From: Streptomyces humicola
GTDB lineage: Bacteria > Actinomycetota > Actinomycetes > Streptomycetales > Streptomycetaceae
NCBI RefSeq assembly: GCF_024436035.1
Contig: NZ_JANFNG010000014.1
Coordinates: forward strand, 1-64,000
Reading direction: 5' to 3'
Length of the DNA stretch: 64,000 bases
Position numbers and translations under genes: made by a program. Below are positions 1 through 64,000 of this stretch, one piece after another. How positions within the stretch are numbered: position 1 is the first letter of the stretch; each line of letters opens with the position of its first letter. Under the pieces are notes generated by a model that was not told the DNA's origin, did not search any database, and saw only the letters and a list, made by a program, of their open reading frames with translations.

Positions 1-142
1 CGCGCAGGGGTGCCCCCGCAGGCGACGAGAACAACCGCGCGGCACACAAAGCAGGCCACCTGACGTTCGAGCGCCGAGGAGGCACCCCACAGCGGCACCG
101 ACCCCCCCAACCACGCCACGGCGCAACGCGCCCCCAGACACG

Positions 143-324
143 CGACCGGGCCAATCACGCCAGCGGTGCCGCGCGCACGTGAGCCCGGGCACGTGATCAG
201 GCCAATCACGCCATCGGGCCGACGGCGGCCAGGCGCACGTGATCAGGCCAATCACGCCACCGGGAAGCCGGCGCGCAGCGCCAAGGCGCACGTGAGCCCG
301 GACACGTGACCAGACCAGTCACGG
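143..324. repeat. Imperfect repeats with CACGTG cores upstream of the purine phosphorylase gene
   Basis: No gene was found in bases 1-410. The block from about 143 to 324 holds imperfect copies of a unit reading roughly CACGTGATCAGGCCAATCAC, best at 190-209 and 236-255. A shorter copy lies near 146-158 and a degenerate one near 303-322. The palindrome CACGTG recurs in it, often followed by AGCCCGG. A separate inverted repeat TTGGGCG-AA-CGCCCAA lies at 337-352. The role is unknown; the repeats sit between the window edge and the nucleoside operon promoter. Confidence 0.6.
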
Positions 325-379
325 GGCCCGCGTCAATTGGGCGAACGCCCAAATATCGCGATCCCGCGCCGGGAGGCGT

Positions 380-391
380 CTACGCGCGTAG
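380..391. promoter_or_regulatory. Predicted operator CTACGCGCGTAG, nucleoside regulon site 1
   Basis: This is a perfect 12-bp palindrome in front of the purine nucleoside phosphorylase gene. A -10-like TACCCT lies at 404-409, so the site would overlap the -35 region. The same palindrome precedes deoC, add and the nucleoside transporter operon, which argues for one shared regulator. Confidence 0.75.
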
Positions 392-410
392 GCGATTACC
401 GGTTACCCTC

Positions 411-1226
411 ATGCGCGTGAACGCAACTCCTTCCCCCGACCCCTACGCCGCCGCCGAAGACGCCGCGTCCCGCCTGCGCGAGCTGACGGGCGCCTCCTCC
501 CACGACGTCGCCCTCGTCATGGGCTCCGGCTGGGTCCCCGCCGCCGACGCCCTCGGCGCAGCCGACCATGAATTCCCCGTCACCGACCTCCCCGGCTTCC
601 CCCCGCCCGCCGTCGCCGGCCACGCCGGCAAGGTGCGGTCCGTACGCGTCGGCGACAAGCGCGCGCTGATCTTCCTGGGCCGCACCCACCTGTACGAGGG
701 GCGCGGCGTGGCCGCCGTCGTGCACGGTGTGCGCACGGCCGTCGCCGCCGGCTGCAAGACCGTGGTGCTCACCAACGGATGCGGGGGCCTGCGCCCCGCC
801 TTCCGCCCCGGTGAGGCGGTCCTCATCAGCGACCACATCAACATGACGGCGACCTCGCCCATCGTCGGCGCCAACTTCGTCGATCTGACGGACCTGTACT
901 CGCCGCGGCTGCGCGCGCTGTGCAAGGAGGTCGATCCGACCCTCACCGAGGGCGTCTACGTCCAGCTCCCCGGCCCGCACTACGAGACGCCGGCCGAGAT
1001 CGGCATGGTTCGGGCGATCGGTGGGGACCTGGTCGGCATGTCGACGACGCTCGAAGCGATCGCCGCCCGCGAGGCCGGCGCCGAGGTGCTCGGCATCTCC
1101 CTGGTGACCAACCTCGCCGCCGGCATGACGGGAGCGCCGCTCAACCACGAAGAGGTGCTGGAGGCCGGACGCGACTCCGCCACCCGGATGGGCAGCCTCC
1201 TCGCACAGGTGCTCGGCCGTCTCTAA
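411..1226 (+). CDS. Purine nucleoside phosphorylase (trimeric type)
   Basis: This enzyme splits purine (deoxy)nucleosides with phosphate into free base and (deoxy)ribose 1-phosphate in the cytoplasm. The 271-residue length fits the trimeric family. Visible motifs are the phosphate loop VMGSGW (residues 36-41), [32 protein letters not shown] and TNLAAG near the C-terminus; the Asn in the last suggests 6-oxopurine preference. I chose ATG 411. GTG 417, in frame, lies 8 nt after a -10-like TACCCT and would suit a leaderless transcript, so the start may be 417. The frame runs upstream to 306, but that extension crosses the predicted operator. The stop codon overlaps the ribosome site of the next gene, so the two are probably translationally coupled. 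Confidence 0.93.
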
Positions 1227-1236
1227 GGAGTCCCCG

Positions 1237-2934
1237 TTGGGAATCGACACGCTGTCCCGGGCCCGCGCATGGCTTGCGGAGGACCCGGACCCGCAGACCC
1301 GGGCCGAGTTGGCGGCCCTGCTCGACGCGGGCACGCCGCAGGCCGAGGCCGAGATCGCCGACCGCTTCAGCGGGACGCTGCAGTTCGGCACCGCGGGGCT
1401 CCGCGGCGAGCTGGGCGCGGGGCCCATGCGGATGAACCGCGCCGTGGTGATCCGGGCCGCCGCCGGGCTTGCGGCATACCTGAAGGCGCAGGGACAGGCA
1501 GGCGGCCTGGTCGTGATCGGGTACGACGCGCGCCACAAGTCGTACGACTTCGCACGGGACACCGCCGCCGTCATGGCCGGTGCCGGGCTGCGTGCCGCGC
1601 TGCTGCCGCGGCCGCTGCCGACTCCCGTACTCGCGTTCGCGATCCGTCATCTGGGCGCGGCCGCCGGCGTGATGGTGACCGCCAGCCACAACCCACCGCG
1701 CGACAACGGCTACAAGGTCTACCTGGGCGACGGCTCGCAGATCGTGCCGCCCGCCGACGCTGAGATCGCTGAACGGATCGCCGCCGTCGGCCCGCTGGCC
1801 GGTGTGGAACTCGCGGACGAGGGCAGCTGGGAGGTGCTCGGCGAGGAGGTCGTCGATGCGTATCTGGCGCGGGCGGTTTCCGTCGTGTCGCCGGACGGGC
1901 CGCGCGATGTGTCGGTCGTCTACACGCCGCTGCACGGGGTGGGGCGGGACGTGCTGAGCGCGGCGTTCACGCAGGCGGGTTTCCCGGCGCCGGTCGTCGT
2001 GCCCATGCAGGCAGAACCGGATCCTGATTTCCCCACCGTCGCCTTCCCCAACCCCGAGGAACCGGGGGCGATGGACATGGCGTTCACCACCGCTTCCGCG
2101 GCCCGGCCCGACATCGTCATCGCCAACGATCCGGACGCGGACCGCTGCGCGGTCGCCGTCCCGGACGCGGGTGAGGCGTCGGGGTGGCGGATGCTGCGTG
2201 GCGACGAGGTCGGTGCGCTGCTGGCGGCGCATCTGGTGGACGGCGGTCGCGCATCGGGGACGTTCGCGGCGTCGATCGTCTCCAGCTCGTTGCTGTCGCG
2301 GATCGCGGCGTCGGCGGGTGTCGAGTACGCGGACACGCTCACCGGCTTCAAGTGGATCGCGCGTGTGCCGGGCCTTCGGTACGGGTACGAGGAGGCGCTC
2401 GGCTACTGCGTCGACCCTGAGGGCGTACGGGACAAGGACGGCATCACGGCCGCCCTGGTCGTCGCTGAGCTCGCCGCGTCGCTCAAGCGCTCCGGCCGCA
2501 CACTCACCGGACTGCTCGACGAGCTCGCGCTGGAGCACGGTCTGCACGCGACGGACCAGCTGTCGGTGCGGGTCGCCGACCTGTCGCTGATCGCCGACGC
2601 GATGGCGCGGTTGCGCGAGCGACCGCCGTCCCGCCTTGCGGGCCTTGCGGTCGTCTCGGCGGAGGATCTCAGCAAGGGAAGCGAGACGCTCCCGCCCACC
2701 GACGGTCTGCGCTATCGGCTGGCGGGCGACAGCAGAGTGGAGTCGGCGCGCGTGATCGTCCGGCCGAGCGGTACGGAACCGAAGCTCAAGTGCTACCTGG
2801 AGGCGGTCGTTCCGGTCGGGTCGGCGCAGGCGCTGGCACAGGCCCGGGTCACCGCGTCCTCGGTGCTCGCGGAGATGAAGAAGGACCTGTCGGCGGCGGC
2901 CGGGATCCAGGCACCCGGTCCGGACCGGGTCTAA
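1237..2934 (+). CDS. Phospho-sugar mutase, probably phosphopentomutase
   Basis: This is an alpha-D-phosphohexomutase family enzyme of 565 residues. The phosphoserine loop TASHNPP has its Ser at residue 150, the metal loop DPDADRC starts at residue 298, GYEEALGY is the sugar-binding loop, and RPSGTEPK (509-516) is the phosphate-binding loop. Such genes are often labelled phosphomannomutase. The position next to purine nucleoside phosphorylase and close to deoC makes conversion of (deoxy)ribose 1-phosphate to the 5-phosphate the more likely job; that is inference from context. The start is TTG 1237 with AAGGAG at 1225-1230, which overlaps the stop of the upstream gene. The last 4 bases overlap the convergent PH-domain gene. 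Confidence 0.9.
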   Translation: MGIDTLSRARAWLAEDPDPQTRAELAALLDAGTPQAEAEIADRFSGTLQFGTAGLRGELGAGPMRMNRAVVIRAAAGLAAYLKAQGQAGGLVVIGYDARHKSYDFARDTAAVMAGAGLRAALLPRPLPTPVLAFAIRHLGAAAGVMVTASHNPPRDNGYKVYLGDGSQIVPPADAEIAERIAAVGPLAGVELADEGSWEVLGEEVVDAYLARAVSVVSPDGPRDVSVVYTPLHGVGRDVLSAAFTQAGFPAPVVVPMQAEPDPDFPTVAFPNPEEPGAMDMAFTTASAARPDIVIANDPDADRCAVAVPDAGEASGWRMLRGDEVGALLAAHLVDGGRASGTFAASIVSSSLLSRIAASAGVEYADTLTGFKWIARVPGLRYGYEEALGYCVDPEGVRDKDGITAALVVAELAASLKRSGRTLTGLLDELALEHGLHATDQLSVRVADLSLIADAMARLRERPPSRLAGLAVVSAEDLSKGSETLPPTDGLRYRLAGDSRVESARVIVRPSGTEPKLKCYLEAVVPVGSAQALAQARVTASSVLAEMKKDLSAAAGIQAPGPDRV

Positions 2935-3536
2935 CCCGTGGCCAGCAGGACAGCGAAGACGATCGCGCCCGCGACGGCGGGCGCGATGATCTCGTAGGCC
3001 CAGCGGACGGTGATCTCGCCCTTCGCGCCCTCGTTGGTCGCGTTCCGCTGGGCGAGTTCGCGCAGGTGCTCCATGTCCTGGTCGGACGAGGGGCGCGCCG
3101 GGGCCTGATCGGCGTCCGCGCCCTGGAGCTGCCGGGCGGTGCGGCGGGTCGCCTTCTTGCGGGCGCGCAGCGAGACGGGGACCGACCACAGCTGGTACTT
3201 CACGCCGTCGACGAGGACCTCGTTGGAGAAGCCCGATCGCAGCTCCGTGATCTGTGCCCACGGGATGGTGATGGTGCGGAACGGGTTGCGTACGAGCATT
3301 CGTACATCGCTTGCGTAGACGACAGGGCGGAGGGTGAAAGCGATCACCAGCGGTGCAAGAGCGATCACCGCAGCGAGCGCGAGCCAGGGAGCGCGCCCGG
3401 TGCCCTGCACCATCGCGTCGCCGGCCATCCAACCGCCGAGCCCGAGCAGCAGCACGCCGCCGAGTACGCCCATCGGGGAGCGGAAGGCACGGTCGGCGTA
3501 GTGCGGGCGGGGAGCTTCGGACTTCGGGGTCGTCAT
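2931..3536 (-). CDS. PH-domain-containing membrane protein
   Basis: The 201-residue protein has two hydrophobic segments at about 19-62 and a cytoplasmic bacterial PH-like module. The module contains a stretch around TITIPWAQITEL and SNEVLVDGVKYQLWSVPV. A charged linker follows, and a last hydrophobic segment lies at the C-terminus (IIAPAVAGAIVFAVLLA). Actinobacterial proteins of this kind are usually annotated only as PH domain-containing proteins; the role is unknown. I chose ATG 3536. The frame continues upstream to 3650 but gives a low-complexity, Arg/Pro-rich stretch. It is convergent with the mutase gene and divergent from deoC. Confidence 0.75.
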   Translation of the reverse strand: MTTPKSEAPRPHYADRAFRSPMGVLGGVLLLGLGGWMAGDAMVQGTGRAPWLALAAVIALAPLVIAFTLRPVVYASDVRMLVRNPFRTITIPWAQITELRSGFSNEVLVDGVKYQLWSVPVSLRARKKATRRTARQLQGADADQAPARPSSDQDMEHLRELAQRNATNEGAKGEITVRWAYEIIAPAVAGAIVFAVLLATG

Positions 3537-3687
3537 GCGACCGATTCTGCACGACGGCGGGGCGGCGCGATCGCGGCAGGTCCGGGGCGGCCGATCGCTG
3601 CAGGTCCGGGGCAGGTCCGGGGCAGGCGAGTGCGGGTTGCGGTATCGCATCGATCGGCGTCGGCGGCTGGGTGGGGGATGACAGCCG

Positions 3688-3706
3688 CTACGCGCGTAGA
3701 TATGCT
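3688..3706 (+). promoter_or_regulatory. deoC promoter with operator CTACGCGCGTAG (3688-3699), nucleoside regulon site 2
   Basis: The palindrome is followed one base later by a -10-like TATGCT at 3701-3706. The GTG start of deoC at 3713 falls 7 nt after that hexamer, as expected for a leaderless mRNA. A bound repressor would cover the -10/-35 spacer. Confidence 0.7.
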
Positions 3707-3712
3707 CCGCTG

Positions 3713-4720
3713 GTGACCATGCCCACTGTTCCAGCTCACGGCCCGGAGGCCGCCGGGCGGCTGGCGTCGATGGCCGACGTCACCGCGTCCGACGCAGCAC
3801 TGCGCCGCTTCCTGCACGGACTGCCCGGAGTCGACGCGGTCGGCCTCGAAGGCCGCGCCGCCATGCTCGGCACCCGTTCGATCAAGACGACCGCAAAGGC
3901 GTACGCCATCGATCTGGCGATCTCGATGATCGACCTGACCACCCTGGAAGGCGCGGACACCCCGGGCAAGGTCCGGGCGTTGTGCGCCAAGGGCGTCCAC
4001 CCCGACCCCGCGGACCGTACGACGCCGCGCGTCGCCGCGATCTGCGTCTACCCGGACATGGTGAAGACCGCCAAGGAGGCACTGTCCGGGGCCGGAAGCC
4101 CCCCTGTGCACGTTGCCTCGGTGGCCACCGCATTCCCCGCCGGACGTGCGTCGTTGCAGGTCAAGCTCGCGGACACCGCCGATGCGGTGGCCGCGGGCGC
4201 GGACGAGGTCGACATGGTCATCGACCGCGGCGCCTTTCTCTCCGGGCGGTACATGCAGGTCTTCGAGGAGATCAAGGCCGTCAAGCAGACGTGCGGCCGC
4301 GCGGACGGGACGTCCGCGCACCTGAAGGTGATCTTCGAGAACGGTGAACTGGCGACGTACGACAACATCCGCCGCTGCTCGTGGCTGGCGATGCTGGCCG
4401 GTGCCGACTTCATCAAGACCTCGACCGGGAAGGTGGCCGTCAACGCCACCCCGCCCAACACCCTGCTGATGCTGGAGGCGGTACGCGACTTCCGCGCCGC
4501 CACCGGGGTACAGGTGGGGGTGAAGCCGGCCGGCGGCATCCGGACGACCAAGGACGCGATCAAGTATCTGGTGATGGTGAACGAGACGCTGGGCGAGGAG
4601 TGGCTGAGCCCGCAGTGGTTCCGCTTCGGGGCCTCCAGTCTGCTCAACGACCTGCTGATGCAGCGCCAGAAGCTCAGCTCGGGCCGCTACTCCGGCCCCG
4701 ATTACGTGACGGTGGACTGA
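3713..4720 (+). CDS. deoC: Deoxyribose-phosphate aldolase
   Basis: DERA cleaves 2-deoxyribose 5-phosphate into glyceraldehyde 3-phosphate and acetaldehyde, the last step of deoxynucleoside breakdown. The Schiff-base lysine is seen in DFIKTSTGK (Lys235) and the second conserved lysine in GVKPAGGIR (Lys271). At 335 residues it has the longer form common in actinobacteria. The start is GTG 3713, with ATG 3719 in frame as the alternative; no ribosome site is visible and a -10 hexamer sits 7 nt upstream, so the mRNA may be leaderless. The stop overlaps the GAGG ribosome site of the following aldehyde dehydrogenase gene, whose ATG is 10 nt away. The enzymes probably work in sequence. Confidence 0.94.
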   Translation: MTMPTVPAHGPEAAGRLASMADVTASDAALRRFLHGLPGVDAVGLEGRAAMLGTRSIKTTAKAYAIDLAISMIDLTTLEGADTPGKVRALCAKGVHPDPADRTTPRVAAICVYPDMVKTAKEALSGAGSPPVHVASVATAFPAGRASLQVKLADTADAVAAGADEVDMVIDRGAFLSGRYMQVFEEIKAVKQTCGRADGTSAHLKVIFENGELATYDNIRRCSWLAMLAGADFIKTSTGKVAVNATPPNTLLMLEAVRDFRAATGVQVGVKPAGGIRTTKDAIKYLVMVNETLGEEWLSPQWFRFGASSLLNDLLMQRQKLSSGRYSGPDYVTVD

Positions 4721-4729
4721 GGAGTCACG

Positions 4730-6160
4730 ATGGCTTTCGCATACGCACCCGCACCTGAGTCGCGAGCGGTCGTCGACATCGCGCCGTCCTACGGCCTGTT
4801 CATCGACGGCGAGTTCCGCGAGGCGGCCGGCGGCAAGGTCTTCAAGTCGATCTCGCCGTCGTCCGAGGAAGTGCTCTCCGAGGTCGCCCATGCCGGCGGC
4901 GACGATGTCGACGCGGCGGTGAAGGCCGCGCGCACGGCGTACTCGTCGTGGTCCGCCCTGCCCGGCGCCGAGCGCGGCAAGTATCTGTTCCGCATTGCAC
5001 GGATCATCCAGGAACGCTCACGCGAGCTCGCTGTGCTCGAATCGCTCGACAACGGAAAACCGATCCGCGAATCGCGCGATACCGATCTTCCGCTCGTCGC
5101 CGCGCACTTCTTCTACTACGCGGGCTGGGCCGACAAGCTCTCGTACGCGGGCTGGGGTCCCGATCCCAGGCCGCTGGGCGTCGCGGGCCAGGTCATCCCG
5201 TGGAACTTCCCGCTGCTGATGCTCGCCTGGAAGGTCGCCCCCGCGCTGGCCTGCGGCAACACGGTGGTGCTCAAGCCCGCAGAGACGACCCCGCTCTCCG
5301 CGCTGTTCTTCGCCGACATCTGCCGCCAGGCGGGGCTGCCGAAGGGCGTCGTCAACATCCTCACCGGTGACGGCTCGACCGGCGCCGAACTCGTCGCCCA
5401 CCCCGGGATCGACAAGGTGGCCTTCACCGGGTCGACCGAGGTCGGCAAGGCCATCGCCCGCACGGTGGCCGGCACCGACAAGAAGCTCACCCTCGAACTC
5501 GGCGGCAAAGCGGCCAACATCGTCTTCGACGATGCGCCCGTCGACCAGGCCGTCGAGGGAATCGTCAACGGGATCTTCTTCAACCAGGGCCATGTGTGCT
5601 GCGCCGGCTCGCGCCTGCTGGTGCAGGAGTCGGTCGCGGACGAAGTGCTCGACTCGCTCAAGCGCCGCATGGCGACGCTGCGCGTCGGCGACCCGCTCGA
5701 CAAGAACACCGACATCGGCGCCATCAACTCCGCCGAGCAACTGGCCCGGATCACCGCGCTCGCCGACAGCGGCGAGGCAGAGGGCGCCGAGCGCTGGGCA
5801 CCGGCGTGCGAGCTGCCGTCCACCGGCTTCTGGTTCGCCCCGACGCTGTTCACGGGCGTCACGCAGGCGCACCGCATCGCGCGTGAGGAGATCTTCGGGC
5901 CGGTGCTGTCGGTGCTGACGTTCCGCACTCCTGCCGAGGCCGTGGAGAAGGCGAACAACACGCCGTATGGCCTGTCAGCCGGGATCTGGACGGAGAAGGG
6001 CTCGCGCATCCTGTGGATGGCCGACAAGCTCCGCGCGGGCGTGGTGTGGGCCAACACGTTCAACAAGTTCGACCCGACCTCGCCGTTCGGCGGCTTCAAG
6101 GAGTCGGGCTTCGGCCGTGAGGGCGGCCGCCACGGTCTGGAGGCGTATCTGAATGTCTGA
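4730..6160 (+). CDS. Aldehyde dehydrogenase, NAD(P)-dependent
   Basis: This is a full-length aldehyde dehydrogenase of 476 residues. The oxyanion motif VIPWNFPLLM, NAD-binding FTGSTEVGK, the general-base Glu in LELGGKAAN (Glu256), the catalytic Cys in GHVCCAGSR (Cys290) and EEIFGPVLSV are all present. It follows deoC directly, so oxidation of the acetaldehyde released by DERA is the natural guess; substrate is not proven by sequence. The gene overlaps the next one by 8 nt. Its first partner domain and the truncated downstream protein together resemble the two-domain ALDH16 layout, discussed under findings. Confidence 0.93.
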   Translation: MAFAYAPAPESRAVVDIAPSYGLFIDGEFREAAGGKVFKSISPSSEEVLSEVAHAGGDDVDAAVKAARTAYSSWSALPGAERGKYLFRIARIIQERSRELAVLESLDNGKPIRESRDTDLPLVAAHFFYYAGWADKLSYAGWGPDPRPLGVAGQVIPWNFPLLMLAWKVAPALACGNTVVLKPAETTPLSALFFADICRQAGLPKGVVNILTGDGSTGAELVAHPGIDKVAFTGSTEVGKAIARTVAGTDKKLTLELGGKAANIVFDDAPVDQAVEGIVNGIFFNQGHVCCAGSRLLVQESVADEVLDSLKRRMATLRVGDPLDKNTDIGAINSAEQLARITALADSGEAEGAERWAPACELPSTGFWFAPTLFTGVTQAHRIAREEIFGPVLSVLTFRTPAEAVEKANNTPYGLSAGIWTEKGSRILWMADKLRAGVVWANTFNKFDPTSPFGGFKESGFGREGGRHGLEAYLNV

Positions 6161-7028
6161 CGCGAAATCTGAGCGTTTGAGCGTTTTCAAGACCTACAAG
6201 CTGTTCTTCGGGGGGAAGTTCCCCCGCAGCGAGAGCGGGCGGGTGTACGAGGTGGCCGACGCAAAGGGCAAGTGGCTGGCCAACGCACCGCTGGCCTCCC
6301 GCAAGGACGCACGGGACGCGGTCGTCGCCGCACGCAAGGCGTTCGCCGGCTGGTCGGGCGCGACCGCGTACAACCGCGGTCAGATCCTGTACCGGATCGC
6401 GGAGATGCTTGAGGGGCGCCGCGAGCAGTTCGCCCGTGAGGTCGCCGACGCCGAGGGACTGTCGAGGGCGAAGGCGGCCGCGGTGGTCGACGCCACCATC
6501 GATCGCTGGGTCTGGTACGCGGGCTGGACCGACAAGATCGGGCAGATCGCGGGCGCGGCGAACCCGGTCGCCGGTCCGTACTTCAACCTCTCCACCCCCG
6601 AGCCGACCGGCGTGGTCGCGGTGCTGGCGCCGCAGGAGTCGTCGTTCCTCGGCCTGGTGTCGGTGCTCGCACCGGTGATCGCAACGGGCAACACGGCCGT
6701 CGTGATCGCCTCCGAGCGGGCCCCGCTGCCCGCGCTCTCGCTCGCCGAGGTGCTCGCCACCTCCGACCTGCCGGCCGGTGTGGTCAACATCCTTTCGGGC
6801 AAGGCCGCGGAGATCGGTCCGCACCTGGCGGCGCACCAGGATGTCAATGCAATCGATCTGACCGGAGCCGGAGCCTCGCAGACGGCGAAGGAGCTCGAGA
6901 TCGCGGCGACCGGAAACCTCAAGCGAGTCCTGCGTCCACAGCCTGTGGACTGGGCGGCCGACCCCGGCACCGAGCGGCTGCTCGCCTTCCTCGAGACGAA
7001 GACCGTCTGGCATCCGATCGGCGTGTGA
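6153..7028 (+). CDS. Truncated aldehyde dehydrogenase-like protein without catalytic domain
   Basis: The 291-residue protein aligns by eye with the N-terminal and NAD-binding part of aldehyde dehydrogenases: LFFGGKFPR, GVVAVLAPQ in place of the WNFP loop, AGVVNILSGK, and an LTGAGAS segment where TGSTEVG is expected. It stops before the catalytic Cys domain; no Cys is seen in a GQxC context, and it ends with ETKTVWHPIG. This is unlikely to be a recent deletion, because codon use is normal and its start overlaps the upstream full-length gene by 8 nt. It may be a structural or regulatory partner of that enzyme. Confidence 0.8.
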   Translation: MSDAKSERLSVFKTYKLFFGGKFPRSESGRVYEVADAKGKWLANAPLASRKDARDAVVAARKAFAGWSGATAYNRGQILYRIAEMLEGRREQFAREVADAEGLSRAKAAAVVDATIDRWVWYAGWTDKIGQIAGAANPVAGPYFNLSTPEPTGVVAVLAPQESSFLGLVSVLAPVIATGNTAVVIASERAPLPALSLAEVLATSDLPAGVVNILSGKAAEIGPHLAAHQDVNAIDLTGAGASQTAKELEIAATGNLKRVLRPQPVDWAADPGTERLLAFLETKTVWHPIGV

Positions 7029-7049
7029 TCGTCAGCGGCGTCGGTCCCC

Positions 7050-7421
7050 TCACCCCACAAGGGCCCGTGTCGCCTCGCCGACATACGGCAATTGGGAGAT
7101 CGAATCGCCGTCCGAGAGCGGTTTCGTCAGATCCGTCGTGGCGATCGGCTTGAAGTCGGCGAGCTGGATACCGACGCCGTTGGTGGTCGGGTCGACCGGG
7201 GTGCGGCCCAGCGGGTTGAGCTGCAGGTGTGTGATCGGCGCGATCGCCGGACTGAGCTCACCGACCGGGCCCGCCGCGACCGGGCCCGCTGCATCGTGCG
7301 ACGGCTTGCCGTTGGCCGCGGCGGCTCCGGCGCCGGCTGCCAGGGCCGCGCCCGCGGCCGACAGGGCGACGGCGGAGCGCATCAGGGCGCGCGCGGTGGG
7401 ACGGGTACGAATAGACGGCAT
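7050..7421 (-). CDS. Small secreted protein
   Basis: The 123-residue product starts with a basic N-region followed by an Ala-rich hydrophobic core (SAVALSAAGAALAAGAG), a likely Sec signal peptide with cleavage near AAANG. The mature part holds LNPLGRTPVDP and NGVGIQLADFKPI, a pattern I recall from short secreted Streptomyces proteins often labelled ATP-binding without evidence. No cysteines, repeats or catalytic motifs are visible, so no function is assigned. It lies tail to tail with the aldehyde dehydrogenase pair, 21 bp from the end of the truncated partner gene. Confidence 0.7.
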   Translation of the reverse strand: MPSIRTRPTARALMRSAVALSAAGAALAAGAGAAAANGKPSHDAAGPVAAGPVGELSPAIAPITHLQLNPLGRTPVDPTTNGVGIQLADFKPIATTDLTKPLSDGDSISQLPYVGEATRALVG

Positions 7422-7523
7422 AGCGACCTACCTGACATCGCGGACACAAGCGGCTTGACAGCGTAGGGTAATTGATTGAACGCGCATCGTCCACAACCGC
7501 TCGAAACGCACATACGAGCAGCA

Positions 7524-7557
7524 CGAAGGGGCGGGACCGAACGGTCCCGCCCCTTCG
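7524..7557 (-). terminator. Strong hairpin, terminator of sigQ
   Basis: A perfect 16-bp stem (7524-7539 with 7542-7557) and a 2-nt AA loop lies 78 nt past the sigQ stop codon in its direction of transcription. There is no long T tract, as is usual in Streptomyces. Confidence 0.75.
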
Positions 7558-7634
7558 CACCCCGGATTCCCCCGGTTCCTCCGGTTTCCCCCGGAACCCC
7601 CCCGGTCCCCCCTGTCCTCGCGTCCTCGTGTGCC

Positions 7635-8360
7635 TCAGGTGACCAGCTCGCCGAAGGCCTCGCTCTCGTCACGCCCGCGGGCCAGCCCCTCGTCCTCGCG
7701 CAGCCGCCGCAGCGAGCGCCAGATGCTGCTCTTGACGGTGCCGACGCTGATGCCGAGGATGTCGGCGATCTCCGGGTCGGTCCGGCCTTCGTAGTAGCGC
7801 AGCACGAGCATCGTGCGCTGCGTCTCCGGTATGCGGGCGAGGGCTTGCCACAGCACGGCGCGCAGCTCGGTGCCGCTCATCGTGTCCGCGTCGCCCGCGG
7901 TCTCGGGGAGCTCCTCGGTCGGGTACTCGTTGAGCTTGCGGCGGCGCCACGCGCTGATGTGCAGGTTGGTCATGGTGCGGCGCAGGTAGCCGCCGACCGC
8001 CGCCTTGTCGCTGATCCGGTCCCAGGCCCGGTAGGTCGAGAACAGCGCGCTCTGCAGCAGGTCCTCGGCCTCGTGGCGGTCGCCGGTCAGGTGGTAGGCG
8101 GTGGCGTAGAGCGCGGCGCGGCGCTCGTTGACGTACGCCGTGAAGTCCGCTTCGGTCGCGGCCTCCCGCTCGCCCTCGCAGACGGCTCCGCCGTCGATCG
8201 CCGTCATGTAGGGCGGGCGGTGGCGTACGGGCGTACGTCCGGTGCCACGAGCGCACCCCCGCGCGGCGGCGGCACCGGACAGCTCTGCGGTGTTCCACCC
8301 GGCGGTGCGCGGTCGCTGCCGCACAGGCGCGGTGGAGGTGGTGGTGTGCATGGCGCTCAT
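7635..8360 (-). CDS. sigQ: SigE-family RNA polymerase sigma factor SigQ
   Basis: This is an ECF sigma factor with a region 2 segment (FTAYVNERRAALYATAYHLT, AEDLLQSAL, RRTMTNLHISAWRR) and a region 4 helix-turn-helix (LARIPETQRTMLVLRYYEG, EIADILGISVGTVKSS). Start at ATG 8360 gives 241 residues with an N-terminal extension of about 50 residues that includes GCARGTG. ATG 8207 would give a core-only protein but has no ribosome site. The divergent arrangement with afsQ1-afsQ2 is the known sigQ-afsQ layout of S. coelicolor, where SigQ and the AfsQ system act together in control of antibiotic production and nitrogen-related development. That role is transferred from the homologue. Confidence 0.88.
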   Translation of the reverse strand: MSAMHTTTSTAPVRQRPRTAGWNTAELSGAAAARGCARGTGRTPVRHRPPYMTAIDGGAVCEGEREAATEADFTAYVNERRAALYATAYHLTGDRHEAEDLLQSALFSTYRAWDRISDKAAVGGYLRRTMTNLHISAWRRRKLNEYPTEELPETAGDADTMSGTELRAVLWQALARIPETQRTMLVLRYYEGRTDPEIADILGISVGTVKSSIWRSLRRLREDEGLARGRDESEAFGELVT

Positions 8361-8468
8361 CTCATGCCCCCGTGGGTGGAAACGGATTCGGACGGTTGTT
8401 CGCGGCGGTGGTGCCCGCCGTCGTTCCACCAGACTGTCGGACCACTTTCATGAGCCTGTCCGCCGAGT

Positions 8469-8484
8469 GTCACAGCCTCGCAAC
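8469..8484. promoter_or_regulatory. Candidate AfsQ1 binding site between sigQ and afsQ1
   Basis: The sequence reads GTCAC-AGCCTC-GCAAC, one mismatch from the published AfsQ1 direct repeat GTnAC-n6-GTnAC. It sits in the 190-bp divergent region between sigQ and afsQ1, where AfsQ1 is known to bind in S. coelicolor. Confidence 0.45.
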
Positions 8485-8551
8485 AGAGGACGCAGGCGTG
8501 GTCCGGCTCACGGTTCGATACGGCGCACACCCTTGGGCCACAATGACCCCC

Positions 8552-9229
8552 GTGCCCTTCCTGTTGCTTATCGAGGACGACGACGCCATCCGTACCGGCC
8601 TTGAACTTGCCCTGACCCGGCAGGGCCACCGTGTGGTGGCCGCCGCGACCGGCGAAGACGGTCTGGACCGGCTGCGCGAGCAGCGTCCCGACCTGATCGT
8701 GCTGGACGTGATGCTTCCCGGCATCGACGGGTTCGAGGTGTGCCGGCGGATCCGCCGGACCGACCAGCTGCCGATCATCCTGCTCACGGCGCGCAGCGAC
8801 GACATCGATGTGGTGGTGGGCCTCGAATCGGGTGCGGACGACTACGTCGTCAAGCCGATCCAGCCGCGAGTGCTCGACGCTCGTATCCGGGCGGTGCTGC
8901 GGCGCGGGGAGCGCGACAGCTCGGATGCCGCTTCTTTCGGCTCGCTTGTGATCGACCGATCGGCGATGACCGTGACGAAGGACGGCGAGGACCTGCAGCT
9001 GACCCCGACCGAGCTGCGGCTGCTGCTGGAACTGAGCCGCAGACCGGGCCAGGCGCTCTCCCGCCAGCAGCTGCTGCGGCTGGTGTGGGAGCACGACTAT
9101 CTGGGCGACTCGCGTCTTGTCGACGCCTGCGTGCAGCGGCTGCGGGCGAAGGTCGAGGACGTGCCGTCGTCCCCGAAGCTGATCCGCACCGTGCGGGGCG
9201 TCGGCTACCGGCTGGACCCGCCGTCGTGA
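8552..9229 (+). CDS. afsQ1: Two-component response regulator AfsQ1
   Basis: This is an OmpR/PhoB-type regulator of 225 residues. The receiver has the acidic pocket EDDD (8-11), the phosphoacceptor Asp52 in IVLDVMLP, and LLTAR followed by Lys in DDYVVKPI. The winged-helix domain includes LTPTELRLLLELSRRPG and DACVQRLRAKVED. GTG 8552 is preferred: it gives the 225-residue length of the S. coelicolor protein and falls 7 nt after a -10-like CACAAT, suggesting a leaderless mRNA. ATG 8543 is in frame. The protein sequence matches my memory of AfsQ1 nearly end to end. It is followed by the kinase gene 19 nt downstream. Confidence 0.93.
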   Translation: MPFLLLIEDDDAIRTGLELALTRQGHRVVAAATGEDGLDRLREQRPDLIVLDVMLPGIDGFEVCRRIRRTDQLPIILLTARSDDIDVVVGLESGADDYVVKPIQPRVLDARIRAVLRRGERDSSDAASFGSLVIDRSAMTVTKDGEDLQLTPTELRLLLELSRRPGQALSRQQLLRLVWEHDYLGDSRLVDACVQRLRAKVEDVPSSPKLIRTVRGVGYRLDPPS

Positions 9230-9248
9230 AAAGCGCGGTGAGGCGCAC

Positions 9249-10847
9249 ATGAAGCGTCTGGTCGTGGGGTTGTCCCGGCTGCGGTTCGGGAGCCTGCGGC
9301 TGCGCCTTGTCGCGGTGTTCGCCGCAGTGGCGCTGACTGCCGCGGTCTCCGCGTCCGGCATCGCGTACTGGCTCAACCGCGACGCCGTGCTCACTCGTGC
9401 GCAGAATGCGGCGCTCGACGACTTCCGGGCGTCGATGACGCGCAACGTCGGCTCGCTGCCCGTCAACCCGCCCTGCGACGAGCTGCAGCAGGCGGCCGAC
9501 CGGATGGCGCAGAGCACCCAGAACTACCAGGTGCTGCTGATCTCAAGAGACGCCGACGGCAACCAGTGCGCCGCCACCTCCGACCGTGACGTCTTCACCC
9601 TCGACCAGGTGCCGGCCGCACTGCAGAAGGCGGTGGAGAAGGCACGCCCGCTGGGCGGCGGCAACCACTCCACGTACCACCTGTACTGGCAGCGGACGAC
9701 GCCCGGCGGGCGCCCGTTCCTCGTCGGCGGCGCCAAGATGATCGGCAACGGCCCGACCGGCTACATGTACAAATCGCTCGACGCCGAGCGTTCGGACCTC
9801 AATTCGCTCGCTTGGTCACTCGGTATCGCAACGCTCCTCGCCCTGATCGGTGCGGCGTTGCTGGCACAGGCCGCCGCGTCGACCGTGTTGCGTCCGGTGC
9901 AGCGGCTCGGGGACGCGGCACGGCGGCTCGGCGAGGGCCATCTGGACACCCGGCTCCGGGTGTCGGGCACCGACGAACTCGCCGAGCTGTCACACACGTT
10001 CAACAATGCGGCCGAGGCATTGCAGCGCAGGGTCGAGGAGTTGAGCAGCCGCGAGGAGGCGTCGCGCCGCTTCGTGGCCGACATGTCGCACGAGCTGCGC
10101 ACACCGCTCACGGCCATCACCGCGGTGACCGAAGTGCTGGAGGACGAGGCCGATTCACTCGATCCGATGATCGCACCGGCGGTACGGCTCGTCGTCGACG
10201 AGACGCGGCGGCTCGGCGATCTGGTGGAGAACCTGATGGAGGTGACCCGCTTCGACGCGGGCACCGCGAAGGTGCACCTCGATCCGATCGACGTCGCCGA
10301 CCTGGTGACGGCGTGCATCGACGCGCGCGCCTGGCTGGACGCGGTCGAACTGGACGCCCCGCGCGGCATCGTCGTCCGCCTCGACCCGCGGCGGATAGAT
10401 GTGGTGCTGGCCAATCTGATCGGCAATGCGCTCAAACACGGCGGATCGCCGGTACGAGTGTCGGTGCGGGAGGACCTCACCGAGCCGGCGGAGGTGGTCG
10501 TGGAGGTCGCCGACAACGGTCCCGGCATCCCGGCCGAGGTCCTGCCGCACGTCTTCGACCGCTTCTACAAGGCCGATGCCTCACGCGCCCGCTCCGAGGG
10601 CAGCGGTCTGGGCCTGTCCATCGCCATGGAGAACGTACGCCTGCACGGCGGGACGATCACGGTGGCCAACGGCCCGGAGGGCGGCGCGGTGTTCACCATG
10701 CGGCTGCCGATCCCGCCGGAGGATTCCGAAGGCCGGGACGACGGCGACCGGCACGCATCGCAGGAGTGCGAACACGACGAGGTGAACGACGCCGACGCAA
10801 ACACAGACGTGGACGACCACGACACCGAGGGCGGGGAGCAGCAATGA
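9249..10847 (+). CDS. afsQ2: Sensor histidine kinase AfsQ2
   Basis: The 532-residue kinase has a first membrane segment at about 18-42, an extracytoplasmic sensor region, a second membrane segment at about 187-210 and a HAMP linker. The HisKA motif ADMSHELRTPL has the phosphorylated His281. The ATPase domain has the N box NLIGNALKHGG, the G1 motif DNGPGIP and the G2 motif GSGLGLS. It would phosphorylate AfsQ1. The C-terminus carries a roughly 40-residue tail very rich in Asp, Glu and His beyond the ATPase fold. The stop overlaps the start of the lipoprotein gene as ATGA, which argues for one operon. Confidence 0.92.
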   Translation: MKRLVVGLSRLRFGSLRLRLVAVFAAVALTAAVSASGIAYWLNRDAVLTRAQNAALDDFRASMTRNVGSLPVNPPCDELQQAADRMAQSTQNYQVLLISRDADGNQCAATSDRDVFTLDQVPAALQKAVEKARPLGGGNHSTYHLYWQRTTPGGRPFLVGGAKMIGNGPTGYMYKSLDAERSDLNSLAWSLGIATLLALIGAALLAQAAASTVLRPVQRLGDAARRLGEGHLDTRLRVSGTDELAELSHTFNNAAEALQRRVEELSSREEASRRFVADMSHELRTPLTAITAVTEVLEDEADSLDPMIAPAVRLVVDETRRLGDLVENLMEVTRFDAGTAKVHLDPIDVADLVTACIDARAWLDAVELDAPRGIVVRLDPRRIDVVLANLIGNALKHGGSPVRVSVREDLTEPAEVVVEVADNGPGIPAEVLPHVFDRFYKADASRARSEGSGLGLSIAMENVRLHGGTITVANGPEGGAVFTMRLPIPPEDSEGRDDGDRHASQECEHDEVNDADANTDVDDHDTEGGEQQ

Positions 10848-11464
10848 AGTGGCGGCCGGTGGTGGTGACGGCGCTTTCGCTGCTGGGCCTGAGCGCCGTG
10901 GCGGGCTGCGGCATCCGGTCCACGAGCGTGCCGGTGGACGCGGGCGCCGCGCCCAGCCGGGTCTCGTGCGCCGTGCCGCTGTCGGGAACGTCGACGCCCG
11001 CCACGGGCTCCGCGGGCGTGCAGGGCGCACAGCGCACACAGGGCGTGCAGATCTACCTGGTGTGCGCGCAGCGCGTAGCACCCGTCGAGCGCATCATCCC
11101 GCGCCTTCCCACCGACCGGCTGGCCACCGCGCGGCTGCTGCTGGCCGAGTTGCAGAGCAAGCCGGATGCGGCCGAGGAGAACGGGGGCTTCGCCTCCGAG
11201 GTGCCCGGCGGACTCTCCGTCAGCGGCCCGGCCCACGGGGATCCTGCCGACACGCTGCGGCTCAACCAGGATCCCGACGGCCTGCCCTCGTTCGCGGCCG
11301 CCCAACTGGTGTGCACGTTCGCGGGGACGGCGGCGGGCTCCACGGACCACAGCGTGGTGCTCGGGGGCCCGGACGACAGCGTTCCGCCCCGCCGCTACCA
11401 GTGCGACGACGCTATGCGCACCCGGCCGGACGCGGGCGCGACCGCCGGGACGAGCGTCTCATGA
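10844..11464 (+). CDS. Lipoprotein of the afsQ operon
   Basis: This 206-residue lipoprotein has a signal peptide ending in the lipobox VAGC (Cys22). The body contains an IYLVCAQRVAPVERIIPRLP segment followed by LATARLLLAELQSKP, which resembles a GerMN-type fold; that assignment is tentative. It shares an ATGA overlap with afsQ2, so it is co-transcribed with the two-component system. It may act at the membrane as an accessory to AfsQ2 sensing; that is inference from position only. Confidence 0.8.
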   Translation: MKWRPVVVTALSLLGLSAVAGCGIRSTSVPVDAGAAPSRVSCAVPLSGTSTPATGSAGVQGAQRTQGVQIYLVCAQRVAPVERIIPRLPTDRLATARLLLAELQSKPDAAEENGGFASEVPGGLSVSGPAHGDPADTLRLNQDPDGLPSFAAAQLVCTFAGTAAGSTDHSVVLGGPDDSVPPRRYQCDDAMRTRPDAGATAGTSVS

Positions 11465-11498
11465 GAAATGTCGGAGCTGAGCCGAGAAATGTCTGAGC
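11463..11498. repeat. Direct repeat GAGAAATGTCnGAGC, 21-bp period
   Basis: Two copies of a 15-bp element (11463-11477 and 11484-11498) differ by one base. Their starts are 21 bp apart, two helical turns. The pair begins at the lipoprotein stop codon and lies upstream of the VanZ-like gene, so it could be an operator or a small tandem duplication. Confidence 0.6.
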
Positions 11499-11538
11499 CA
11501 ACCAGGCGAAAGACCGGTAAAGCTGGAACCGGACGGAA

Positions 11539-12087
11539 GTGGGGGACGTCATTCCCCACGTGCAGCGAGTAGTCCAAACGCGAACCATTGCCTGGGCGCG
11601 CCCTGCCGGTGTGGTGCTCACGGCGTTGTACCTGGCGGTCGTGGCCTGGTTCCTGCTGCGGCCGCAGTCGGCGACGTGGGTGGCCGCGGGCAACTTCACC
11701 CCGCTGCACACGATCCGGGCCGATCTGGCGCTGGGCCCGTCCGAGGCGTGGCGGCCGCTCGGTGGCGGGCTGCTGCTGCTGGCGCCGCTCGGCGTCCTGT
11801 TGCCGTTGGCCGGTGGGCGGGTGGACGTGCTGGGTGCGGCGTCGTTCGCCCGCACGGTCTTCGCCGGCCTGATGGTCTCGTTCGCGCTGCAGGTGGTGCG
11901 GACGTGGTTCGGCGGGCACCTGTTCGACGTGGACGCCGTGCTGCTCAACGCGACGGGCGTGGCGATCGCCCACCTCGCGGTGGTGCCGGGCGGGCGGGCG
12001 CTGCTGCGGCGGTGCGGCTACGGGCCCACAGTGGTCCCGGCTCAGGGACCGACCCCGACGATTTCCAGGGTCGGGGTCGCCCCGTAG
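11539..12087 (+). CDS. VanZ-like family membrane protein
   Basis: The 182-residue protein has four or five hydrophobic stretches (GVVLTALYLAVVAWFLLRP, GGGLLLLAPLGVLLPLAG, FAGLMVSFALQVVRTWF, LLNATGVAIAHLAVV). It carries the VanZ hallmarks NFTPLHTIR and FDVDAVLLNATG. VanZ relatives are small membrane proteins linked to glycopeptide tolerance and other surface functions, but most are uncharacterised. The start is GTG 11539; GTG 11560 is an in-frame alternative. Some 74 bp and a direct repeat separate it from the afsQ operon. Confidence 0.8.
   Translation: MGDVIPHVQRVVQTRTIAWARPAGVVLTALYLAVVAWFLLRPQSATWVAAGNFTPLHTIRADLALGPSEAWRPLGGGLLLLAPLGVLLPLAGGRVDVLGAASFARTVFAGLMVSFALQVVRTWFGGHLFDVDAVLLNATGVAIAHLAVVPGGRALLRRCGYGPTVVPAQGPTPTISRVGVAP
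12051..12078 (+). terminator. Hairpin at the end of the VanZ-like gene
   Basis: GACCCCGAC and GTCGGGGTC form a 9-bp perfect stem with a 10-nt loop. It ends 7 bases before the stop codon, so it overlaps coding sequence; a terminator is plausible but not certain. Confidence 0.45.
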
Positions 12088-12190
12088 AGCGATGATTCGC
12101 GCCGGTATGCACCCGTAGCGTGGAGGCAGTCCATCACCGCACCGGTCCACTGACCGGTCGGCCGGTTCTCCACCGAAGGAGCTGCTGTCC

Positions 12191-12400
12191 ATGGCCGCCG
12201 CACTCGTACGACCCCGCAACGGCCGGATGATCGCCGGAGTCTGCGCCGACCTGGCCGACCGCTTCGGGATCTCCGCGGGGATGATGCGGGTGATCTTCCT
12301 GCTCTCCTGTCTGCTGCCCGGGCCGCAGTTCCTGGTCTATCTGGCGCTGTGGGTGCTGATGCCGGGTGAGGGCAGCACGCGGGGCTTCGCCGCACGCTGA
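12191..12400 (+). CDS. PspC domain membrane protein
   Basis: This 69-residue protein consists almost entirely of one PspC domain. It begins LVRPRNGRMIAGVCADLADRFGIS (given here in part) and includes a single membrane helix (LVYLALWVLMPGE). PspC-type proteins take part in envelope stress responses in other bacteria; here there is no PspA or sigma partner alongside. An AAGGAG ribosome site lies 9 bases before ATG 12191. Confidence 0.85.
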   Translation: MAAALVRPRNGRMIAGVCADLADRFGISAGMMRVIFLLSCLLPGPQFLVYLALWVLMPGEGSTRGFAAR

Positions 12401-12436
12401 GCCACCGGCCCGGCGCGTCGGCGCGCGCGCAGCAAG

Positions 12437-12480
12437 CGGGCCGCCCCCTGCGACGCGGACGCAGCAGGGGTGCGGCCCGT
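12437..12480. terminator. Bidirectional hairpin between PspC gene and secreted-protein gene
   Basis: A stem of about 15 bp with a single bulge (GGGCCGC-CCCCTGC against GCAGGGG-TGCGGCCC) and a loop of about 12 nt. It lies between two convergent genes and probably ends both. Confidence 0.7.
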
Positions 12481-12496
12481 TCGGGTGCGGCCGGGC

Positions 12497-12811
12497 TCAG
12501 CCGAGGCCGTCGGCGCCCGGCAGTTGGCCGGCCTGCAGGCCGCCGAGCAGTCCGCTGTTGCCCTGGTTGCCCGTGTTCGGCAGAGCGGCCTTGAGGGTGT
12601 TGGGGGCGCTCTTGATCGCGTCCTCGGTCTTGCCGACCTGGTCCGGCGCTGCCTTGGTGATGTTGCCCACCGCCGAGGTCGCACCGTCCGTCCCAGGGAG
12701 GCTCGGCAGCGCCGAGGTCACGGGGGCGGCGCTCGCAGTCCCCGCCGCGGCAGCGGCGAAGGCCACGCCGAGCGCGGCGGCACCGAGGGTCTTGATGGTT
12801 CCCGTCTTCAT
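12497..12811 (-). CDS. Small secreted protein, Asn/Gly/Leu-rich C-terminus
   Basis: The 104-residue product has a clear Sec signal peptide (MKTGTIKTLGAAALGVAFAA) with a likely cleavage after ASA near residue 29. The mature chain is about 75 residues, has no Cys or aromatic residues, and ends in a glycine/leucine/asparagine-rich stretch. GAGGAT lies upstream of ATG 12811. Small secreted proteins of this style are common in Streptomyces and usually have no known function. It is not a chaplin: the hydrophobic chaplin domain is absent. Confidence 0.75.
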   Translation of the reverse strand: MKTGTIKTLGAAALGVAFAAAAAGTASAAPVTSALPSLPGTDGATSAVGNITKAAPDQVGKTEDAIKSAPNTLKAALPNTGNQGNSGLLGGLQAGQLPGADGLG

Positions 12812-13132
12812 CGAATTACATCCTCAGGGGTGGCTTGTTTCGGTCCGCAAAAGGGCGCCCCCGGCCCGGGGCCAGGGGAGGCGCTGAGGCCTTACCTCGG
12901 AATTCCGGAGCGTGACGTCGGATGTGCAACATCGAATGCCGTGGATTCGGCACCGTCGGCACCCGAATTCACGCGTCCGGCAGCCGGTCGCCCGGCGAAG
13001 GGAGATCACGCCTGGTTACGAAGTGATCACCATTCGCAGACGCTAGCCAAGTGCTGCTGGCCGCGCAATCAACCGGGAGCGGGCGCCGCCCGGTGCTGAC
13101 GCAAGCCCCTCCCGCGCCCGGCGCGGGTACCG
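12812..13132. other. Gene-free spacer with terminator of add
   Basis: The spacer lies between the start of the secreted-protein gene and the end of add. A hairpin CCCGCGC-CCG-GCGCGGG at 13111-13127, 6 bases past the add stop codon, probably terminates add. The rest holds the upstream region of the secreted-protein gene; no other feature was recognised. Confidence 0.55.
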
Positions 13133-14362
13133 TCAGCCCTGCCCAACCCCCTGGTCCCGGGTGGATTCGCTGGCCACAGCGGTTTCCGCGGCCGCCTGCC
13201 GGAACAGCCACTCGGATTTCAACTCCGCGTAACCCGGCTTGATCACGTCGTTGATCATCGCGAGACGTTCGTCAAAAGGAATGAACGCCGACTTCATCGC
13301 ATTGACGGTGAACCACTGCATGTCGTCGAGCGTGTATCCGAAAGCGTTCACCAGGTGTGCGAACTCCTGGCTCATGCTCGTTCCGCCCATCAAGCGGTTA
13401 TCGGTGTTGACGGTCACCCGGAAATGCAGTCGGCGGAGCAGCCCGATGGGATGCTCGGCGTACGACGGCGCGGCACCCGTCTGGAGATTGGAGGTCGGGC
13501 ACATCTCCAGCGGGACACGCTTGTCCCTTACGTACGCGGCCAGCCGCCCGAGCTTCACCGAACCGTCGTGCGCCACCTGGATGTCGTCGATCAGCCGCAC
13601 GCCGTGGCCGAGCCGGTCGGCGCCGCACCACTGCAGCGCCTGCCAGATCGACGGCAGGCCGAAGGCCTCGCCGGCGTGGATGGTGAAGTGGTTGTTCTCG
13701 CGCTTGAGGTATTCGAACGCGTCGAGGTGACGGGTGGGCGGGAAGCCCGCCTCGGCGCCCGCGATGTCGAAGCCGACGACGCCGAGGTCGCGGTAGCGGT
13801 TGGCGAGCTCGGCGATCTCCAGCGACCGGGCGGCGTGGCGCATCGCGGTGAGCAGCGCCCCAACGCGGATGCGGTGGCCCGCGGCGAGGGCTCGCCGCTC
13901 GCCTTCACGGAATCCCTCGTTGACGGCTTCGACGACCTCTTCGAGGGTGAGCCCGGCCTCCAGGTGCTGTTCGGGGGCGTAGCGCACCTCGGCGTAGACG
14001 ACCCCGTCGGCGGCGAGGTCCTCGGCGCACTCGGCGGCGACCCTGAAGAGCGCGTCGCGGGTCTGCATGACGGCGCAGGTGTGGGCGAAGGTCTCCAGGT
14101 ACCGTTCGAGCCCGGCCCCGCCTTCGAGCGCCGGCGAGTCCGCGGCCTCACGGAACCAGATGGCGAGCTGCGCCGGGTCGGTCTCCGGCAGGTCGCCGTA
14201 GCCGACGGCGTCGGCGAGTTCGACGATGGTGGCGGGGCGCAGTCCGCCGTCGAGGTGATCGTGAAGCACGGCTTTGGGTGCCCGGCGGATGTGGTCCATG
14301 GCGGGCGCGCCGGGGGCGCCGGAGGGGCCAGGGGTACCGGGTGTGATGCTCTCGCTCTGCAT
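13133..14362 (-). CDS. add: Adenosine deaminase
   Basis: It converts (deoxy)adenosine to (deoxy)inosine, feeding the purine nucleoside phosphorylase encoded at the left end of the window. In the 409-residue protein the zinc ligands His34 and His36 sit in VLHDHLDGG. Further motifs are HAGEAFG, the catalytic [15 protein letters not shown] and the metal-binding Asp in VNTDNR. The N-terminal 20 residues (Pro/Gly-rich) are not part of the fold; ATG at residue 22 is an alternative start. A -10-like TAGCAT lies 7 nt upstream of ATG 14362, directly after the shared operator, so the mRNA may be leaderless and repressible. Confidence 0.94.
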
Positions 14363-14368
14363 TCACCG

Positions 14369-14390
14369 ATGCTAGCTCCTACGCGCGTAG
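14369..14390 (-). promoter_or_regulatory. add promoter with operator CTACGCGCGTAG (14379-14390), nucleoside regulon site 3
   Basis: The palindrome lies 4 bp upstream of the -10-like TAGCAT (14369-14374, minus strand). The predicted transcription start coincides with the A of the add start codon. The geometry is almost the same as at deoC. Confidence 0.72.
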
Positions 14391-14484
14391 AGAGCGCGTC
14401 GTCCAGGATCCGGTCCCGATCCGATACCGAAGATTGACCTGACGGCCAGGTGGAACGCACCTCTCCTTCTGCCAAGGTTTTGCC

Positions 14485-15234
14485 ATGGCTTCGCAAGCTT
14501 TACCGGTGCGTGGGGCGAGATTGGGACGTGCGATCGGCGCGGGGACGGGTTCGGCCGTCCGCGCGGCGGTGCTCGTGCTGCCCGCGGGCAGCCCGGTGAG
14601 CACGCGCCGCCGCTCCCCCGTGGCCGCCGCGGCGGCGCTCCCGCTCGCCCGCCGCCTGGTGCGGGCCGGGCGCACCGAGGGGCTCGTGGCCCACATCGTC
14701 CACTACCGCTTCCGCGGCTGGAACGGCGGCCACGCGCATCCCGCGGCGGACGCCGAATGGGCGGTGGACGAGGTCGTACGGCGCTACGGCGACGTGCCGG
14801 TGTGCCTGGCCGGCGTGGACATGGGTGCCCGCGCCGCGCTGCGCGCCGCAGGCCACCCCGCCGTCAACTCCGTGGTGGCGCTCGCCCCCTGGCTTCCTCC
14901 CAGTCAGGAGGCCCAGGAGCCGGAACCGGTCAGGCACCTCGTCGGCCGCCACGTCCTGATCGCCCACGGCACCGATGACGGCACCTCCGATCCGGACCTG
15001 TCGTACCGCTTCGCCGAGCGCGCGAAGAAGGTCAACCCGAACGTCTGCCGCTTCGAAGTCCACTCCGACGGCCACTCGCTCCACCAGCACCGCACCGAAG
15101 TCTTCGCCCTGGCGGCCGATTTCACCCTGGGCACGCTCTGCGGCCGCGCCTTCGCCCGCCCGGTGACGGACGCGCTGGCCGCGCCGCCACCGCTCGGCCT
15201 GCGCATGCCACTGGCGGTGGGCTTCGGGCGGTAG
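14485..15234 (+). CDS. Alpha/beta hydrolase-fold protein with Asp at the nucleophile elbow
   Basis: The 249-residue protein has the alpha/beta-hydrolase pattern: AAVLVLPAGSP strand, nucleophile elbow LAGVDMGARAAL, an acid loop HGTDDGTSDP and a terminal His in DGHSLHQH. The elbow reads G-V-D-M-G with Asp112 where esterases carry Ser. Asp nucleophiles are known in dehalogenases and epoxide hydrolases of this fold, but this protein does not otherwise look like those, so activity is open. The ribosome site is weak (AAGG at about 10 nt). It stands alone between add and a region of decayed genes. Confidence 0.7.
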   Translation: MASQALPVRGARLGRAIGAGTGSAVRAAVLVLPAGSPVSTRRRSPVAAAAALPLARRLVRAGRTEGLVAHIVHYRFRGWNGGHAHPAADAEWAVDEVVRRYGDVPVCLAGVDMGARAALRAAGHPAVNSVVALAPWLPPSQEAQEPEPVRHLVGRHVLIAHGTDDGTSDPDLSYRFAERAKKVNPNVCRFEVHSDGHSLHQHRTEVFALAADFTLGTLCGRAFARPVTDALAAPPPLGLRMPLAVGFGR

Positions 15235-15330
15235 CGGCCCGCGAAGAACCCCACACGGCGTACGCTCGGCTTCGGGTGCGGCCACGAGCTGCGTCGCGGT
15301 GATCGACCCGTCCGCCGCCGGGAGAGGCAC

Positions 15331-15698
15331 ATGACCGTCCACCGCACCACGCCCGACGGGCCCCTCATCTCCATGCCTGCCCTGATGCCGCGAGCCCTGC
15401 GCTCAGCGGTCGCGCAGATCGCCCCCGCGCACCTGCCCGCCTTCATGGAACACCTGGAACACCTGGACGAAGCCGCGGGACAATCAGCGGCCCAGAGCAC
15501 CATTGCCCCACTGCGATCCTTCCTCCAACGGTGGGGAGAGTTCGTCGCCATCCAGCGCTTCCCCGCCCGCGCCGGCGGCTTCGTGAACTCGAGGCCGCCG
15601 CCGAGAACGCATCCGGCCGTGATGCGCTGCGGCCGATCCTCACCGGCATCCGTGAGATCACGGGCGCCGCGCAGCGCGAGGTGGTCACCCTTCGATGA
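15331..15698 (+). pseudogene. Frameshifted DUF6247-like gene
   Basis: ATG 15331, with GGGAGAGG upstream, opens a frame reading MPALMPRALRSAVAQIAPAH and LEHLDEAAGQSAAQSTIAPL, then FLQRWGEFVAIQRFPARA. Around 15570-15580 the likeness breaks off. Reading on in a different frame gives RRLRELEAAAENASGRDALR and then ITGAAQREVV, ending at TGA 15696-15698. A single missing C near 15575 would restore one product of about 122 residues like the DUF6247 family. The uncorrected frame runs on to 16044 as nonsense across the PP2C gene. It is either a true frameshift mutation or a sequencing error. Confidence 0.7.
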
Positions 15699-15858
15699 CG
15701 GTTATCGCGCAGCGAGCCCCGGAGCCGTCGCCGAACTTCGGGTCGCACGTGATGAGTCGCGCGCCGAGGTTTTCCGCGAGTGCTACGTGCGAGGCGTCAT
15801 ACGCCATGAAGTTGTGGCGCAGCTGCCAGACACACGGCAGCAAAGGCTGGGCCTGTCG
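15685..15858 (-). pseudogene. C-terminal remnant of a VapC-type PIN-domain toxin
   Basis: The minus strand encodes, between two in-frame stops, about 57 residues containing VWQLRHNFMAYDASHVALAE and NLGARLITCDPKF. That is the C-terminal third of a PIN ribonuclease with two of its conserved acidic residues (AYDAS and TCDPKF). No start codon, N-terminal half or antitoxin gene is present. It begins right after the PP2C stop codon, so the N-terminal part has been lost by deletion. It overlaps the end of the DUF6247-like remnant tail to tail. Confidence 0.75.
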
Positions 15859-15859
15859 T

Positions 15860-15882
15860 CATGCCGTCAATGTGACGGCATG
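15860..15882 (-). terminator. Hairpin over the 3' end of the PP2C phosphatase gene
   Basis: CATGCCGTCA-ATG-TGACGGCATG is a perfect 10-bp stem with a 3-nt loop. It covers the last codons and stop of the PP2C gene and marks the junction with the PIN remnant. It could be a terminator or a rearrangement scar. Confidence 0.5.
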
Positions 15883-17006
15883 AAGGCCTCTGGGCAAGCC
15901 GTGCCGTGGGTGACCGCGAGGACCGCCATGTCGTCCGCGCGGCGGCCGCTCGTCCAGCGTTCGACGTCGCGCATCAGGGTGTCGACCGCATCCTGCGGCC
16001 GCGCGAAGGGACCACGGCCGGTCAGGCGGGCGCGCGCGTCGTAGAAGGCGCCCGCCTTGTTGCGTGCCTCCGTCACTCCGTCCGTGACCAGCAGCAATGT
16101 CGCACCGGGCGGGAGGGCGAAGCTGTCGGGGGCCGAGCGCTCCTCGCCCAGCGGCCCCAGGCACAGCGGGAGGTCGGGCGCCGAGGCGTCGAGCGGGCGG
16201 GGCGGGGCCGACGCCTGGAGGAGGTACGGCGCGGGGTGGCCCCGGTTGAGCAGGCGCACCGTGGAGCCGTCGGGGTCGAACTCGCCGAGCAGGGCAGTGA
16301 CGAATCCTTCCTGCAGCTCCTCGCCGTTGCGGCGGCGCGCCTCCCGGACGAGGGCCTGCTCCAGGCGTCCGGCGAGCGCCCCAAGGTCCGGGGACCACTG
16401 CGACGCCTCACGGAAGGCGCCGAGCAGTACCGAGACGGCGCCGACCGCCTCCAGGCCCTTGCCGCGCACGTCGGCGATGAGCAGCCGCACGCCGTACGGG
16501 GTGTCCTCGACGGCGTACGCGTCGCCTCCGATCCGGGCCTCGCTCTGTGCGGCCCGGTAGACGGCAGCGACGGTGAGCGGGCCGATGCGCTCCGGCGGCA
16601 TGGGGACCACGGCGCGCTGGGCGGCCTCGGCCACCGTGCTCACCGCCTCCAGGCGGCGCCCGTACCGCCGGATCACCCGGTTCACCTCCAGGCCTGCGAG
16701 GGCGGCGATCACCACGTTGGCGACTTCCGCGCCGCCGTGCTCGGGGCCGAACAGGCCGTGCCGGAAGGCGAGCCACAGGACGGCGAGCGAGGTGAAGGCG
16801 CAGACCGCCGCGGTGGAGCGGAGCGGGAGGGTCGCTCCGGCCGCCACACAGGCGACGGCGACCAGTGGGCCTCCCGAGTACTGAATCGGGGTCAGCAGGT
16901 CGAAGATGACGCCCGCTGCGATCAGCGTGGTGGGGGCCCACTGGGCGTAGACGGGCCAGCGGTCGGCGGAATGGCCCGGACGACCTGGACGACCCGGACG
17001 ACCCAT
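15867..17006 (-). CDS. Membrane-anchored PP2C/SpoIIE-family serine phosphatase
   Basis: The 379-residue protein has an N-terminal Gly/Arg/Pro repeat, four hydrophobic segments between about 20 and 110, a short linker helix and a PPM-type phosphatase domain. Metal-binding motifs are visible: ARIGGDAYAVED, LLIADVRGKG, LLVTDGVTEARN and RADDMAVLAV. Actinobacteria carry many such phosphatases, which usually act on anti-sigma-factor antagonists. No kinase or antagonist gene is adjacent, so the target is unknown. The C-terminus ends next to a PIN-domain remnant and may have been altered by that rearrangement. Confidence 0.88.
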   Translation of the reverse strand: MGRPGRPGRPGHSADRWPVYAQWAPTTLIAAGVIFDLLTPIQYSGGPLVAVACVAAGATLPLRSTAAVCAFTSLAVLWLAFRHGLFGPEHGGAEVANVVIAALAGLEVNRVIRRYGRRLEAVSTVAEAAQRAVVPMPPERIGPLTVAAVYRAAQSEARIGGDAYAVEDTPYGVRLLIADVRGKGLEAVGAVSVLLGAFREASQWSPDLGALAGRLEQALVREARRRNGEELQEGFVTALLGEFDPDGSTVRLLNRGHPAPYLLQASAPPRPLDASAPDLPLCLGPLGEERSAPDSFALPPGATLLLVTDGVTEARNKAGAFYDARARLTGRGPFARPQDAVDTLMRDVERWTSGRRADDMAVLAVTHGTACPEAFMPSH

Positions 17007-17149
17007 GCGCTTCCTCTCTTCGCTCCGGTGACCGCGGTCGATCGGTGAGCGTTTGCTTCTGTTGAGCGGATCGCTGCCGCTTTTGCCGCATTGCCGCTTC
17101 GATGATCACATGGGCGATCGGCTTACGGCGGGAAGGGAAGAGCGAACGA

Positions 17150-18070
17150 TCACCGTGGCAGCAACTGCCCGCGTCTGCTCAGCAGGAAGCGCTTGAACGC
17201 GGCGACCGGCGGGGTGTCGGGATGACCGTCGAGCCAGGCCACCCCGATCTCGCGGACCGCGCGGGGTGCGGTGACGGCGAGCTCGACGACGCCGGGCCGG
17301 GGGAAGGCCGGCGGCGGGAGCAGCGCCACGCCGAGACCGGCGGCGACCAGGCCGCGCAGCGTCTCCGCCTCCTCGCCCTCGAACGCGACCGTCGGGGTGA
17401 AGCCCGCCTGGGCGCACAGCTCATCGGTGATACGGCGCAGCCCGTAACCGGGTTCGAGGGTGACGAAGACTTCGTCGGCCGCCTCGGCGAGGCGGACACG
17501 CTTGCGGGCGGCCAGCCGGTGGCCGTCCGGTACGACGAGGCGCAGCCGCTGCTCGTCGAGGGGCCGCACGACGAGATCGGGCGCATCGGGCAGCGGTGCG
17601 GTCAGGCACAGGTCGAGTTGGCCTGTGCGCAGCCGTTCGAGCATGGCTTCGGCGTAGTTTTGGACGAGCTGAAAGCGCACGCGCGGATGGTGTGAGCGGA
17701 ATTCGCTCACCAGGCCGGGAACGGTCTCGGGCCCGAGAGTGTGCAGGAAGCCGAAGGCGACACGCCCGGATGCGGGGTCGGCGTCCGCTCGGACCGCTTC
17801 GGCGGCGCGTTCGATCCCGTCCAGCGCGCGTTCCACCGAGTGCAGGAAGGTGCGCCCGGCCGGGGTAAGCGAAACGTTTCTTCCGTGGCGGGCGAAGAGC
17901 GTCACCCCGAGATCGGCTTCGAGCCGCACCATGGCCCGGCTGAGCGTGGACTGCGGCACCCCGAGGTCCTGGGCCGCACGCGTCACGTGCTCGCGCCGCG
18001 CCACGGCCACGAACTGAGCCAGCCGCGGAGCGAGGGCAGCGGGCCATGCAGGGGAGGACGGTTCGGTCAC
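17150..18070 (-). CDS. LysR-family transcriptional regulator
   Basis: The protein has an N-terminal winged helix-turn-helix (FVAVARREHVTRAAQDLGVP, STLSRAMVRLEADLG) and a C-terminal LysR substrate domain with VAFGFLHTLG, LVQNYAEAM and LRGLVAAGLGVALLP. GTG 18070 is chosen because GGAAGAG lies 7 nt upstream, giving 306 residues; the frame extends to ATG 18115 without a good ribosome site. It is divergent from an MFS exporter-like gene, the usual arrangement in which the LysR protein controls its neighbour and itself. Confidence 0.88.
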   Translation of the reverse strand: MTEPSSPAWPAALAPRLAQFVAVARREHVTRAAQDLGVPQSTLSRAMVRLEADLGVTLFARHGRNVSLTPAGRTFLHSVERALDGIERAAEAVRADADPASGRVAFGFLHTLGPETVPGLVSEFRSHHPRVRFQLVQNYAEAMLERLRTGQLDLCLTAPLPDAPDLVVRPLDEQRLRLVVPDGHRLAARKRVRLAEAADEVFVTLEPGYGLRRITDELCAQAGFTPTVAFEGEEAETLRGLVAAGLGVALLPPPAFPRPGVVELAVTAPRAVREIGVAWLDGHPDTPPVAAFKRFLLSRRGQLLPR

Positions 18071-18118
18071 GGGAGGTCTCTTCCGTTGCGTACTGGTGAC
18101 ATACGGCATACGCATTAC

Positions 18119-18139
18119 CTGAGCTTTGCTGATGCTCAG
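18119..18139. promoter_or_regulatory. Candidate LysR operator CTGAGC-n9-GCTCAG
   Basis: A perfect 6-bp inverted repeat with 9-bp spacing lies in the 133-bp region between the divergent LysR and MFS genes. It contains a T-n11-A pattern typical of LysR sites. Confidence 0.5.
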
Positions 18140-18203
18140 ATGGAACGATTATCGTCGATCCGTGCATTGGACGCATCAACGACGGGGAACCTAGCCTCGC
18201 AGC

Positions 18204-19472
18204 ATGCCTCCCGTAGAGAGCAGCAGAGCCTCCGCCGGACCCACGACCACGGAAACACGGTCAGCCAAGCTGCTGCCCGGCACCACCGGGTACCGCCGCG
18301 CCATCCTCGCGCTCTTCGCCGCGGGCATGGCCACGTTCCTGCTGCTCTACTCCACGCAGGGCCTGCTGCCCGTGATCTCCGACGACCTCGGGGTGTCCCC
18401 GGCGCAGGCCAGCCTCACCGTCGCCATGACGACGGCAGGGCTCGCCGTGGCGTTGATCCCGCTCAGCGCACTGTCGGAGAAGTACGGGCGCACGCCGGTG
18501 ATGGCCGCCTCCGTCTTCAGCGCCGCGCTGATCGGGCTCGCCATTCCCTTCTCCCCCGACCTGACCGTGCTGGTGGTGCTCCGTACGCTGCAGGGCGTCG
18601 CGCTCGCCGGTCTGCCGGCCACCGCCATGGCCTATCTCGCCGAGGAGGTCTCGCCACAGGCGATCGCCTCCGCCATCGGGCTCTACGTCGCGGGCAACAG
18701 CATCGGCGGGATGAGCTCACGGGTGATCGCGGGGTTCGTCGCGCAGTTCGCGGGGTGGCGGGTGGCGCTGTTCGTGCTGGGCGTGATCTCGCTGGTGTGC
18801 GCGATCGCGTTCCGGCTTCTCACTCCGACGGCAAGGAACTTCACACCGGCCGCGATCAGTCCGCGTGCGCTGCTGCGCACGGTCACCGGTCATCTGGCCA
18901 ACCCGCTGCTCGTGCGGCTGTATGTCCTGGGACTGCTGTTCATGTCCGTCTTCGGGTCGGTCTACACGGTGCTCGGCTACCGCCTCAGCGAGGCGCCCTT
19001 CCATCTCCCCGAGGGCGCCGTCGGGTCGATCTTCCTGGTCTACCTGGTGGGCACCGCGAGTTCCGCGGCGGCCGGAAAGCTGGTGGCCGGCCTGGGGCGC
19101 CGGGGTGCGCTGTACTGCGGGATCGCGGCCGTGGCGGCGGGGCTCGTGCTGACCCTGGCGGGTTCGCTCGCCGCGGTGCTGGCGGGGCTCGTGCTCATCA
19201 CGGCCGGGTTCTTCATCGGGCATGCGGTCGCCTCCGGTGCGGTCTCCCGTGCGGCGACATCGGGCCGCGCCCAGGCGAGCGCCCTGTACCTGACGGCGTA
19301 TTACGTCGGCAACAGCGTGGGCGGCACGGTCGGCGCGACCGCCTTCCACACGAGCGGCTGGCCGGGCATGGTGGCCGTCGGCCTGACGGCGATGGCCGTG
19401 GCGGCGGGCGTGACGCTGTACGCGACGCGGCGTGCGGCGGTCGCGGAACGGCGGGGCGCGGCGGTCAGTTGA
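18204..19472 (+). CDS. MFS transporter, drug/sugar efflux type
   Basis: The 422-residue membrane protein has about 12 hydrophobic segments. The DHA1-like features are ALSEKYGRTPVMA (loop 2-3 motif), LRTLQGVALAGLPATAMAYL in helix 4 and a central loop near residue 210. The family exports amino acids, sugars, drugs or arabinose-like compounds; the substrate cannot be read from the sequence. It is divergent from the LysR gene and followed by the DJ-1/AraC regulator, which may be part of the same control unit. Confidence 0.88.
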   Translation: MPPVESSRASAGPTTTETRSAKLLPGTTGYRRAILALFAAGMATFLLLYSTQGLLPVISDDLGVSPAQASLTVAMTTAGLAVALIPLSALSEKYGRTPVMAASVFSAALIGLAIPFSPDLTVLVVLRTLQGVALAGLPATAMAYLAEEVSPQAIASAIGLYVAGNSIGGMSSRVIAGFVAQFAGWRVALFVLGVISLVCAIAFRLLTPTARNFTPAAISPRALLRTVTGHLANPLLVRLYVLGLLFMSVFGSVYTVLGYRLSEAPFHLPEGAVGSIFLVYLVGTASSAAAGKLVAGLGRRGALYCGIAAVAAGLVLTLAGSLAAVLAGLVLITAGFFIGHAVASGAVSRAATSGRAQASALYLTAYYVGNSVGGTVGATAFHTSGWPGMVAVGLTAMAVAAGVTLYATRRAAVAERRGAAVS

Positions 19473-19575
19473 GGTGGAAGCGGCTCGTGGCGATCTTCAC
19501 GTCGAACGGCTCGGGAATATCCTGCGACGCCCATGCATCCTTGGCCTGATCCTGGCCGCATGCAAGAATCAGGCC

Positions 19576-20709
19576 ATGGCCGCCTTCACGCACGCCGACC
19601 GGCATCGCGTCGCCGTCCTCGTACGCAACGGGCTACTGCCGATAGAGCTGGGGATCGTGCACCGGCTCTTCGGCAAGGCCGTCTCCGGCGCCGGTGAACC
19701 GCTCTACGAGGTGGTGACCTGCACGCTCGTGCCCGGCGAGGTGCCGACCGACGCCGACTTCAGCATCAATGTGACGCATGGCCCGGAGGCGCTCGACGAG
19801 GCCGACACCGTGATCATCCCCGCCGCGCACGCGGACTACGAGCCCCGTGGGGCAACGCTCGACGAGCCGCTCGCTGCGGCGCTCGACCGCATACGACCCG
19901 GCACCAGGATCGCCTCCATCTGCACCGGCGCGTTCGTGCTCGCGGCTGCCGGACTGCTCGACGGTCGGCGGGCGACGACGCACTGGCGATCGTCCGATCA
20001 GTTCAGGAAGCAGTTTCCGGCCGTCGATCTCGACCCGGACGTCCTCTACACCGATGAGGGCGACGTACTCACCTCGGCCGGCGTCGCCTCCGGAATCGAT
20101 CTGTGCCTGCACATGATCCGAAACGATCACGGCGCGGCGGTCGCCAACGAGGTGGCCCGCGGAACGGTCGTACCGCCGCACCGCGACGGCGGACAGGCCC
20201 AGTACATCCAACGGCCCGTGCCCGAGCCGCAGTTCTCCTCCACCGGCACCGCCCGTGCATGGGCTCTCCAGCACCTGGACCGCCCGCTCACCTTGCGCGA
20301 GCTCGCCGCCAAGGAAGCGATGAGCGTACGGACGTTCACTCGTCGCTTCCGTGAGGAGGCCGGGGTCTCGCCGGTGCAGTGGCTCACCCAGCAGCGCATC
20401 GAACGGGCCCGGCAACTGCTGGAGGAGACGGACCTGCCGGTGGACCGGATCGCATCCGACGCGGGGTTCGGCACGGCCGCCTCACTGCGCCAGCATCTGC
20501 AGGCGGCGCTCGGCGTGTCGCCGAGCGCCTACCGCAATACGTTCCGCTGCCCCGACCGATCATCCGATCGATCACCCGAGTCCGCGCGATCGTCCGAGCC
20601 GCGATCGTCCGAGCCGCGATCGGCCGAGCGAATGATCGTCAGGCGATCCGGTCGAGCACGATCGGGCTCGGTCCGTACACCGACGCCGCATCCTGCGGCG
20701 CGATCGTGA
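19576..20709 (+). CDS. GlxA-family AraC transcriptional regulator with DJ-1/PfpI domain
   Basis: The N-terminal half (about residues 8-185) is a DJ-1/PfpI-like domain with SICTGAFVLAAAG and TTHWRSSDQF. The C-terminal half holds two AraC helix-turn-helix motifs (LTLRELAAKEAMSVRTFTRR and DRIASDAGFGTAASLRQHL) ending at YRNTFR near 317. After that the frame runs about 60 more residues through short CGATCG-rich repeats (RSSEPRSSEPR) and 71 bp into the 3' end of deoA on the other strand. Homologues normally end close to the HTH, so the tail looks like stop-codon loss. ATG 19576 is preferred over the upstream start at 19432, which lies inside the MFS gene. Confidence 0.85.
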   Translation: MAAFTHADRHRVAVLVRNGLLPIELGIVHRLFGKAVSGAGEPLYEVVTCTLVPGEVPTDADFSINVTHGPEALDEADTVIIPAAHADYEPRGATLDEPLAAALDRIRPGTRIASICTGAFVLAAAGLLDGRRATTHWRSSDQFRKQFPAVDLDPDVLYTDEGDVLTSAGVASGIDLCLHMIRNDHGAAVANEVARGTVVPPHRDGGQAQYIQRPVPEPQFSSTGTARAWALQHLDRPLTLRELAAKEAMSVRTFTRRFREEAGVSPVQWLTQQRIERARQLLEETDLPVDRIASDAGFGTAASLRQHLQAALGVSPSAYRNTFRCPDRSSDRSPESARSSEPRSSEPRSAERMIVRRSGRARSGSVRTPTPHPAARS

Positions 20710-21928
20710 TGCCGCTCTCCAGCGCCTGCAGCGCATAGGCGAACCGCTCGGGCGTGTCGGTGTGCAGGGTCAGCAGTGGTGCCCCCGCGGTGACGACATC
20801 GCCCGGCTTGGCGTGGAGTTCGACACCGGCGCCGGCCTGGACGGGGTCCTCCTTGCGCGCGCGTCCGGCGCCGAGGCGCCACGCGGCCACGCCGACCGCG
20901 TAGGCGTCGAGCTCCGTCAGCACACCGGAGGCCGGGGCGGTGACGACGTGCTGCTCGCGAGCGACCGGGAGCGGGGCGTCCGGGTCGCCGCCCTGCGCCG
21001 CGATCATGCGCCGCCACACGTCCATCGCGGAGCCGTCGGCGAGCGCCTTGGCCGGGTCGGCATCGGTCAGCCCTGCCGCAGCCAGCATCTCGCGGGCGAG
21101 CGCGAGCGTCAGCTCGACGACGTCCGCCGGACCGCCGCCCGCCAACACCTCGACCGACTCGCGCACTTCGAGGGCGTTGCCTGCCGTCAGGCCGAGCGGG
21201 GTGGACATTCCGGTGAGCAGCGCGACGGTCTTCACGCCGTGGTCGGTACCCAACCCGACCATGGTGCGGGCCAGTTCGCGGGCGTCGTCGATGTTCTTCA
21301 TGAACGCGCCCGAGCCGACCTTCACATCGAGCACGAGCGAACCCGTGCCCTCGGCGATCTTTTTCGACATGATCGACGAAGCGATCAGCGGGATCGCCTC
21401 GACCGTCCCCGTCACATCGCGCAGCGCATACAGCTTCTTGTCGGCAGGCGCCAGGCCGTCGCCTGCCGCGCAGACGACGGCGCCGACCTCCCGCAGCACC
21501 CGCATCATCTCGTCGTTGGTCAGCTGCGCACGCCAGCCGGGGATCGACTCCAGCTTGTCGAGCGTGCCACCGGTGTGGCCGAGGCCGCGGCCGGACAGCT
21601 GCGGCACGGCGGCGCCGCAGGCGGCGACGAGCGGCGCGAGCGGCAGAGTGATCTTGTCGCCGACGCCGCCCGTTGAGTGCTTGTCGGCGGTCGGACGCGG
21701 AAGCGAGGAGAAGTCCATCCGCTCACCGCTTGCGATCATCGCGGCGGTCCAGCGGGCGATCTCGGCGCGGTCCATGCCGTTGAGCAGGATCGCCATGGCG
21801 AGCGCGGACATCTGCTCGTCGGCGACCACACCGCGCGTGTACGCATCGATCACCCAGTCGATCTGCTGATCGCTCAAACGACCACGATCGCGCTTGGTAC
21901 GGATGACGGAGATGGCGTCCATGTCCAT
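20639..21928 (-). CDS. deoA: Thymidine/pyrimidine-nucleoside phosphorylase
   Basis: It converts thymidine (and probably deoxyuridine or uridine) to base and (deoxy)ribose 1-phosphate. The 429-residue protein has the phosphate-binding KHSTGGVGDK (83-92), the family signature SGRGLGHTGGTLDKLESIPG (112-131) and VKVGSGAFMKN. It is the last gene of the operon ATPase-permease-permease-cdd-deoA, starting 17 bp after cdd. The enzyme therefore acts on imported nucleosides and on deaminated cytidine. The 3' end overlaps the convergent AraC gene. Confidence 0.95.
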   Translation of the reverse strand: MDMDAISVIRTKRDRGRLSDQQIDWVIDAYTRGVVADEQMSALAMAILLNGMDRAEIARWTAAMIASGERMDFSSLPRPTADKHSTGGVGDKITLPLAPLVAACGAAVPQLSGRGLGHTGGTLDKLESIPGWRAQLTNDEMMRVLREVGAVVCAAGDGLAPADKKLYALRDVTGTVEAIPLIASSIMSKKIAEGTGSLVLDVKVGSGAFMKNIDDARELARTMVGLGTDHGVKTVALLTGMSTPLGLTAGNALEVRESVEVLAGGGPADVVELTLALAREMLAAAGLTDADPAKALADGSAMDVWRRMIAAQGGDPDAPLPVAREQHVVTAPASGVLTELDAYAVGVAAWRLGAGRARKEDPVQAGAGVELHAKPGDVVTAGAPLLTLHTDTPERFAYALQALESGITIAPQDAASVYGPSPIVLDRIA

Positions 21929-21944
21929 GGAAACTGTGTGTTCC

Positions 21945-22355
21945 TTACCTGTTGACGAGGTCGTCGGGCCCGAAAGCGTCCGGGAGCAGTTCGGAGAGCG
22001 GGCGGATGCCGTGCGCGGTGTCCACCAGCAGCGCCGGGCCGCCGTGCTCCCACAGCAGCTGACGGCAGCGCCCGCACGGCATCAGCCGCCCGCCGCCGCG
22101 GTCGCAGCAGGTGAACGCCACGAGCCGCCCGCCGCCCGTAGCGTGCAGCGCGGAGACCAGGCCGCATTCGGCGCACAGACCGAGGCCGTACGACGCGTTC
22201 TCCACATTGCACCCCACGACCGTACGGCCGTCGTCCACCAGCGCGGCCGCGCCGACCGGGAAGCGCGAGTACGGCGCGTAGGCGCGGGACATGGCCTCCC
22301 GCGCCTTCGCCCGGAGCGAGGTCCAGTCGACCCCGTCGGCCGCCGGGGGCGTCAC
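21945..22355 (-). CDS. cdd: Cytidine deaminase
   Basis: The 136-residue enzyme of the tetrameric class deaminates (deoxy)cytidine to (deoxy)uridine. The zinc and catalytic residues are in CAECG (Cys61, catalytic Glu63) and PCGRC (Cys94, Cys97); NVENASYG forms the nucleoside-binding loop. GTG 22355 overlaps the TGA stop of the upstream permease gene as GTGA, so translation is coupled. The product is the direct substrate class of the downstream deoA enzyme. Confidence 0.95.
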   Translation of the reverse strand: MTPPAADGVDWTSLRAKAREAMSRAYAPYSRFPVGAAALVDDGRTVVGCNVENASYGLGLCAECGLVSALHATGGGRLVAFTCCDRGGGRLMPCGRCRQLLWEHGGPALLVDTAHGIRPLSELLPDAFGPDDLVNR

Positions 22356-23647
22356 TTGCCCTGACCCTTCCGGTAGGGCTTGCCGTCGGCCTTGGGCATC
22401 CGCAGCCGTTGTGCGGACAGCGCAAGCACGAGGAGTGTCGCCACGTACGGGGTGGCGCTCACGAACTGGTCGGGAATGGTGTTCGTCATGAGGAACCAGA
22501 AGAGCAGCAGAGCGGCGAAAACCGCGCTCAGCACGGCCTGCGGGTAGCTCTTCCGGTAGACCTTCCACCCCGCCAGCAGGGCGAGCAGCACCACCAGCAG
22601 GAGCAGCAGCGCGTGCGCGGACGGACCGCCGTCGCGCAACTGAAGGCTGTCGGTGTAGCCGAAGAGCCCGGCGCCCAGGGCGAGTCCGCCGGGCCGCCAA
22701 TTGCCGAAGATCATGGCGGCGAGGCCGATGTAGCCGCGTCCGCCCGTCTGGCCCTCGTTGTAGATGTGCGAGGGGACCATGGCAAGGAAGGCACCACCGA
22801 ACCCCGCAAGGCCGCCGGAGGCGATGACCGCCGCGTACTTGTACCGGTAGACGTCGACGCCGAGCGACTCGGCGGCGATCGGCGCCTCTCCGCAGGAGCG
22901 CAGCCGCAGCCCGAACGGCGTACGCCACAGCAGGTAGAAGGTGGCGACGAAGAGCACCATCGCGATCACGGTGAACCAGGAAAGCCCGGTGACCAGGCCG
23001 CCGAGGATGCCGGCGATGTCGGAGACGAGGAACCAGTGGTGGGCCTCGATGGAGGCGAGCCAGCCGGAGAGACCGGGCACGGTGACCGAAGGAACGTTTC
23101 CGACGGGCGGTGACTGCTTGGGGTTGCCGCCGAGCGTCGCCGCCTTGCCGGTGTTGAACCACATCTTGGCGAGGTACTGCGTCGCACCCTGCGCGAGCAG
23201 CGTGATCGCCACACCGGAGACGATGTGGTCGACGCCGAAGGTGACGGTCGCGATCGCGTGGACAAGACCACCGAGCATGCCGCCGATGATCCCTGCGACC
23301 AGGCCGATCCACGGGTTGGTCTGCCAGCCCGCCCAGGCGCCGAAGAAGGTGCCGAGGATCATCATCCCTTCGAGGCCGATGTTGACGACGCCCGCCCGTT
23401 CCGACCACAGACCGGCCAGACCCGCCATGCCGATCGGCACGGCCATCTGCAGCGCGCCCGCGACCTGTCCGGACGAGGTGACGTCCAGCGCGCCGGTGAT
23501 AGCCCGTACCGCGGAGACCGCGAGCAGCGCGCCCGCGACGATCAGCAGCACGACCGGGGTGGACAGGCGGCGCTTCCCGCCGCCGTTGTGCACCGCCTTG
23601 GGCGCGGTGCTCGGTGCCGTGACGGCACTGGTGCTCGTCCCGCTCAT
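22352..23647 (-). CDS. Nucleoside ABC transporter permease 2
   Basis: The 431-residue permease is of the BPD_transp_2 family, with about ten hydrophobic segments starting near residue 30 (TPVVLLIVAGALLAVSAVR). It includes NIGLEGMMILGTFFGAW, where the glutamate sits at the position conserved in the guanosine/nucleoside (NupQ/YufQ) subgroup, and RSCGEAPIAAESLGVDVYRY. It pairs with the neighbouring permease and ATPase. ATG 23647 overlaps the upstream stop as ATGA. The cytoplasmic N-terminus of about 30 residues is rich in Ala, Thr and Pro. Confidence 0.92.
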   Translation of the reverse strand: MSGTSTSAVTAPSTAPKAVHNGGGKRRLSTPVVLLIVAGALLAVSAVRAITGALDVTSSGQVAGALQMAVPIGMAGLAGLWSERAGVVNIGLEGMMILGTFFGAWAGWQTNPWIGLVAGIIGGMLGGLVHAIATVTFGVDHIVSGVAITLLAQGATQYLAKMWFNTGKAATLGGNPKQSPPVGNVPSVTVPGLSGWLASIEAHHWFLVSDIAGILGGLVTGLSWFTVIAMVLFVATFYLLWRTPFGLRLRSCGEAPIAAESLGVDVYRYKYAAVIASGGLAGFGGAFLAMVPSHIYNEGQTGGRGYIGLAAMIFGNWRPGGLALGAGLFGYTDSLQLRDGGPSAHALLLLLVVLLALLAGWKVYRKSYPQAVLSAVFAALLLFWFLMTNTIPDQFVSATPYVATLLVLALSAQRLRMPKADGKPYRKGQGK

Positions 23648-24774
23648 GCGGCCACCTCCTGCTGCTGTCCCTGTGCGCGGGCCGCGGCGGCTAGTTGTTC
23701 GCCGACCCTGCGCTGCTGGCGGCCGACTCCGTAACGACGCACCACTTCGTAGGCGATGACGACGGACAGGACGATGACGCCCTGGATCACGCCGACGATC
23801 TCCTTGTCGTACCCGTTGAATTCCAGCCAGTTGGAGGTGCGGTCGAGGAAGCCCCACAGCAGCGCGCCGATCGCGATGCCGACCGGGTGGTTACGGCCGA
23901 GCAGCGCGACGGCGATGCCGGTGAAACCGATGCCCGTGGGGAATTCGGTGCTGTACTGGTGCGCCTCGTTGAGCAACGCCGGCATGCCGACGAGTCCGGC
24001 GACGGCGCCGGAGATCAGCATGCTGGTGACGATCATGCGCTTGACGTTCACGCCGCTCGCCTCGGCCGCCGACTCGGACTGGCCGACCGTCCGCAGGTCG
24101 AAGCCGAAGCGCGTACGGGAGAGCACGAACCAGTAGCCGACGCCCGCGAGCAGCGCGACGACGATGAAGCCCTCGATGGGGCCCGCGGCCGGGTTGGGGG
24201 TCAAGGTGAAGAACCAGCCCGACTTCGGCAGCAACGTCGTCTGCACGCTGTTGGTGTTGGAGTTGAGGTTGGCGAGCATCCCGGGCTGCAGCAGATACGC
24301 GATGATCGCCGTCGCGATCGAGTTGAGCATGATGGTCGCGATTACCTCGCTGACGCCCCGGGTCACCTTCAGCAGCCCGGCGATCCCCGCCCACATGGCG
24401 CCGACCAGCATCGAGACGATGACGATCAGCGGGATCTCCAGGATCCCAGGCAGATTGACCATGCCGCCGACGACGGCCGCGAAGAAGGCGGCGAGCCGGT
24501 ACTGGCCGTCGACGCCGATGTTGAACAGGTTCATGCGGAAGCCGATGGCCACCGCGAGGCCCGCGAGGTAATAGGTCGTCGCCTTGTTGAGGATGTAGAC
24601 CTGGCTGTCGCTCTTGAGGCCGTAGGAGGCCATGATCTGGAAGGCCTGGAACGGCTCCTTGCCGGTGGCGAGCAGGACGAGGCTGGTGACGACGAACGCG
24701 GCCACCACGGCGAGCACGGGCGCGGCTATGCCGAGCAGCAGCCGCTCTTTGTCTATCTTGGCGAATTTCTTCAT
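23644..24774 (-). CDS. Nucleoside ABC transporter permease 1
   Basis: The 376-residue permease has about eight to ten membrane segments. The motifs NLFNIGVDGQYRLAAFFAA and VTRGVSEVIATIMLNSIA and the region FDLRTVGQSESAAEASGVNV are typical of the NupP/YufP type. Together with the downstream permease it forms the membrane channel of the importer served by the BMP-family lipoprotein encoded upstream. Its start overlaps the ATPase stop by 4 nt. The C-terminus is basic and Gln-rich (GVGRQQRRVGEQ). Confidence 0.92.
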   Translation of the reverse strand: MKKFAKIDKERLLLGIAAPVLAVVAAFVVTSLVLLATGKEPFQAFQIMASYGLKSDSQVYILNKATTYYLAGLAVAIGFRMNLFNIGVDGQYRLAAFFAAVVGGMVNLPGILEIPLIVIVSMLVGAMWAGIAGLLKVTRGVSEVIATIMLNSIATAIIAYLLQPGMLANLNSNTNSVQTTLLPKSGWFFTLTPNPAAGPIEGFIVVALLAGVGYWFVLSRTRFGFDLRTVGQSESAAEASGVNVKRMIVTSMLISGAVAGLVGMPALLNEAHQYSTEFPTGIGFTGIAVALLGRNHPVGIAIGALLWGFLDRTSNWLEFNGYDKEIVGVIQGVIVLSVVIAYEVVRRYGVGRQQRRVGEQLAAAARAQGQQQEVAA

Positions 24775-26405
24775 CGGTCCTCTCCCCCGGAAAGTCCCCC
24801 GGAAAGTCCTCCGGAAAGTCGCGCGGACTCTCCTCCGGCGTGCGTGAGGTGGCCGGCGGACGCGCCGGTCATGGCGGAGCCCAGCTCCTCGGGGGTGATC
24901 GTGGCGGGGTCGGCGTCGGCGACCAGGCGGCCGCGGTACATCACGCGCAAGGTGTCGGACAGGCCGATCAGCTCATCCAGGTCGGCGGAGATCAGCAGCA
25001 CGGCGAGGCCCTCGCGCCTGGCCTCGCGGATCTGGTCCCAGATCTGCGCCTGCGCGCCGACGTCCACACCGCGCGTGGGATGGGCGGCGATGAGCAGCTT
25101 GGGGTGGTGGCTCATCTCACGGCCGACGATGAGCTTTTGCTGGTTCCCGCCGGAGAGCGAGGCCGCGGTGACCTCGATGCCCGGCGTGCGGACGTCGTAC
25201 GCCTCCACGATCCGCTCGGTGTCGCGGCGTGCGGCGGCCGGGTCGAGCAGGGCGCCACGGCTGTTGGGCTTCTCGGTGACGTGGCCGAGGATACGGTTCT
25301 CCCACAGCGGCGCCTCCAGGAGCAGGCCGTGGCGGTGGCGGTCCTCGGGGATGTAGCCGATGCCGCTCTCGCGCCGGGTGCGGGTGGGCGCGTGAGAGAT
25401 GTCGGCGCCGTCGAGGGTGATGACACCGGCGTCCGGGTCGCGCATGCCGATGATGGCTTCGACGAGTTCGGCCTGACCGTTGCCCTCGACGCCGGCGAGG
25501 CCCAGGACTTCGCCCTTGTGGATGGTGAAGCCGATGTCGTCGAGCACGGTCCGGTCCACCCCGTCGGCGTCGGGCGCCATCAGCCGCAGGCCCTCCACGC
25601 GGAGCATCGGGACGGTGGTGACGGTGGACTCGCGCGTCTCGGGAGACGGCAGTTCGCTGCCGACCATCAACTCGGCGAGCTGCTTGGTGCTGGTGGAAGC
25701 GGGGTCGGCCGAGCCGACGGTCGTACCGCGCCGGATCACGGTGATCTCGTCGGCGACGGAGAGGACTTCGCCGAGCTTGTGGGAGATGAAGATGACGGTC
25801 AGGCCCTCGGCCTTGAGCCCGCGCAGGTTGTCGAAGAGAGCGTCGACCTCCTGCGGTACGAGGACGGCGGTCGGCTCGTCGAGGATGAGCGTGCGTGCGC
25901 CCCGGTAGAGGACCTTGAGGATCTCCACGCGCTGCCGGTCGGCGACGCCGAGGGCCTCGACGAGGACGTCCGGGCGCACCCCGAGCCCGTAGGCGTCGGA
26001 TATCTCCAGGATCTTCGCGCGGGCGCGGTCGCCGATCCCGTGCAGCTTCTCGCTGCCGAGGACGACGTTCTCCAGCACGGTGAGGTTGTCGGCGAGCATG
26101 AAGTGCTGGTGCACCATGCCGATGCCGCGCGCGATGGCGTCGCCGGGGTCGTGGAAGGTGACCTGCTCGCCGTCGACGGCGATGGTGCCCTCATCCGGCT
26201 TCTGCATGCCGTAGAGGATCTTCATCAGGGTGGACTTGCCCGCGCCGTTCTCGCCGACGAGCGCGTGCACGGTGCCGCGCCGAACGGCGATGTCGATGTC
26301 GTGGTTGGCGACGACGCCTGGGAATCGCTTGGTGATACCGCGCAGTTCGACGGCGTTGGGGCCCGCGGTGGGCGGGGGTGGGCTCGGGGTGCTTGACGCG
26401 TTGAT
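24771..26405 (-). CDS. Nucleoside ABC transporter ATPase (two nucleotide-binding domains)
   Basis: The first domain has Walker A GENGAGKST and Walker B LILDEPTAVL but a degenerate signature (ALGVADRQRVEI). The second has GLAGVEGNGQAEL instead of a true Walker A and a normal LSGGNQQK signature. This asymmetry is usual for sugar and nucleoside importers. The domain clearly begins upstream of the GTG at 26270 (ELRGITKRFPGVVANHDID), yet no ATG, GTG or TTG occurs in frame before it. ATC 26405 has GAGGAG 8 nt upstream and is taken as start, giving 544 residues. Alternatively a 1-nt shift would link GTG 26412. The C-terminus ends in three LSGG repeats. Confidence 0.88.
   Translation of the reverse strand: MNASSTPSPPPPTAGPNAVELRGITKRFPGVVANHDIDIAVRRGTVHALVGENGAGKSTLMKILYGMQKPDEGTIAVDGEQVTFHDPGDAIARGIGMVHQHFMLADNLTVLENVVLGSEKLHGIGDRARAKILEISDAYGLGVRPDVLVEALGVADRQRVEILKVLYRGARTLILDEPTAVLVPQEVDALFDNLRGLKAEGLTVIFISHKLGEVLSVADEITVIRRGTTVGSADPASTSTKQLAELMVGSELPSPETRESTVTTVPMLRVEGLRLMAPDADGVDRTVLDDIGFTIHKGEVLGLAGVEGNGQAELVEAIIGMRDPDAGVITLDGADISHAPTRTRRESGIGYIPEDRHRHGLLLEAPLWENRILGHVTEKPNSRGALLDPAAARRDTERIVEAYDVRTPGIEVTAASLSGGNQQKLIVGREMSHHPKLLIAAHPTRGVDVGAQAQIWDQIREARREGLAVLLISADLDELIGLSDTLRVMYRGRLVADADPATITPEELGSAMTGASAGHLTHAGGESARLSGGLSGGLSGGEDR
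24785..24820. repeat. Three 12-bp tandem repeats encoding LSGG
   Basis: Three copies of a CC(C/T)CCGGAAAGT unit lie at the 3' end of the ATPase gene and encode LSGG-LSGG-LSGG just before the stop. Being a multiple of 3, they leave the frame intact. They echo the ABC signature word but sit outside the fold. Confidence 0.8.
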
Positions 26406-26449
26406 GGCGCACTCTCCTCGGGGACGAAGGAGCCGGGCGGTGAGGGGTG

Positions 26450-26484
26450 AACGTACCGCGCGTCTGCGCCGTCTACGCGCGTAG
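26450..26484 (-). promoter_or_regulatory. Nucleoside transporter operon promoter with operator CTACGCGCGTAG (26473-26484), regulon site 4
   Basis: The perfect palindrome lies 17 bp upstream of a -10-like TACGTT (26450-26455, minus strand), so it covers the -35 region. The promoter is separate from that of the upstream lipoprotein gene and would drive ATPase, both permeases, cdd and deoA. Confidence 0.7.
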
Positions 26485-26515
26485 CGGTACGGAATTCACA
26501 AGCGGTCCGGCACAC

Positions 26516-26568
26516 GGCGTGGGGCTCGGCAGAAAGGGCGCTTCCCCTCCCCGCCGAGCCCTCACGCC
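26516..26568 (-). terminator. Terminator of the nucleoside-binding lipoprotein gene
   Basis: A 15-bp stem (GGCGTG-GGGCTCGGC with GCCGAGCCCTCACGCC, one bulge) and a 22-nt loop starts 12 bases after the lipoprotein stop codon. It separates that gene from the transporter operon. Confidence 0.65.
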
Positions 26569-26579
26569 AGGTCAGGCCG

Positions 26580-27635
26580 TCACGGCTGGCTGCTGACCTT
26601 GATCTGACCGTTGATGATCTTCTGCTCGACCGCCTGCAGTTGCGGCTCGATGTCGTTGATGAAGCCGCCGCTGGTGGCCAGCGAGACGCCTCCGTCGGCG
26701 AGACCGTAGGTGTTGTTGCCGGTGAGCGGCTTGCCGTTCTTGACGCTCTTGATCAGGTCATAGACGGAGACGTCCACGTTCTTGACTGCGGAGGTCAGGA
26801 TCGAGCTCTTGTACTGGGCCAGACCCGGCTCCTGGTACTGGTCGGAGTCGACGCCGATCGCCCACGCACCCGGGTGGTCGTGCACCGCCTCGATCGAACC
26901 GGTGCCGGAGCTGCCGGCCGCCGAGTAGATCACGTCGATACCGCGGGAGAGCATGCCCTCCGCGGCGGCCTTGCCCTCGTCGGGGCTGGAGAAGCCGGAG
27001 AGGTCGGAACCGGTGCTCAGGTACTGCGCGCTGACCACGTCGCCGGGCTTGGTGGCCTTGACGCCCTGCTGGAAGCCGGCCTGGAAGCCCTTGATCAGCT
27101 CGTTGTCGACACCGCCGATGAAGCCGATGTGACCGGTCTTCGACTTCAGCGCCGCGGCGACGCCCGCGAGGTACGAGCTGTCCGGCGTCGCGAACGTCAT
27201 GCTGTCGACGTTCTTGCCCGGCACGACCGAGTCGACGATGCCGAAGGTGGTGTTCGGGAACTTGGCGGCCTCCGCCTGAACGGCGTTGGCGTAGGCGAAA
27301 CCGACCGCTACTACGGGGTTGTAACCGGCGGTGGCGAGGTCGGAGAGCCGCTGCTCACGGTCGGACTCGGTGTCCGTGTTGAGGGCGGTGAGCTCCTTGG
27401 CGGTGCCGCCGAAGTCCTTGATGGCCTTGTCCAGTCCGCGCCCGGCGGAGTCGTTGAACGAGTGGTCGCCACGACCACCGACGTCGTAGGCTATGCCGAT
27501 CTTCAGCCCGCCGGACGCCGACGAGCTCGAGGTGGAAGAAGAGCCCGACTGGGTCGAGCTCGCCCCACAGGCGGTGGCAGTGATCGCGAGAGCCGCGGCT
27601 ATGCCCGCGGCGGCAAGCGTGGTTACCCGGCGCAC
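26580..27635 (-). CDS. BMP-family nucleoside-binding lipoprotein
   Basis: The 351-residue protein is the substrate-binding part of the importer encoded just downstream. It has a short basic N-terminus, a hydrophobic signal and a lipidated Cys23 in TATACGAS; the -3 Ala makes the lipobox atypical. A Ser/Gly linker follows. The mature fold carries AYDVGGRGDHSFNDSAGRGL, the BMP/PnrA family start, then VVAVGFAYANAVQAEAAKFP, IGFIGGVDNELIKGF and VIYSAAGSSGTGSIEAV. GTG 27635 is chosen with GAAGGGG upstream; the frame runs further to 27812 without a signal-peptide logic. Confidence 0.92.
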   Translation of the reverse strand: MRRVTTLAAAGIAAALAITATACGASSTQSGSSSTSSSSASGGLKIGIAYDVGGRGDHSFNDSAGRGLDKAIKDFGGTAKELTALNTDTESDREQRLSDLATAGYNPVVAVGFAYANAVQAEAAKFPNTTFGIVDSVVPGKNVDSMTFATPDSSYLAGVAAALKSKTGHIGFIGGVDNELIKGFQAGFQQGVKATKPGDVVSAQYLSTGSDLSGFSSPDEGKAAAEGMLSRGIDVIYSAAGSSGTGSIEAVHDHPGAWAIGVDSDQYQEPGLAQYKSSILTSAVKNVDVSVYDLIKSVKNGKPLTGNNTYGLADGGVSLATSGGFINDIEPQLQAVEQKIINGQIKVSSQP

Positions 27636-27688
27636 TAGGGGTACCCCTTCATTCCGTCTAGCGCCCCGTCCGGCGCTGGTTCTGCGGC

Positions 27689-27704
27689 AGCTTAACGCGC
27701 GTAG
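27689..27704 (-). promoter_or_regulatory. Degenerate operator TAACGCGCGTAG at the lipoprotein promoter, regulon site 5
   Basis: One half of the 12-bp palindrome (27693-27704) is intact and two bases of the other half differ. A -10-like TAAGCT (27689-27694, minus strand) overlaps it, leaving a leader of about 47 nt. It is probably a weaker site for the same regulator. Confidence 0.55.
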
Positions 27705-28010
27705 ATACGCCGTAAAGGGCAGTTTGGAAGCCGTTATCGGATCGACGCCAACGCCGGATTGCGCGCCGATCTCGGGCGGGTGACGCAGGGGTTTCGCGGC
27801 AGGTCCGGGCACGCCATCGTCCGCACCGGCCGACCTGGTCCGGCACGAGGGCGGCGGTGGACTTCGTGCCTGGGGAGAGCTGCGGCTGTCCGCAGCGTGC
27901 TACGAGGCCGCGGCGCTGGCGTCGGCCCCCTACGGTGAGGTCCTCAGGTCCGCGGCGGCGCGGCTGGGTCTGAGCCAGCAGGTTCCGGTCGGGGTGATGT
28001 GAATCGGGCA
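27705..28010. other. Spacer with an unassigned codon-biased open frame
   Basis: No complete gene is seen. On the plus strand one frame is open from about 27792 to TGA 28000-28002 with codon-like third-position bias. It would read LRAWGELRLSAACYEAAALA and end RLGLSQQVPVGVM, but it has no start codon and I do not recognise it. It may be another decayed gene fragment next to the aldehyde dehydrogenase remnant. Confidence 0.3.
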
Positions 28011-28202
28011 ATGGAGATCGCTGCTCGGATTTCCGAGCGGCCTTGTCCATATCAACGATCAGACGATCAGGGAACGATCCCGTTCGGCGGTGTCGGCGAC
28101 TCCGGTACGGGCGCGCGGCACGGCGGCGCGCGCCAACCTCGACGCCTTCACCGAGACGAAATGGTGACCGTGCGCGGTTCGCTGCCCGCGTACCCCTTCT
28201 GA
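28011..28202 (+). pseudogene. Decayed C-terminal fragment of an aldehyde dehydrogenase
   Basis: Pieces of the benzaldehyde-dehydrogenase-like C-terminus can be read in order but in changing frames. They are MEIAARIS (28011), SGLVHINDQTI (28036), TIPFGGVGDSGTGARHG (28074), ANLDAFTETKW (28135) and VTVRGSLPAYPF-stop (28164-28202). At least four frame breaks in under 200 bp rule out a working gene. The catalytic part upstream is missing. It is not derived from the aldehyde dehydrogenase genes at 4.7-7.0 kb, whose ends differ. Confidence 0.78.
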
Positions 28203-28229
28203 TCGCCTGATCAGCATCTGATCAGGCGA
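28203..28229. terminator. Perfect hairpin after the aldehyde dehydrogenase remnant and amidohydrolase gene
   Basis: TCGCCTGATCAG-CAT-CTGATCAGGCGA forms a 12-bp perfect stem with a 3-nt loop. It lies 28 bases past the amidohydrolase stop and directly after the remnant's stop, so it can serve both strands. Confidence 0.65.
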
Positions 28230-28257
28230 ACCCGGGCGATCGGGCCCGATCAGTCGA

Positions 28258-29472
28258 TCAGTCGATCAGCGCCGCTGCCGTGAACAGTTCCACGCCCACG
28301 CGGATCGCCTGCTCATCCGCGTCGAAGTCGCCACGGTGCAGGTCGCGCACGACCGCGTCGCCCATGGGACGCACGCCGAGGCGGGCGAGGGCGCCCGGGA
28401 CCTGTTCCAGGTACCAGGAGAAGTCCTCGCCTCCGAGGCTCTGTTCGGTGTCCTCGACCGCGTGCGCTCCGTAGCGCGCGGTCATCGCATCGCGCAGCAG
28501 CTCCGTCGAGGTGGACTCGTTGACCACCGGCGGCACTCCACGGTGGTACGTGAGCTCCCACTTGGCCCGGTACATCGCGGCGATCTGGTCCATCACCTCG
28601 TGGATCAGGTCGGGGGCCTCGTGCCATGCCGCGAGGTCGAGGCAGCGGACGGTGCCTTCGAGCTCCGCGTGCTGCGGGATCACGTTGCACGCGTGGCCCG
28701 CGTCGATGCGGCCCCAGACCACCGAGAGGCCGGCCCGGGGGTCGATGCGGCGGGCGAGGGCGGCGGGCAGCTCGGTGGCCATCTTGGCGGCGGCCATCAC
28801 CAGGTCGGTGGTCAGGTGCGGGCGCGCGGTGTGACCGCCGGCGCCGTCGAGCGAGAGCTCCAGGCGGTCGCAGGCCGAGGTGATCGGGCCGGTGCGCAGG
28901 CCGATCCGCCCGACCTCGACCTTCGGGTCGCAGTGGACGGCGAGAATACGGCCGACGCCGTCCAGGACATCGGCCTTGATCATGTCGAGGGCGCCGCCGG
29001 GCATGACCTCTTCGGCGGGCTGGAAGACCAGGCGCACCGGGCGCTGCAGCTTCCCCTCACGCTCCAGGCCGGCGAGCACCAGGCCGGCGCCGAGCACCAC
29101 GGTGGTGTGGACATCGTGGCCACAGGCGTGGGCGCAGCCCGCCACCGTCGAGTGGTACTCCACGGTCTTGGTGTCGGGGATGGGCAGTGCGTCGATGTCG
29201 GCGCGCAGCGCGAGGACCGGTCCGTCGGCCGGTCGGCCGATGTCGCACACCAGGCCCGTTCCGCCGGGCATCTCGCGAGGCTGCAGGCCCGCCTGCTCCA
29301 GGCGCTCCTTGATCGCCGCGGTGGTGCGGAACTCCTGCCGGGAGAGCTCGGGGTGCATGTGCAAGTCGCGGCGGAACGCGACGAGTTCGGCTTCCAGCTC
29401 GTCGGACAGGGCGGGCAGCGGTGCGCCGGGTGCGGGTAGTGAGTGGTCCACCCCCGAAAGCGTAGGCCGCAT
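28258..29472 (-). CDS. M20-family amidohydrolase
   Basis: This 404-residue zinc or manganese hydrolase of the M20D group (hippurate hydrolase, N-acyl amino acid or N-acyl diaminopimelate type) has the metal motifs HACGHDVHTT and PAEEVMPGGA, a conserved His in AVHCDPKVEVG, and GGEDFSWYLEQ near the end. ATG 29472 is preferred with AGGAG 6 nt upstream; GTG 29478 is too close to it. The gene is next to the nucleoside transport locus but its family gives no direct link to nucleosides. Substrate unknown. Confidence 0.88.
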   Translation of the reverse strand: MRPTLSGVDHSLPAPGAPLPALSDELEAELVAFRRDLHMHPELSRQEFRTTAAIKERLEQAGLQPREMPGGTGLVCDIGRPADGPVLALRADIDALPIPDTKTVEYHSTVAGCAHACGHDVHTTVVLGAGLVLAGLEREGKLQRPVRLVFQPAEEVMPGGALDMIKADVLDGVGRILAVHCDPKVEVGRIGLRTGPITSACDRLELSLDGAGGHTARPHLTTDLVMAAAKMATELPAALARRIDPRAGLSVVWGRIDAGHACNVIPQHAELEGTVRCLDLAAWHEAPDLIHEVMDQIAAMYRAKWELTYHRGVPPVVNESTSTELLRDAMTARYGAHAVEDTEQSLGGEDFSWYLEQVPGALARLGVRPMGDAVVRDLHRGDFDADEQAIRVGVELFTAAALID

Positions 29473-29720
29473 GGCCACTCCTGGTGTGTCGATACTGATA
29501 AATCAAGCTTACGGGCGAACCGAATATCACCCCTGCGGCGCATACTCGCCCGTCTGCACGGGTATGCCTACCTGATTGAGACTTATGTCACTTCCGTACG
29601 TCCATGGTGAACCCGCGTGCTCCCCGCCGCGCGGCAGCCGCCCCGGATGGCCCAGCGGCTGCGTGAGCTGGGTGCGCCCCGCGGGCTCTGCAGGCCCTGC
29701 AGGCCCTGCGGGCCGCCGCA

Positions 29721-31238
29721 TCAGCGGCGGGTGCCGAGCAGCCGGGCGTAGACGTCGAGCAGGGGCACCGACTGCACCTGCCAGGACCAGTGGCGCAGCG
29801 TGTCGGAGCGCTCGTAGGCCTTGCGGTATCGGCGCTCGTTGGTGAGGACGGCGCCGACCGCGCGGACGAAGTCCGCGGTGTCACGGGCGCGGAAGACCTC
29901 ACCGTTGCCGAGCTCCAAGGTGGCCGCCGCCATCGCCCGTACGTCGCTGACCACGACCGGCAGCCGCGCGTGAGCGTATTCCAGGTAGCGCGCGGCGAGG
30001 GTGACTTCGTGGTGCGGCAGGTGGTGGACGGGCACGACGCCGATGTCGGCGGAGGCCAGGAAGCCGGGGACGTCCCCGGGCGGGACGTAGGGCAGGACGT
30101 GCAGCCGTGAGGCGACGCCGAGTTCGGCCGCGCGCTCGATCAGCGTATGGACGTACGAAGCATCGGAGTGCGGGACGACGAACGCCGCGTGCAGGTCGTA
30201 CAGCTTGGGCAGCGCCTCGACGACGGTGAGCAGTCCGCGCTCCGGGGACACCGCACCGCTGTGCACGAGCAGCGGCACCTCGGGGCCGATCCCGCAAGCC
30301 TCCCGCACCCCTCCTCCGCGCCGGGCCGAACCGGCGTCGAAGAAGGGCGCGTTGAGAACGACGACGGGCGCCGCGGGGAGCCGGTGGCAGGCCCGCAGCC
30401 GCTCCGCGTATGCCTCGCTCACCGCGACCACCGCGTCCGCCTCGGCGGCGTGCGCGCGCTCGTCGGCGTCGCGGGCGGCCGCCGCGCGGCGGGAGGGCGT
30501 TGAGGGGACGGCTGCGCATTCGTCGGCGTCCCAGACGACCTTCACCGCGCGCCCGGCCGCCTCGGCGCGGAGCGCGGCCCGCACCGCGACGCCGAGGGTG
30601 CGGTGCCCGCGGGCGTGGACGAGGTCGGGGCGCTGCCCGTCGAGGACCGGCCCATAGGCCGCCTCCAAATCGAGCAGCAGGGGGTCGAGCCGCCGCCACG
30701 CCCGCCGGGCGAGCAGCAGCCGGGTCAGGGCGGTGGAGGCGTTGTCGAGGAGGCCGTCGGGGGCAGTACGGTGGCGGACCGCGGCGCGGAACTGGGCCGA
30801 GCGCACCGCGGTCCAGGCGCGGCGGAAGGAGAGCCGGGCGCGGGCGACCGTATGCACGGCGCGCGCGACGGTGTGCCGGGGGAACGGCCGGTATTCGATG
30901 CCGAGTTCGGCCGCCCGCGTCTCCAACAGTAAAGAACGGACAACGATACGGTCACGGCTGCAGAGGAACGCCTCTTCACTCCGGTACGCCAGCGGCCACC
31001 GCAACCCGGGCCGGGGCCGCCGCATCCGGTGCCGGTGGAGCGTCTCGGCCACCGGGACGGTGCGTATGTCGACTCCGGGGAGCCGCGGCACGGGGCCGTC
31101 GTCGGCCCGCCCGAGGAGGGTCACACGGTATCCCGCCCCGGCCGCCGCGAGGGCCACACGCTGGGCGCGGGCGTCATGTGCAAGCGCGCGGTCCGCGAGT
31201 ACCGTGATGCGCGCGGTGTTCCGCGGTGCGCTTCCCAT
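29721..31238 (-). CDS. GT-B glycosyltransferase (family 4-like)
   Basis: The 505-residue cytoplasmic protein has an N-terminal Rossmann-type start (RITVLADRALAHDARAQRVA) and a C-terminal donor domain with LLVHSGAVSPERGLLTVVEA, RLHVLPYVPPGDVPGFLASA and VTLAARYLEYAHARLPVVVS. The glutamate in the last segment is where GT4 enzymes contact the nucleotide sugar. The middle is very Arg/Ala-rich. It lies at the left border of the surface polymer locus and may build the linkage or main chain. The sugar is unknown. Confidence 0.82.
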   Translation of the reverse strand: MGSAPRNTARITVLADRALAHDARAQRVALAAAGAGYRVTLLGRADDGPVPRLPGVDIRTVPVAETLHRHRMRRPRPGLRWPLAYRSEEAFLCSRDRIVVRSLLLETRAAELGIEYRPFPRHTVARAVHTVARARLSFRRAWTAVRSAQFRAAVRHRTAPDGLLDNASTALTRLLLARRAWRRLDPLLLDLEAAYGPVLDGQRPDLVHARGHRTLGVAVRAALRAEAAGRAVKVVWDADECAAVPSTPSRRAAAARDADERAHAAEADAVVAVSEAYAERLRACHRLPAAPVVVLNAPFFDAGSARRGGGVREACGIGPEVPLLVHSGAVSPERGLLTVVEALPKLYDLHAAFVVPHSDASYVHTLIERAAELGVASRLHVLPYVPPGDVPGFLASADIGVVPVHHLPHHEVTLAARYLEYAHARLPVVVSDVRAMAAATLELGNGEVFRARDTADFVRAVGAVLTNERRYRKAYERSDTLRHWSWQVQSVPLLDVYARLLGTRR

Positions 31239-31593
31239 GCACCGATGGAATATGGCCCCGGTGATCGTTCAATGGATCAGGAATGAAGCCGGGTTGAACG
31301 CCCAAGGGATCTTCCGCAACTGTTACCGCCCGATCGATATCAGGCGACGCACGATCGATATCGGGACGTTACATACACAGCGTCACCGATTTTTACGGTA
31401 AGTAACTTGGTGATTTCTTGGTAAGGAATCGGCGTTAAAGCCCCAACAATGCTCCGTCAAGGACATGAACAGGCCGCGACGGGGGAAGTCCGTCGCTGTC
31501 CCCGACCCAGGGGGCGTCCAACCGCGCCGCCAATCCGGATGCGGTCCTACGCAGACAGCACGAACCGCATGAACCTTCATGACAGGAGCGCAC
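31239..31593. other. Regulatory spacer with CGATCGATATC direct repeat
   Basis: This AT-richer 355-bp region lies between the divergent glycosyltransferase and amino-acid permease genes. Two copies of CGATCGATATC (31331-31341 and 31352-31362) start 21 bp apart, two helical turns, and look like an operator. The remaining 200 bp would form a long leader for the permease gene; no known riboswitch was recognised in it. Confidence 0.5.
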
Positions 31594-33240
31594 ATGACGG
31601 CCATTAGCACCAAGGGCGGTACGACCGCCGGATCGAGACACCTCCAGCGGGACGTTGGCTTCTGGGGCCTGATGTTCGTGTCGCTTGGATCGATCATCGG
31701 ATCCGGCTGGTTGCTCGGCGCGTTGAATGCAGCAAAGATCGCGGGGCCCGCGTCGATCCTCTCGTGGGTCATCGCCGCTGCGATGCTCCTCGTACTCGCC
31801 CTCGTGCACGCGGAACTCGGCGGCGCCTACCCCCTCGCCGGCGGAACCGCTCGCTACCCCCTCTTCGCCTTCGGTCCTCTCGCCGGGTTCACCGCGGGCT
31901 GGATGGCCTGGCTGCAGGCGGTGACGATCGCCCCGATCGAGGTCGAGGCGACCCTGTCGTACACCGCTCACCTCAGCTGGGTGGCCAAGAACGTCACGCT
32001 CCTCAACGCGGACGGCACGCTGACCGCGGCAGGCATCGGGATTGCCAGCGTCTTCATGCTGCTGTTCACGATCATCAACATCGTGGGCGTCAAGATGCTG
32101 TCGGACTCCAACTCGATCGCGGTGATCTGGAAGACCCTCGTCCCGCTGCTGACGGTTGTCGTCCTGCTGACGCTCACCTTCCACTCGGGCAACTTCACCG
32201 CGGGCGGCGGATTCGCCCCCTTCGGTGCGCACGGCATCTTCGCCGCCCTGCCCGCGGGTGTGGTCTTCGCGCTGCAAGGCTTCGAACAGGCCATCCAGAT
32301 GGCTGGTGAGGCCCGCAACCCGCAGAAGGACATCTCGCGCGCGGTGATCGTCGCCACCATCATCGGCACGATCATCTACCTGGCGCTGGAGGTCGCGTTC
32401 ATCGGCGCCCTGACCCCGAGCAACCTGGTACACGGCTGGCTCAACCCGATCGGCGCCGGTGACTTCGGCCCGTACGCAACGATCGCGAGCGCGGTCGGCG
32501 CCGGCTGGCTGGCGGTCGTCCTCTACATCGACGCCGTGGTCTCCCCCGGCGGCACCGGGCTGGTCTACGTGGGCACCACCTCCCGTATCTCCTACGCCAT
32601 GGGCCACGAGCGCTCGGTTCCGGGCTTCCTGTCGCGGGTGAGCCTGCGGGGTGTGCCGATCTGGTCGATCATCACCGCGTTCATCGTCGGCGAGATCACC
32701 TTCCTGCCCTTCCCGAGCTGGTCGTCCCTGGTCAACCTGGTCAGTTCGGCGACGGTGATGATGTATGGATTCGCGCCGGTCGCGCTGCACGCCCTGCGCA
32801 AGCAGGACGCCGACCGCGCCCGCCCATACAAGCTGCCGGCGTGGAAGATCCTCTCCCCGGTCGCCTTCGTCTCCGCGAACCTGATCATCTACTGGGCCAC
32901 CTACCAGGCGGACTGGAAGATCTGCGCCAGCCTCGTGCTCGGCCTGATCATCTTCGCGGCGACCCGTGCTTCCCTCCCGGCGGAGCGCCGGGTGAACTTG
33001 CACTTGAAGTCGGCGATGTGGGTGTGGCCGTGGCTCGGTGGTCTGCTCATCATCGGCAACTTCGGCCAGTACGGCGGCAACGGCGCCATCCCCAACTGGT
33101 GGGACCTGGTGGTCGTGATCGTCTTCGCGCTCGCGATCTACTACTGGGCGATCACCCTCGCGATGCCCAAGGAGGACGTCGCCACGGCGGTCGAGGCCGA
33201 GGCTGAGATCGAGTACCCGGAGGCGCTGGAAGCGGCCTGA
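31594..33240 (+). CDS. APC-family amino acid permease
   Basis: The 548-residue permease has about 12 membrane helices. The APC start motif GLMFVSLGSIIGSGWLLGA, the helix-6 region LPAGVVFALQGFEQAIQMAG followed by EARNPQKDISRAV, and the loop SYAMGHERSVPGFL are all clear. The C-terminal tail is acidic. AGGAG lies 6 nt before ATG 31594. Substrate is not readable; the shared ATCGATATC element with the ornithine aminotransferase gene hints at basic amino acids. It interrupts the surface polymer genes functionally. Confidence 0.9.
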   Translation: MTAISTKGGTTAGSRHLQRDVGFWGLMFVSLGSIIGSGWLLGALNAAKIAGPASILSWVIAAAMLLVLALVHAELGGAYPLAGGTARYPLFAFGPLAGFTAGWMAWLQAVTIAPIEVEATLSYTAHLSWVAKNVTLLNADGTLTAAGIGIASVFMLLFTIINIVGVKMLSDSNSIAVIWKTLVPLLTVVVLLTLTFHSGNFTAGGGFAPFGAHGIFAALPAGVVFALQGFEQAIQMAGEARNPQKDISRAVIVATIIGTIIYLALEVAFIGALTPSNLVHGWLNPIGAGDFGPYATIASAVGAGWLAVVLYIDAVVSPGGTGLVYVGTTSRISYAMGHERSVPGFLSRVSLRGVPIWSIITAFIVGEITFLPFPSWSSLVNLVSSATVMMYGFAPVALHALRKQDADRARPYKLPAWKILSPVAFVSANLIIYWATYQADWKICASLVLGLIIFAATRASLPAERRVNLHLKSAMWVWPWLGGLLIIGNFGQYGGNGAIPNWWDLVVVIVFALAIYYWAITLAMPKEDVATAVEAEAEIEYPEALEAA

Positions 33241-33263
33241 TCGGCTCCGACGCCTGACGTACT

Positions 33264-33306
33264 GAGGGCCGGGGTGGTGCGCCAAGCGCGCACCACCGCG
33301 GCCCTC
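33264..33306. terminator. Bidirectional terminator between APC permease and aminotransferase genes
   Basis: GTGGTGCGC (33274-33282) pairs with GCGCACCAC (33288-33296), and the outer GAGGGC pairs with GCCCTC (33301-33306), giving a long interrupted stem. It lies 24 bases after the permease stop and 23 bases beyond the convergent aminotransferase stop. Confidence 0.75.
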
Positions 33307-33328
33307 GTCGTTCACGCGCCCTCGTCGT

Positions 33329-34690
33329 TCACACAGAGCTCGACGTGATCGAGCTGAAGACCACCCTGCTCGCCGAGAGCGAGCGCAGGGCCGTCCGCAG
33401 GGCTGCCAGGGCGTCGGCGATCCACGGCAGCTGCTCGGGGTCGCTGCTGCGCAGGGCCTGCCAGCGCTGCTCGTCCGTCTCCCCGTACAGCAGGCTGGTG
33501 GCGACGCGGAAGCACAGCGCGCGCGGGTCGTCGCCGAATACGGCGCCGCTCAGGACGCCGACGCCGTGTTCGTCGAGCAGATGGCCGGCGAGCGAGTCGG
33601 CGTCGGTGATGCCGAACCGGGCGAGCGCCGGCCGCAGCGGCTCCAGATCGGGGTAGTGGTAGAAGGCGGCCTGCGGCGGGCGGCACACCGCACCGACGGC
33701 GGCGAACTCGGCGTGCACGGCCTTGTTGACCCGCTCGTGCAGCGCCCGCGAGGCGGCGATGTGCGCCGTGACGTCGGCGGGATCGTCGAGCACATGGGCG
33801 GCGACCTCCTGCATCGGCGCAGCGAGACTCGACCACACCTCGCTCGCCAGCCCCGTCACCTCGTCCAGCGCGCGGGTGCCGAGCTCGCCCGCGGGGAAGC
33901 GCGCGAAGCCGATACGCCAGCCGCCCAGCGCCATCGACTTGGACAGGCCCCCGGTGACGAAGCACCGCTCGGGCACGTAGGAGGCGGGGCTGGGCACCCG
34001 CTGCGGGTCGTAGGCGAGGTCGCGGTAGATCTCGTCGGAGACGACCGTGAGGTCGTGCGCCTCGGCGACCTCGCAGACCCGCCTGACCGTCTCGGCGTCG
34101 GCGATGGTGCCGGTCGGGTTGTCGGGCAGGGTGAGGATCAGCACACCGGGCTCCCGACCGCGCATCCGGGCGCTGCGCAGCGTGGCGTCGAGCAGGTCGG
34201 GGTCGGGGACGCCGCCGGCGCCGCGGGGCGTGGGCACGGTGATGGCGTGCTTGCCTGCGATGGCGGCCTGGGCGGCATAGCTCACCCACGACGGGCGCGG
34301 CAGCACCACGTCGCCCGGCAGGGCGGCCACGAGCGCGTACAGCAGGGCCTTGCTGCCGGGGGCGAGGACCATCTGGTCGCCCACGGTGGCGAGACCGCGC
34401 CGCGAGAGATGGCCGGCGGCGGCGTCGCGGACGCGCGCGGAGCCGACGACGGGCCCGTAGCCGTTGCGGCCGACGGCCTCGGCGAGGGTCGTGGCCACGG
34501 AGGGCAGGACGGGGAGCCCCGCCTCGCCGAATCCCAGGTGCACGACGCGCTCTCCCGCGGCGCGCCGGGCCGCCAACCGTTCGTTGATCGCGAGTGTGGC
34601 CGAGTGGGCGACCATGGATCCTCCGTTCGGATCGTCTGCCGACAGTTCTGCCTGCATGTTTGCCTGAATATTTGCGAGAGACTCGGTCAT
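33329..34690 (-). CDS. Class I/II PLP-dependent aminotransferase
   Basis: This fold-type I aminotransferase of 453 residues has NGYGPVVGSARVRDAAA, a nucleotide-like phosphate site LAPGSKALLYAL, DNPTGT, SDEIYRD and the PLP lysine in GGLSKSMALGGWRIG. The N-terminal 30 residues are outside the fold. ATG 34690 is used; the frame reaches 34720 but that would run through the TTTGC operator array. It is divergent from an RpiR-type regulator gene, which probably controls it. The amino-group donor is unknown. Confidence 0.87.
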   Translation of the reverse strand: MTESLANIQANMQAELSADDPNGGSMVAHSATLAINERLAARRAAGERVVHLGFGEAGLPVLPSVATTLAEAVGRNGYGPVVGSARVRDAAAGHLSRRGLATVGDQMVLAPGSKALLYALVAALPGDVVLPRPSWVSYAAQAAIAGKHAITVPTPRGAGGVPDPDLLDATLRSARMRGREPGVLILTLPDNPTGTIADAETVRRVCEVAEAHDLTVVSDEIYRDLAYDPQRVPSPASYVPERCFVTGGLSKSMALGGWRIGFARFPAGELGTRALDEVTGLASEVWSSLAAPMQEVAAHVLDDPADVTAHIAASRALHERVNKAVHAEFAAVGAVCRPPQAAFYHYPDLEPLRPALARFGITDADSLAGHLLDEHGVGVLSGAVFGDDPRALCFRVATSLLYGETDEQRWQALRSSDPEQLPWIADALAALRTALRSLSASRVVFSSITSSSV

Positions 34691-34718
34691 GCAAATCTGT
34701 TTGCGCAGATACGTTTGC
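34658..34718. promoter_or_regulatory. TTTGC repeat array between aminotransferase and RpiR genes
   Basis: GTTTGC or TTTGC occurs at 34658-34663, 34671-34675, 34699-34704 and 34713-34718, with one inverted GCAAA at 34691-34695. Five copies in about 60 bp of high-GC DNA at a divergent start region suggest a multi-site operator. The last two copies start 14 bp apart. Confidence 0.55.
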
Positions 34719-34748
34719 ACAGAAGATCAGCTATGCCAAGATGCATGC

Positions 34749-35639
34749 GTGCAGACCTTCGACGACCTCGCCACCGCCCTCAGGGAGCGCTCGGGAAAGC
34801 TCTCCCCCGCCCAGAAACGCCTCGCCGAGCGCGTGATGTCGGATCCCGAGGGCGTCGCCTTCATGACCGTCACCGAGCTCGCGGCGACCGTCGGCGTCAA
34901 TGAATCAACCGTTGTGAGGTTCGCTACAAGCCTCGGCCTCGACGGCTATCCGGGCCTGACCCGGCTGTGCCGGGAGCGCCTGCGCGAGCAGGCTCAGCTG
35001 CTGCGCCGCTTCTCGCAGCTCGAGGCGGTCACCGGGGACGTCGGCCGCTCCCGCGACCCGCTGGAACTGGCGATGGCCTTCGACCAGGCCAACATCGCCC
35101 GCTCACTGGCCCGCGTGGACCGCGACAGCTGGGCGGAGGCCGCCAAGGCGCTCTCGTCCGCCCCCCGTGTCCACGTCCTCGGTCTGCGCAAATGCCATGC
35201 GCCCGCCTACCTGCTCGGCTATCTGCTGCGCATGCTCCGCGACGACGTCGCCACGGTGCCGGCGACCGCCGGGATGCTCACCGACGACCTGCGGCGGGTA
35301 CGCGCCGGCGACTGCTTCGTCGGCATCGCCATCCACCGCTACAGCGCCGACACCGTCCGCGGCTTCCACTGGGCGAAGCGGCAGGGCGCCACCACCATCG
35401 CGCTCACCGACAACCAGGGCTCGCCGCTCGTCCCCGACGCCGATCAGAGCTTCTTCATCGACACCGCCGGGGTGTCGGTGCTGCGGTCGATGACGGCGTT
35501 CACCTCGCTGGTGCAGGCGCTCGCCACCGAGGTCGCCACCGAGCTCGGCGCCGAGGCCCGCTCCCGTCTGCTCGGTGAGGAGGAGCTGCTGGGCTTCCTC
35601 GGCGTGTACACCTCCGGCCAGGCCCCGGACCGGACCTGA
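34749..35639 (+). CDS. RpiR/MurR-family transcriptional regulator
   Basis: The 296-residue regulator has the RpiR helix-turn-helix (FMTVTELAATVGVNESTVVR, FATSLGLDGYPGL) followed by a SIS sugar-phosphate-binding domain (VHVLGLRKCHAPAYLLGYLL, GDCFVGIAIHRYSADTV, GATTIALTDNQGSPLVP). RpiR proteins usually sense phosphosugars, and some sense amino-acid-related ligands. GTG 34749 is chosen; the upstream frame to 34689 encodes an odd Cys-rich stretch over the operator array. The gene likely autoregulates and controls the divergent aminotransferase. Confidence 0.87.
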   Translation: MQTFDDLATALRERSGKLSPAQKRLAERVMSDPEGVAFMTVTELAATVGVNESTVVRFATSLGLDGYPGLTRLCRERLREQAQLLRRFSQLEAVTGDVGRSRDPLELAMAFDQANIARSLARVDRDSWAEAAKALSSAPRVHVLGLRKCHAPAYLLGYLLRMLRDDVATVPATAGMLTDDLRRVRAGDCFVGIAIHRYSADTVRGFHWAKRQGATTIALTDNQGSPLVPDADQSFFIDTAGVSVLRSMTAFTSLVQALATEVATELGAEARSRLLGEEELLGFLGVYTSGQAPDRT

Positions 35640-35648
35640 GGGGCTGCT

Positions 35649-36554
35649 TCAGCCCCGCCCGTACCGGTCCTCCGCCTGCCAGCACGCCACCAGGCCGACC
35701 GCGAGCGACACCACCGCCCAGCCCGCCGACATCGCCCAGATGTGCGGCGTGAGCTTCCCGTAGCCGGCGAGCAGCGCATGCCGGGCCAGCTCGATGTAGA
35801 GCGCGCCCGGGTTGGCCTCCATCACCATCCGGACGGCGGCCGGGGCGTGCCCGGTGACCTTGGCGATGCTGTAGAAGACGCCGCAGGTGTACATCCAGGT
35901 ACGCAGCACGAACGGCATCAGCTCGCCGATGTCGTGGTTGCGCGCACCGATGCGCGCCATCAGCATCCCGACGCCGAGGTTGAAGACCGTCTGCAGCACG
36001 AGCGCGGGAAGCAGCAGCAGCCAGCGGCTGGTGACGGGTTCGCCGGTCGCCAGACAGATGGCCACCACGACGCCCATCGACAGGGCGAGCTGCTGGAGTT
36101 GGACGAGCGTGGTGGCGATCGGCAGACAGGCGCGCGGGAAATGGAACGCCCGGATCAGCTCCAGGCGGTTGCAGATCGACCAGGTGCCGGCGGCGATCGA
36201 CTCTCGCGAGTAGGTGAAGACGAACATGCCGACGCAGAGGAAGGCGATGTAGTTGTCGCCCGTGCCGTCCGTCTTCTTCAGCAGATATCCCCAGACGAAC
36301 CAGTACACGGCGACATTGAGCAGCGGGGTCAGCACATGCCAGATCTGGCCGAGGGTCGCCGTCGCGTAGTACGAGGTGAGGCGGGCGCGGGCATAGGAGA
36401 GCGTGAAGTGGCGCCGCTGCCACAGCTGTCCGACGTACGCTGGCAGGCTGGGCCGCTGCACGGACGGCTTCAGGCCGTGCCGGGCGGCGAGGCGGGCGGC
36501 CTCGGAGGAGTTCAACTTCCCCGACTCTGCAGAAACTTCGGTGATCAGCGTCAC
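35649..36554 (-). CDS. ABC-2 type polysaccharide/teichoic acid export permease
   Basis: The 301-residue TagG/RfbA-type permease has six membrane helices and the motifs SYYATATLGQIWHVLTPLLN and YLLKKTDGTGDNYIAFLCVG, with an ESIAAGTWSICNRLELIRAF loop. Such permeases need a separate ATPase (TagH type) to push polymer chains across the membrane; no ATPase gene lies beside it or elsewhere in the polymer locus here. GTG 36554 overlaps the upstream stop as GTGA, tying it to the sialyltransferase-like gene. Confidence 0.87.
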   Translation of the reverse strand: MTLITEVSAESGKLNSSEAARLAARHGLKPSVQRPSLPAYVGQLWQRRHFTLSYARARLTSYYATATLGQIWHVLTPLLNVAVYWFVWGYLLKKTDGTGDNYIAFLCVGMFVFTYSRESIAAGTWSICNRLELIRAFHFPRACLPIATTLVQLQQLALSMGVVVAICLATGEPVTSRWLLLLPALVLQTVFNLGVGMLMARIGARNHDIGELMPFVLRTWMYTCGVFYSIAKVTGHAPAAVRMVMEANPGALYIELARHALLAGYGKLTPHIWAMSAGWAVVSLAVGLVACWQAEDRYGRG

Positions 36555-37612
36555 GGGGCGACCGCCGGGGCGAGGGGGTTGTGGACGGCGCCTATGCCGT
36601 GGCGGGCACGGGCGGCCTGGGTGATGCCGGTCAGGAACCCCTCGGCGCGTGGTGAGGCACCGCTGGTCAGCCAGGAGGGGTCGATGTCGCACACGGCGAC
36701 CTCGACGCCCGTACCGGCGAGCGCGAGCGGCAGCGTGTGGACAACGGTGGAGGGGAAGCTGAGCAGCCGGGAGCCGATCGGGCCGCGGCGTGCGACGAGT
36801 TCGAGCGGCAGGTCCGGACGGACGATCTCCAGACCCGCCTGCGTCGCAAGGCGCCGCAGCTTCTCCTCCCGCTCCCTTCGGTGCGCGAAGTAGCGCGTCG
36901 CGCCCTGGGCGCGGGCGATCGCGGTGACGGCGGCGAGGTAGCGGTCGAGGTCGACGACGCCGGTCTCCACGAGCGAGGTGCCGATGATATCGGCGCCCGC
37001 CCTGACGGCCGGCGGGCCGTAACGGGACCTGGTCCACTCCAGACGGTTGGCACGCAGTTGCGTGCCGGGCGGCGCCGTCACCGGCATGGAACTGAACAGC
37101 TCCACGCGGCGGCGCGCCCCAGGCGTGAGCCTGCGCCGGGCGGAGGCGGCGACCACGCCGAAGGCGACGTCACGCACCCCGCGCCCGCTGCGGTGCCAGC
37201 GCACCAGACGCTGCCTGCCGGCGAGCAGGGCGACGAACTCCATCGTCGCCGTGCCGTCGTCGATCACCACGAGGTCACGCGCACGGCCGATCAGCAGCAG
37301 CGCCTGCACGAAGCGCGAGAAGGGGTCGCCCAGCACCAGCCGCCGGGCGCGCAGCAGCGCGGGCGTGAGGCGCGCAAGGGTGCGCAGCGGCCCGGCCGTC
37401 GCGGTGCGCGGCTCGCACCAGCGCAGGGTGAGCCCCTCGTCACGCGCCAGCCCGGCCATCCGGCGCAGCTGGCCGCGGCTCATCGGGTCACGCGGCGGCA
37501 GCACGACGACGGTGCAGTCGGGGTCGTCGCCGGCCTGACGTTCCGTATGCACCCACTCCAGCAGGTTGAGCAGCTGGACCGGCGATTCGACGAGGGCGAG
37601 AGTCCCCGTCAC
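36551..37612 (-). CDS. Sialyltransferase/polysialyltransferase-like protein
   Basis: The 353-residue protein has the three motif regions of bacterial sialyltransferases, read by eye: DDGTATMEF (D/E-D-G motif), FAHRREREEK where an H-P motif is expected, and FPSTVVHTLPLAL (Ser/Thr motif). The second motif has Arg in place of Pro. It would transfer a CMP-activated nonulosonic acid in the cytoplasm. GGGAGG precedes GTG 37612. The start of its gene lies 133 bp after the neuB gene, and it overlaps the permease gene by 4 nt. Confidence 0.72.
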   Translation of the reverse strand: MTGTLALVESPVQLLNLLEWVHTERQAGDDPDCTVVVLPPRDPMSRGQLRRMAGLARDEGLTLRWCEPRTATAGPLRTLARLTPALLRARRLVLGDPFSRFVQALLLIGRARDLVVIDDGTATMEFVALLAGRQRLVRWHRSGRGVRDVAFGVVAASARRRLTPGARRRVELFSSMPVTAPPGTQLRANRLEWTRSRYGPPAVRAGADIIGTSLVETGVVDLDRYLAAVTAIARAQGATRYFAHRREREEKLRRLATQAGLEIVRPDLPLELVARRGPIGSRLLSFPSTVVHTLPLALAGTGVEVAVCDIDPSWLTSGASPRAEGFLTGITQAARARHGIGAVHNPLAPAVAP

Positions 37613-37745
37613 TGTGCCTCCCGGTGAGCCCCGCCACGCCGGCGGCTACTGGCAACATCAGTGGCTCCGCCCCGGGCACTGCCGCCCGATCGGCGAAGGT
37701 TGACGCGGTCGTACAAGTGCGGCCCGGCAGCCTCGCGTGCGTCGC

Positions 37746-38669
37746 TCACGCCAAAGCCGCCGCTTCCGCATCGCCGACCACCCCGCGTACGCGGCGCAGC
37801 TTGCGCATCGGGCCGAGCTCGCCCTCGTACACCCGCTTCACCCCGTCCCCGAGCGACCGCTCGACGATCCTGATGTCACGCACCAGGCGCTGCAGGCCCG
37901 GTGTCTCGACGGAGGCGGCCTGGTCCGAGCCCCACATGGCGCGGTCGAGGGTGATGTGCCGCTCGACGAAGCAGGCGCCGAGCGCGACGGCGGCGAGGGT
38001 GGTCTGCAGCCCGACCTCATGGCCCGAGTAGCCGATCGGCACGTTGGGGTACTCGGCCTGCAGGGTGTGGATCATCCGCAGGTTGAGCTCTTCGTGCTTG
38101 GCCGGGTACGTCGACGTGGCGTGGCAGAGCACGATGTTCTCGCTGCCGAGTACCTCGACCGCGTGACGGATCTGCTTCGGGGTGGACATGCCCGTCGACA
38201 GTATGACGGTGCGGCCGGTGGCGCGCAGGGCGCGCAGCAGCTCGTCGTCGGTGAGGCAGGCGGAGGCCACCTTGTGTGCGGGCAGGTCGAACTGCTCGAG
38301 GAACTCGACGCTCGGCACGTCCCACGGGGAGGCGAACCAGTCGATGCCGCGCTTGCGGCAGTACGCGTCGATGGAGCGGTACTCCTCCTCGCCGAACTCG
38401 ACGCGGTGCCGGTAGTCGATGTACGACATCCGGCCCCACGGGGTGTCACGTTCCAGCTCCCACTGGTCGCGCGGGGTGCAGATCTCCGGCGTGCGCTTCT
38501 GGAACTTCACCGCGTCGCACCCTGCGTCCGCGGCGGCGTCGATGAGGCGGTAAGCGTTCTCGAGATCGCCGTTGTGGTTGATGCCGATCTCGCCGGTGAC
38601 GTAGACGGGGCGGCCGGCGCCGACGAGGCGGTCACCGATCGTGCGGCAACGGTGGGGGGTGACGGTCAC
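37746..38669 (-). CDS. neuB: NeuB-type nonulosonic acid synthase
   Basis: It condenses PEP with a hexose or N-acylhexosamine to give a nine-carbon sialic-acid-like sugar. The 307-residue protein carries EIGINHNGD (27-35), the lysines in VKFQKRTPEICTP, FASPWD, KVASACLT and IGYSGHE. Typical NeuB proteins are about 340-350 residues with a C-terminal SAF (antifreeze-like) domain; here the chain ends soon after the barrel, so the SAF domain is missing. GTG 38669 overlaps the cytidylyltransferase stop as GTGA. From memory, S. coelicolor makes a Kdn-containing wall polymer from a comparable locus. Confidence 0.9.
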   Translation of the reverse strand: MTVTPHRCRTIGDRLVGAGRPVYVTGEIGINHNGDLENAYRLIDAAADAGCDAVKFQKRTPEICTPRDQWELERDTPWGRMSYIDYRHRVEFGEEEYRSIDAYCRKRGIDWFASPWDVPSVEFLEQFDLPAHKVASACLTDDELLRALRATGRTVILSTGMSTPKQIRHAVEVLGSENIVLCHATSTYPAKHEELNLRMIHTLQAEYPNVPIGYSGHEVGLQTTLAAVALGACFVERHITLDRAMWGSDQAASVETPGLQRLVRDIRIVERSLGDGVKRVYEGELGPMRKLRRVRGVVGDAEAAALA

Positions 38670-39412
38670 GGCAGGGTCCTTTCGAAGCGTTCACATCGTT
38701 CAAGGGGTGTGTAGGTGTCGAGCAGGGGAGCCAGCGCCCGCGCGCGGCTCAGGTCGTCCGGCTCGTCGATCTCCAGCACCCGTGCGGGATCGGTCCGTAC
38801 GAGCGCGGTGCGGCCGAAGAAGCGGTGGCCCACGGCGCGGAAGCCGTCGGCTCGCATCGCATAGGCGGCCCCGGTCTCCAGCAGGTCCTCGGGGCGGTCC
38901 TGGCGCCGGGGGCGGCAGGTCACGTCGTGGTTGACGCCGACGGGAACCGCGGGTCCGACGGAGTCCCCGTCACGCCACAGGAAGCCGTGGAACGGCGCCA
39001 CGGTCAGCGCCGAGTCGGCGCCGTCCTCGACGACGGCGGCGGCGACACCACTGACGTCCTCCGCGGTGAGGAACGGGCTGGTGCACTGGACGAGCAGGAC
39101 GGCATCGACGCGCCCGCCGTGCAACGCCTCGTAGGCGTCCATGGCGTGCAGCACGGCGGCTTCACTGCTCGCGGTGTCGCCCGCGAGCTCGGCCGGGCGG
39201 GGCAGCGGATCGGCCCCGGCGGCGCGGGCAGCCTCGGCGATCGCCGCGTCGTCGGTGGAGACGACCACATCGGTGACGAGCCGTGCGGTGCGGCAGGCGC
39301 GCACGGCGCGCGCGACGAGCGGCACGCCGCCGACGGACGCGAGGTTCTTCCCCGGCACGCCCTTGGATCCCCCGCGCGCCGGTACGACCGCAAGAACCAC
39401 CACGTCGCTCAC
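38666..39412 (-). CDS. neuA: CMP-nonulosonate (acylneuraminate) cytidylyltransferase
   Basis: It activates the NeuB product with CTP. The 248-residue protein shows the family start VPARGGSKGVPGKNL, DVVVSTDDAAIAEAA, LVQCTSPF and the late motif VLEIDEPDDLSRA. GTG 39412 is the start, with GGAGG 5 nt upstream. This start overlaps the stop of mini-ORF B as GTGA, and the first codons (VSD) match those of both mini-ORFs. The gene symbol is by family resemblance; the true substrate may be Kdn or a related sugar rather than N-acetylneuraminate. Confidence 0.87.
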   Translation of the reverse strand: MSDVVVLAVVPARGGSKGVPGKNLASVGGVPLVARAVRACRTARLVTDVVVSTDDAAIAEAARAAGADPLPRPAELAGDTASSEAAVLHAMDAYEALHGGRVDAVLLVQCTSPFLTAEDVSGVAAAVVEDGADSALTVAPFHGFLWRDGDSVGPAVPVGVNHDVTCRPRRQDRPEDLLETGAAYAMRADGFRAVGHRFFGRTALVRTDPARVLEIDEPDDLSRARALAPLLDTYTPLERCERFERTLP

Positions 39413-39504
39413 AGCGCCTCCTTCGTGAGCTTCTCCGCCCGCAAGGCGAGAAGTGCGGGCATCGTCGCCGCCCGCAGCCCGGCGGCCTCGCACGCGTCGC
39501 TCAC
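39409..39504 (-). CDS. 31-residue mini-ORF, copy B
   Basis: GTG 39504 overlaps the stop of copy A, and its own stop overlaps the neuA-like start as GTGA. The peptide begins VSDACEAAGLRAATMPAL and ends AEKLTKEAL. It differs from copy A only at residues 18, 19 and 21 (Leu-Leu-Ala-Leu against Pro-Phe-Ala-Glu at 18-21). The AAGGAGG near its 3' end is the ribosome site of the following gene, so its translation would be coupled. Whether the peptide has a function is unknown. Confidence 0.5.
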   Translation of the reverse strand: MSDACEAAGLRAATMPALLALRAEKLTKEAL

Positions 39505-39596
39505 AGCGCCTCCTTCGTGAGCTTCTCCGCCCGCTCGGCGAAAGGAGCGGGCATCGTCGCCGCCCGCAGCCCGGCGGCCTCGCACGCGTCGCTCAC
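39501..39596 (-). CDS. 31-residue mini-ORF, copy A
   Basis: GTG 39596 overlaps the stop of the DUF6716-like glycosyltransferase gene (39593-39595). The peptide shares its first 17 residues and its last 10 with copy B and has Pro-Phe-Ala-Glu at 18-21. AAGGAGG in its last codons forms the ribosome site for copy B. Both copies are helix-prone and charged. It could be a real small protein, a translational coupler, or a by-product of duplication of the neuA ribosome site and first codons. Confidence 0.5.
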   Translation of the reverse strand: MSDACEAAGLRAATMPAPFAERAEKLTKEAL

Positions 39597-40918
39597 AGGT
39601 CCCCCATCCGTCTGATGACCGGCGCGATCCGTTGCACGCCGTGGCGGTAGGCCGCGCGGGCCGTATCGCGCAGCGCGGCGCGCGCGGCGCGCTCCGCCCG
39701 GCCCGGCTCCCGCACCCGGTGCGGGCCGGAGCCCGGGCCGGCCGGTTCGCCCTTGGCGTCGAGGTGGTGGCGGCCCAGGATTCCGGGGAGGTAGCCGGTG
39801 GCGGTGCGCGGCGTGTAGTACGGCGTCAGCGGCGGGAGCCGGTCCGCTGACGCCAGTTCGGTGACACGTTCCCGTGTCGCGCGGAACGGATCGGGAACTG
39901 CCACTCCGTGGTCGCGCAGCCAGTCGGCGTCGGCGCGCGGCAGCGTCCCCTCGTCGAGCATGTCCCACGAGGCGAGGCAGCCGGAGCCGAGGAAGTGGTG
40001 GTTGCCGAGCGGTTCGCGGACGCCGAGGTCGGTGAGGACGGCGGTGGGTATCGAGCGGTGCATCGCTTCGATCGCGGCCGTGGAGCTGACGGTGACGAGC
40101 AGGTCGGTGCGGTCGAGCACCTCGCCCATGTGGCCGTAGACCAGGCTCAGGTTCGGCGGCAGACCGCCGGGCCGCCGCCGCGCCAGCCGGGTGTACGGGA
40201 ACTCCTCGATGTGCGTGGTGTGTTCTCCGAGCTTGCTGCGCAGCTTGACCAGCACCTGCCGATCGCTGTGGCGTTCGGCGTGCAGGGCGGCGCGCTCCAG
40301 TAGGTAGGTGCGGTCGGCGCGGCTGTCCGGGACCGACGGCTGGGCAGCGAAGGTCACGGTGAACGGTCGTCCGCACGCCGGGTCGTACGGTTCGTAGGGC
40401 GCGCCGTCGAGGAACGGCAGCGCGCTTTCCACGACGCTCGACGGGTCGGCGCCCACACCGGCGTAGGTGTGACGGAAACGCTGCGCGTCGTGGCGGCTGT
40501 TGGCGAGGACGACGTCCGCGCCGTGCCGCAGCAGCAACCCGTCGGCGAGCTTCTCGTAGACCACGCCGACGTACCCGGTGACGACCACGGGCCTGCGTTC
40601 GAGGCCGCGCCAGGCGCGGGCGAGCCCGTGCAGCATCGCCTGGACGGTGCCGCCCACGCACGCGAGGATCACCACGTCGCACGTCCCGCGGTCGGCCTCG
40701 CGCAGGAACTCCTCCGCCGTGATCTCGCGCAGCGAGTCGGCGGCGATGCCGAGTTCGGCCAGCTGGCGGGGGGTTGGGGTGGCGCGGCCGCGCAGCAGAC
40801 GGGCGTCGAGGCGCGCGTCGGCAGCGATCCTGCGGCCCGTGAGCGCACCCCATTTCCACCGTGTGTCCGAATCGGCGAGAACGGTAATGCGACTTACCGG
40901 TGTGGCACTTGTTGGCAC
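39593..40918 (-). CDS. DUF6716-type putative glycosyltransferase
   Basis: The 441-residue protein has a GT-B-like pattern: RITVLADSDTRWKWGALTG, VILACVGGTVQAMLHGLARA, VVVTGYVGVVYEKLADGLLL and LLVTVSSTAAIEAMHRSIPT. The last resembles the Ser/Thr motif of CDP-glycerol and polysialyl transferases. I recall such proteins near NeuB genes in Streptomyces under the DUF6716 name. GTG 40918 is chosen; a -10-like TACGGT lies 7 nt upstream, so the mRNA may be leaderless. It heads the left-running operon through the mini-ORFs, neuA, neuB and beyond. Confidence 0.78.
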   Translation of the reverse strand: MPTSATPVSRITVLADSDTRWKWGALTGRRIAADARLDARLLRGRATPTPRQLAELGIAADSLREITAEEFLREADRGTCDVVILACVGGTVQAMLHGLARAWRGLERRPVVVTGYVGVVYEKLADGLLLRHGADVVLANSRHDAQRFRHTYAGVGADPSSVVESALPFLDGAPYEPYDPACGRPFTVTFAAQPSVPDSRADRTYLLERAALHAERHSDRQVLVKLRSKLGEHTTHIEEFPYTRLARRRPGGLPPNLSLVYGHMGEVLDRTDLLVTVSSTAAIEAMHRSIPTAVLTDLGVREPLGNHHFLGSGCLASWDMLDEGTLPRADADWLRDHGVAVPDPFRATRERVTELASADRLPPLTPYYTPRTATGYLPGILGRHHLDAKGEPAGPGSGPHRVREPGRAERAARAALRDTARAAYRHGVQRIAPVIRRMGDL

Positions 40919-41094
40919 GCCGCAGACCGTAGGAATCGAATCGGAGCGGCGGCCCAACGATGCGGCAACAAATAGTTAACAGCGTGCCGACGGATGGGGT
41001 GGCGCGAATGCGTCACGCACCCGCCATGCGGCGTTCACCCGCCGGTACGCGTCCTGCCATCCCAAACGTCCGCGGCCCGCATAACGTTCCGCGG

Positions 41095-42111
41095 GTGGTC
41101 AAGCTCTCCGTCATCGTGCCGTTCTACAACGTGCAGGCATTCGCCCCCGACATGCTGAGAAGCCTTGCGTCGAATGCACGCCCGGATTTTGAATTCGTTC
41201 TGGTCGACGACTGTTCGACCGATGGCACACCGGACATACTGCAGCAGGCGGCGGCGCGCGGCGGGGTGCCCGGCGCCCGTCTCGTACGGCACGAACGCAA
41301 CGGCGGGCTCGCGACCGCCCGCAACTCCGGCCTCGACGCGGCCGAGGGCGAGTACCTCGCCTTCCTCGACGGCGACGACTGGATCGGCCCCGGCTATCTG
41401 GCCGGCCTGCTCGCCGCCATCGAGAAGCTGGGCTGCGACTTCGTCCGCACCGACCATGTGCAGGCCACCGGCAGCGAGCGCACGATCCGCCGCGTACCGC
41501 ACGGCAGGCGCGGTGAGGTGCTCGTTCCGCGCGATGCGATCCTGCCCGCCGACCGCTCGACGTCCGTCGACTACCCCTACGCCTGGGCCGGGATGTACCA
41601 CCGCCGGCTGAAGGATGCGGGGCTGCTGCACTTCCGGGACGGGCTGCGCACCGCCGAGGACCGTCCCTGGATCTGGCGGTTGCACCGCGAGGCCGAGTCG
41701 TTCGCCGTCCTGGGGATGTTCGGTGTCTTCTACCGGCGCGGGGTTGCGACCTCGCTCACCCAGATCGGAGATGTGCGCCAGCTCGACTTCATCCGCTCGT
41801 TCGATCAAGTGCTCGCGGAGACGGCAAACGATCCGCAGGCCGATCAGCTGATGCCGAAGGCGGTTCGCACGTACTGCGCGATCATCGCCCATCATCTCAA
41901 TACGATCGAGCGGTTCGAGCCGCCGATCGCGCGCCGGCTGCGGTCGATGAGTGCGGCCGCGCTGAAGCGGATGCCGCAGGACCTGCTCGCTGAGGCACTG
42001 GACTCGATGAACTTCGACCGCTCGCTGCGGCTGCGACGTCTGCTGCGTCTCAGCAGGGAGCAGGCAGCTGTCGTTGCCGGCGCTGTTGCCGGGGAAGAGG
42101 TCGCCGCCTGA
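41095..42111 (+). CDS. Family 2 glycosyltransferase
   Basis: The 338-residue GT-A enzyme begins LSVIVPFYNVQ and carries LVDDCSTDGT, RHERNGGLATARNSGLDAA and the DxD motif LDGDDW, the metal and nucleotide-sugar site. The C-terminal half includes TAEDRPWIWRLH and a helical tail. GTG 41095 is used; the frame upstream to 40960 has no domain likeness. The gene is divergent from the DUF6716-type gene and its stop overlaps the next start as TGATG, opening a three-gene right-running operon. Confidence 0.9.
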   Translation: MVKLSVIVPFYNVQAFAPDMLRSLASNARPDFEFVLVDDCSTDGTPDILQQAAARGGVPGARLVRHERNGGLATARNSGLDAAEGEYLAFLDGDDWIGPGYLAGLLAAIEKLGCDFVRTDHVQATGSERTIRRVPHGRRGEVLVPRDAILPADRSTSVDYPYAWAGMYHRRLKDAGLLHFRDGLRTAEDRPWIWRLHREAESFAVLGMFGVFYRRGVATSLTQIGDVRQLDFIRSFDQVLAETANDPQADQLMPKAVRTYCAIIAHHLNTIERFEPPIARRLRSMSAAALKRMPQDLLAEALDSMNFDRSLRLRRLLRLSREQAAVVAGAVAGEEVAA

Positions 42112-43457
42112 TGCCGCGCACCCAGATCGTCCTCGCCTCGACCCTCTACGGCGCGGCAACCGTGGCCGCCGCGCTCGACGCCGGCTGCTTCGGCCCAGCC
42201 GACCGCCGACTGCTGCTGGTCTCCAACAATGCAGCCGTCCCCGAGACCACCCCGCCGCTCGATGCCACGCATGGCTTCGCCGCGCTGCGCGACCGCTTCG
42301 ACGGCGTGCTCTCCTGGAACGAGGCGATCTCTCCGTTCCATCCCAGCGGTTGGGCGCCGCGCCCGGACGACGAGCCCATGTGGGAGCGGTATCTGCGGCT
42401 GCTGTGGGGGCTCGGCGACGACGAGATCGAGCTGGCCGTCGAGTCCGTCCACGTGGAGCCGGCCCTCGCGCTCGTCCAGCTCTTCCCGTCCGCGACGGTC
42501 GACGTCTACGCGGACGGGCTGATGAGCTACGGCCCGACGCGCAACAAGCTGGAGCCGCTGGTCACCACCCGCATCCGGCGGCTGCTCCACCCCGATCTCG
42601 TCCCCGGACTGCGGCCGTTGCTGCTCTCCGAGTACGGGGTCGAACCGCAGGTGGTGCCGACGGCCGCCTTCGTCGACGTGCTGGAGGAGCTGGCGAAGGC
42701 CACACCGTTGGGCGAGCCCGCCGGGGAGGGCCCGGCGGTGCTGCTCGGCCAGTATCTGGCGGTGCTCGGCATCCTCACCGCCGACGAGGAGGAGCGGCTG
42801 CATGTGCGCATGCTGCGCGGCGCGGCGGCGCGCGGCCACCGCACCATCGTTTTCAAGCCGCACCCGAGTGCGCCGGCGCGCTGGTCGCGGCGGCTGGAGA
42901 AGGAGGCCGCGGATCTCGGCGTCGAGCTGACGGTCTTCGACGAGCCGGTCCTCGCCGAGGTGCTCTTCCAGCAGCTGCGGCCCGCGCTGGTCGTCGGCTG
43001 CTTCTCCACCGCGCTGTTCACCGCTTCGGCGCTGTACGGGATTCCGGTCGCCCGTACCGGCACCGATCTGCTGCTGCGGCGGCTGACCCCGTACCAGAAC
43101 AGCAACCGGGTGCCGGTCACCATCGCCGAGGCGCTGCTCCCGGCCCTCGATCCACGGGAGGACGCGGCCGAGCCGCTCACCGTGCCCGAACTGACCGCGC
43201 TGCTGCGGGCGGTGGGCTTCTGCATGCAGGCGAAGGCGTATCCGAAGCTGCGCGTCGAGACCGTCCGCTATCTCGCCCGCCACCGCGACCGCCGTACCCG
43301 CCGCTACTTCGGCCGCCGCCGCCTCGTGGCACTCGCGCTGCCCGGCGGCATCCCCTCCGGGCTCGCCTTCCTGCCGCGCAGTCCGCTCGTCCGCAGGGTC
43401 GCGCGGCGCACGTTCCGACTGCTCAGGCTCCGCCCCAAGGGAGGCACAGGCACATGA
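42111..43457 (+). CDS. Alpha-2,8-polysialyltransferase-like protein
   Basis: The 448-residue protein shows the bacterial polysialyltransferase pattern: VDVYADGLMSYGPTRN (acidic-D-G motif, with Ala-Asp-Gly here), VFKPHPSAP (H-P motif) and VGCFSTALFTASALYGIPVA (Ser-Thr motif). It would add nonulosonic acid units to a growing chain, using the CMP-sugar made by the NeuA-like enzyme. It is translationally coupled on both sides. Its H-P motif is intact, unlike the second sialyltransferase-like protein of the locus. Confidence 0.82.
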   Translation: MPRTQIVLASTLYGAATVAAALDAGCFGPADRRLLLVSNNAAVPETTPPLDATHGFAALRDRFDGVLSWNEAISPFHPSGWAPRPDDEPMWERYLRLLWGLGDDEIELAVESVHVEPALALVQLFPSATVDVYADGLMSYGPTRNKLEPLVTTRIRRLLHPDLVPGLRPLLLSEYGVEPQVVPTAAFVDVLEELAKATPLGEPAGEGPAVLLGQYLAVLGILTADEEERLHVRMLRGAAARGHRTIVFKPHPSAPARWSRRLEKEAADLGVELTVFDEPVLAEVLFQQLRPALVVGCFSTALFTASALYGIPVARTGTDLLLRRLTPYQNSNRVPVTIAEALLPALDPREDAAEPLTVPELTALLRAVGFCMQAKAYPKLRVETVRYLARHRDRRTRRYFGRRRLVALALPGGIPSGLAFLPRSPLVRRVARRTFRLLRLRPKGGTGT

Positions 43458-44557
43458 CCGCCGTCGAGGCGGCCATCCCCGCCCCCAGATCCGCGACGCC
43501 GCCGCCCGCGCCCGCGCGGCTGCGCGCCCTCGACGGCCTACGGCTGATCGCCGCGCTCGGGGTGTGCGCCTACCACTACGCGGGACGCGGCGGCGACATC
43601 ACCCGCGCCTGGGGCACCTCGCCGCACACGTTGTTCCCCGCGCTCTCCGGCCCATTCTCGTACGGCTGCCTGGGCGTTCAGCTCTTCTTCGTCATCAGCG
43701 GGTTCGTGATCTGCATGAGCGGCTGGGGCCGCACGGTGCGGGCCTTCGCCGCCTCGCGCGCCGCCCGCCTCTTTCCCGCCTACTGGGCGGCGGTGCTGCT
43801 GATCACAGCGGTGTTCGCGCTTCCGTGGGTGCGCTTCCACCCCGTCTCGCCCAGCGATCTGCTCACCAACCTCACGATGCTTCAGATGCCGGTGGGCGCG
43901 CCGCGCGTCCTCGGAGTGGACTGGACGCTGTGGGCGGAGGCGCGCTTCTACCTCCTGTTCGCACTGTGCGTCCTGTGGCGCGGCGCGACGAGGCGCAGGG
44001 TGCTGCTCTTCTGCGTGCTGTGGACGGCTGGCGCGCTCTTCGCCGACGCGGCGCACAACGCGCTGCTCCAGCAGGTGCTGATGCCCGACTATGCGCCGTT
44101 CTTCGTCGGAGGCATCGGCCTGTATCTCGTCCACCGTTACGGGCACGACGCGAGCGCCTGGTCGGTCGTCGCCGTCGGCTGGCTGCTCGGCCAGCACTAC
44201 GCGGTGAAGGAGCTGGTGGCCCCGGCGCACGTCGCGGCGTTCCACCACCGCACGCAGCTCACCGTGATCGCGCTGGTGACGCTCGCGTTCGTCGCCGTCG
44301 CCGTCGTCACCCTCACCCCGGCCGCCCGGACCCCCTGGCCCTGGCTGACCACGGCCGGCGCCTTGACGTACCCCTTCTACCTCGTCCACGAACACCTGGG
44401 CTGGGTCGCCATCCCCGCCCTCCACCATGACCTCCGCCTCCCGGCCGCGGCCGTCCTCGTGGTGACCCCGGCGGCAATGCTGGTCCTCGCCTGGCTCCTC
44501 CACCGCTTCGTCGAACGCCCGCTCGCGTCACGCGTCAGGCGAGCACTGACCGGCTGA
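43454..44557 (+). CDS. Acyltransferase 3 family membrane protein
   Basis: The 367-residue protein has about ten membrane helices. It carries the family's RLRALDGLRLIAALGVCAYH, LFFVISGFVI, RLFPAYW, DWTLWAEARFYLLFA and YPFYLVHEHLG. Such enzymes O-acylate surface polysaccharides, so O-acetylation of the nonulosonate polymer is likely. The ATG overlaps the polysialyltransferase stop as ATGA. Confidence 0.88.
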   Translation: MTAVEAAIPAPRSATPPPAPARLRALDGLRLIAALGVCAYHYAGRGGDITRAWGTSPHTLFPALSGPFSYGCLGVQLFFVISGFVICMSGWGRTVRAFAASRAARLFPAYWAAVLLITAVFALPWVRFHPVSPSDLLTNLTMLQMPVGAPRVLGVDWTLWAEARFYLLFALCVLWRGATRRRVLLFCVLWTAGALFADAAHNALLQQVLMPDYAPFFVGGIGLYLVHRYGHDASAWSVVAVGWLLGQHYAVKELVAPAHVAAFHHRTQLTVIALVTLAFVAVAVVTLTPAARTPWPWLTTAGALTYPFYLVHEHLGWVAIPALHHDLRLPAAAVLVVTPAAMLVLAWLLHRFVERPLASRVRRALTG

Positions 44558-44566
44558 AGCAGTCGA

Positions 44567-44597
44567 GTGCGGCAAGGGTGTGCTCGCGCTGCCGCAC
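44567..44597. terminator. Hairpin between acyltransferase and acyl-CoA mutase genes
   Basis: GTGCGGCA and TGCCGCAC form an 8-bp perfect stem with a 15-nt loop in the 62-bp gap between two convergent genes. It is a modest terminator candidate for both. Confidence 0.5.
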
Positions 44598-44619
44598 GTA
44601 TACCGTCCGCCGCTCACCC

Positions 44620-46200
44620 TCAGAACGCGTCCGTGGGGACGTAGGCCCCCCACACCTCGCGGAGCGTGTTGCAGACCTCGCCGACCGTTGCGCGGGCGCG
44701 CAGGGCCTCCTTCATCGGGTAGAGGACGTTGTTCGTGCCCTCGGCAGCTTCCTTGAGCGCGGCCAGCGCCGCGTCCACTGCCGACTGGTCGCGCTCGGCG
44801 CGCAGCTTCGCCAGGCGTTCGGCCTGCTGGGCCTCGATCGCCGGGTCGACGCGCAGGGGCTCGTACGGCTCCTCCTCGTCGAGCTTGAAGCGGTTGACGC
44901 CGACCACGACGCGCTCGCCGGAGTCCGTCTCCTGGGCGATGCGGTAGGCGTTGCGCTCGATCTCGCTCTTCTGGAAGCCGTGCTCGATCGCATTGACCGC
45001 GCCGCCGAACTCCTCGACCTTGGCAATCAGTTCGACGGCCGCGGCCTCCACCTCGTCGGTCATCTTCTCGATGACGTAGGAGCCGGCGAACGGGTCGACG
45101 GTCGCCGTCACGTCCGTCTCGTAGGCCAGCACCTGCTGGGTGCGCAGCGCAAGCCGTGCCGACTTCTCCGTCGGCAGGGCGATCGCCTCGTCGAAGGAGT
45201 TGGTGTGCAGCGACTGCGTGCCGCCGAGCACGGCGGCGAGCCCCTGGACGGCGACGCGCACCAGGTTCACCTCCGGCTGCTGCGCGGTCAGCTGGACGCC
45301 GGCGGTCTGGGTGTGGAAGCGCAGCATCTGCGACTTGGGGTTCCTCGCACCGAACTCCTCGCGCATCACGCGCGCCCAGATCCTGCGCGCTGCGCGGAAC
45401 TTGGCGACCTCCTCGAGGATCGTGGTGCGGGAGACGAAGAAGAACGACAGGCGCGGCGCGAAGTCGTCGACGTCCATGCCGGCCGCGATCGCGGTGCGTA
45501 CGTACTCGATGCCATCGGCAAGGGTGAAGGCGATCTCCTGTGCGGGAGAGGCACCGGCCTCGGCCATGTGGTAGCCGGAGATCGAGATGGTGTTCCACTT
45601 CGGGATCTCGGCCTTGCAGTACTTGAAGATGTCGGCGATCAGGCGCAGCGACGGCTTGGGCGGGAAGATGTAAGTCCCGCGGGCGATGTACTCCTTGAGC
45701 ACGTCGTTCTGGATGGTGCCGGTGAGCTTGTCGGCCGGGACGCCCTGTTCCTCGGCGACGAGCTGGTAGAGCAGGAGCAGCAGGGCCGCAGGGGCGTTGA
45801 TCGTCATCGACGTCGACACCTTGTCCAGCGGGATCCCGCCGAAGAGCACCCGCATGTCGTCGACGGAGTCGATCGCGACACCCACCTTGCCGACCTCGCC
45901 GTGCGCGATCGGCGCATCGGAGTCGTGGCCCATCTGGGTGGGCAGGTCGAAGGCGACCGACAGGCCCATCGTGCCGTGCGCGATCAGCTCCTTGTAGCGG
46001 GCGTTGGACTCGGCCGCCGTGCCGAAACCGGCGTACTGGCGCATCGTCCACGGCTTGCCGGTGTACATCGTCGGGTACACACCGCGGGTGAACGGGTATG
46101 CACCCGGCTCGCCCAGCTTGACCGCAGGATCCCAGCCCGCCAGGTCATCGGGCCCGTACACCGGCTCGATCGGCAGACCCGACTCTGACTCGCGCCCCAT
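44620..46200 (-). CDS. Acyl-CoA mutase large subunit (methylmalonyl- or isobutyryl-CoA mutase type)
   Basis: The 526-residue protein is the substrate-binding barrel of the B12-dependent mutases: [53 protein letters not shown] and [17 protein letters not shown]. It ends without the C-terminal B12-binding domain, so it needs a separate small subunit, which is not in this window. Length and layout fit two-protein mutases such as IcmA/IcmB. ATG 46200 is preferred over GTG 46206 because GGAGGG lies 8 nt upstream of the former. Confidence 0.9.
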
Positions 46201-46350
46201 CGTCACAACCCTCCGTCTGGCTTACCGGCTGGTAATCCCTGCCCTCGCCACGGACTGTAGCGGCGACCGTGCGAGCCGTGGAGGCCTTGAGGCTGGGACC
46301 TTGCTCACAGGGTAGGGAGCACAAGAAGAAGACGGGTGGACGAGCCTGTC

Positions 46351-46390
46351 GACGCGGGCGGGGCGGGGGGAAAAACACCCCGCCCGCGTC
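46351..46390 (-). terminator. Terminator of the sigma factor/membrane protein operon
   Basis: GACGCGGGCGGGG pairs perfectly with CCCCGCCCGCGTC (13 bp) around a 14-nt loop containing AAAAA. It lies 95 bases after the end of the membrane-protein gene and before the mutase gene. Confidence 0.75.
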
Positions 46391-46485
46391 AGGCGCGGAC
46401 TTCGGCCAGTAACGGGGGAACCGGCACGTCCGCGGGTCGATGACCAGTCGACCCATAAGCATCTGCGCCAGGCGGCTGAAAAGTG

Positions 46486-47487
46486 TTACAGCCCTCCGCC
46501 GCTGCCTGCCCGGCCGCCCGAGCGCAGGAGCGGGGCCAGCCCGGTGGAGGGCTTGGCGTGCTTGGGGCGCTTGGCGTGCCTGGCCTGTCCGGTCTGCTTG
46601 GGCTGGGCGTCCCGTGGGTGCGCGGCCTGCGTCGGCTGCGCGGTCTTCGTGATCTGCGCGGTCTTCGTGATCTGCGCGGTCGTCGTAATCTGCGGGGCTT
46701 TCGGGGTCCGCGGGGCTTTCGGGGCCTTCGTGGCCTTCACAGGGGTGTCCGCCACGTGCGAGACCGTCTCGGGGACAGAGTCCGTCAGCTGGTCCGTCAG
46801 GCCCGACACGTCGACGCGGTGGTGCTTGACCGGGCCCTTGGGGTCGGCGGGGTCCTGGCCCCGGCCGCCCTTGTCATGGCCCGGCGTGGTGTGCGTCGGC
46901 GTAGGAGCGCCTCCCGCCCCGGTACCGGCGGTGCCGGACGGACCGGCCGTCGTCGACGGCGACGCAGGGGGGGTGGACGACGGGGTGGGCGACGGCGACG
47001 GGGTGACCTCAGGATCACGTTGCGGAGTCGTGGAGTCCGTCGAAGGATGCGACGCCCCGCTCGACGGAACGGTCGCGGGATCCCCGCCCGTGCTGGTGAA
47101 TGGGGACGGGATCACGCCTGTGCCGGCGGCCGCCGCAACCCCGCCGACCAGCGCGGTCGTGGCGAACGCCGCCGCCACCGCGACCTTCGCCGAGCCGGGC
47201 AGGCCGCGCAGCCGGTCCATCCGGCCCCGGTGGCGGCCAACGGAATCACAAGGGGGGCCGACAGGCGCAGCAGTGACCGCCACCGCCGTATCCGACTCAA
47301 GCGCCGCGCGGTAGGCGGCCAGCACCGCCTCCTCACCGGCCGGATCCGGCCGGCCGCCCGCGGCGGCTGCCGCCAGCAGTGCCGCCAGTGGCTCGCTCGC
47401 GCGGGCGCGACCGGGGTCGACCGGCTCACCGCGCAGCAGACGCTCGGCGGTGTGGTCGTCCAGCCAGTCTTGGCGGCTTCCGCTCAT
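46486..47487 (-). CDS. Membrane protein partner of an ECF sigma factor, Thr/Pro/Lys-rich
   Basis: The 333-residue protein has a cytoplasmic N-terminal part of about 90 residues (WLDDHTAERLLRGEPVDPGR), one membrane helix (KVAVAAAFATTALVGGVAA) and a long extracytoplasmic tail. The tail is rich in Pro, Ser and Thr, then Lys/Ala, with repeats KAPKAPRTPKAP and ITKTAQITKTAQ. An 18-bp DNA repeat at about 46635-46695 encodes the latter. The ATGA overlap with the sigma gene and the topology suggest an anti-sigma factor, although no ZAS zinc motif (HxxxCxxC) is present. Confidence 0.7.
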   Translation of the reverse strand: MSGSRQDWLDDHTAERLLRGEPVDPGRARASEPLAALLAAAAAGGRPDPAGEEAVLAAYRAALESDTAVAVTAAPVGPPCDSVGRHRGRMDRLRGLPGSAKVAVAAAFATTALVGGVAAAAGTGVIPSPFTSTGGDPATVPSSGASHPSTDSTTPQRDPEVTPSPSPTPSSTPPASPSTTAGPSGTAGTGAGGAPTPTHTTPGHDKGGRGQDPADPKGPVKHHRVDVSGLTDQLTDSVPETVSHVADTPVKATKAPKAPRTPKAPQITTTAQITKTAQITKTAQPTQAAHPRDAQPKQTGQARHAKRPKHAKPSTGLAPLLRSGGRAGSGGGL

Positions 47488-48119
47488 CTCACGTCCTTCT
47501 GCGTCGGCGCGCCCGCAAACGTCACACCGTCGGACGCCGAGGACGCCTCCAGCAGTTCCGCGAGCCGTCGCAAACCCCGGTGCGCGGCCGTGCGCACGGC
47601 GCCGGGACGCTTGCCGAGCACCTCCGCCGCGCTCTTCGCGTCGAGCCCCACGACGGCACGCAGCATCACCGCCTCCGCCTGGTCCACCGGCAGCCGGGAT
47701 ATCAGCTCCATCGCCCGCTCGGTGGCCAGCGCCTCCAGCGCCTCACCGGCGGTGTCGGCGCGGTGGTCGGCCATCCCGTAGAGCACGGTCTCGTCGCCGC
47801 CGATGGCGGGCCTGCGGCCGAGCCGCCGCACGTGGTCCAGCGCGCGGTTGCGTGCGATCGTCGCCGTCCACCCGCGGAAGCGGTCCGCGTCCCCGCTGAA
47901 TCGTGCCAGGTCACGGGTGATCTGCAGCCATGCCTCCGAGGCGACATCCTCGGCGTCGGCGTCGCCCACGAGCGTGCGCACATACGCGAGCAACCGGGGG
48001 TGGACGCTGCGGTAGACGGTGCGAAAGGAGGCCTCATCGCCTCGCTGCGCAGCGGCTATGGCAGCCGTCACCTGCGCGTCGTCGCCATCTCCGTCCCGCC
48101 GCAGCACGTGCCTCATCAT
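47484..48119 (-). CDS. ECF-type RNA polymerase sigma factor
   Basis: The 211-residue sigma factor has region 2 (FRTVYRSVHPRLLAYVRTLV, DAEDVASEAWLQITRDLARF, FRGWTATIARNRALDHVRRL) and region 4 (MELISRLPVDQAEAVMLRAV, LDAKSAAEVLGKRPGAVRTA). ATG 48119 and the adjacent ATG 48116 are both possible; the ribosome site is weak. The co-transcribed membrane protein probably controls it. The target promoters are unknown. Confidence 0.87.
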   Translation of the reverse strand: MMRHVLRRDGDGDDAQVTAAIAAAQRGDEASFRTVYRSVHPRLLAYVRTLVGDADAEDVASEAWLQITRDLARFSGDADRFRGWTATIARNRALDHVRRLGRRPAIGGDETVLYGMADHRADTAGEALEALATERAMELISRLPVDQAEAVMLRAVVGLDAKSAAEVLGKRPGAVRTAAHRGLRRLAELLEASSASDGVTFAGAPTQKDVR

Positions 48120-48401
48120 GCCCGATCCGTCCCCCCGAGCCGAGTCCCAGCCCCGCAGCCGGGCTGGTGTGACACTTTCCGCCCACCGGACGCTGTGTTG
48201 AGTAAGCGGCGTGCAGAACGGCGCGCGCTGCGAGACGGCGGCCGGGGAAGCTCCTGTGGGGGGAGGCGACTCCGGCCGTCTCTCACGTCCGCGCGGGCGT
48301 CCTTGTCACGCCAAGGAAACCGACAAGGACACTGTCTACTCCGCTCGTGCCCGCGCGTCTGCGCTTCCGTCCACGTAGGGGCCGAGACATTGCCCGTACG
48401 G

Positions 48402-49304
48402 GTGAAATTCGCGCATCTGTCGGTCAACGGCGTCCATGGGTCAGTACGTTGTCAGGGCGTCCCCATCTCGCTGCGCTTCTCCCACCCGTTCCCGTCCTGC
48501 GCTTCCCCCGCCCGTTCCCACCCTGCGCTTCTCCCACCCGTTCCCGCCCTGCGTTTCCCCCGCCCGTTCCCGCCCTGCGTTTCCCCCGCCCGTTCCCGCC
48601 CTGCGTTCCGCGTCCCGCCGCCCTGTTCCGCCTCGCGGCATCACCCCAGGAGTCCGAAGCTGGCCAGAAAGCTTCCGGCCGCCTCGTCGCCGACGGCGGC
48701 GTCCCGGCCGAGACCGTCGCTTCCGCTGCCCGCGCAAAGCCGTGGCAGCGGGACCCACGCCCCCACTCGGGACGGCAGACCAGAGCCACTGAACCCAACG
48801 GACACTCAACCGGATATTCCGTACATCCGTGACGGCCTGAGCCATCTCAACTCCATTCCCCCCAAAACCGCCGAAGCCGCGCTGCTCACCTGCTACGGCA
48901 GCCTCCGCTGGGCGCGCAGGCTCGCCGCCCACCGCCCGTACCCGGACCTCGGCGCACTGCTCGCCGCCGCCGACGAGGCCGCGTACGACATGCGCCCCGC
49001 CGATCTCGCCGAAGCGCTCGCCAACGAGACCGCCCTCCCACACCTTCCGCCCACCACGCTTGTGGGCTCCGCCGCCCGCACCGCGCTGCACGCCGCCCAC
49101 GCCGCGTACGAGGCGCGTTTCGGCCACGTCTTCGTGATCTGCCTCGACCCCGAGCATCCTGGTGAGCACCTCGACCAGGTGCTCACCGGCATCCGCGCCC
49201 GGCTCGGCAACGAGCCCGACGAGGAGCGCGCGGTCGCCGCCGAGGAGCTGCGCGGGATCGCCCGCGCCCGGCTCGTCCGCCTGGTGCGCTCCGCCCGGCC
49301 CTGA
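48402..49304 (+). CDS. OHCU decarboxylase-domain protein (start unresolved)
   Basis: From about 48837 the frame encodes a clear 2-oxo-4-hydroxy-4-carboxy-5-ureidoimidazoline decarboxylase-like domain: LSHLNSIPPKTAEAALLTCY, SLRWARRLAAHRPYPDLGAL, AAHAAYEARFGHVFVICL and a helical C-terminus. The family converts OHCU to S-allantoin in uric acid breakdown, though this subgroup is not proven. No ATG, GTG or TTG occurs in frame between the domain and GTG 48402. That start would add some 145 residues, including Pro-rich sequence encoded by the minisatellite. Core confidence is high; the N-terminus is not. Confidence 0.65.
   Translation: MKFAHLSVNGVHGSVRCQGVPISLRFSHPFPSCASPARSHPALLPPVPALRFPRPFPPCVSPARSRPAFRVPPPCSASRHHPRSPKLARKLPAASSPTAASRPRPSLPLPAQSRGSGTHAPTRDGRPEPLNPTDTQPDIPYIRDGLSHLNSIPPKTAEAALLTCYGSLRWARRLAAHRPYPDLGALLAAADEAAYDMRPADLAEALANETALPHLPPTTLVGSAARTALHAAHAAYEARFGHVFVICLDPEHPGEHLDQVLTGIRARLGNEPDEERAVAAEELRGIARARLVRLVRSARP
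48487..48613. repeat. 26-bp minisatellite, five copies
   Basis: The unit CGTTCCCGCCCTGCGTTTCC plus CCCGCC starts at 48487, 48513, 48539, 48565 and 48591, exactly 26 bp apart, with few differences; the last copy is partial. A weaker unit precedes it near 48459. Because 26 is not a multiple of 3, each copy shifts the frame. It lies just upstream of, or inside the 5' part of, the decarboxylase gene. Confidence 0.9.
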
Positions 49305-49478
49305 ACCCCGCGCCCGTTCGTTGAGCCGCTCGTGCTAGATCGATCACACCTGGCCTACCCCGGGAGCGGGAGCCGACAGCGCGTCGCTACCATGGCCGGG
49401 GCCGGTGACCGTCCCCGGCCGGGCCCGACCGACAGTGAAGCCGGCAGGTCCCTAGTCCCGTAACCGGAGGGTTTTTCC

Positions 49479-49859
49479 GTGCCGGCTGGAACGCTGTACC
49501 GCGGCCGGGAAGGCATGTGGTCCTGGGTGGCTCACCGAGTCACCGGCGTCCTCATCTTCTTCTTCCTGTTCGTCCACGTCCTCGACACCGCGCTCGTGCG
49601 CGTCTCCCCGCAGGATTACGACAACGTCGTGGCGACCTACAAGAACCCCGTCGTCAACCTGTTGGAGTACGGCCTCGTCGCCGCCATCCTCTTCCACGCG
49701 CTCAACGGCCTTCGCGTCATCGCCGTCGACTTCTGGTCCAAGGGCCCGAAGTACCAGCGGCAGATGCTGTGGTCCGTGGTCGGCATCTGGATCGTGCTGA
49801 TGGCCGGGGCCTTCTACCCCGTCCTGCAGCACACCCTGCGCACTGTGTTCGGGAGCTGA
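49479..49859 (+). CDS. sdhC: Succinate dehydrogenase cytochrome b556 subunit
   Basis: The 126-residue membrane anchor has three helices (HRVTGVLIFFFLFVHVLD, LEYGLVAAILFHALNGLRV, LWSVVGIWIVLMAGAFYPV). HALNGLR holds the haem-ligand His of the family, and the quinone-site region SWVAHRVTG is at the N-terminus. GTG 49479 follows GGAGGG. It opens the sdhCDAB operon of the TCA cycle and respiratory chain; 174 bp separate it from the upstream gene. Confidence 0.93.
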   Translation: MPAGTLYRGREGMWSWVAHRVTGVLIFFFLFVHVLDTALVRVSPQDYDNVVATYKNPVVNLLEYGLVAAILFHALNGLRVIAVDFWSKGPKYQRQMLWSVVGIWIVLMAGAFYPVLQHTLRTVFGS

Positions 49860-49869
49860 GGAACCGATT

Positions 49870-50361
49870 ATGTCTGCCGAGACCTCGACCCCCTCCGACG
49901 CTGTGGAGCTCACCTCCACCAGCGCGGGAACCTACAGCCCGGACAACCCCGCACCGGTGATCGAGCCGCCGCGGGCCCGCACCTCGCGCAGCCCCAAGAA
50001 GGTGAGCCGCACCAACTTCGAGATGTGGGCCTGGCTGTTCATGCGCCTGTCCGGCATCGTCCTCGTGGTGCTGGTGCTGGGCCACCTGATCATCCAGCTC
50101 GTCCTCGACGGCGGCGTGAGCAAGATCGGCTTCGCCTTCGTCGCCGGCCGCTGGGCCTCGCCGTTCTGGCAGCTGTGGGACCTGGGCATGCTGTGGCTCG
50201 CCATGCTGCACGGCGCCAACGGCCTGCGTACGGTCATCAACGACTACGCCGAGCGTGACACCACCCGCTTCTGGTTGAAGACGCTGCTCTACACCGCCAC
50301 GGTGTTCACCGTCTTCCTCGGCACGCTGGTGATCTTCACCTTCGACCCGAACATCCAGTAG
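49870..50361 (+). CDS. sdhD: Succinate dehydrogenase membrane anchor subunit
   Basis: The 163-residue second anchor has a Ser/Thr/Pro-rich N-terminal tail of about 45 residues and then three helices. [19 protein letters not shown] and [15 protein letters not shown] are typical. It starts 10 bp after sdhC and is followed by sdhA after 19 bp. With SdhC it binds haem and quinone and holds the catalytic subunits at the membrane. Confidence 0.92.
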
Positions 50362-50380
50362 ACCCGGGGCTGACGCGACC

Positions 50381-52135
50381 ATGCAGATCCACAAGTACGA
50401 CACCGTCATCGTCGGCGCCGGCGGCGCCGGCATGCGCGCGGCCATCGAGTCGACCAAGCGCAGCCGTACCGCCGTGCTGACCAAGCTCTACCCGACCCGC
50501 TCCCACACCGGCGCCGCCCAGGGCGGCATGGCCGCGGCCCTCGCCAACGTCGAGGACGACAACTGGGAGTGGCACACCTTCGACACCATCAAGGGCGGTG
50601 ACTACCTGGTCGACCAGGACGCCGCCGAGATCCTGGCGAAGGAGGCCATCGACGCCGTCCTCGACCTGGAGAAGATGGGCCTGCCGTTCAACCGGACGCC
50701 GCAGGGCCGGATCGACCAGCGCCGCTTCGGCGGCCACACCCGCAATCACGGCGAGGCGGCGGTGCGCCGCGCCTGCTACGCGGCCGACCGCACCGGTCAC
50801 ATGATCCTCCAGACGCTGTACCAGAACTGCGTCAAGGAGGGTGTGGAGTTCTTCAACGAGTTCTACGTCCTCGACCTGCTGCTCAACGACGTCGACGGGG
50901 TGCGGCGCACCGCGGGCGTCGTCGCGTACGAGCTGGCCACCGGCGAGATCCACGTCTTCCAGGCGAAGGCCGTCGTCTTCGCCTCCGGCGGCACCGGCAA
51001 GTTCTTCAAGGTGACCTCGAACGCCCACACCCTCACCGGTGACGGCCAGGCGGTCGCCTACCGGCGCGGGCTGCCGCTGGAGGACATGGAGTTCTTCCAG
51101 TTCCACCCGACCGGCATCTGGCGCATGGGCATCCTGCTCACCGAGGGCGCCCGCGGCGAGGGCGGCATCCTTCGCAACAAGGACGGCGAACGCTTCATGG
51201 AGAAGTACGCGCCCGTCATGAAGGACCTCGCCTCGCGTGACGTCGTCTCCCGCGCGATCTACACCGAGATCCGCGAGGGCCGCGGCTGCGGCCCCGAGGG
51301 CGACCACGTCTACCTCGACCTCACCCACCTGCCGCCGGAGCAGCTGGACGCCAAGCTGCCGGACATCACCGAGTTCGCGCGCACGTACCTGGGCATCGAG
51401 CCGTACACCGACCCGATCCCGATCCAGCCGACCGCGCACTACGCGATGGGCGGCATCCCGACCAACGTCCAGGGCGAGGTGCTCTCCAACAACATCGACA
51501 CCGTGCCGGGCCTGTACGCGGCGGGCGAGGTCGCGTGCGTGTCGGTGCACGGCGCCAACCGCCTGGGCACCAATTCGCTCCTCGACATCAACGTCTTCGG
51601 CCGGCGCGCGGGCATCGCGGCCGCCGAGTACGCGTCGCGGAACGACTTCGTCGAGCTGCCCGAGGACCCGGCCGCGCTGGTGGCCGGCCAGGTCGAGTCG
51701 CTGCGCGACTCGACGGGCACCGAGCGGGTCGCCGAGATCCGCAAGGCGCTGCAGGAGACCATGGACATGAACGCCATGGTGTTCCGCACCGAGCAGACGC
51801 TGAAGCAGGCCGTCGAGGACATCGCCGAGCTGAAGCAGCGCTACAAGAACGTGAGCGTCCAGGACAAGGGCAAGCGGTTCAACACCGACCTGCTCGAGGC
51901 CATCGAGCTGGGCAACCTGCTCGACCTCGCCGAAGTGCTCGCGGTCTCCGCGCTCGCCCGCAAGGAGTCGCGCGGCGGCCACTACCGCGAGGACTACCCG
52001 AACCGCGACGACGTCAACTTCATGCGCCACACCATGACGTACCGGGAGGTCGGCGAGGACGGCACCGAGTCGATCCGCCTCGACTACAAGCCGGTCGTGC
52101 AGACCCGCTACCAGCCGATGGAGCGTAAGTACTGA
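50381..52135 (+). CDS. sdhA: Succinate dehydrogenase flavoprotein subunit
   Basis: The 584-residue catalytic subunit has the FAD motif [16 protein letters not shown]. The His that carries covalent FAD is in [11 protein letters not shown] (His42). Substrate-site sequences include [25 protein letters not shown] and [10 protein letters not shown]. It oxidises succinate to fumarate. Its stop overlaps the sdhB ATG (TGATG), so the two are made in step. Confidence 0.96.
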
Positions 52136-52911
52136 TGAGCACCGCAACGGTGGACAACCCCCACTCCGCAGCGCTGGACACGGCGGAGAGCACCGCCTCG
52201 CACCTGATCACCATCACCCTGCGGGTCCGGCGCTTCAACCCGGAGGTCGCGGCCGAGGCGTCATGGGTGGACTACGAGCTGCAGATGGACCCGAAGGAGC
52301 GCGTCCTGGACGCCCTCCACAAGGTCAAGTGGGAGCTCGACGGCACGCTGACCTTCCGCCGCTCCTGCGCGCACGGCATCTGCGGCTCCGACGCGATGCG
52401 GATCAACGGGCGCAACCGGCTGGCCTGCAAGACGCTGCTGAAGGACATCAACCCGGAGAAGCCGATCACGGTCGAGCCCATCAAGGGACTTGCGGTCCTG
52501 AAGGACCTCGTGGTCGACATGGAGCCGTTCTTCCAGGCGTACCGCGACGTCATGCCCTTCCTGATCACCAAGGGCAACGCGCCGACCCGCGAGCGCCTGC
52601 AGTCCGCGGAGGACCGCGAGCGCTTCGACGACACCACCAAGTGCATCCTGTGCGCGGCGTGTACGTCGTCCTGCCCGGTCTTCTGGAACGACGGCCAGTA
52701 CTTCGGCCCGGCCGCGATCGTCAACGCGCACCGCTTCATCTTCGACTCGCGCGACGAGGGCGGCGAGCAGCGCCTGGAGATCCTCAACGACCGTGAGGGC
52801 GTGTGGCGTTGCCGCACGACGTTCAACTGCACGGACGCCTGCCCCCGCGGCATCGAGGTCACCAAGGCCATCCAGGAGGTCAAGCGCGCCCTGATCACGC
52901 GCCGAATCTGA
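52135..52911 (+). CDS. sdhB: Succinate dehydrogenase iron-sulfur subunit
   Basis: The 258-residue subunit carries electrons from SdhA to the quinone. The [2Fe-2S] ligands are Cys78 and Cys83, an Asp at position 86 (as in the E. coli protein) and Cys98. The [4Fe-4S] and [3Fe-4S] clusters use CILCAACTSSCP and CRTTFNCTDACPRGI. The N-terminal 25 residues are not conserved. A strong terminator follows 22 bp downstream. Confidence 0.96.
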   Translation: MSTATVDNPHSAALDTAESTASHLITITLRVRRFNPEVAAEASWVDYELQMDPKERVLDALHKVKWELDGTLTFRRSCAHGICGSDAMRINGRNRLACKTLLKDINPEKPITVEPIKGLAVLKDLVVDMEPFFQAYRDVMPFLITKGNAPTRERLQSAEDRERFDDTTKCILCAACTSSCPVFWNDGQYFGPAAIVNAHRFIFDSRDEGGEQRLEILNDREGVWRCRTTFNCTDACPRGIEVTKAIQEVKRALITRRI

Positions 52912-52933
52912 CGATCCGCGCATCACGTAAGTG

Positions 52934-52966
52934 GGCCCCGCCGGACGCGCTCCGTCCGGCGGGGCC
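52934..52966 (+). terminator. Terminator of the sdhCDAB operon
   Basis: GGCCCCGCCGGACG and CGTCCGGCGGGGCC form a perfect 14-bp stem with a 5-nt loop, followed by TTCGTCGT. It also faces the convergent SCO4848-type gene. Confidence 0.85.
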
Positions 52967-53008
52967 TTCGTCGTACGTGCGGCAAAGACACCCGCCTTCG
53001 CCGTCGAA

Positions 53009-53245
53009 TCACTCCGCGCGCAGCGCGCGCAGGCCCCGCAGGCCGATGATCCCGATCACCGTGCCCAGGATGAAGGAGGTGATCGCAAGGAGCAGGTGGA
53101 CCCAGAAGTACGCCGTCGGGTGGCCGTCGTGGAAGGCCAGGCCGCTCCCGTCGGCCCACAGGTTCTTGGCGAAGGTGATCCAGATCCACCAGCTCCAGAC
53201 GCCGAAGGCGACAAGGAACCAGGAGACACGGCGGCTGAGCTTCAT
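53009..53245 (-). CDS. SCO4848-family small membrane protein
   Basis: The 78-residue protein has two membrane helices, the first in MKLSRRVSWFLVAFGVWSWW and the second in YFWVHLLLAITSFILGTVIG. Between them lies LWADGSGLAFHDGHPTAYF. It matches my recollection of the SCO4848 family, a Streptomyces membrane protein of unknown role. ATG 53245 is used; the longer frame to 53725 is the shadow of the lipase gene. Confidence 0.82.
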   Translation of the reverse strand: MKLSRRVSWFLVAFGVWSWWIWITFAKNLWADGSGLAFHDGHPTAYFWVHLLLAITSFILGTVIGIIGLRGLRALRAE

Positions 53246-53292
53246 AGCGCCCAGTATGCGTCGGGCGCACCCGTGTGCCCGACGCGGGGGGC

Positions 53293-54057
53293 CTATTGCA
53301 GCACGTCGAGGGGGATGCCCTGCGTTATGGCGCGCTGGCCCGCGTCGTTGGGGTGGAGGTGGTCGCCCGAGTCGTAGGCGGGGCGCATACGGGAGGGATT
53401 GCCCGGGTCTGCGACGATGGCGTCGAAGTCGATCACGCCGTCGAAGAGGCCGCTGTGGCGGATGAAGTCGTTCACCGCGCGCCGGGTGCGTTCGCCTGCC
53501 GGCTCGTAACTGACGAATCCGCCGTACGGGGAGATCGTGCCCGCGACGACGCGGACGCCCCGCGCGTGGGCCCTCGCCACGAATGCCTTCAGACCGTCGG
53601 TGATCGTCCGGGGGTCGTGGACGTGCGGGGTCTGCTGGATGTCGTTGATCAGGTCGGTGAGCACGAGGGTTCGCACGCCCGGTACAGCGAGCGCCTGGTC
53701 CTCCCGGTGCAGGGCGCTGGTGCACGGGTGGCCGGTGGTGTCGGCCAGCAGGCGGGCGGCGTTGACGCTGTCGTTGACGATCGTCCCGGGCGCGTCCTCG
53801 TGCCGCAGCCGTTCGCCGAGCAGGTGCGGCCAGGCAGTGCGCTCGCCTCCGGTGGTGTGGTAGCCCTCGGCGATCGACGCGCCCACCACCACGGTGACCC
53901 CGCTCCCGTCCGGGGGTGCGTGGCGGGGCGCCCGGACAGCGGGGCAGCGGCCCGGCTGGTGCGCGGTCGACGCCGTGCGGGCGGGCTTCGCCGCACCGCT
54001 GCTGGTCAGGGGCAGCGCGAGGGCAACGACCGCCGCGCCCATGGCGCTCGCCCGCAC
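53293..54057 (-). CDS. Secreted SGNH/GDSL-type esterase
   Basis: The protein of about 254 residues has a signal peptide (SAMGAAVVALALPLTSSGAA) and the SGNH blocks: VVVGASIAEGYHTT (block I, with GAS instead of GDS), LVLTDLINDI (block III Asn) and SGDHLHPNDAGQ (Asp/His dyad). GTG 54057 is used because it precedes the signal peptide; ATG 54042 is the alternative. The frame continues to 54423, but that part is antisense to the acyltransferase gene. It probably deacylates an extracellular ester; the substrate is unknown. Confidence 0.8.
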   Translation of the reverse strand: MRASAMGAAVVALALPLTSSGAAKPARTASTAHQPGRCPAVRAPRHAPPDGSGVTVVVGASIAEGYHTTGGERTAWPHLLGERLRHEDAPGTIVNDSVNAARLLADTTGHPCTSALHREDQALAVPGVRTLVLTDLINDIQQTPHVHDPRTITDGLKAFVARAHARGVRVVAGTISPYGGFVSYEPAGERTRRAVNDFIRHSGLFDGVIDFDAIVADPGNPSRMRPAYDSGDHLHPNDAGQRAITQGIPLDVLQ

Positions 54058-54169
54058 GCCCGCCCTGGCCAGACTTGCCCGCCGCGTCCGGGGGTGCCTT
54101 CCCCCTCCCTCTGCCTTCGGCGGGAGGTGCCCCCTGGTGGCGAGGGGAGGACGATGTCGCTGCCCCACC

Positions 54170-55357
54170 TCACGCCTCCCCGGCGCCGGCACCTGCGGTC
54201 GCAGCCGCGGTCGTGGACTCGGCCGTGGCCGCGGCTGCGGCCACTGGGCGACGGCGCCGCCGGCTGCGGAGCAGAAGGCGCCTGCCGGGGCGTTCCACGC
54301 CCTCATAAAGTACCCACGCCAGGGCCAGGGAGATGGCGAAGGCCACACCCGCCGCGGCGAGCGCCTCGATCGCCGGAAGGTGCGGCGAGGAGGCGAACAG
54401 GTGCTCGCCTGCGTGGAGTACAAGCAGGTGAATCATGTAGAAGGCGAAGGAGAGTTCACCCAGGCGCACCAGGATCCGGTGCCGCCACATGGAGGGCTCG
54501 CCCTTCAGATCAGCGCACGCGGCGGCCGGTATGAGCAGTGCGAAGCCGACGATGGTCCCCGCGACATGTTCGGGGCCGTCGCCGAGCTTCGGCGCGAGGA
54601 AGTAGCCGATGATCGTCACCGCCAGGGACGCTTCGAGCCGCGGCCCGCGCCAGCGGCCGAGAAGCACGAGCCGGGCGGCGGCGGCGCCGAGGATGAACTC
54701 GGGCACGCGGGCGAGCGGGTAGGCGTAGATGTCCCAGCCCAGGTTGAAGTGCGTGTTCACCCACGGCAGCGCGAGGACGGTGAGGACGCACGCCGCGGTG
54801 ACCGCCGTGAGTGCGCGGGCGGGCAGCTTCCGCAGCGCCCAGGCGAGCGCGGGGAAGAGCGCGTAGAAGAAGGCCTCGCAGGCGAGCGACCAGCTGACCG
54901 GGTCCAGCGTCTGCCACCAGGCGTGGACCCAGGAGTGCACCAGCAGCAGATTGGCCGCCGCCTCCTCGCCGGTGGGCTTCATCGCCGGCGCCATCGTGTA
55001 CGCCATGAGGAGGGCGAGGATCACGGTGACGAAGTGCACCGGGTAGATGCGGGCGAAGCGCCGCCGCCAGAAGCCGGTGGCCTTGTCGTTCGGGCGCGCC
55101 GACCACATCAGCACGAAGCCCGAGAGGACGAAGAAGAACGACACGCCCGTGTCGCCCGCGTCGAAACCCCAGGACACGAAGGTCTGTCCCCGGCCCGCGA
55201 AGTAGCCGAAGTTGTGGACGTGGAGGCCGAAGACGAGCAGCGCGGCCATCCACCGCATCCCGGTGAGGGACGGCAGGTTCGACTTCGCGGCCTGCTGGGG
55301 CCGCTGTTGGGTCCGGTTGGCGGCACGCGGCCCTGTCACTACCGCGGTCACTGCCAC
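54170..55357 (-). CDS. Acyltransferase 3 family membrane protein
   Basis: The 395-residue protein has about ten membrane helices: LPSLTGMRWMAALLVFGLHV, GVSFFFVLSGFVLMWSAR, RRRFARIYPVHFVTVILALL, DPVSWSLACEAFFYALFPAL and LGELSFAFYMIHLL. It acylates an unknown acceptor at the membrane. After the last helix a basic patch (RRLLLRSRRRRR) and an Ala/Thr-rich tail follow. The start is GTG 55357. It may act in the same pathway as the SGNH esterase encoded 112 bp downstream; an acyltransferase/esterase pairing is common for acylated glycans. Confidence 0.87.
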   Translation of the reverse strand: MAVTAVVTGPRAANRTQQRPQQAAKSNLPSLTGMRWMAALLVFGLHVHNFGYFAGRGQTFVSWGFDAGDTGVSFFFVLSGFVLMWSARPNDKATGFWRRRFARIYPVHFVTVILALLMAYTMAPAMKPTGEEAAANLLLVHSWVHAWWQTLDPVSWSLACEAFFYALFPALAWALRKLPARALTAVTAACVLTVLALPWVNTHFNLGWDIYAYPLARVPEFILGAAAARLVLLGRWRGPRLEASLAVTIIGYFLAPKLGDGPEHVAGTIVGFALLIPAAACADLKGEPSMWRHRILVRLGELSFAFYMIHLLVLHAGEHLFASSPHLPAIEALAAAGVAFAISLALAWVLYEGVERPGRRLLLRSRRRRRPVAAAAATAESTTAAATAGAGAGEA

Positions 55358-55783
55358 ACCTGCCGTTCCGAGCCAGCAAAAATCATGGAGGAAACCTGTC
55401 GAATGTCTTCGTGGGGGGAGTTCGCGAGCGGTCCCGCCGGGGCTGCCACAGGGGCCGCCAGGGTTGCCCGGGCCGTGGGGGGAAGGCTCCAGACACAGCT
55501 CGCCAGAACGCGTGGCCTTGAGGGGGCCAACAAGCGCATACCGTTACCTAGCGTCACAAATCTGGTCGCTGTCTGTTACCGTCACGTCTAGCCCACCCCT
55601 TGCCCGATCCAGGCAGAGGTACCTGAGTGACGGCTGTGCCTCATGGTGTCAGTCCGAGGCCCACTCGACAACAGACGGTCTCCATGGGGTGAACGGTTCC
55701 GCCCGTCGATAGTGGGCCACCTCACTCCATTGGGTCAGCTTGCTTATGTCCTCTTATCGGCTATCTCCCTGTACTTTCGCTGA
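55358..55783. other. Regulatory spacer with GTnAC pentamers
   Basis: This divergent 426-bp region lies between the acyltransferase and carboxypeptidase genes, with no gene. Four GTnAC words lie at 55543, 55553, 55575 and 55581 (GTTAC, GTCAC, GTTAC, GTCAC). They are reminiscent of sites for OmpR-type regulators such as AfsQ1 or MtrA. Near the carboxypeptidase start a -10-like TACTTT (55772-55777) places transcription at GTG 55784. Confidence 0.45.
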
Positions 55784-57082
55784 GTGCCCTCGATTCACCC
55801 GGCCCTGCGCCGTCCCGTGTTGACGTTGTGTGCTGCCACCCTGGCCGGCGGCACACTGCTTTCGGCTGCTGCCCCGATCGCGTTCGCCGAAACCAGTGAG
55901 CCCGCCCCGCCCGACCACATGTCGACGACCGGCGGTGACCTGCTGGGCAGGCCCGGCACCCAGGTGCACCTCGTGCCCGGCGTCCCCGCGCCGCCGCGGA
56001 CCACCGCGCGCTCGTGGATCGTCTCGGACGCGGACACCGGCCAGGTGCTCGCGTCGCACAACCCGCACTGGCGTCTCGCGCCTGCGAGCACGTTGAAGAT
56101 GCTCTTCGCCGACACCGTCATCCCCAAGTTCTCCAAGGACGAGGTGCATACGGTCCAGCCCTCGGACCTCGCCGGGATAGGGGACGGCAGCAGCATGGTG
56201 GGCATCAAGCCCAACCTCCCTTACAGCGTCGCGGACTTGTGGCGCGGCGTCTTCCTGCGGTCGGGCAACGACGCGGTGCACGTGCTCGCCACGATGAACG
56301 GTGGCGTGGACAAGACCGTCGCCGAGATGCAGCAGCGCGCCAACGATCTGCAGGCGTACGACACGCACGTGGTCTCGCCCGACGGCTACGACATGCCCGG
56401 TCAGGTCTCGTCGGCGTACGACCTCACGCTCTTCGCCCGCGCGGGGCTGCAGAACGCGGACTTCCGCTCTTACTGCTCGACGGCGAGCGCCCGCTTCCCC
56501 GGGGACTACAAGAAGGGCACCAAGGACCGCGACAGCTTCGCGATCCAGAACACCGACCGCCTGCTCAGCGGCGCGTACGGTATGCAGACGTATCCCGGCA
56601 TCATGGGCGTGAAGAACGGTTACACCACGAACGCGGGCAACACGTACACCGGTTATGCCGAGCGCGACGGCAAGAAGCTGCTGGTCACCGTCATGCACCC
56701 GACCGTCGGCTCCGACGAGGTCTACAAGGAGGCCGCGTCGCTGCTCGACTGGGGGTTCGCGGCGGACGGCAAGGTCCAGCCGGTCGGCGAGTTGGTCCCG
56801 CCGAAGAACTCCGAGGTGCAGGCCTCCCTCGCAGCCGGTGCGGACAACAAGACGGACACCAATGGCTCGTCGTCCGCCTCCGTGCACGTGGGCAGCTCCG
56901 GGTCGAACACCCTGGCCATGACGGCAGGGATCGGTGCGGTGCTGCTCGCGGTGCTCGCCGCCGGAGTGCTCGCGGTCCGCAAGCATTGGCCGGCGGCGGT
57001 GCAGGAACGGCTCCCGGACGAGATGCCGGAGCGGCTTGCAGACCTGTGGGCGAGGCTGCGGAGGCGAGGGCCTAGCCAGTAG
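55784..57082 (+). CDS. D-alanyl-D-alanine carboxypeptidase
   Basis: The 432-residue penicillin-binding protein trims peptidoglycan pentapeptides outside the membrane. It has a signal peptide (PVLTLCAATLAGGTLLSAAA, cleavage near FAE), the catalytic motifs SxxK (Ser102-Lys105 in ASTLK), SGN (160-162) and KNG (277-279; KTG in many homologues), and a C-terminal membrane helix (MTAGIGAVLLAVLAAGVLAV) with a basic cytoplasmic end. GTG 55784 follows a -10-like TACTTT by 7 nt, so it may be leaderless. The end overlaps the YihY gene by 11 bp. Confidence 0.92.
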   Translation: MPSIHPALRRPVLTLCAATLAGGTLLSAAAPIAFAETSEPAPPDHMSTTGGDLLGRPGTQVHLVPGVPAPPRTTARSWIVSDADTGQVLASHNPHWRLAPASTLKMLFADTVIPKFSKDEVHTVQPSDLAGIGDGSSMVGIKPNLPYSVADLWRGVFLRSGNDAVHVLATMNGGVDKTVAEMQQRANDLQAYDTHVVSPDGYDMPGQVSSAYDLTLFARAGLQNADFRSYCSTASARFPGDYKKGTKDRDSFAIQNTDRLLSGAYGMQTYPGIMGVKNGYTTNAGNTYTGYAERDGKKLLVTVMHPTVGSDEVYKEAASLLDWGFAADGKVQPVGELVPPKNSEVQASLAAGADNKTDTNGSSSASVHVGSSGSNTLAMTAGIGAVLLAVLAAGVLAVRKHWPAAVQERLPDEMPERLADLWARLRRRGPSQ

Positions 57083-57971
57083 TCGGCGTGCTCCGCCGCT
57101 CGGTGTTCTGCGTGGCCGTCCAGGCCGCGCAGAACAGCAGCAGCTTGGCCATGAAGTTGATCCACAACAGCAAGGCGACCGGGGTGCCGAACGCGCCGTA
57201 CATGCTCTTGCCCGCAACGCCCCTGAGATAGCCGCTCATCGCGACCTTCAGCACCTCGACGCCGACCGCACCCATCAGGGCGGCCACGACGACCGTGCGG
57301 CGCCCGGGGTGGACTCCGGGCAGCAAGGTCAACAGGTAGGCGAGGAGCAGGAAGTCGACGGCGACGGCGATGACGTAACCGAGCACCGTCAACAGCACCG
57401 TGCCGCTCGCGCTGCCGGCCAGGCCGAGCCTGCCCGCGCCCCATCCGACCGCGGTGGTGGCCAGCGCCGACGCTGCGAACGAGGCGAGTCCCACGATGCC
57501 CAGACCGAGCAGCGCCACGCCGTCGGCGACCTTGCGCACCAGCGGGTTCTCCTCGACGTCCTCCTGCTCCCACACGGCCCGCAGAGCGCCTCGCAGGGAT
57601 CCGACCCAGCCCATGCCGGTAAAGAACAGCAGCGCTGCCGCGATGGCGCCGACGGTGCCCGCGTTCGCCGCGAGCGAGCCGATGTCGACCTGGGAGGCCA
57701 CGCCCGGAAGCTGCTTGGCGACCGTCTGCTCGAGATGGCCCAATTGACGTGGCGTCAGGAAGGCCGCGCCGATGGCGGCGCCGAGCGTGATGAGCGGGAA
57801 GAGCGCGAGAAAGCTGGTGAAGGTGACCGCCGCCGCGAGGCGAGACCACCGGACCCGCTGCAGGAGTTCGACAGCGCGCCAGGCGTGAGTGCGCATCAGC
57901 CGTGCGATCCACGGCCCGATCCAGGGAAGCCGGGTCAGCCAGTCCATAGGACGAGCCTGCCTCAGGTCCAC
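57072..57971 (-). CDS. YihY/BrkB-family membrane protein
   Basis: The 299-residue protein has six membrane helices and the family features RWSRLAAAVTFTSFLALFPL, LFFTGMGWVGSLRGALRAVW and PVALLLWINFMAKLLLFCAA. The family was once labelled ribonuclease BN, but it is a membrane protein of uncertain function. GTG 57971 has GGAGGG 7 nt upstream; ATG 57947 is an alternative with a weaker site. The frame to 58184 has no likeness to the family. Confidence 0.87.
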   Translation of the reverse strand: MDLRQARPMDWLTRLPWIGPWIARLMRTHAWRAVELLQRVRWSRLAAAVTFTSFLALFPLITLGAAIGAAFLTPRQLGHLEQTVAKQLPGVASQVDIGSLAANAGTVGAIAAALLFFTGMGWVGSLRGALRAVWEQEDVEENPLVRKVADGVALLGLGIVGLASFAASALATTAVGWGAGRLGLAGSASGTVLLTVLGYVIAVAVDFLLLAYLLTLLPGVHPGRRTVVVAALMGAVGVEVLKVAMSGYLRGVAGKSMYGAFGTPVALLLWINFMAKLLLFCAAWTATQNTERRSTPTTG

Positions 57972-58059
57972 GCCCGTACCCTCCGGGTGGCGGAACGACA
58001 CGCCGTGCGCCACGCCGACCCGCACCGGGGCCGTGACGTGCGCCGTCGCACGCGAGATG

Positions 58060-58653
58060 CTACGTGTGGCGTGCTGTGCGCGTGCCCCTGTCCGCGGGCT
58101 CGCCGCGACGGGCCTGGTGTGGGACGGCCGGAGCGCCCTGCCCGAACGGGTAGTCGCCCGTCGTACGCCACACGCCGTCGTCACCCTGCTCGTACAGCGA
58201 GAAGCCCGTCACCGTCCAGCATGCGGAGAAGCCGGCCAGCTCCCGCTGGGCACGGTCCATCGCCTCCTCCGCTATGCCGTGCGCGACGGTGACGTGCGGG
58301 TGGTAAGGGAAGTCCAGATCGCGCCGCACCGGCCCGGAGCGCACGCGTTCCTGCAGCTCGGAGCAGTCGCGCACGCCCTCGGCGAGCTGGATGTAGACCA
58401 CCGGCGACAGCGGCCTGAAGGTGCCGGTACCGGCCAGCCGCAGGCGGAACGGGACCCAAGCCGCCGCCACTGCGTCGAGGTGCTCGCGGAAGGCGGGCAG
58501 CGCGGAGGCGGCGACCTTGGTGGGCGGCAGCAGCGTGATGTGGGAGGGGATGGCGCGGGCGGCCGGGTCGCCGAAGCCGGCCCGCCGCTCCTGGAGCAGG
58601 CTGCCGTGAGGCTCCGGGACCGCGATCGACACGCCGATCATGCGGGTCCCCAC
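58060..58653 (-). CDS. 2H phosphoesterase (2'-5' RNA ligase family)
   Basis: The 197-residue protein has the two His-x-Thr motifs of the 2H superfamily: PSHITLLPP near residue 40 and HPHVTVAHG near 125. Members are cyclic phosphodiesterases or 2'-5' RNA ligases. GTG 58653 has GGAGG upstream. The C-terminal 25 residues (QARRGEPADRGTRTARH) lie outside the fold. It is 44 bp downstream of trpS, in the same direction, so it is probably co-transcribed. Confidence 0.88.
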   Translation of the reverse strand: MGTRMIGVSIAVPEPHGSLLQERRAGFGDPAARAIPSHITLLPPTKVAASALPAFREHLDAVAAAWVPFRLRLAGTGTFRPLSPVVYIQLAEGVRDCSELQERVRSGPVRRDLDFPYHPHVTVAHGIAEEAMDRAQRELAGFSACWTVTGFSLYEQGDDGVWRTTGDYPFGQGAPAVPHQARRGEPADRGTRTARHT

Positions 58654-58697
58654 TGCGCTCCTCCCTGGGCCTGGGATGCTCGGCCTCTGCGTGCCCT

Positions 58698-59792
<1,095 letters not shown>

Positions 59793-59855
59793 TCAGGTCC
59801 CCCAAGCGGCCCGGCACCGCTACGCGCGTGCTCCCCGGCTCCGTACGCCGCCGGC

Positions 59856-61298
59856 TCAGCCCAGGTCGACGGTGGGGTAGAGGGGGAACGCGGAGAGCAG
59901 GTCGGCAGCGCGCCGCGCGACCTGCGTCGAGACCGCCTCGTCCAGCAGGTGCTGGGCCTTGGACGGCTTGCCGCTCGCGGCCGTGGCGGGCTCGGTGCGC
60001 TGCAGCACGGTGTCGATCAGGTCGGCGATCTCGTCCATCTCGGCCGCACCGAGACCGCGCGTGGTCAGCGCGGGCGTGCCGATGCGGATGCCCGAGGTGT
60101 ACCAGGCGCCGTTGGGGTCCTGCGGGATCGCGTTGCGATTGGTGACGACGCCGGAGTCGAGCAGCGCCGACTCCGCCTGGCGGCCGGTGAGCCCGTAGCC
60201 GGAGACGTCGAGGAGCACCAGGTGGTTGTCGGTGCCGCCGGTGACGAGGCGGGCGCCGCGACGCAGCAGCCCCTCCGCCAGCGCCTTGGCGTTGTCGACG
60301 ATGCGCTGTGCGTAGGCGTGGAAGTCGATCTGCCGCGCCTCGGCGAGCGCGACGGCCTTGGCGGCCATGACGTGCGGCAGCGGGCCGCCCAGCACCATCG
60401 GGCATCCGCGGTCGACGTGCTCCGCGAGCTCGGCGTCGCACAGCACCATGCCGCCGCGCGGCCCGCGCAGCGACTTATGGGTCGTGGTGGTGACGATCTG
60501 GGCGTGCGGTACGGGGTCGAAGTCACCGGTGAGCACCTTGCCCGCCACCAGGCCGGCGAAGTGCGCCATGTCGACCATCAGGGTCGCCCCGACCTCGTCG
60601 GCGATCTCCCGCATGATCCGGAAGTTCACCAGGCGGGGGTAGGCGGAGTAGCCGGCGACGATGATCAACGGGCGGAACTCGCGGGCGGTCTTGCGCAGCG
60701 CCTCGTAGTCGAGCAGGCCGGTGGCAGGGTCGGTGCCGTAGCTGCGCTGGTCGAACATCTTGCCGGAGATGTTGGGCCGGAAGCCGTGGGTGAGGTGCCC
60801 GCCGGCGTCCAGCGACATCCCCAGCATCCGCTGGTCGCCGAGTTCGCGGCGCAGCGTCGCCCAGTCCTGCTCGCTCAGGTCGTTGACGTGGCGGACCTGG
60901 GCGCGCTGCAGGGCCGGGCTCTCCACGCGCTGGGAGAGCACCGCCCAGAAGGCGACGAGGTTGGCGTCGATGCCGGAGTGCGGCTGTACGTAGGCGTGGG
61001 AGGCACCGAAGATCGCGCGGGCGTGCTCGACGGCGAGCGACTCGACGGTGTCGACGTTGCGGCAGCCGGCGTAGAAGCGGCGGCCGATGGTGCCCTCGGC
61101 GTACTTGTCGCTCAGCCAGTTGCCCATCGCCAACAGCACGGCCGGGGAGGCGTAGTTCTCGCTGGCGATCAGCTTGAGCGACTCGCGCTGGTCGGCGATC
61201 TCCTGGCCGATGGCGTCGGCGACGCGCGGCTCGACACCGCGGATCACCTCCAGCGCGCTGCGGAACGCGGTGGACTCGGTTGTGGCGCTGGTACTCAC
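59856..61298 (-). CDS. glyA: Serine hydroxymethyltransferase, long form
   Basis: It interconverts serine and glycine with tetrahydrofolate. The 480-residue protein has [52 protein letters not shown] and the PLP lysine in [15 protein letters not shown]. It is about 60 residues longer than the usual enzyme because of an insertion around residues 115-185 (including [17 protein letters not shown]). That is a form I recall from actinobacterial second copies. GTG 61298 follows GGAGG. Confidence 0.94.
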
Positions 61299-61705
61299 GG
61301 GACCTCCTGCAGTGACAACGTTCGTACGACGTTAAGGACGGCCCAGGCGCTCGGCACTGCGCCGCAGTCGATCGTTCGCTTCTCCGCCCGCTCGCAGGCT
61401 CCGCGGCCGGCCTCGTTCCTCGGCCGCCCTCCCCCTGCCTTGCGGCGGGGGGACCCCTCCACCTGCTCGCGTGCGTCGCTCGCGCACGTCGCTGCGTCGT
61501 GAGCCGCTCCCCGATGGTCGTTCCCATCCCAGCGCGCCAGTCACGGCTCACGTCCACTCTATCTACATCTTCTGGTGCCCTATCGATATCCCCTATTGCG
61601 AAGTTTCATTGCCTTCTTCCGTATCCCGCGGGTGGACGATAGAAAGAGGCAGCATCCCGTCCCACGGGCAGGCATTCCCCCACCGACCAGGAATGGAGCA
61701 CCTCC
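61299..61705. other. Divergent spacer with ATCGATATC element
   Basis: This 407-bp region lies between glyA and the ornithine aminotransferase gene. ATCGATATC at 61582-61590 matches the core of the repeat found upstream of the APC permease at 31331 and 31352. The part near glyA is Arg-codon-like GC-rich sequence without an open gene. No riboswitch was recognised. Confidence 0.45.
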
Positions 61706-62911
61706 TTGCCCACCTCAGCGGAGCTCATAGAGCAAGCCGACGCACACAGCGCGCACAACTACCACCCTCTTCCGGTCGTCGTCGCCACCGCGGACGGCGC
61801 CTGGATGACGGACGTCGAGGGCCGCCGCTACCTGGACATGCTCGCCGGCTACTCGGCGCTCAACTTCGGCCACCGCAACCGCCGTCTGATCGAGGCCGCC
61901 AAGGCGCAGCTCGAGCGGGTCACGCTCACCTCGCGCGCCTTCCACCACGACCGCTTCGCCGCGTTCTGCTCCGAACTCGCCGAGATGTGCGGCATGGAGT
62001 CCGTGCTGCCGATGAACACCGGCGCCGAGGCGGTCGAGACGGCGGTCAAGACCGCCCGCAAGTGGGGCTACCGGGCCAAGGGCGTACCCGACGGGCAGGC
62101 GAAGATCATCGTCGCGTCCGACAACTTCCACGGCCGCACGACCACGATCATCAGCTTCTCCACCGACCCGGAGGCGCGCGCGGACTTCGGCCCGTACACG
62201 CCGGGCTTCGAGGTCGTCCCGTACGGCGACCTGGCGGCGCTCGAAGCGGCAGTCGACCGCAACACGGTGGCCGTACTTCTGGAGCCGATCCAGGGCGAGG
62301 CGGGGGTGCTGGTGCCGCCGCCCGGCTATCTCGCGGGCGTGCGGCGGATCACCGCCGAGCAGAACGTGCTGTTCATCGCCGACGAGATCCAGTCCGGCCT
62401 GGGCCGTACGGGCAAGACCTTCGCGTGCGAGCACGAGGGCGTCGTGCCCGACATGTACGTGCTGGGCAAGGCGCTCGGCGGCGGTGTCGTGCCGGTCTCG
62501 GCGGTCGTGTCGTCGCGGTCCGTACTCGGCGTCTACCGGCCGGGCGAGCACGGCTCGACGTTCGGCGGCAACCCGCTGGCGTGCGCGGTCGCGCTCGAAG
62601 TCATCGCGATGCTGCGCACCGGCGAATACCAGCAGCGCGCGGCGGAGTTGGGCGACCACCTCCACGCCGAGCTGAGCGCCCTGGTCGGAGCCGGCGCGGT
62701 GGACGCGGTGCGCGGACGCGGCCTGTGGGCCGGTGTCGACATCCACGCGGGCCACGGCACGGGCCGCGAGGTATCGGAGAAGCTGATGGAACGCGGCGTC
62801 CTGGTCAAGGACACGCACGGCGCCACGATCCGCATCGCCCCGCCGCTGGTGATCACCAAGGACGACCTGGACTGGGGCCTGACGCAGCTGCGCGAGGTGC
62901 TGGGGACGTAG
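61706..62911 (+). CDS. rocD: Ornithine-oxo-acid aminotransferase
   Basis: This class III PLP aminotransferase of 401 residues moves the delta-amino group of ornithine to 2-oxoglutarate. Motifs: NYHPLPVVVATADGAWMTDV, YSALNFGHRNRRL, LPMNTGAEAVETAVK, SDNFHGRTTTIISFS, FIADEIQSGLGRTGK, the PLP lysine in MYVLGKALGGG, and HGSTFGGNPLACA. These closely match ornithine aminotransferases rather than acetylornithine enzymes. TTG 61706 is the start with GGAG 8 nt upstream. Confidence 0.92.
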   Translation: MPTSAELIEQADAHSAHNYHPLPVVVATADGAWMTDVEGRRYLDMLAGYSALNFGHRNRRLIEAAKAQLERVTLTSRAFHHDRFAAFCSELAEMCGMESVLPMNTGAEAVETAVKTARKWGYRAKGVPDGQAKIIVASDNFHGRTTTIISFSTDPEARADFGPYTPGFEVVPYGDLAALEAAVDRNTVAVLLEPIQGEAGVLVPPPGYLAGVRRITAEQNVLFIADEIQSGLGRTGKTFACEHEGVVPDMYVLGKALGGGVVPVSAVVSSRSVLGVYRPGEHGSTFGGNPLACAVALEVIAMLRTGEYQQRAAELGDHLHAELSALVGAGAVDAVRGRGLWAGVDIHAGHGTGREVSEKLMERGVLVKDTHGATIRIAPPLVITKDDLDWGLTQLREVLGT

Positions 62912-62926
62912 CCCCGGCGCCGGGGC
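62911..62926. terminator. GC-rich palindrome after the ornithine aminotransferase gene
   Basis: GCCCCGGCGCCGGGGC directly follows the stop codon and can fold as a 6-bp stem with a 4-nt loop. It lies between two convergent genes and is a modest terminator candidate. Confidence 0.45.
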
Positions 62927-63011
62927 CCGCGGGCTGATCCACGAAGATCGGCCGGACAGGGCCGAGGCATGCCTGAGGGCCGGTGCGGTTGGCCTGTTCC
63001 CGTGCCGGCTC

Positions 63012-64000
63012 TCAGGCAGCAGTACGACGGGAACGCTCCCCGTCCGTCGGGACGCCGAGCGGGCGGGCGAGGCCGACCACGCCCTCGTCGAGCCGCTGCA
63101 CGTGCCGTAGCACGCGGAAGGCGACCGTGCCCGGTCCCAGCGGCTCCCCCGGGACCAGGGACGCGGCGACGCTCGCACCGGATTCCACCGTTCCGCTCTG
63201 CTCGCCCTCCAAGCGCCCGATGAGCACCCGCAGGTTCCGTTCGATTCGCTCACCCGCCTGGGCGAGCCGCGGATCCGCGGCGATGCGCGTACTGCTCGGC
63301 ACGAGTTCCGCGGTCGCCGCCAGGCTGCGCGCGTGGTAAGCGCACGTCTCCAGTAGCGCCACGATGTAGCGGGCCGTGCGCCTCCGTACCCGCAACGGCG
63401 TGATCGGATGCGTCAACGGCCGTGTGGAGCGCCGGAAGTCGTCGAGCGCGGTATCCAACTCCCGTGCCAGATCGAGCAGATCGGCCTCCGGCGCCTCGGG
63501 CCTGCCGCTGAGCTGATCGACCGCGGCCCGGCTGACGTCGCTGAGCCGGGAGAGCACCTCGCGCAGCTGCTGGTCGGTGCGGTGGTGGGTGCGCACCGGC
63601 AGCACGAGCAGCGCGGCGATCATGCCGCACGCCGCGCCCAGCGCCGTCTCCTCGACCCGCAGCTCCAGCACGGCCAGGCTGTAGGTGTTCAGCAGCGTGT
63701 AGAGCAGGCCGAGCATCGCCGTGATGAAGAACGACATCAGCACATACGACAGCGGCGCGGTGAAGAACGCCCCGAAGACGCAGACCAGAACGAACACGAA
63801 CGCGATCCATGTGTGGTGCCCGACCAGGCCGGCGAGGACGAGGCCCGCCACCACACCGGTGATCGTGCCGAGGACGCGGCGGTAACCCTTGACGAGGATC
63901 TCGCCGGTGGAGGAGGTGTTGAGGAACACCACCCAGCAGGTGAGCACCGCCCAGTACCAACGCTGCGTGGAGAGCAGCTCCCCGCCGGCGATCGCGAGCG
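63012..64000 (-). CDS. FUSC-family aromatic-acid-exporter-like membrane protein, partial
   Basis: The gene enters from beyond the right edge; its C-terminal 329 residues are visible. It has a set of membrane helices (WAVLTCWVVFLNTS, LGTITGVVAGLVLAGLVG, TWIAFVFVLVCVFGAFFTAP, VLMSFFITAMLGLLYTLL, LGAACGMIAALLVLPV) followed by a long helical cytoplasmic domain. KGYRRVLGTITGV is the conserved FUSC loop. The family includes aromatic acid efflux proteins; the substrate is unknown. The N-terminal half lies outside the window. Confidence 0.85.
   Translation of the reverse strand, partial: LAIAGGELLSTQRWYWAVLTCWVVFLNTSSTGEILVKGYRRVLGTITGVVAGLVLAGLVGHHTWIAFVFVLVCVFGAFFTAPLSYVLMSFFITAMLGLLYTLLNTYSLAVLELRVEETALGAACGMIAALLVLPVRTHHRTDQQLREVLSRLSDVSRAAVDQLSGRPEAPEADLLDLARELDTALDDFRRSTRPLTHPITPLRVRRRTARYIVALLETCAYHARSLAATAELVPSSTRIAADPRLAQAGERIERNLRVLIGRLEGEQSGTVESGASVAASLVPGEPLGPGTVAFRVLRHVQRLDEGVVGLARPLGVPTDGERSRRTAA

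Follow-up and report, generated by a model that had tools for sequence, protein, structure and literature searches.

A dispersed repeat of Streptomycetaceae at stop/start overlaps between operon genes, resembling mycobacterial MIRUs and probably kept transparent by translational relay

The window, by which we mean the whole stretch of 64,000 nucleotides at the start of contig NZ_JANFNG010000014.1 of Streptomyces humicola (assembly GCF_024436035.1), holds a nonulosonate operon in which two units, A and B, lie in tandem between the gene of a DUF6716 putative glycosyltransferase and that of a cytidylyltransferase (Table 1). Tandem Repeats Finder reported the interval 39403-39598 with a period of 92, 2.1 copies and 95% matches. 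An earlier note on this DNA had described a 92-bp tandem duplication with a 31-codon ORF in each unit, a chain running from the glycosyltransferase through mini-ORF A and mini-ORF B to the cytidylyltransferase, and an AAGGAGG ahead of each next start, and all of this was confirmed. The chain is joined by three GTGA overlaps, the GTG codons being at 39596-39594 for mini-ORF A, 39504-39502 for mini-ORF B and 39412-39410 for the cytidylyltransferase, and the genes and both units are on the minus strand, which refines the earlier description. The two units differ at five of 92 positions (51, 53, 55, 61 and 62); these change three residues, as had been stated, but they span 12 bp and not the roughly 20 bp that had been given.

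A third, divergent copy, which was not a seed of the covariance model R1 described below, is located inside the same operon, where it separates the NeuB gene from the gene that follows; its mini-ORF again overlaps both neighbors. The cytidylyltransferase and NeuB genes meet in a GTGA overlap that has the form of an empty site. The NeuB junction that carries the third copy yielded no clean pair of empty and filled sites in relatives. Elsewhere in the window, at 48471-48609, the repeat finder reported a 26-bp tandem repeat of 5.4 copies.

Table 1. Genes, repeat units and associated features of the operon, in the order of transcription (R1, covariance model of the repeat)
Feature	Coordinates	Strand	Evidence or remark
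DUF6716 putative glycosyltransferase, upstream gene	39593..40957	-	PF20471, E 8.8e-110
Unit A, 92 bp	39505..39596	-	R1 match 39506-39596, 88.7 bits (R1 seed); tandem repeat
Mini-ORF A, 31 codons + TGA	39501..39596	-	GTG overlaps glycosyltransferase stop; TGA overlaps mini-ORF B GTG
Conserved stem, 5' arm, unit A (approximate)	39577..39596	-	Consensus structure
Conserved stem, 3' arm, unit A (approximate)	39517..39539	-	Consensus structure
AAGGAGG of unit A, Shine-Dalgarno-like	39509..39515	-	Precedes unit B GTG; read from sequence
Unit B, 92 bp	39413..39504	-	R1 match 39414-39504, 92.4 bits (R1 seed)
Mini-ORF B, 31 codons + TGA	39409..39504	-	TGA overlaps cytidylyltransferase GTG
AAGGAGG of unit B, Shine-Dalgarno-like	39417..39423	-	Precedes cytidylyltransferase GTG; read from sequence
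Cytidylyltransferase, downstream gene	38666..39412	-	PF02348, E 4e-20
GTGA overlap, cytidylyltransferase stop/NeuB start	38666..38669	-	Form of an empty site; ORF ends, sequence
NeuB-family synthase	37746..38669	-	PF03102, E 5.5e-81
Third, divergent copy	37663..37749	-	R1 43.0 bits, E 3.1e-7 (whole genome), 4.8e-8 (other R1 search); non-seed
Third-copy mini-ORF, 46 codons	37609..37749	-	GTG overlaps NeuB stop; TGA overlaps next-gene GTG (37612)
Gene downstream of third copy	36551..37612	-	No Pfam match at E<=0.01

When one unit served as the query of a plain DNA search, 26 places were found in the S. humicola genome at E<=0.001, units A and B included, and the copies inspected from this search lie mostly in short intergenic gaps. 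The covariance model R1 was built from an alignment of 20 full units, 11 from the same genome and nine from relatives, and in S. humicola it gave 37 matches at E<=0.1 and 26 at E<=0.001, the latter consisting of 11 seeds and 15 non-seeds. With 26 such matches the repeat is dispersed genome-wide and is not peculiar to the nonulosonate operon, the setting in which it had been noticed, and the idea of operon-specific mini-genes was dropped for this reason.

At the same threshold R1 matched 47 of 150 Streptomycetaceae genomes, eight of which had supplied seeds, in nine of 17 genera. Tandem arrays are many across the family and contain up to five units. On two contigs of the S. humicola genome, C44 (at its start; locus L002) and C47 (at its end; L028), the assembly appears to be broken inside a tandem array, so that draft genomes may understate the size of arrays. 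A search across the class, run with filters at the cost of some weak matches, returned 14 of 246 genomes, eight of them Streptomycetaceae and six outside the family. The six outside matches (E 3e-4 to 9e-4) were rejected as coding-like by eye and without NTGA ends, which leaves no credible copy outside Streptomycetaceae, mycobacteria included, among these 246 genomes as searched with R1. Some matches of a DNA search of 41 genomes, among them L040, L042-L045, L049, L050, L052 and L053, look like short chance matches and were not used, and the count of 14 of 41 genomes from that search is not relied on because it includes probable chance matches. As for close relatives, where a complete lack of units would have told against the earlier note, the family proved to be broadly present, but at the exact glycosyltransferase-cytidylyltransferase junction R1 matched just two of 80 named relatives, Streptomyces sp. 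NBRC 110028 and S. himastatinicus; these 80 loci came from a glycosyltransferase search and belong to Streptomyces, Streptantibioticus, Actinacidiphila and one unassigned Streptomycetaceae strain. At this junction S. aculeolatus has a degenerate trace of the unit, read by eye, and genome G022 has variant units.

The ends of the element are conserved and its interior is variable, and in this it resembles a non-autonomous transposable element. Several variants were seen. Seven loci (L048, L072, L075, L076, L082, L199 and L330) carry an alternative 3' module, CAGTGACATCAGCCGC..GGCGCGGCG.., with variations, instead of the usual CGGAGAAGCGAAC end, which points to modular variants or to recombination between repeat types. 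Longer relatives at L077, L078, L260 and L056 have GTGAGCGACGCACGCGAG at the 5' end and GGGCGGAGAAGC at the 3' end in common, with another interior (..GGCCGAG..); possibly they are a second subfamily that is less tied to gene junctions. At five argC-argJ loci (L266, L324, L328, L332 and L316) a second palindrome of the GGGGGCACCTCCCAGCGGTAGCTGGGGGAG type, whole, in part or in a close form, is nested in or beside the element, and in the first four of these the measured insert length is still 2 mod 3.

To describe the position of the element we used 128 loci with 179 units, taken from the best-scoring listed matches and for that reason leaning to well-preserved copies, with gene neighbors called by a simple frame-composition script in place of a full gene finder. 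In 112 of the 128 loci the called genes on both sides run in the same direction as the element. Among the 114 loci that have a co-oriented upstream gene, the stop codon of that gene is the element's own TGA in 76 and lies elsewhere in 38. NCBIfam identified eight partial proteins encoded downstream of the element as the products of nuoC, purL, cysD, ribAB, argJ, nadC, cobM and lipB, which indicates that insertion affects operons whose core functions are unrelated to one another.

Orthologous junctions with and without the element were found in two cases. The nuoB and nuoC genes meet in a plain 4-bp GTGA overlap in one genome and are separated by three GTGA-bounded units in a congener (G041 and G013, the two genomes compared). 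For argC-argJ we compared 60 loci from two genera, 30 from each, since one of the 31 genomes in each search gave no locus; half of the 60 genomes have a plain overlap and half have an insert. R1 at E<=0.01 recognised 14 of the 30 inserts and none of the 30 empty loci. As judged by the sequences of filled and empty sites, the insertion target at argC-argJ and nuoB-nuoC, the two junctions tested, is the stop/start overlap itself.

The reading frame across the element was followed at the 74 loci in which the upstream stop is the element TGA and a downstream gene was called: 62 are unbroken relays, seven are in-frame fusions and five are broken. When one nucleotide was deleted in silico from the last loop of the same loci, the counts became 15 relays, two fusions and 57 broken, and a deletion of two nucleotides gave 20, 41 and 13, respectively. 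A wider set of 104 loci, which is the full 128 minus 18 without a 5' NTGA and six without a downstream gene, contains 84 relays, 11 fusions and nine broken chains. As a rough control, ordinary gaps of 20-300 nt held unbroken chains in 4 of 13 cases in the window, 5 of 15 at loci of the S. humicola genome and 15 of 74 at 20 of the 80 named loci; the first two sets contain element-bearing gaps, and the third contains the glycosyltransferase junction and has uneven frames (42, 11 and 21 gaps for 0, 1 and 2 mod 3). The glycosyltransferase-cytidylyltransferase junction failed as a frame control of its own. In 66 of 77 relatives the two genes are spaced by a length of 2 mod 3, since the NTG overlapping the glycosyltransferase stop is in one continuous frame with the cytidylyltransferase. 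This continuity, seen in the loci L088-L167, suggests either that there is an N-terminal extension of poor conservation or that the start is misplaced.

Descent from ancestors of 89 and 92 bp, the two dominant unit lengths, which are both 2 mod 3, could account for much of the mod-3 signal in the dispersed set. This is the core of an alternate explanation in which the repeat is a purely non-coding MITE/REP-like element residing at NTGA sites, the frame being a by-product of these lengths and of the conserved ends, with no selection for a relay. A conserved imperfect palindrome with conserved ends and a variable interior is what such an element would have, and a test of compensation between head and tail of the units, which is a weak one and from which 43 of 179 units were dropped for want of an anchor or of a downstream NTGA, gave 71 of 89 correct totals against 62 expected, a modest excess over independent margins. 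Of the 32 arrays, 20 have a period of 2 mod 3 and 11 a period of 0 mod 3, which joins units in one frame.

The argC-argJ junction is the strongest test of frame retention in this analysis, and it speaks against the non-coding reading. The inserts come in 20 different lengths, the shortest 53 bp and the longest 245 bp, and 29 of the 30 have an unbroken ORF chain, the exception being L345. Of the single-unit lengths 18 of 19 are 2 mod 3, for which the binomial p is about 3e-8 under an assumption of independence that is only partly true. Sixteen of the 30 inserts are missed by R1 at E<=0.01, and 15 of these 16 keep the chain, so that frame retention belongs to the junction and not only to the element, and selection there would act on the coupling, whatever the insert. 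Long modified copies, of which the 137-bp one in the window is an example, also terminate precisely at the following start, and they are likewise difficult to reconcile with a frame that follows from two ancestral lengths. We therefore give the MITE/REP-like reading a low probability, although it is the strongest of the three alternatives that we weighed.

The earlier note had allowed that the mini-ORFs could encode real small proteins. In principle their sequence might matter, for example if the peptides were regulators acting with the operon, and it would agree with this that both units have an open frame with a start codon and a Shine-Dalgarno-like stretch, and that the frame is retained across loci. 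Against it, in the conserved 5' part of 146 units the variability is 0.67 bits at the first codon position, 0.97 at the second and 0.76 at the third, so that the second position is more variable than the third, which is not the pattern of a conserved protein, and the C-terminal half of the mini-ORFs is read in different frames in different copies. The mini-ORFs at argC-argJ range from 18 to 82 codons in length. Three mini-ORF peptides had no match in Pfam and five had none in NCBIfam. A conserved small protein was rejected on the codon-position variability and the absent Pfam and NCBIfam matches, and we consider peptides whose sequence matters to be very improbable.

The consensus structure contains an imperfect stem, which is rooted at the mini-ORF start codon and reaches as far as the bases just ahead of the Shine-Dalgarno-like stretch. 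In the seed alignment double changes occur in 5 of its 14 pairs, with 0 of 500 shuffles as high, and in an alignment of 129 distinct rows, which was fitted to the model, they occur in 10 of 14 pairs and 83 cells as compared with 15.2 cells in shuffles, again with 0 of 500 as high. G.U combinations fill 43 cells as opposed to eight for A.C, in addition to 68 other mismatches, and this G.U excess in the aligned units points to a structure of the sense strand, as RNA or single-stranded DNA. Eight single units folded no better than shuffles (z -1.2 to +0.7); it is at the level of the family that the stem is supported by the alignments.

A covarying stem with a wobble bias to the sense strand, placed directly before a Shine-Dalgarno-like stretch, also brings to mind a control element, such as an attenuator, a riboswitch-like RNA, an RNase site or a small promoter, that would tune expression downstream. 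Promoter activity has been reported for the senX3-regX3 region that bears mycobacterial MIRUs (PMC4213456), and the description of such units as transparent or silent may be too simple. However, the element precedes genes of unrelated pathways (argJ, nuoC, purL, cysD, ribAB, nadC, cobM and lipB) and is missing at the same junction in relatives, and eight single copies of it fold no better than shuffles. The sole Rfam match for eight loci at E<=1 was to a microRNA family with 26.3 bits against a gathering score of 105. A dedicated control element is accordingly a reading to which we attach hardly any weight.

The explanation that we favor, and hold to be likely, is that the units are copies of a non-autonomous repeat of Streptomycetaceae, dispersed and probably mobile, which resides at NTGA overlaps, is similar to MIRUs and is kept operon-transparent by translational relay. 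A typical copy starts at the overlap, with the TGA of the element ending the upstream gene and the NTG opening a mini-ORF of about 26-53 codons; the imperfect stem and a Shine-Dalgarno-like stretch follow, and where the downstream gene begins an NTGA is restored. Ribosomes that have finished the upstream gene would restart on the mini-ORF, translate it, terminate at the start codon of the following gene and initiate there once more, so that the operon would hardly be disturbed and tandem copies would add rungs. We infer that reinitiation is what selection sees, that copies which break the relay are lost, and that the element moves as DNA by means of some enzyme. It might also be speculated that the stem, rooted at the mini-ORF start, restricts entry to ribosomes arriving from upstream. 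The earlier note's proposal of a ladder that tunes the translation of downstream genes finds comparative support in the unbroken chains at 62 of 74 loci and in 29 of 30 argC-argJ inserts, but the small-protein half of its reading is not supported.

The filled and empty orthologous sites provide comparative evidence, drawn from genome sequences, for selection on the hand-over of ribosomes across an inserted mini-ORF, and their existence makes the relay testable. Nature has provided a relay series of one to five units, and of 18 to 82 codons at argC-argJ, which could gauge the reach of translational coupling. For annotation there is a warning, since mini-ORFs of this kind should not be taken for genes specific to one operon, nor dismissed as noise. 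The size of the arrays may differ from strain to strain, which could be of use in typing.

No Streptomyces counterpart of the element was reported in the openly licensed literature that we searched, and several known repeats invite comparison. Rickettsia palindromic elements (RPEs) are palindromic selfish repeats that are tolerated through retention of the reading frame, and they are found inside genes, where they extend the protein. The present element is likewise a palindromic repeat that keeps reading frames. In contrast to RPEs, it lies between genes and forms a separate mini-ORF in 62 of 74 loci, with an in-frame fusion in seven. REP/RAYT systems and IS200/IS605-type elements have an imperfect hairpin beside a tetranucleotide target and short dispersed copies, features that the Streptomycetaceae repeat shares, but the Y1 transposase (PF01797) is missing from nine of 12 carriers, the S. 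humicola genome included. Since this domain is present in 3 of 12 carriers and in 2 of 12 non-carriers, mobilisation by a Y1/RAYT enzyme is unsupported.

The closest parallel is with the MIRUs of mycobacteria. According to a 2025 review (PMC12548453), which cites Supply et al. 1997, MIRUs are apparently mobile, insert at start codons and carry an ORF coupled with a -4 spacing. At senX3-regX3 the units are 77 bp and 53 bp in length, and MIRUs at this place are confined to M. leprae and the M. tuberculosis complex, as stated in PMC4213456. In our own comparison the senX3-regX3 junction of one genome (G242), whose RegX3 is 99% identical to the mycobacterial query, holds a MIRU pair of 101 and 53 bp, and four other loci have plain ATGA overlaps. 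R1 with filters off gave the MIRU units of this locus (L348) 7.7 bits (E 1.9) for the 101-bp unit and 6.4 bits (E 4.2) for the 53-bp unit, matches that stand among 59 at E<=10 in five loci. Both fall on a shared stretch, GAGCGAAGCGATGAGG, that resembles the GAGAAGCGAACGAAGGAGG end of the Streptomycetaceae units, and local alignments to the MIRU units were no better than those of shuffles, as fractions of 0.60 and 0.72 of 200 shuffles scored as high. Homology was set aside, as weak R1 matches and alignments at the level of shuffles show no relation to the MIRU pair of the one MIRU-bearing genome compared; as the comparison covered a single genome, a very distant kinship is possible.

The two kinds of element differ in the bacterial family that harbors them, and a covarying stem rooted at the start codon is carried by the Streptomycetaceae units, to which the stem analysis applies. 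Their likeness is one of organization. Both are short intergenic repeats that occur in tandem, MIRUs doing so at senX3-regX3. Both have a small ORF with 4-bp overlaps at either end, one with the stop of the preceding gene and one with the start of the following gene, which for the Streptomycetaceae repeat is the relay seen in 62 of 74 loci. The unit lengths are 2 mod 3 here as they are in MIRUs (77 and 53 bp in PMC4213456; 101 and 53 bp in G242). Dispersed and tandem copies are oriented with the genes (112 of 128 loci and 32 arrays in Streptomycetaceae), and insertion is at a stop/start overlap whose empty form is NTGA, as in one nuoB-nuoC junction and in 30 of 60 argC-argJ junctions. By analogy the element would work like a MIRU, and it cannot be filed as a MIRU by sequence. 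A bolder version, which we offer tentatively and rate below even, is that two actinobacterial families have independently evolved sequence-unrelated mobile repeats that enter operons at 4-bp stop/start overlaps and become nearly invisible there as ribosome relays, in Streptomycetaceae even at core junctions (argC-argJ, nuoB-nuoC, and before purL and cysD); that the relay frame at argC-argJ is under purifying selection even in inserts that can no longer be recognised; and that a stem rooted where the mini-ORF starts ties the relay to translation of the gene upstream. On the reading that we favor, the MIRU principle, known from mycobacteria, would extend to a second large family with no significant sequence similarity.
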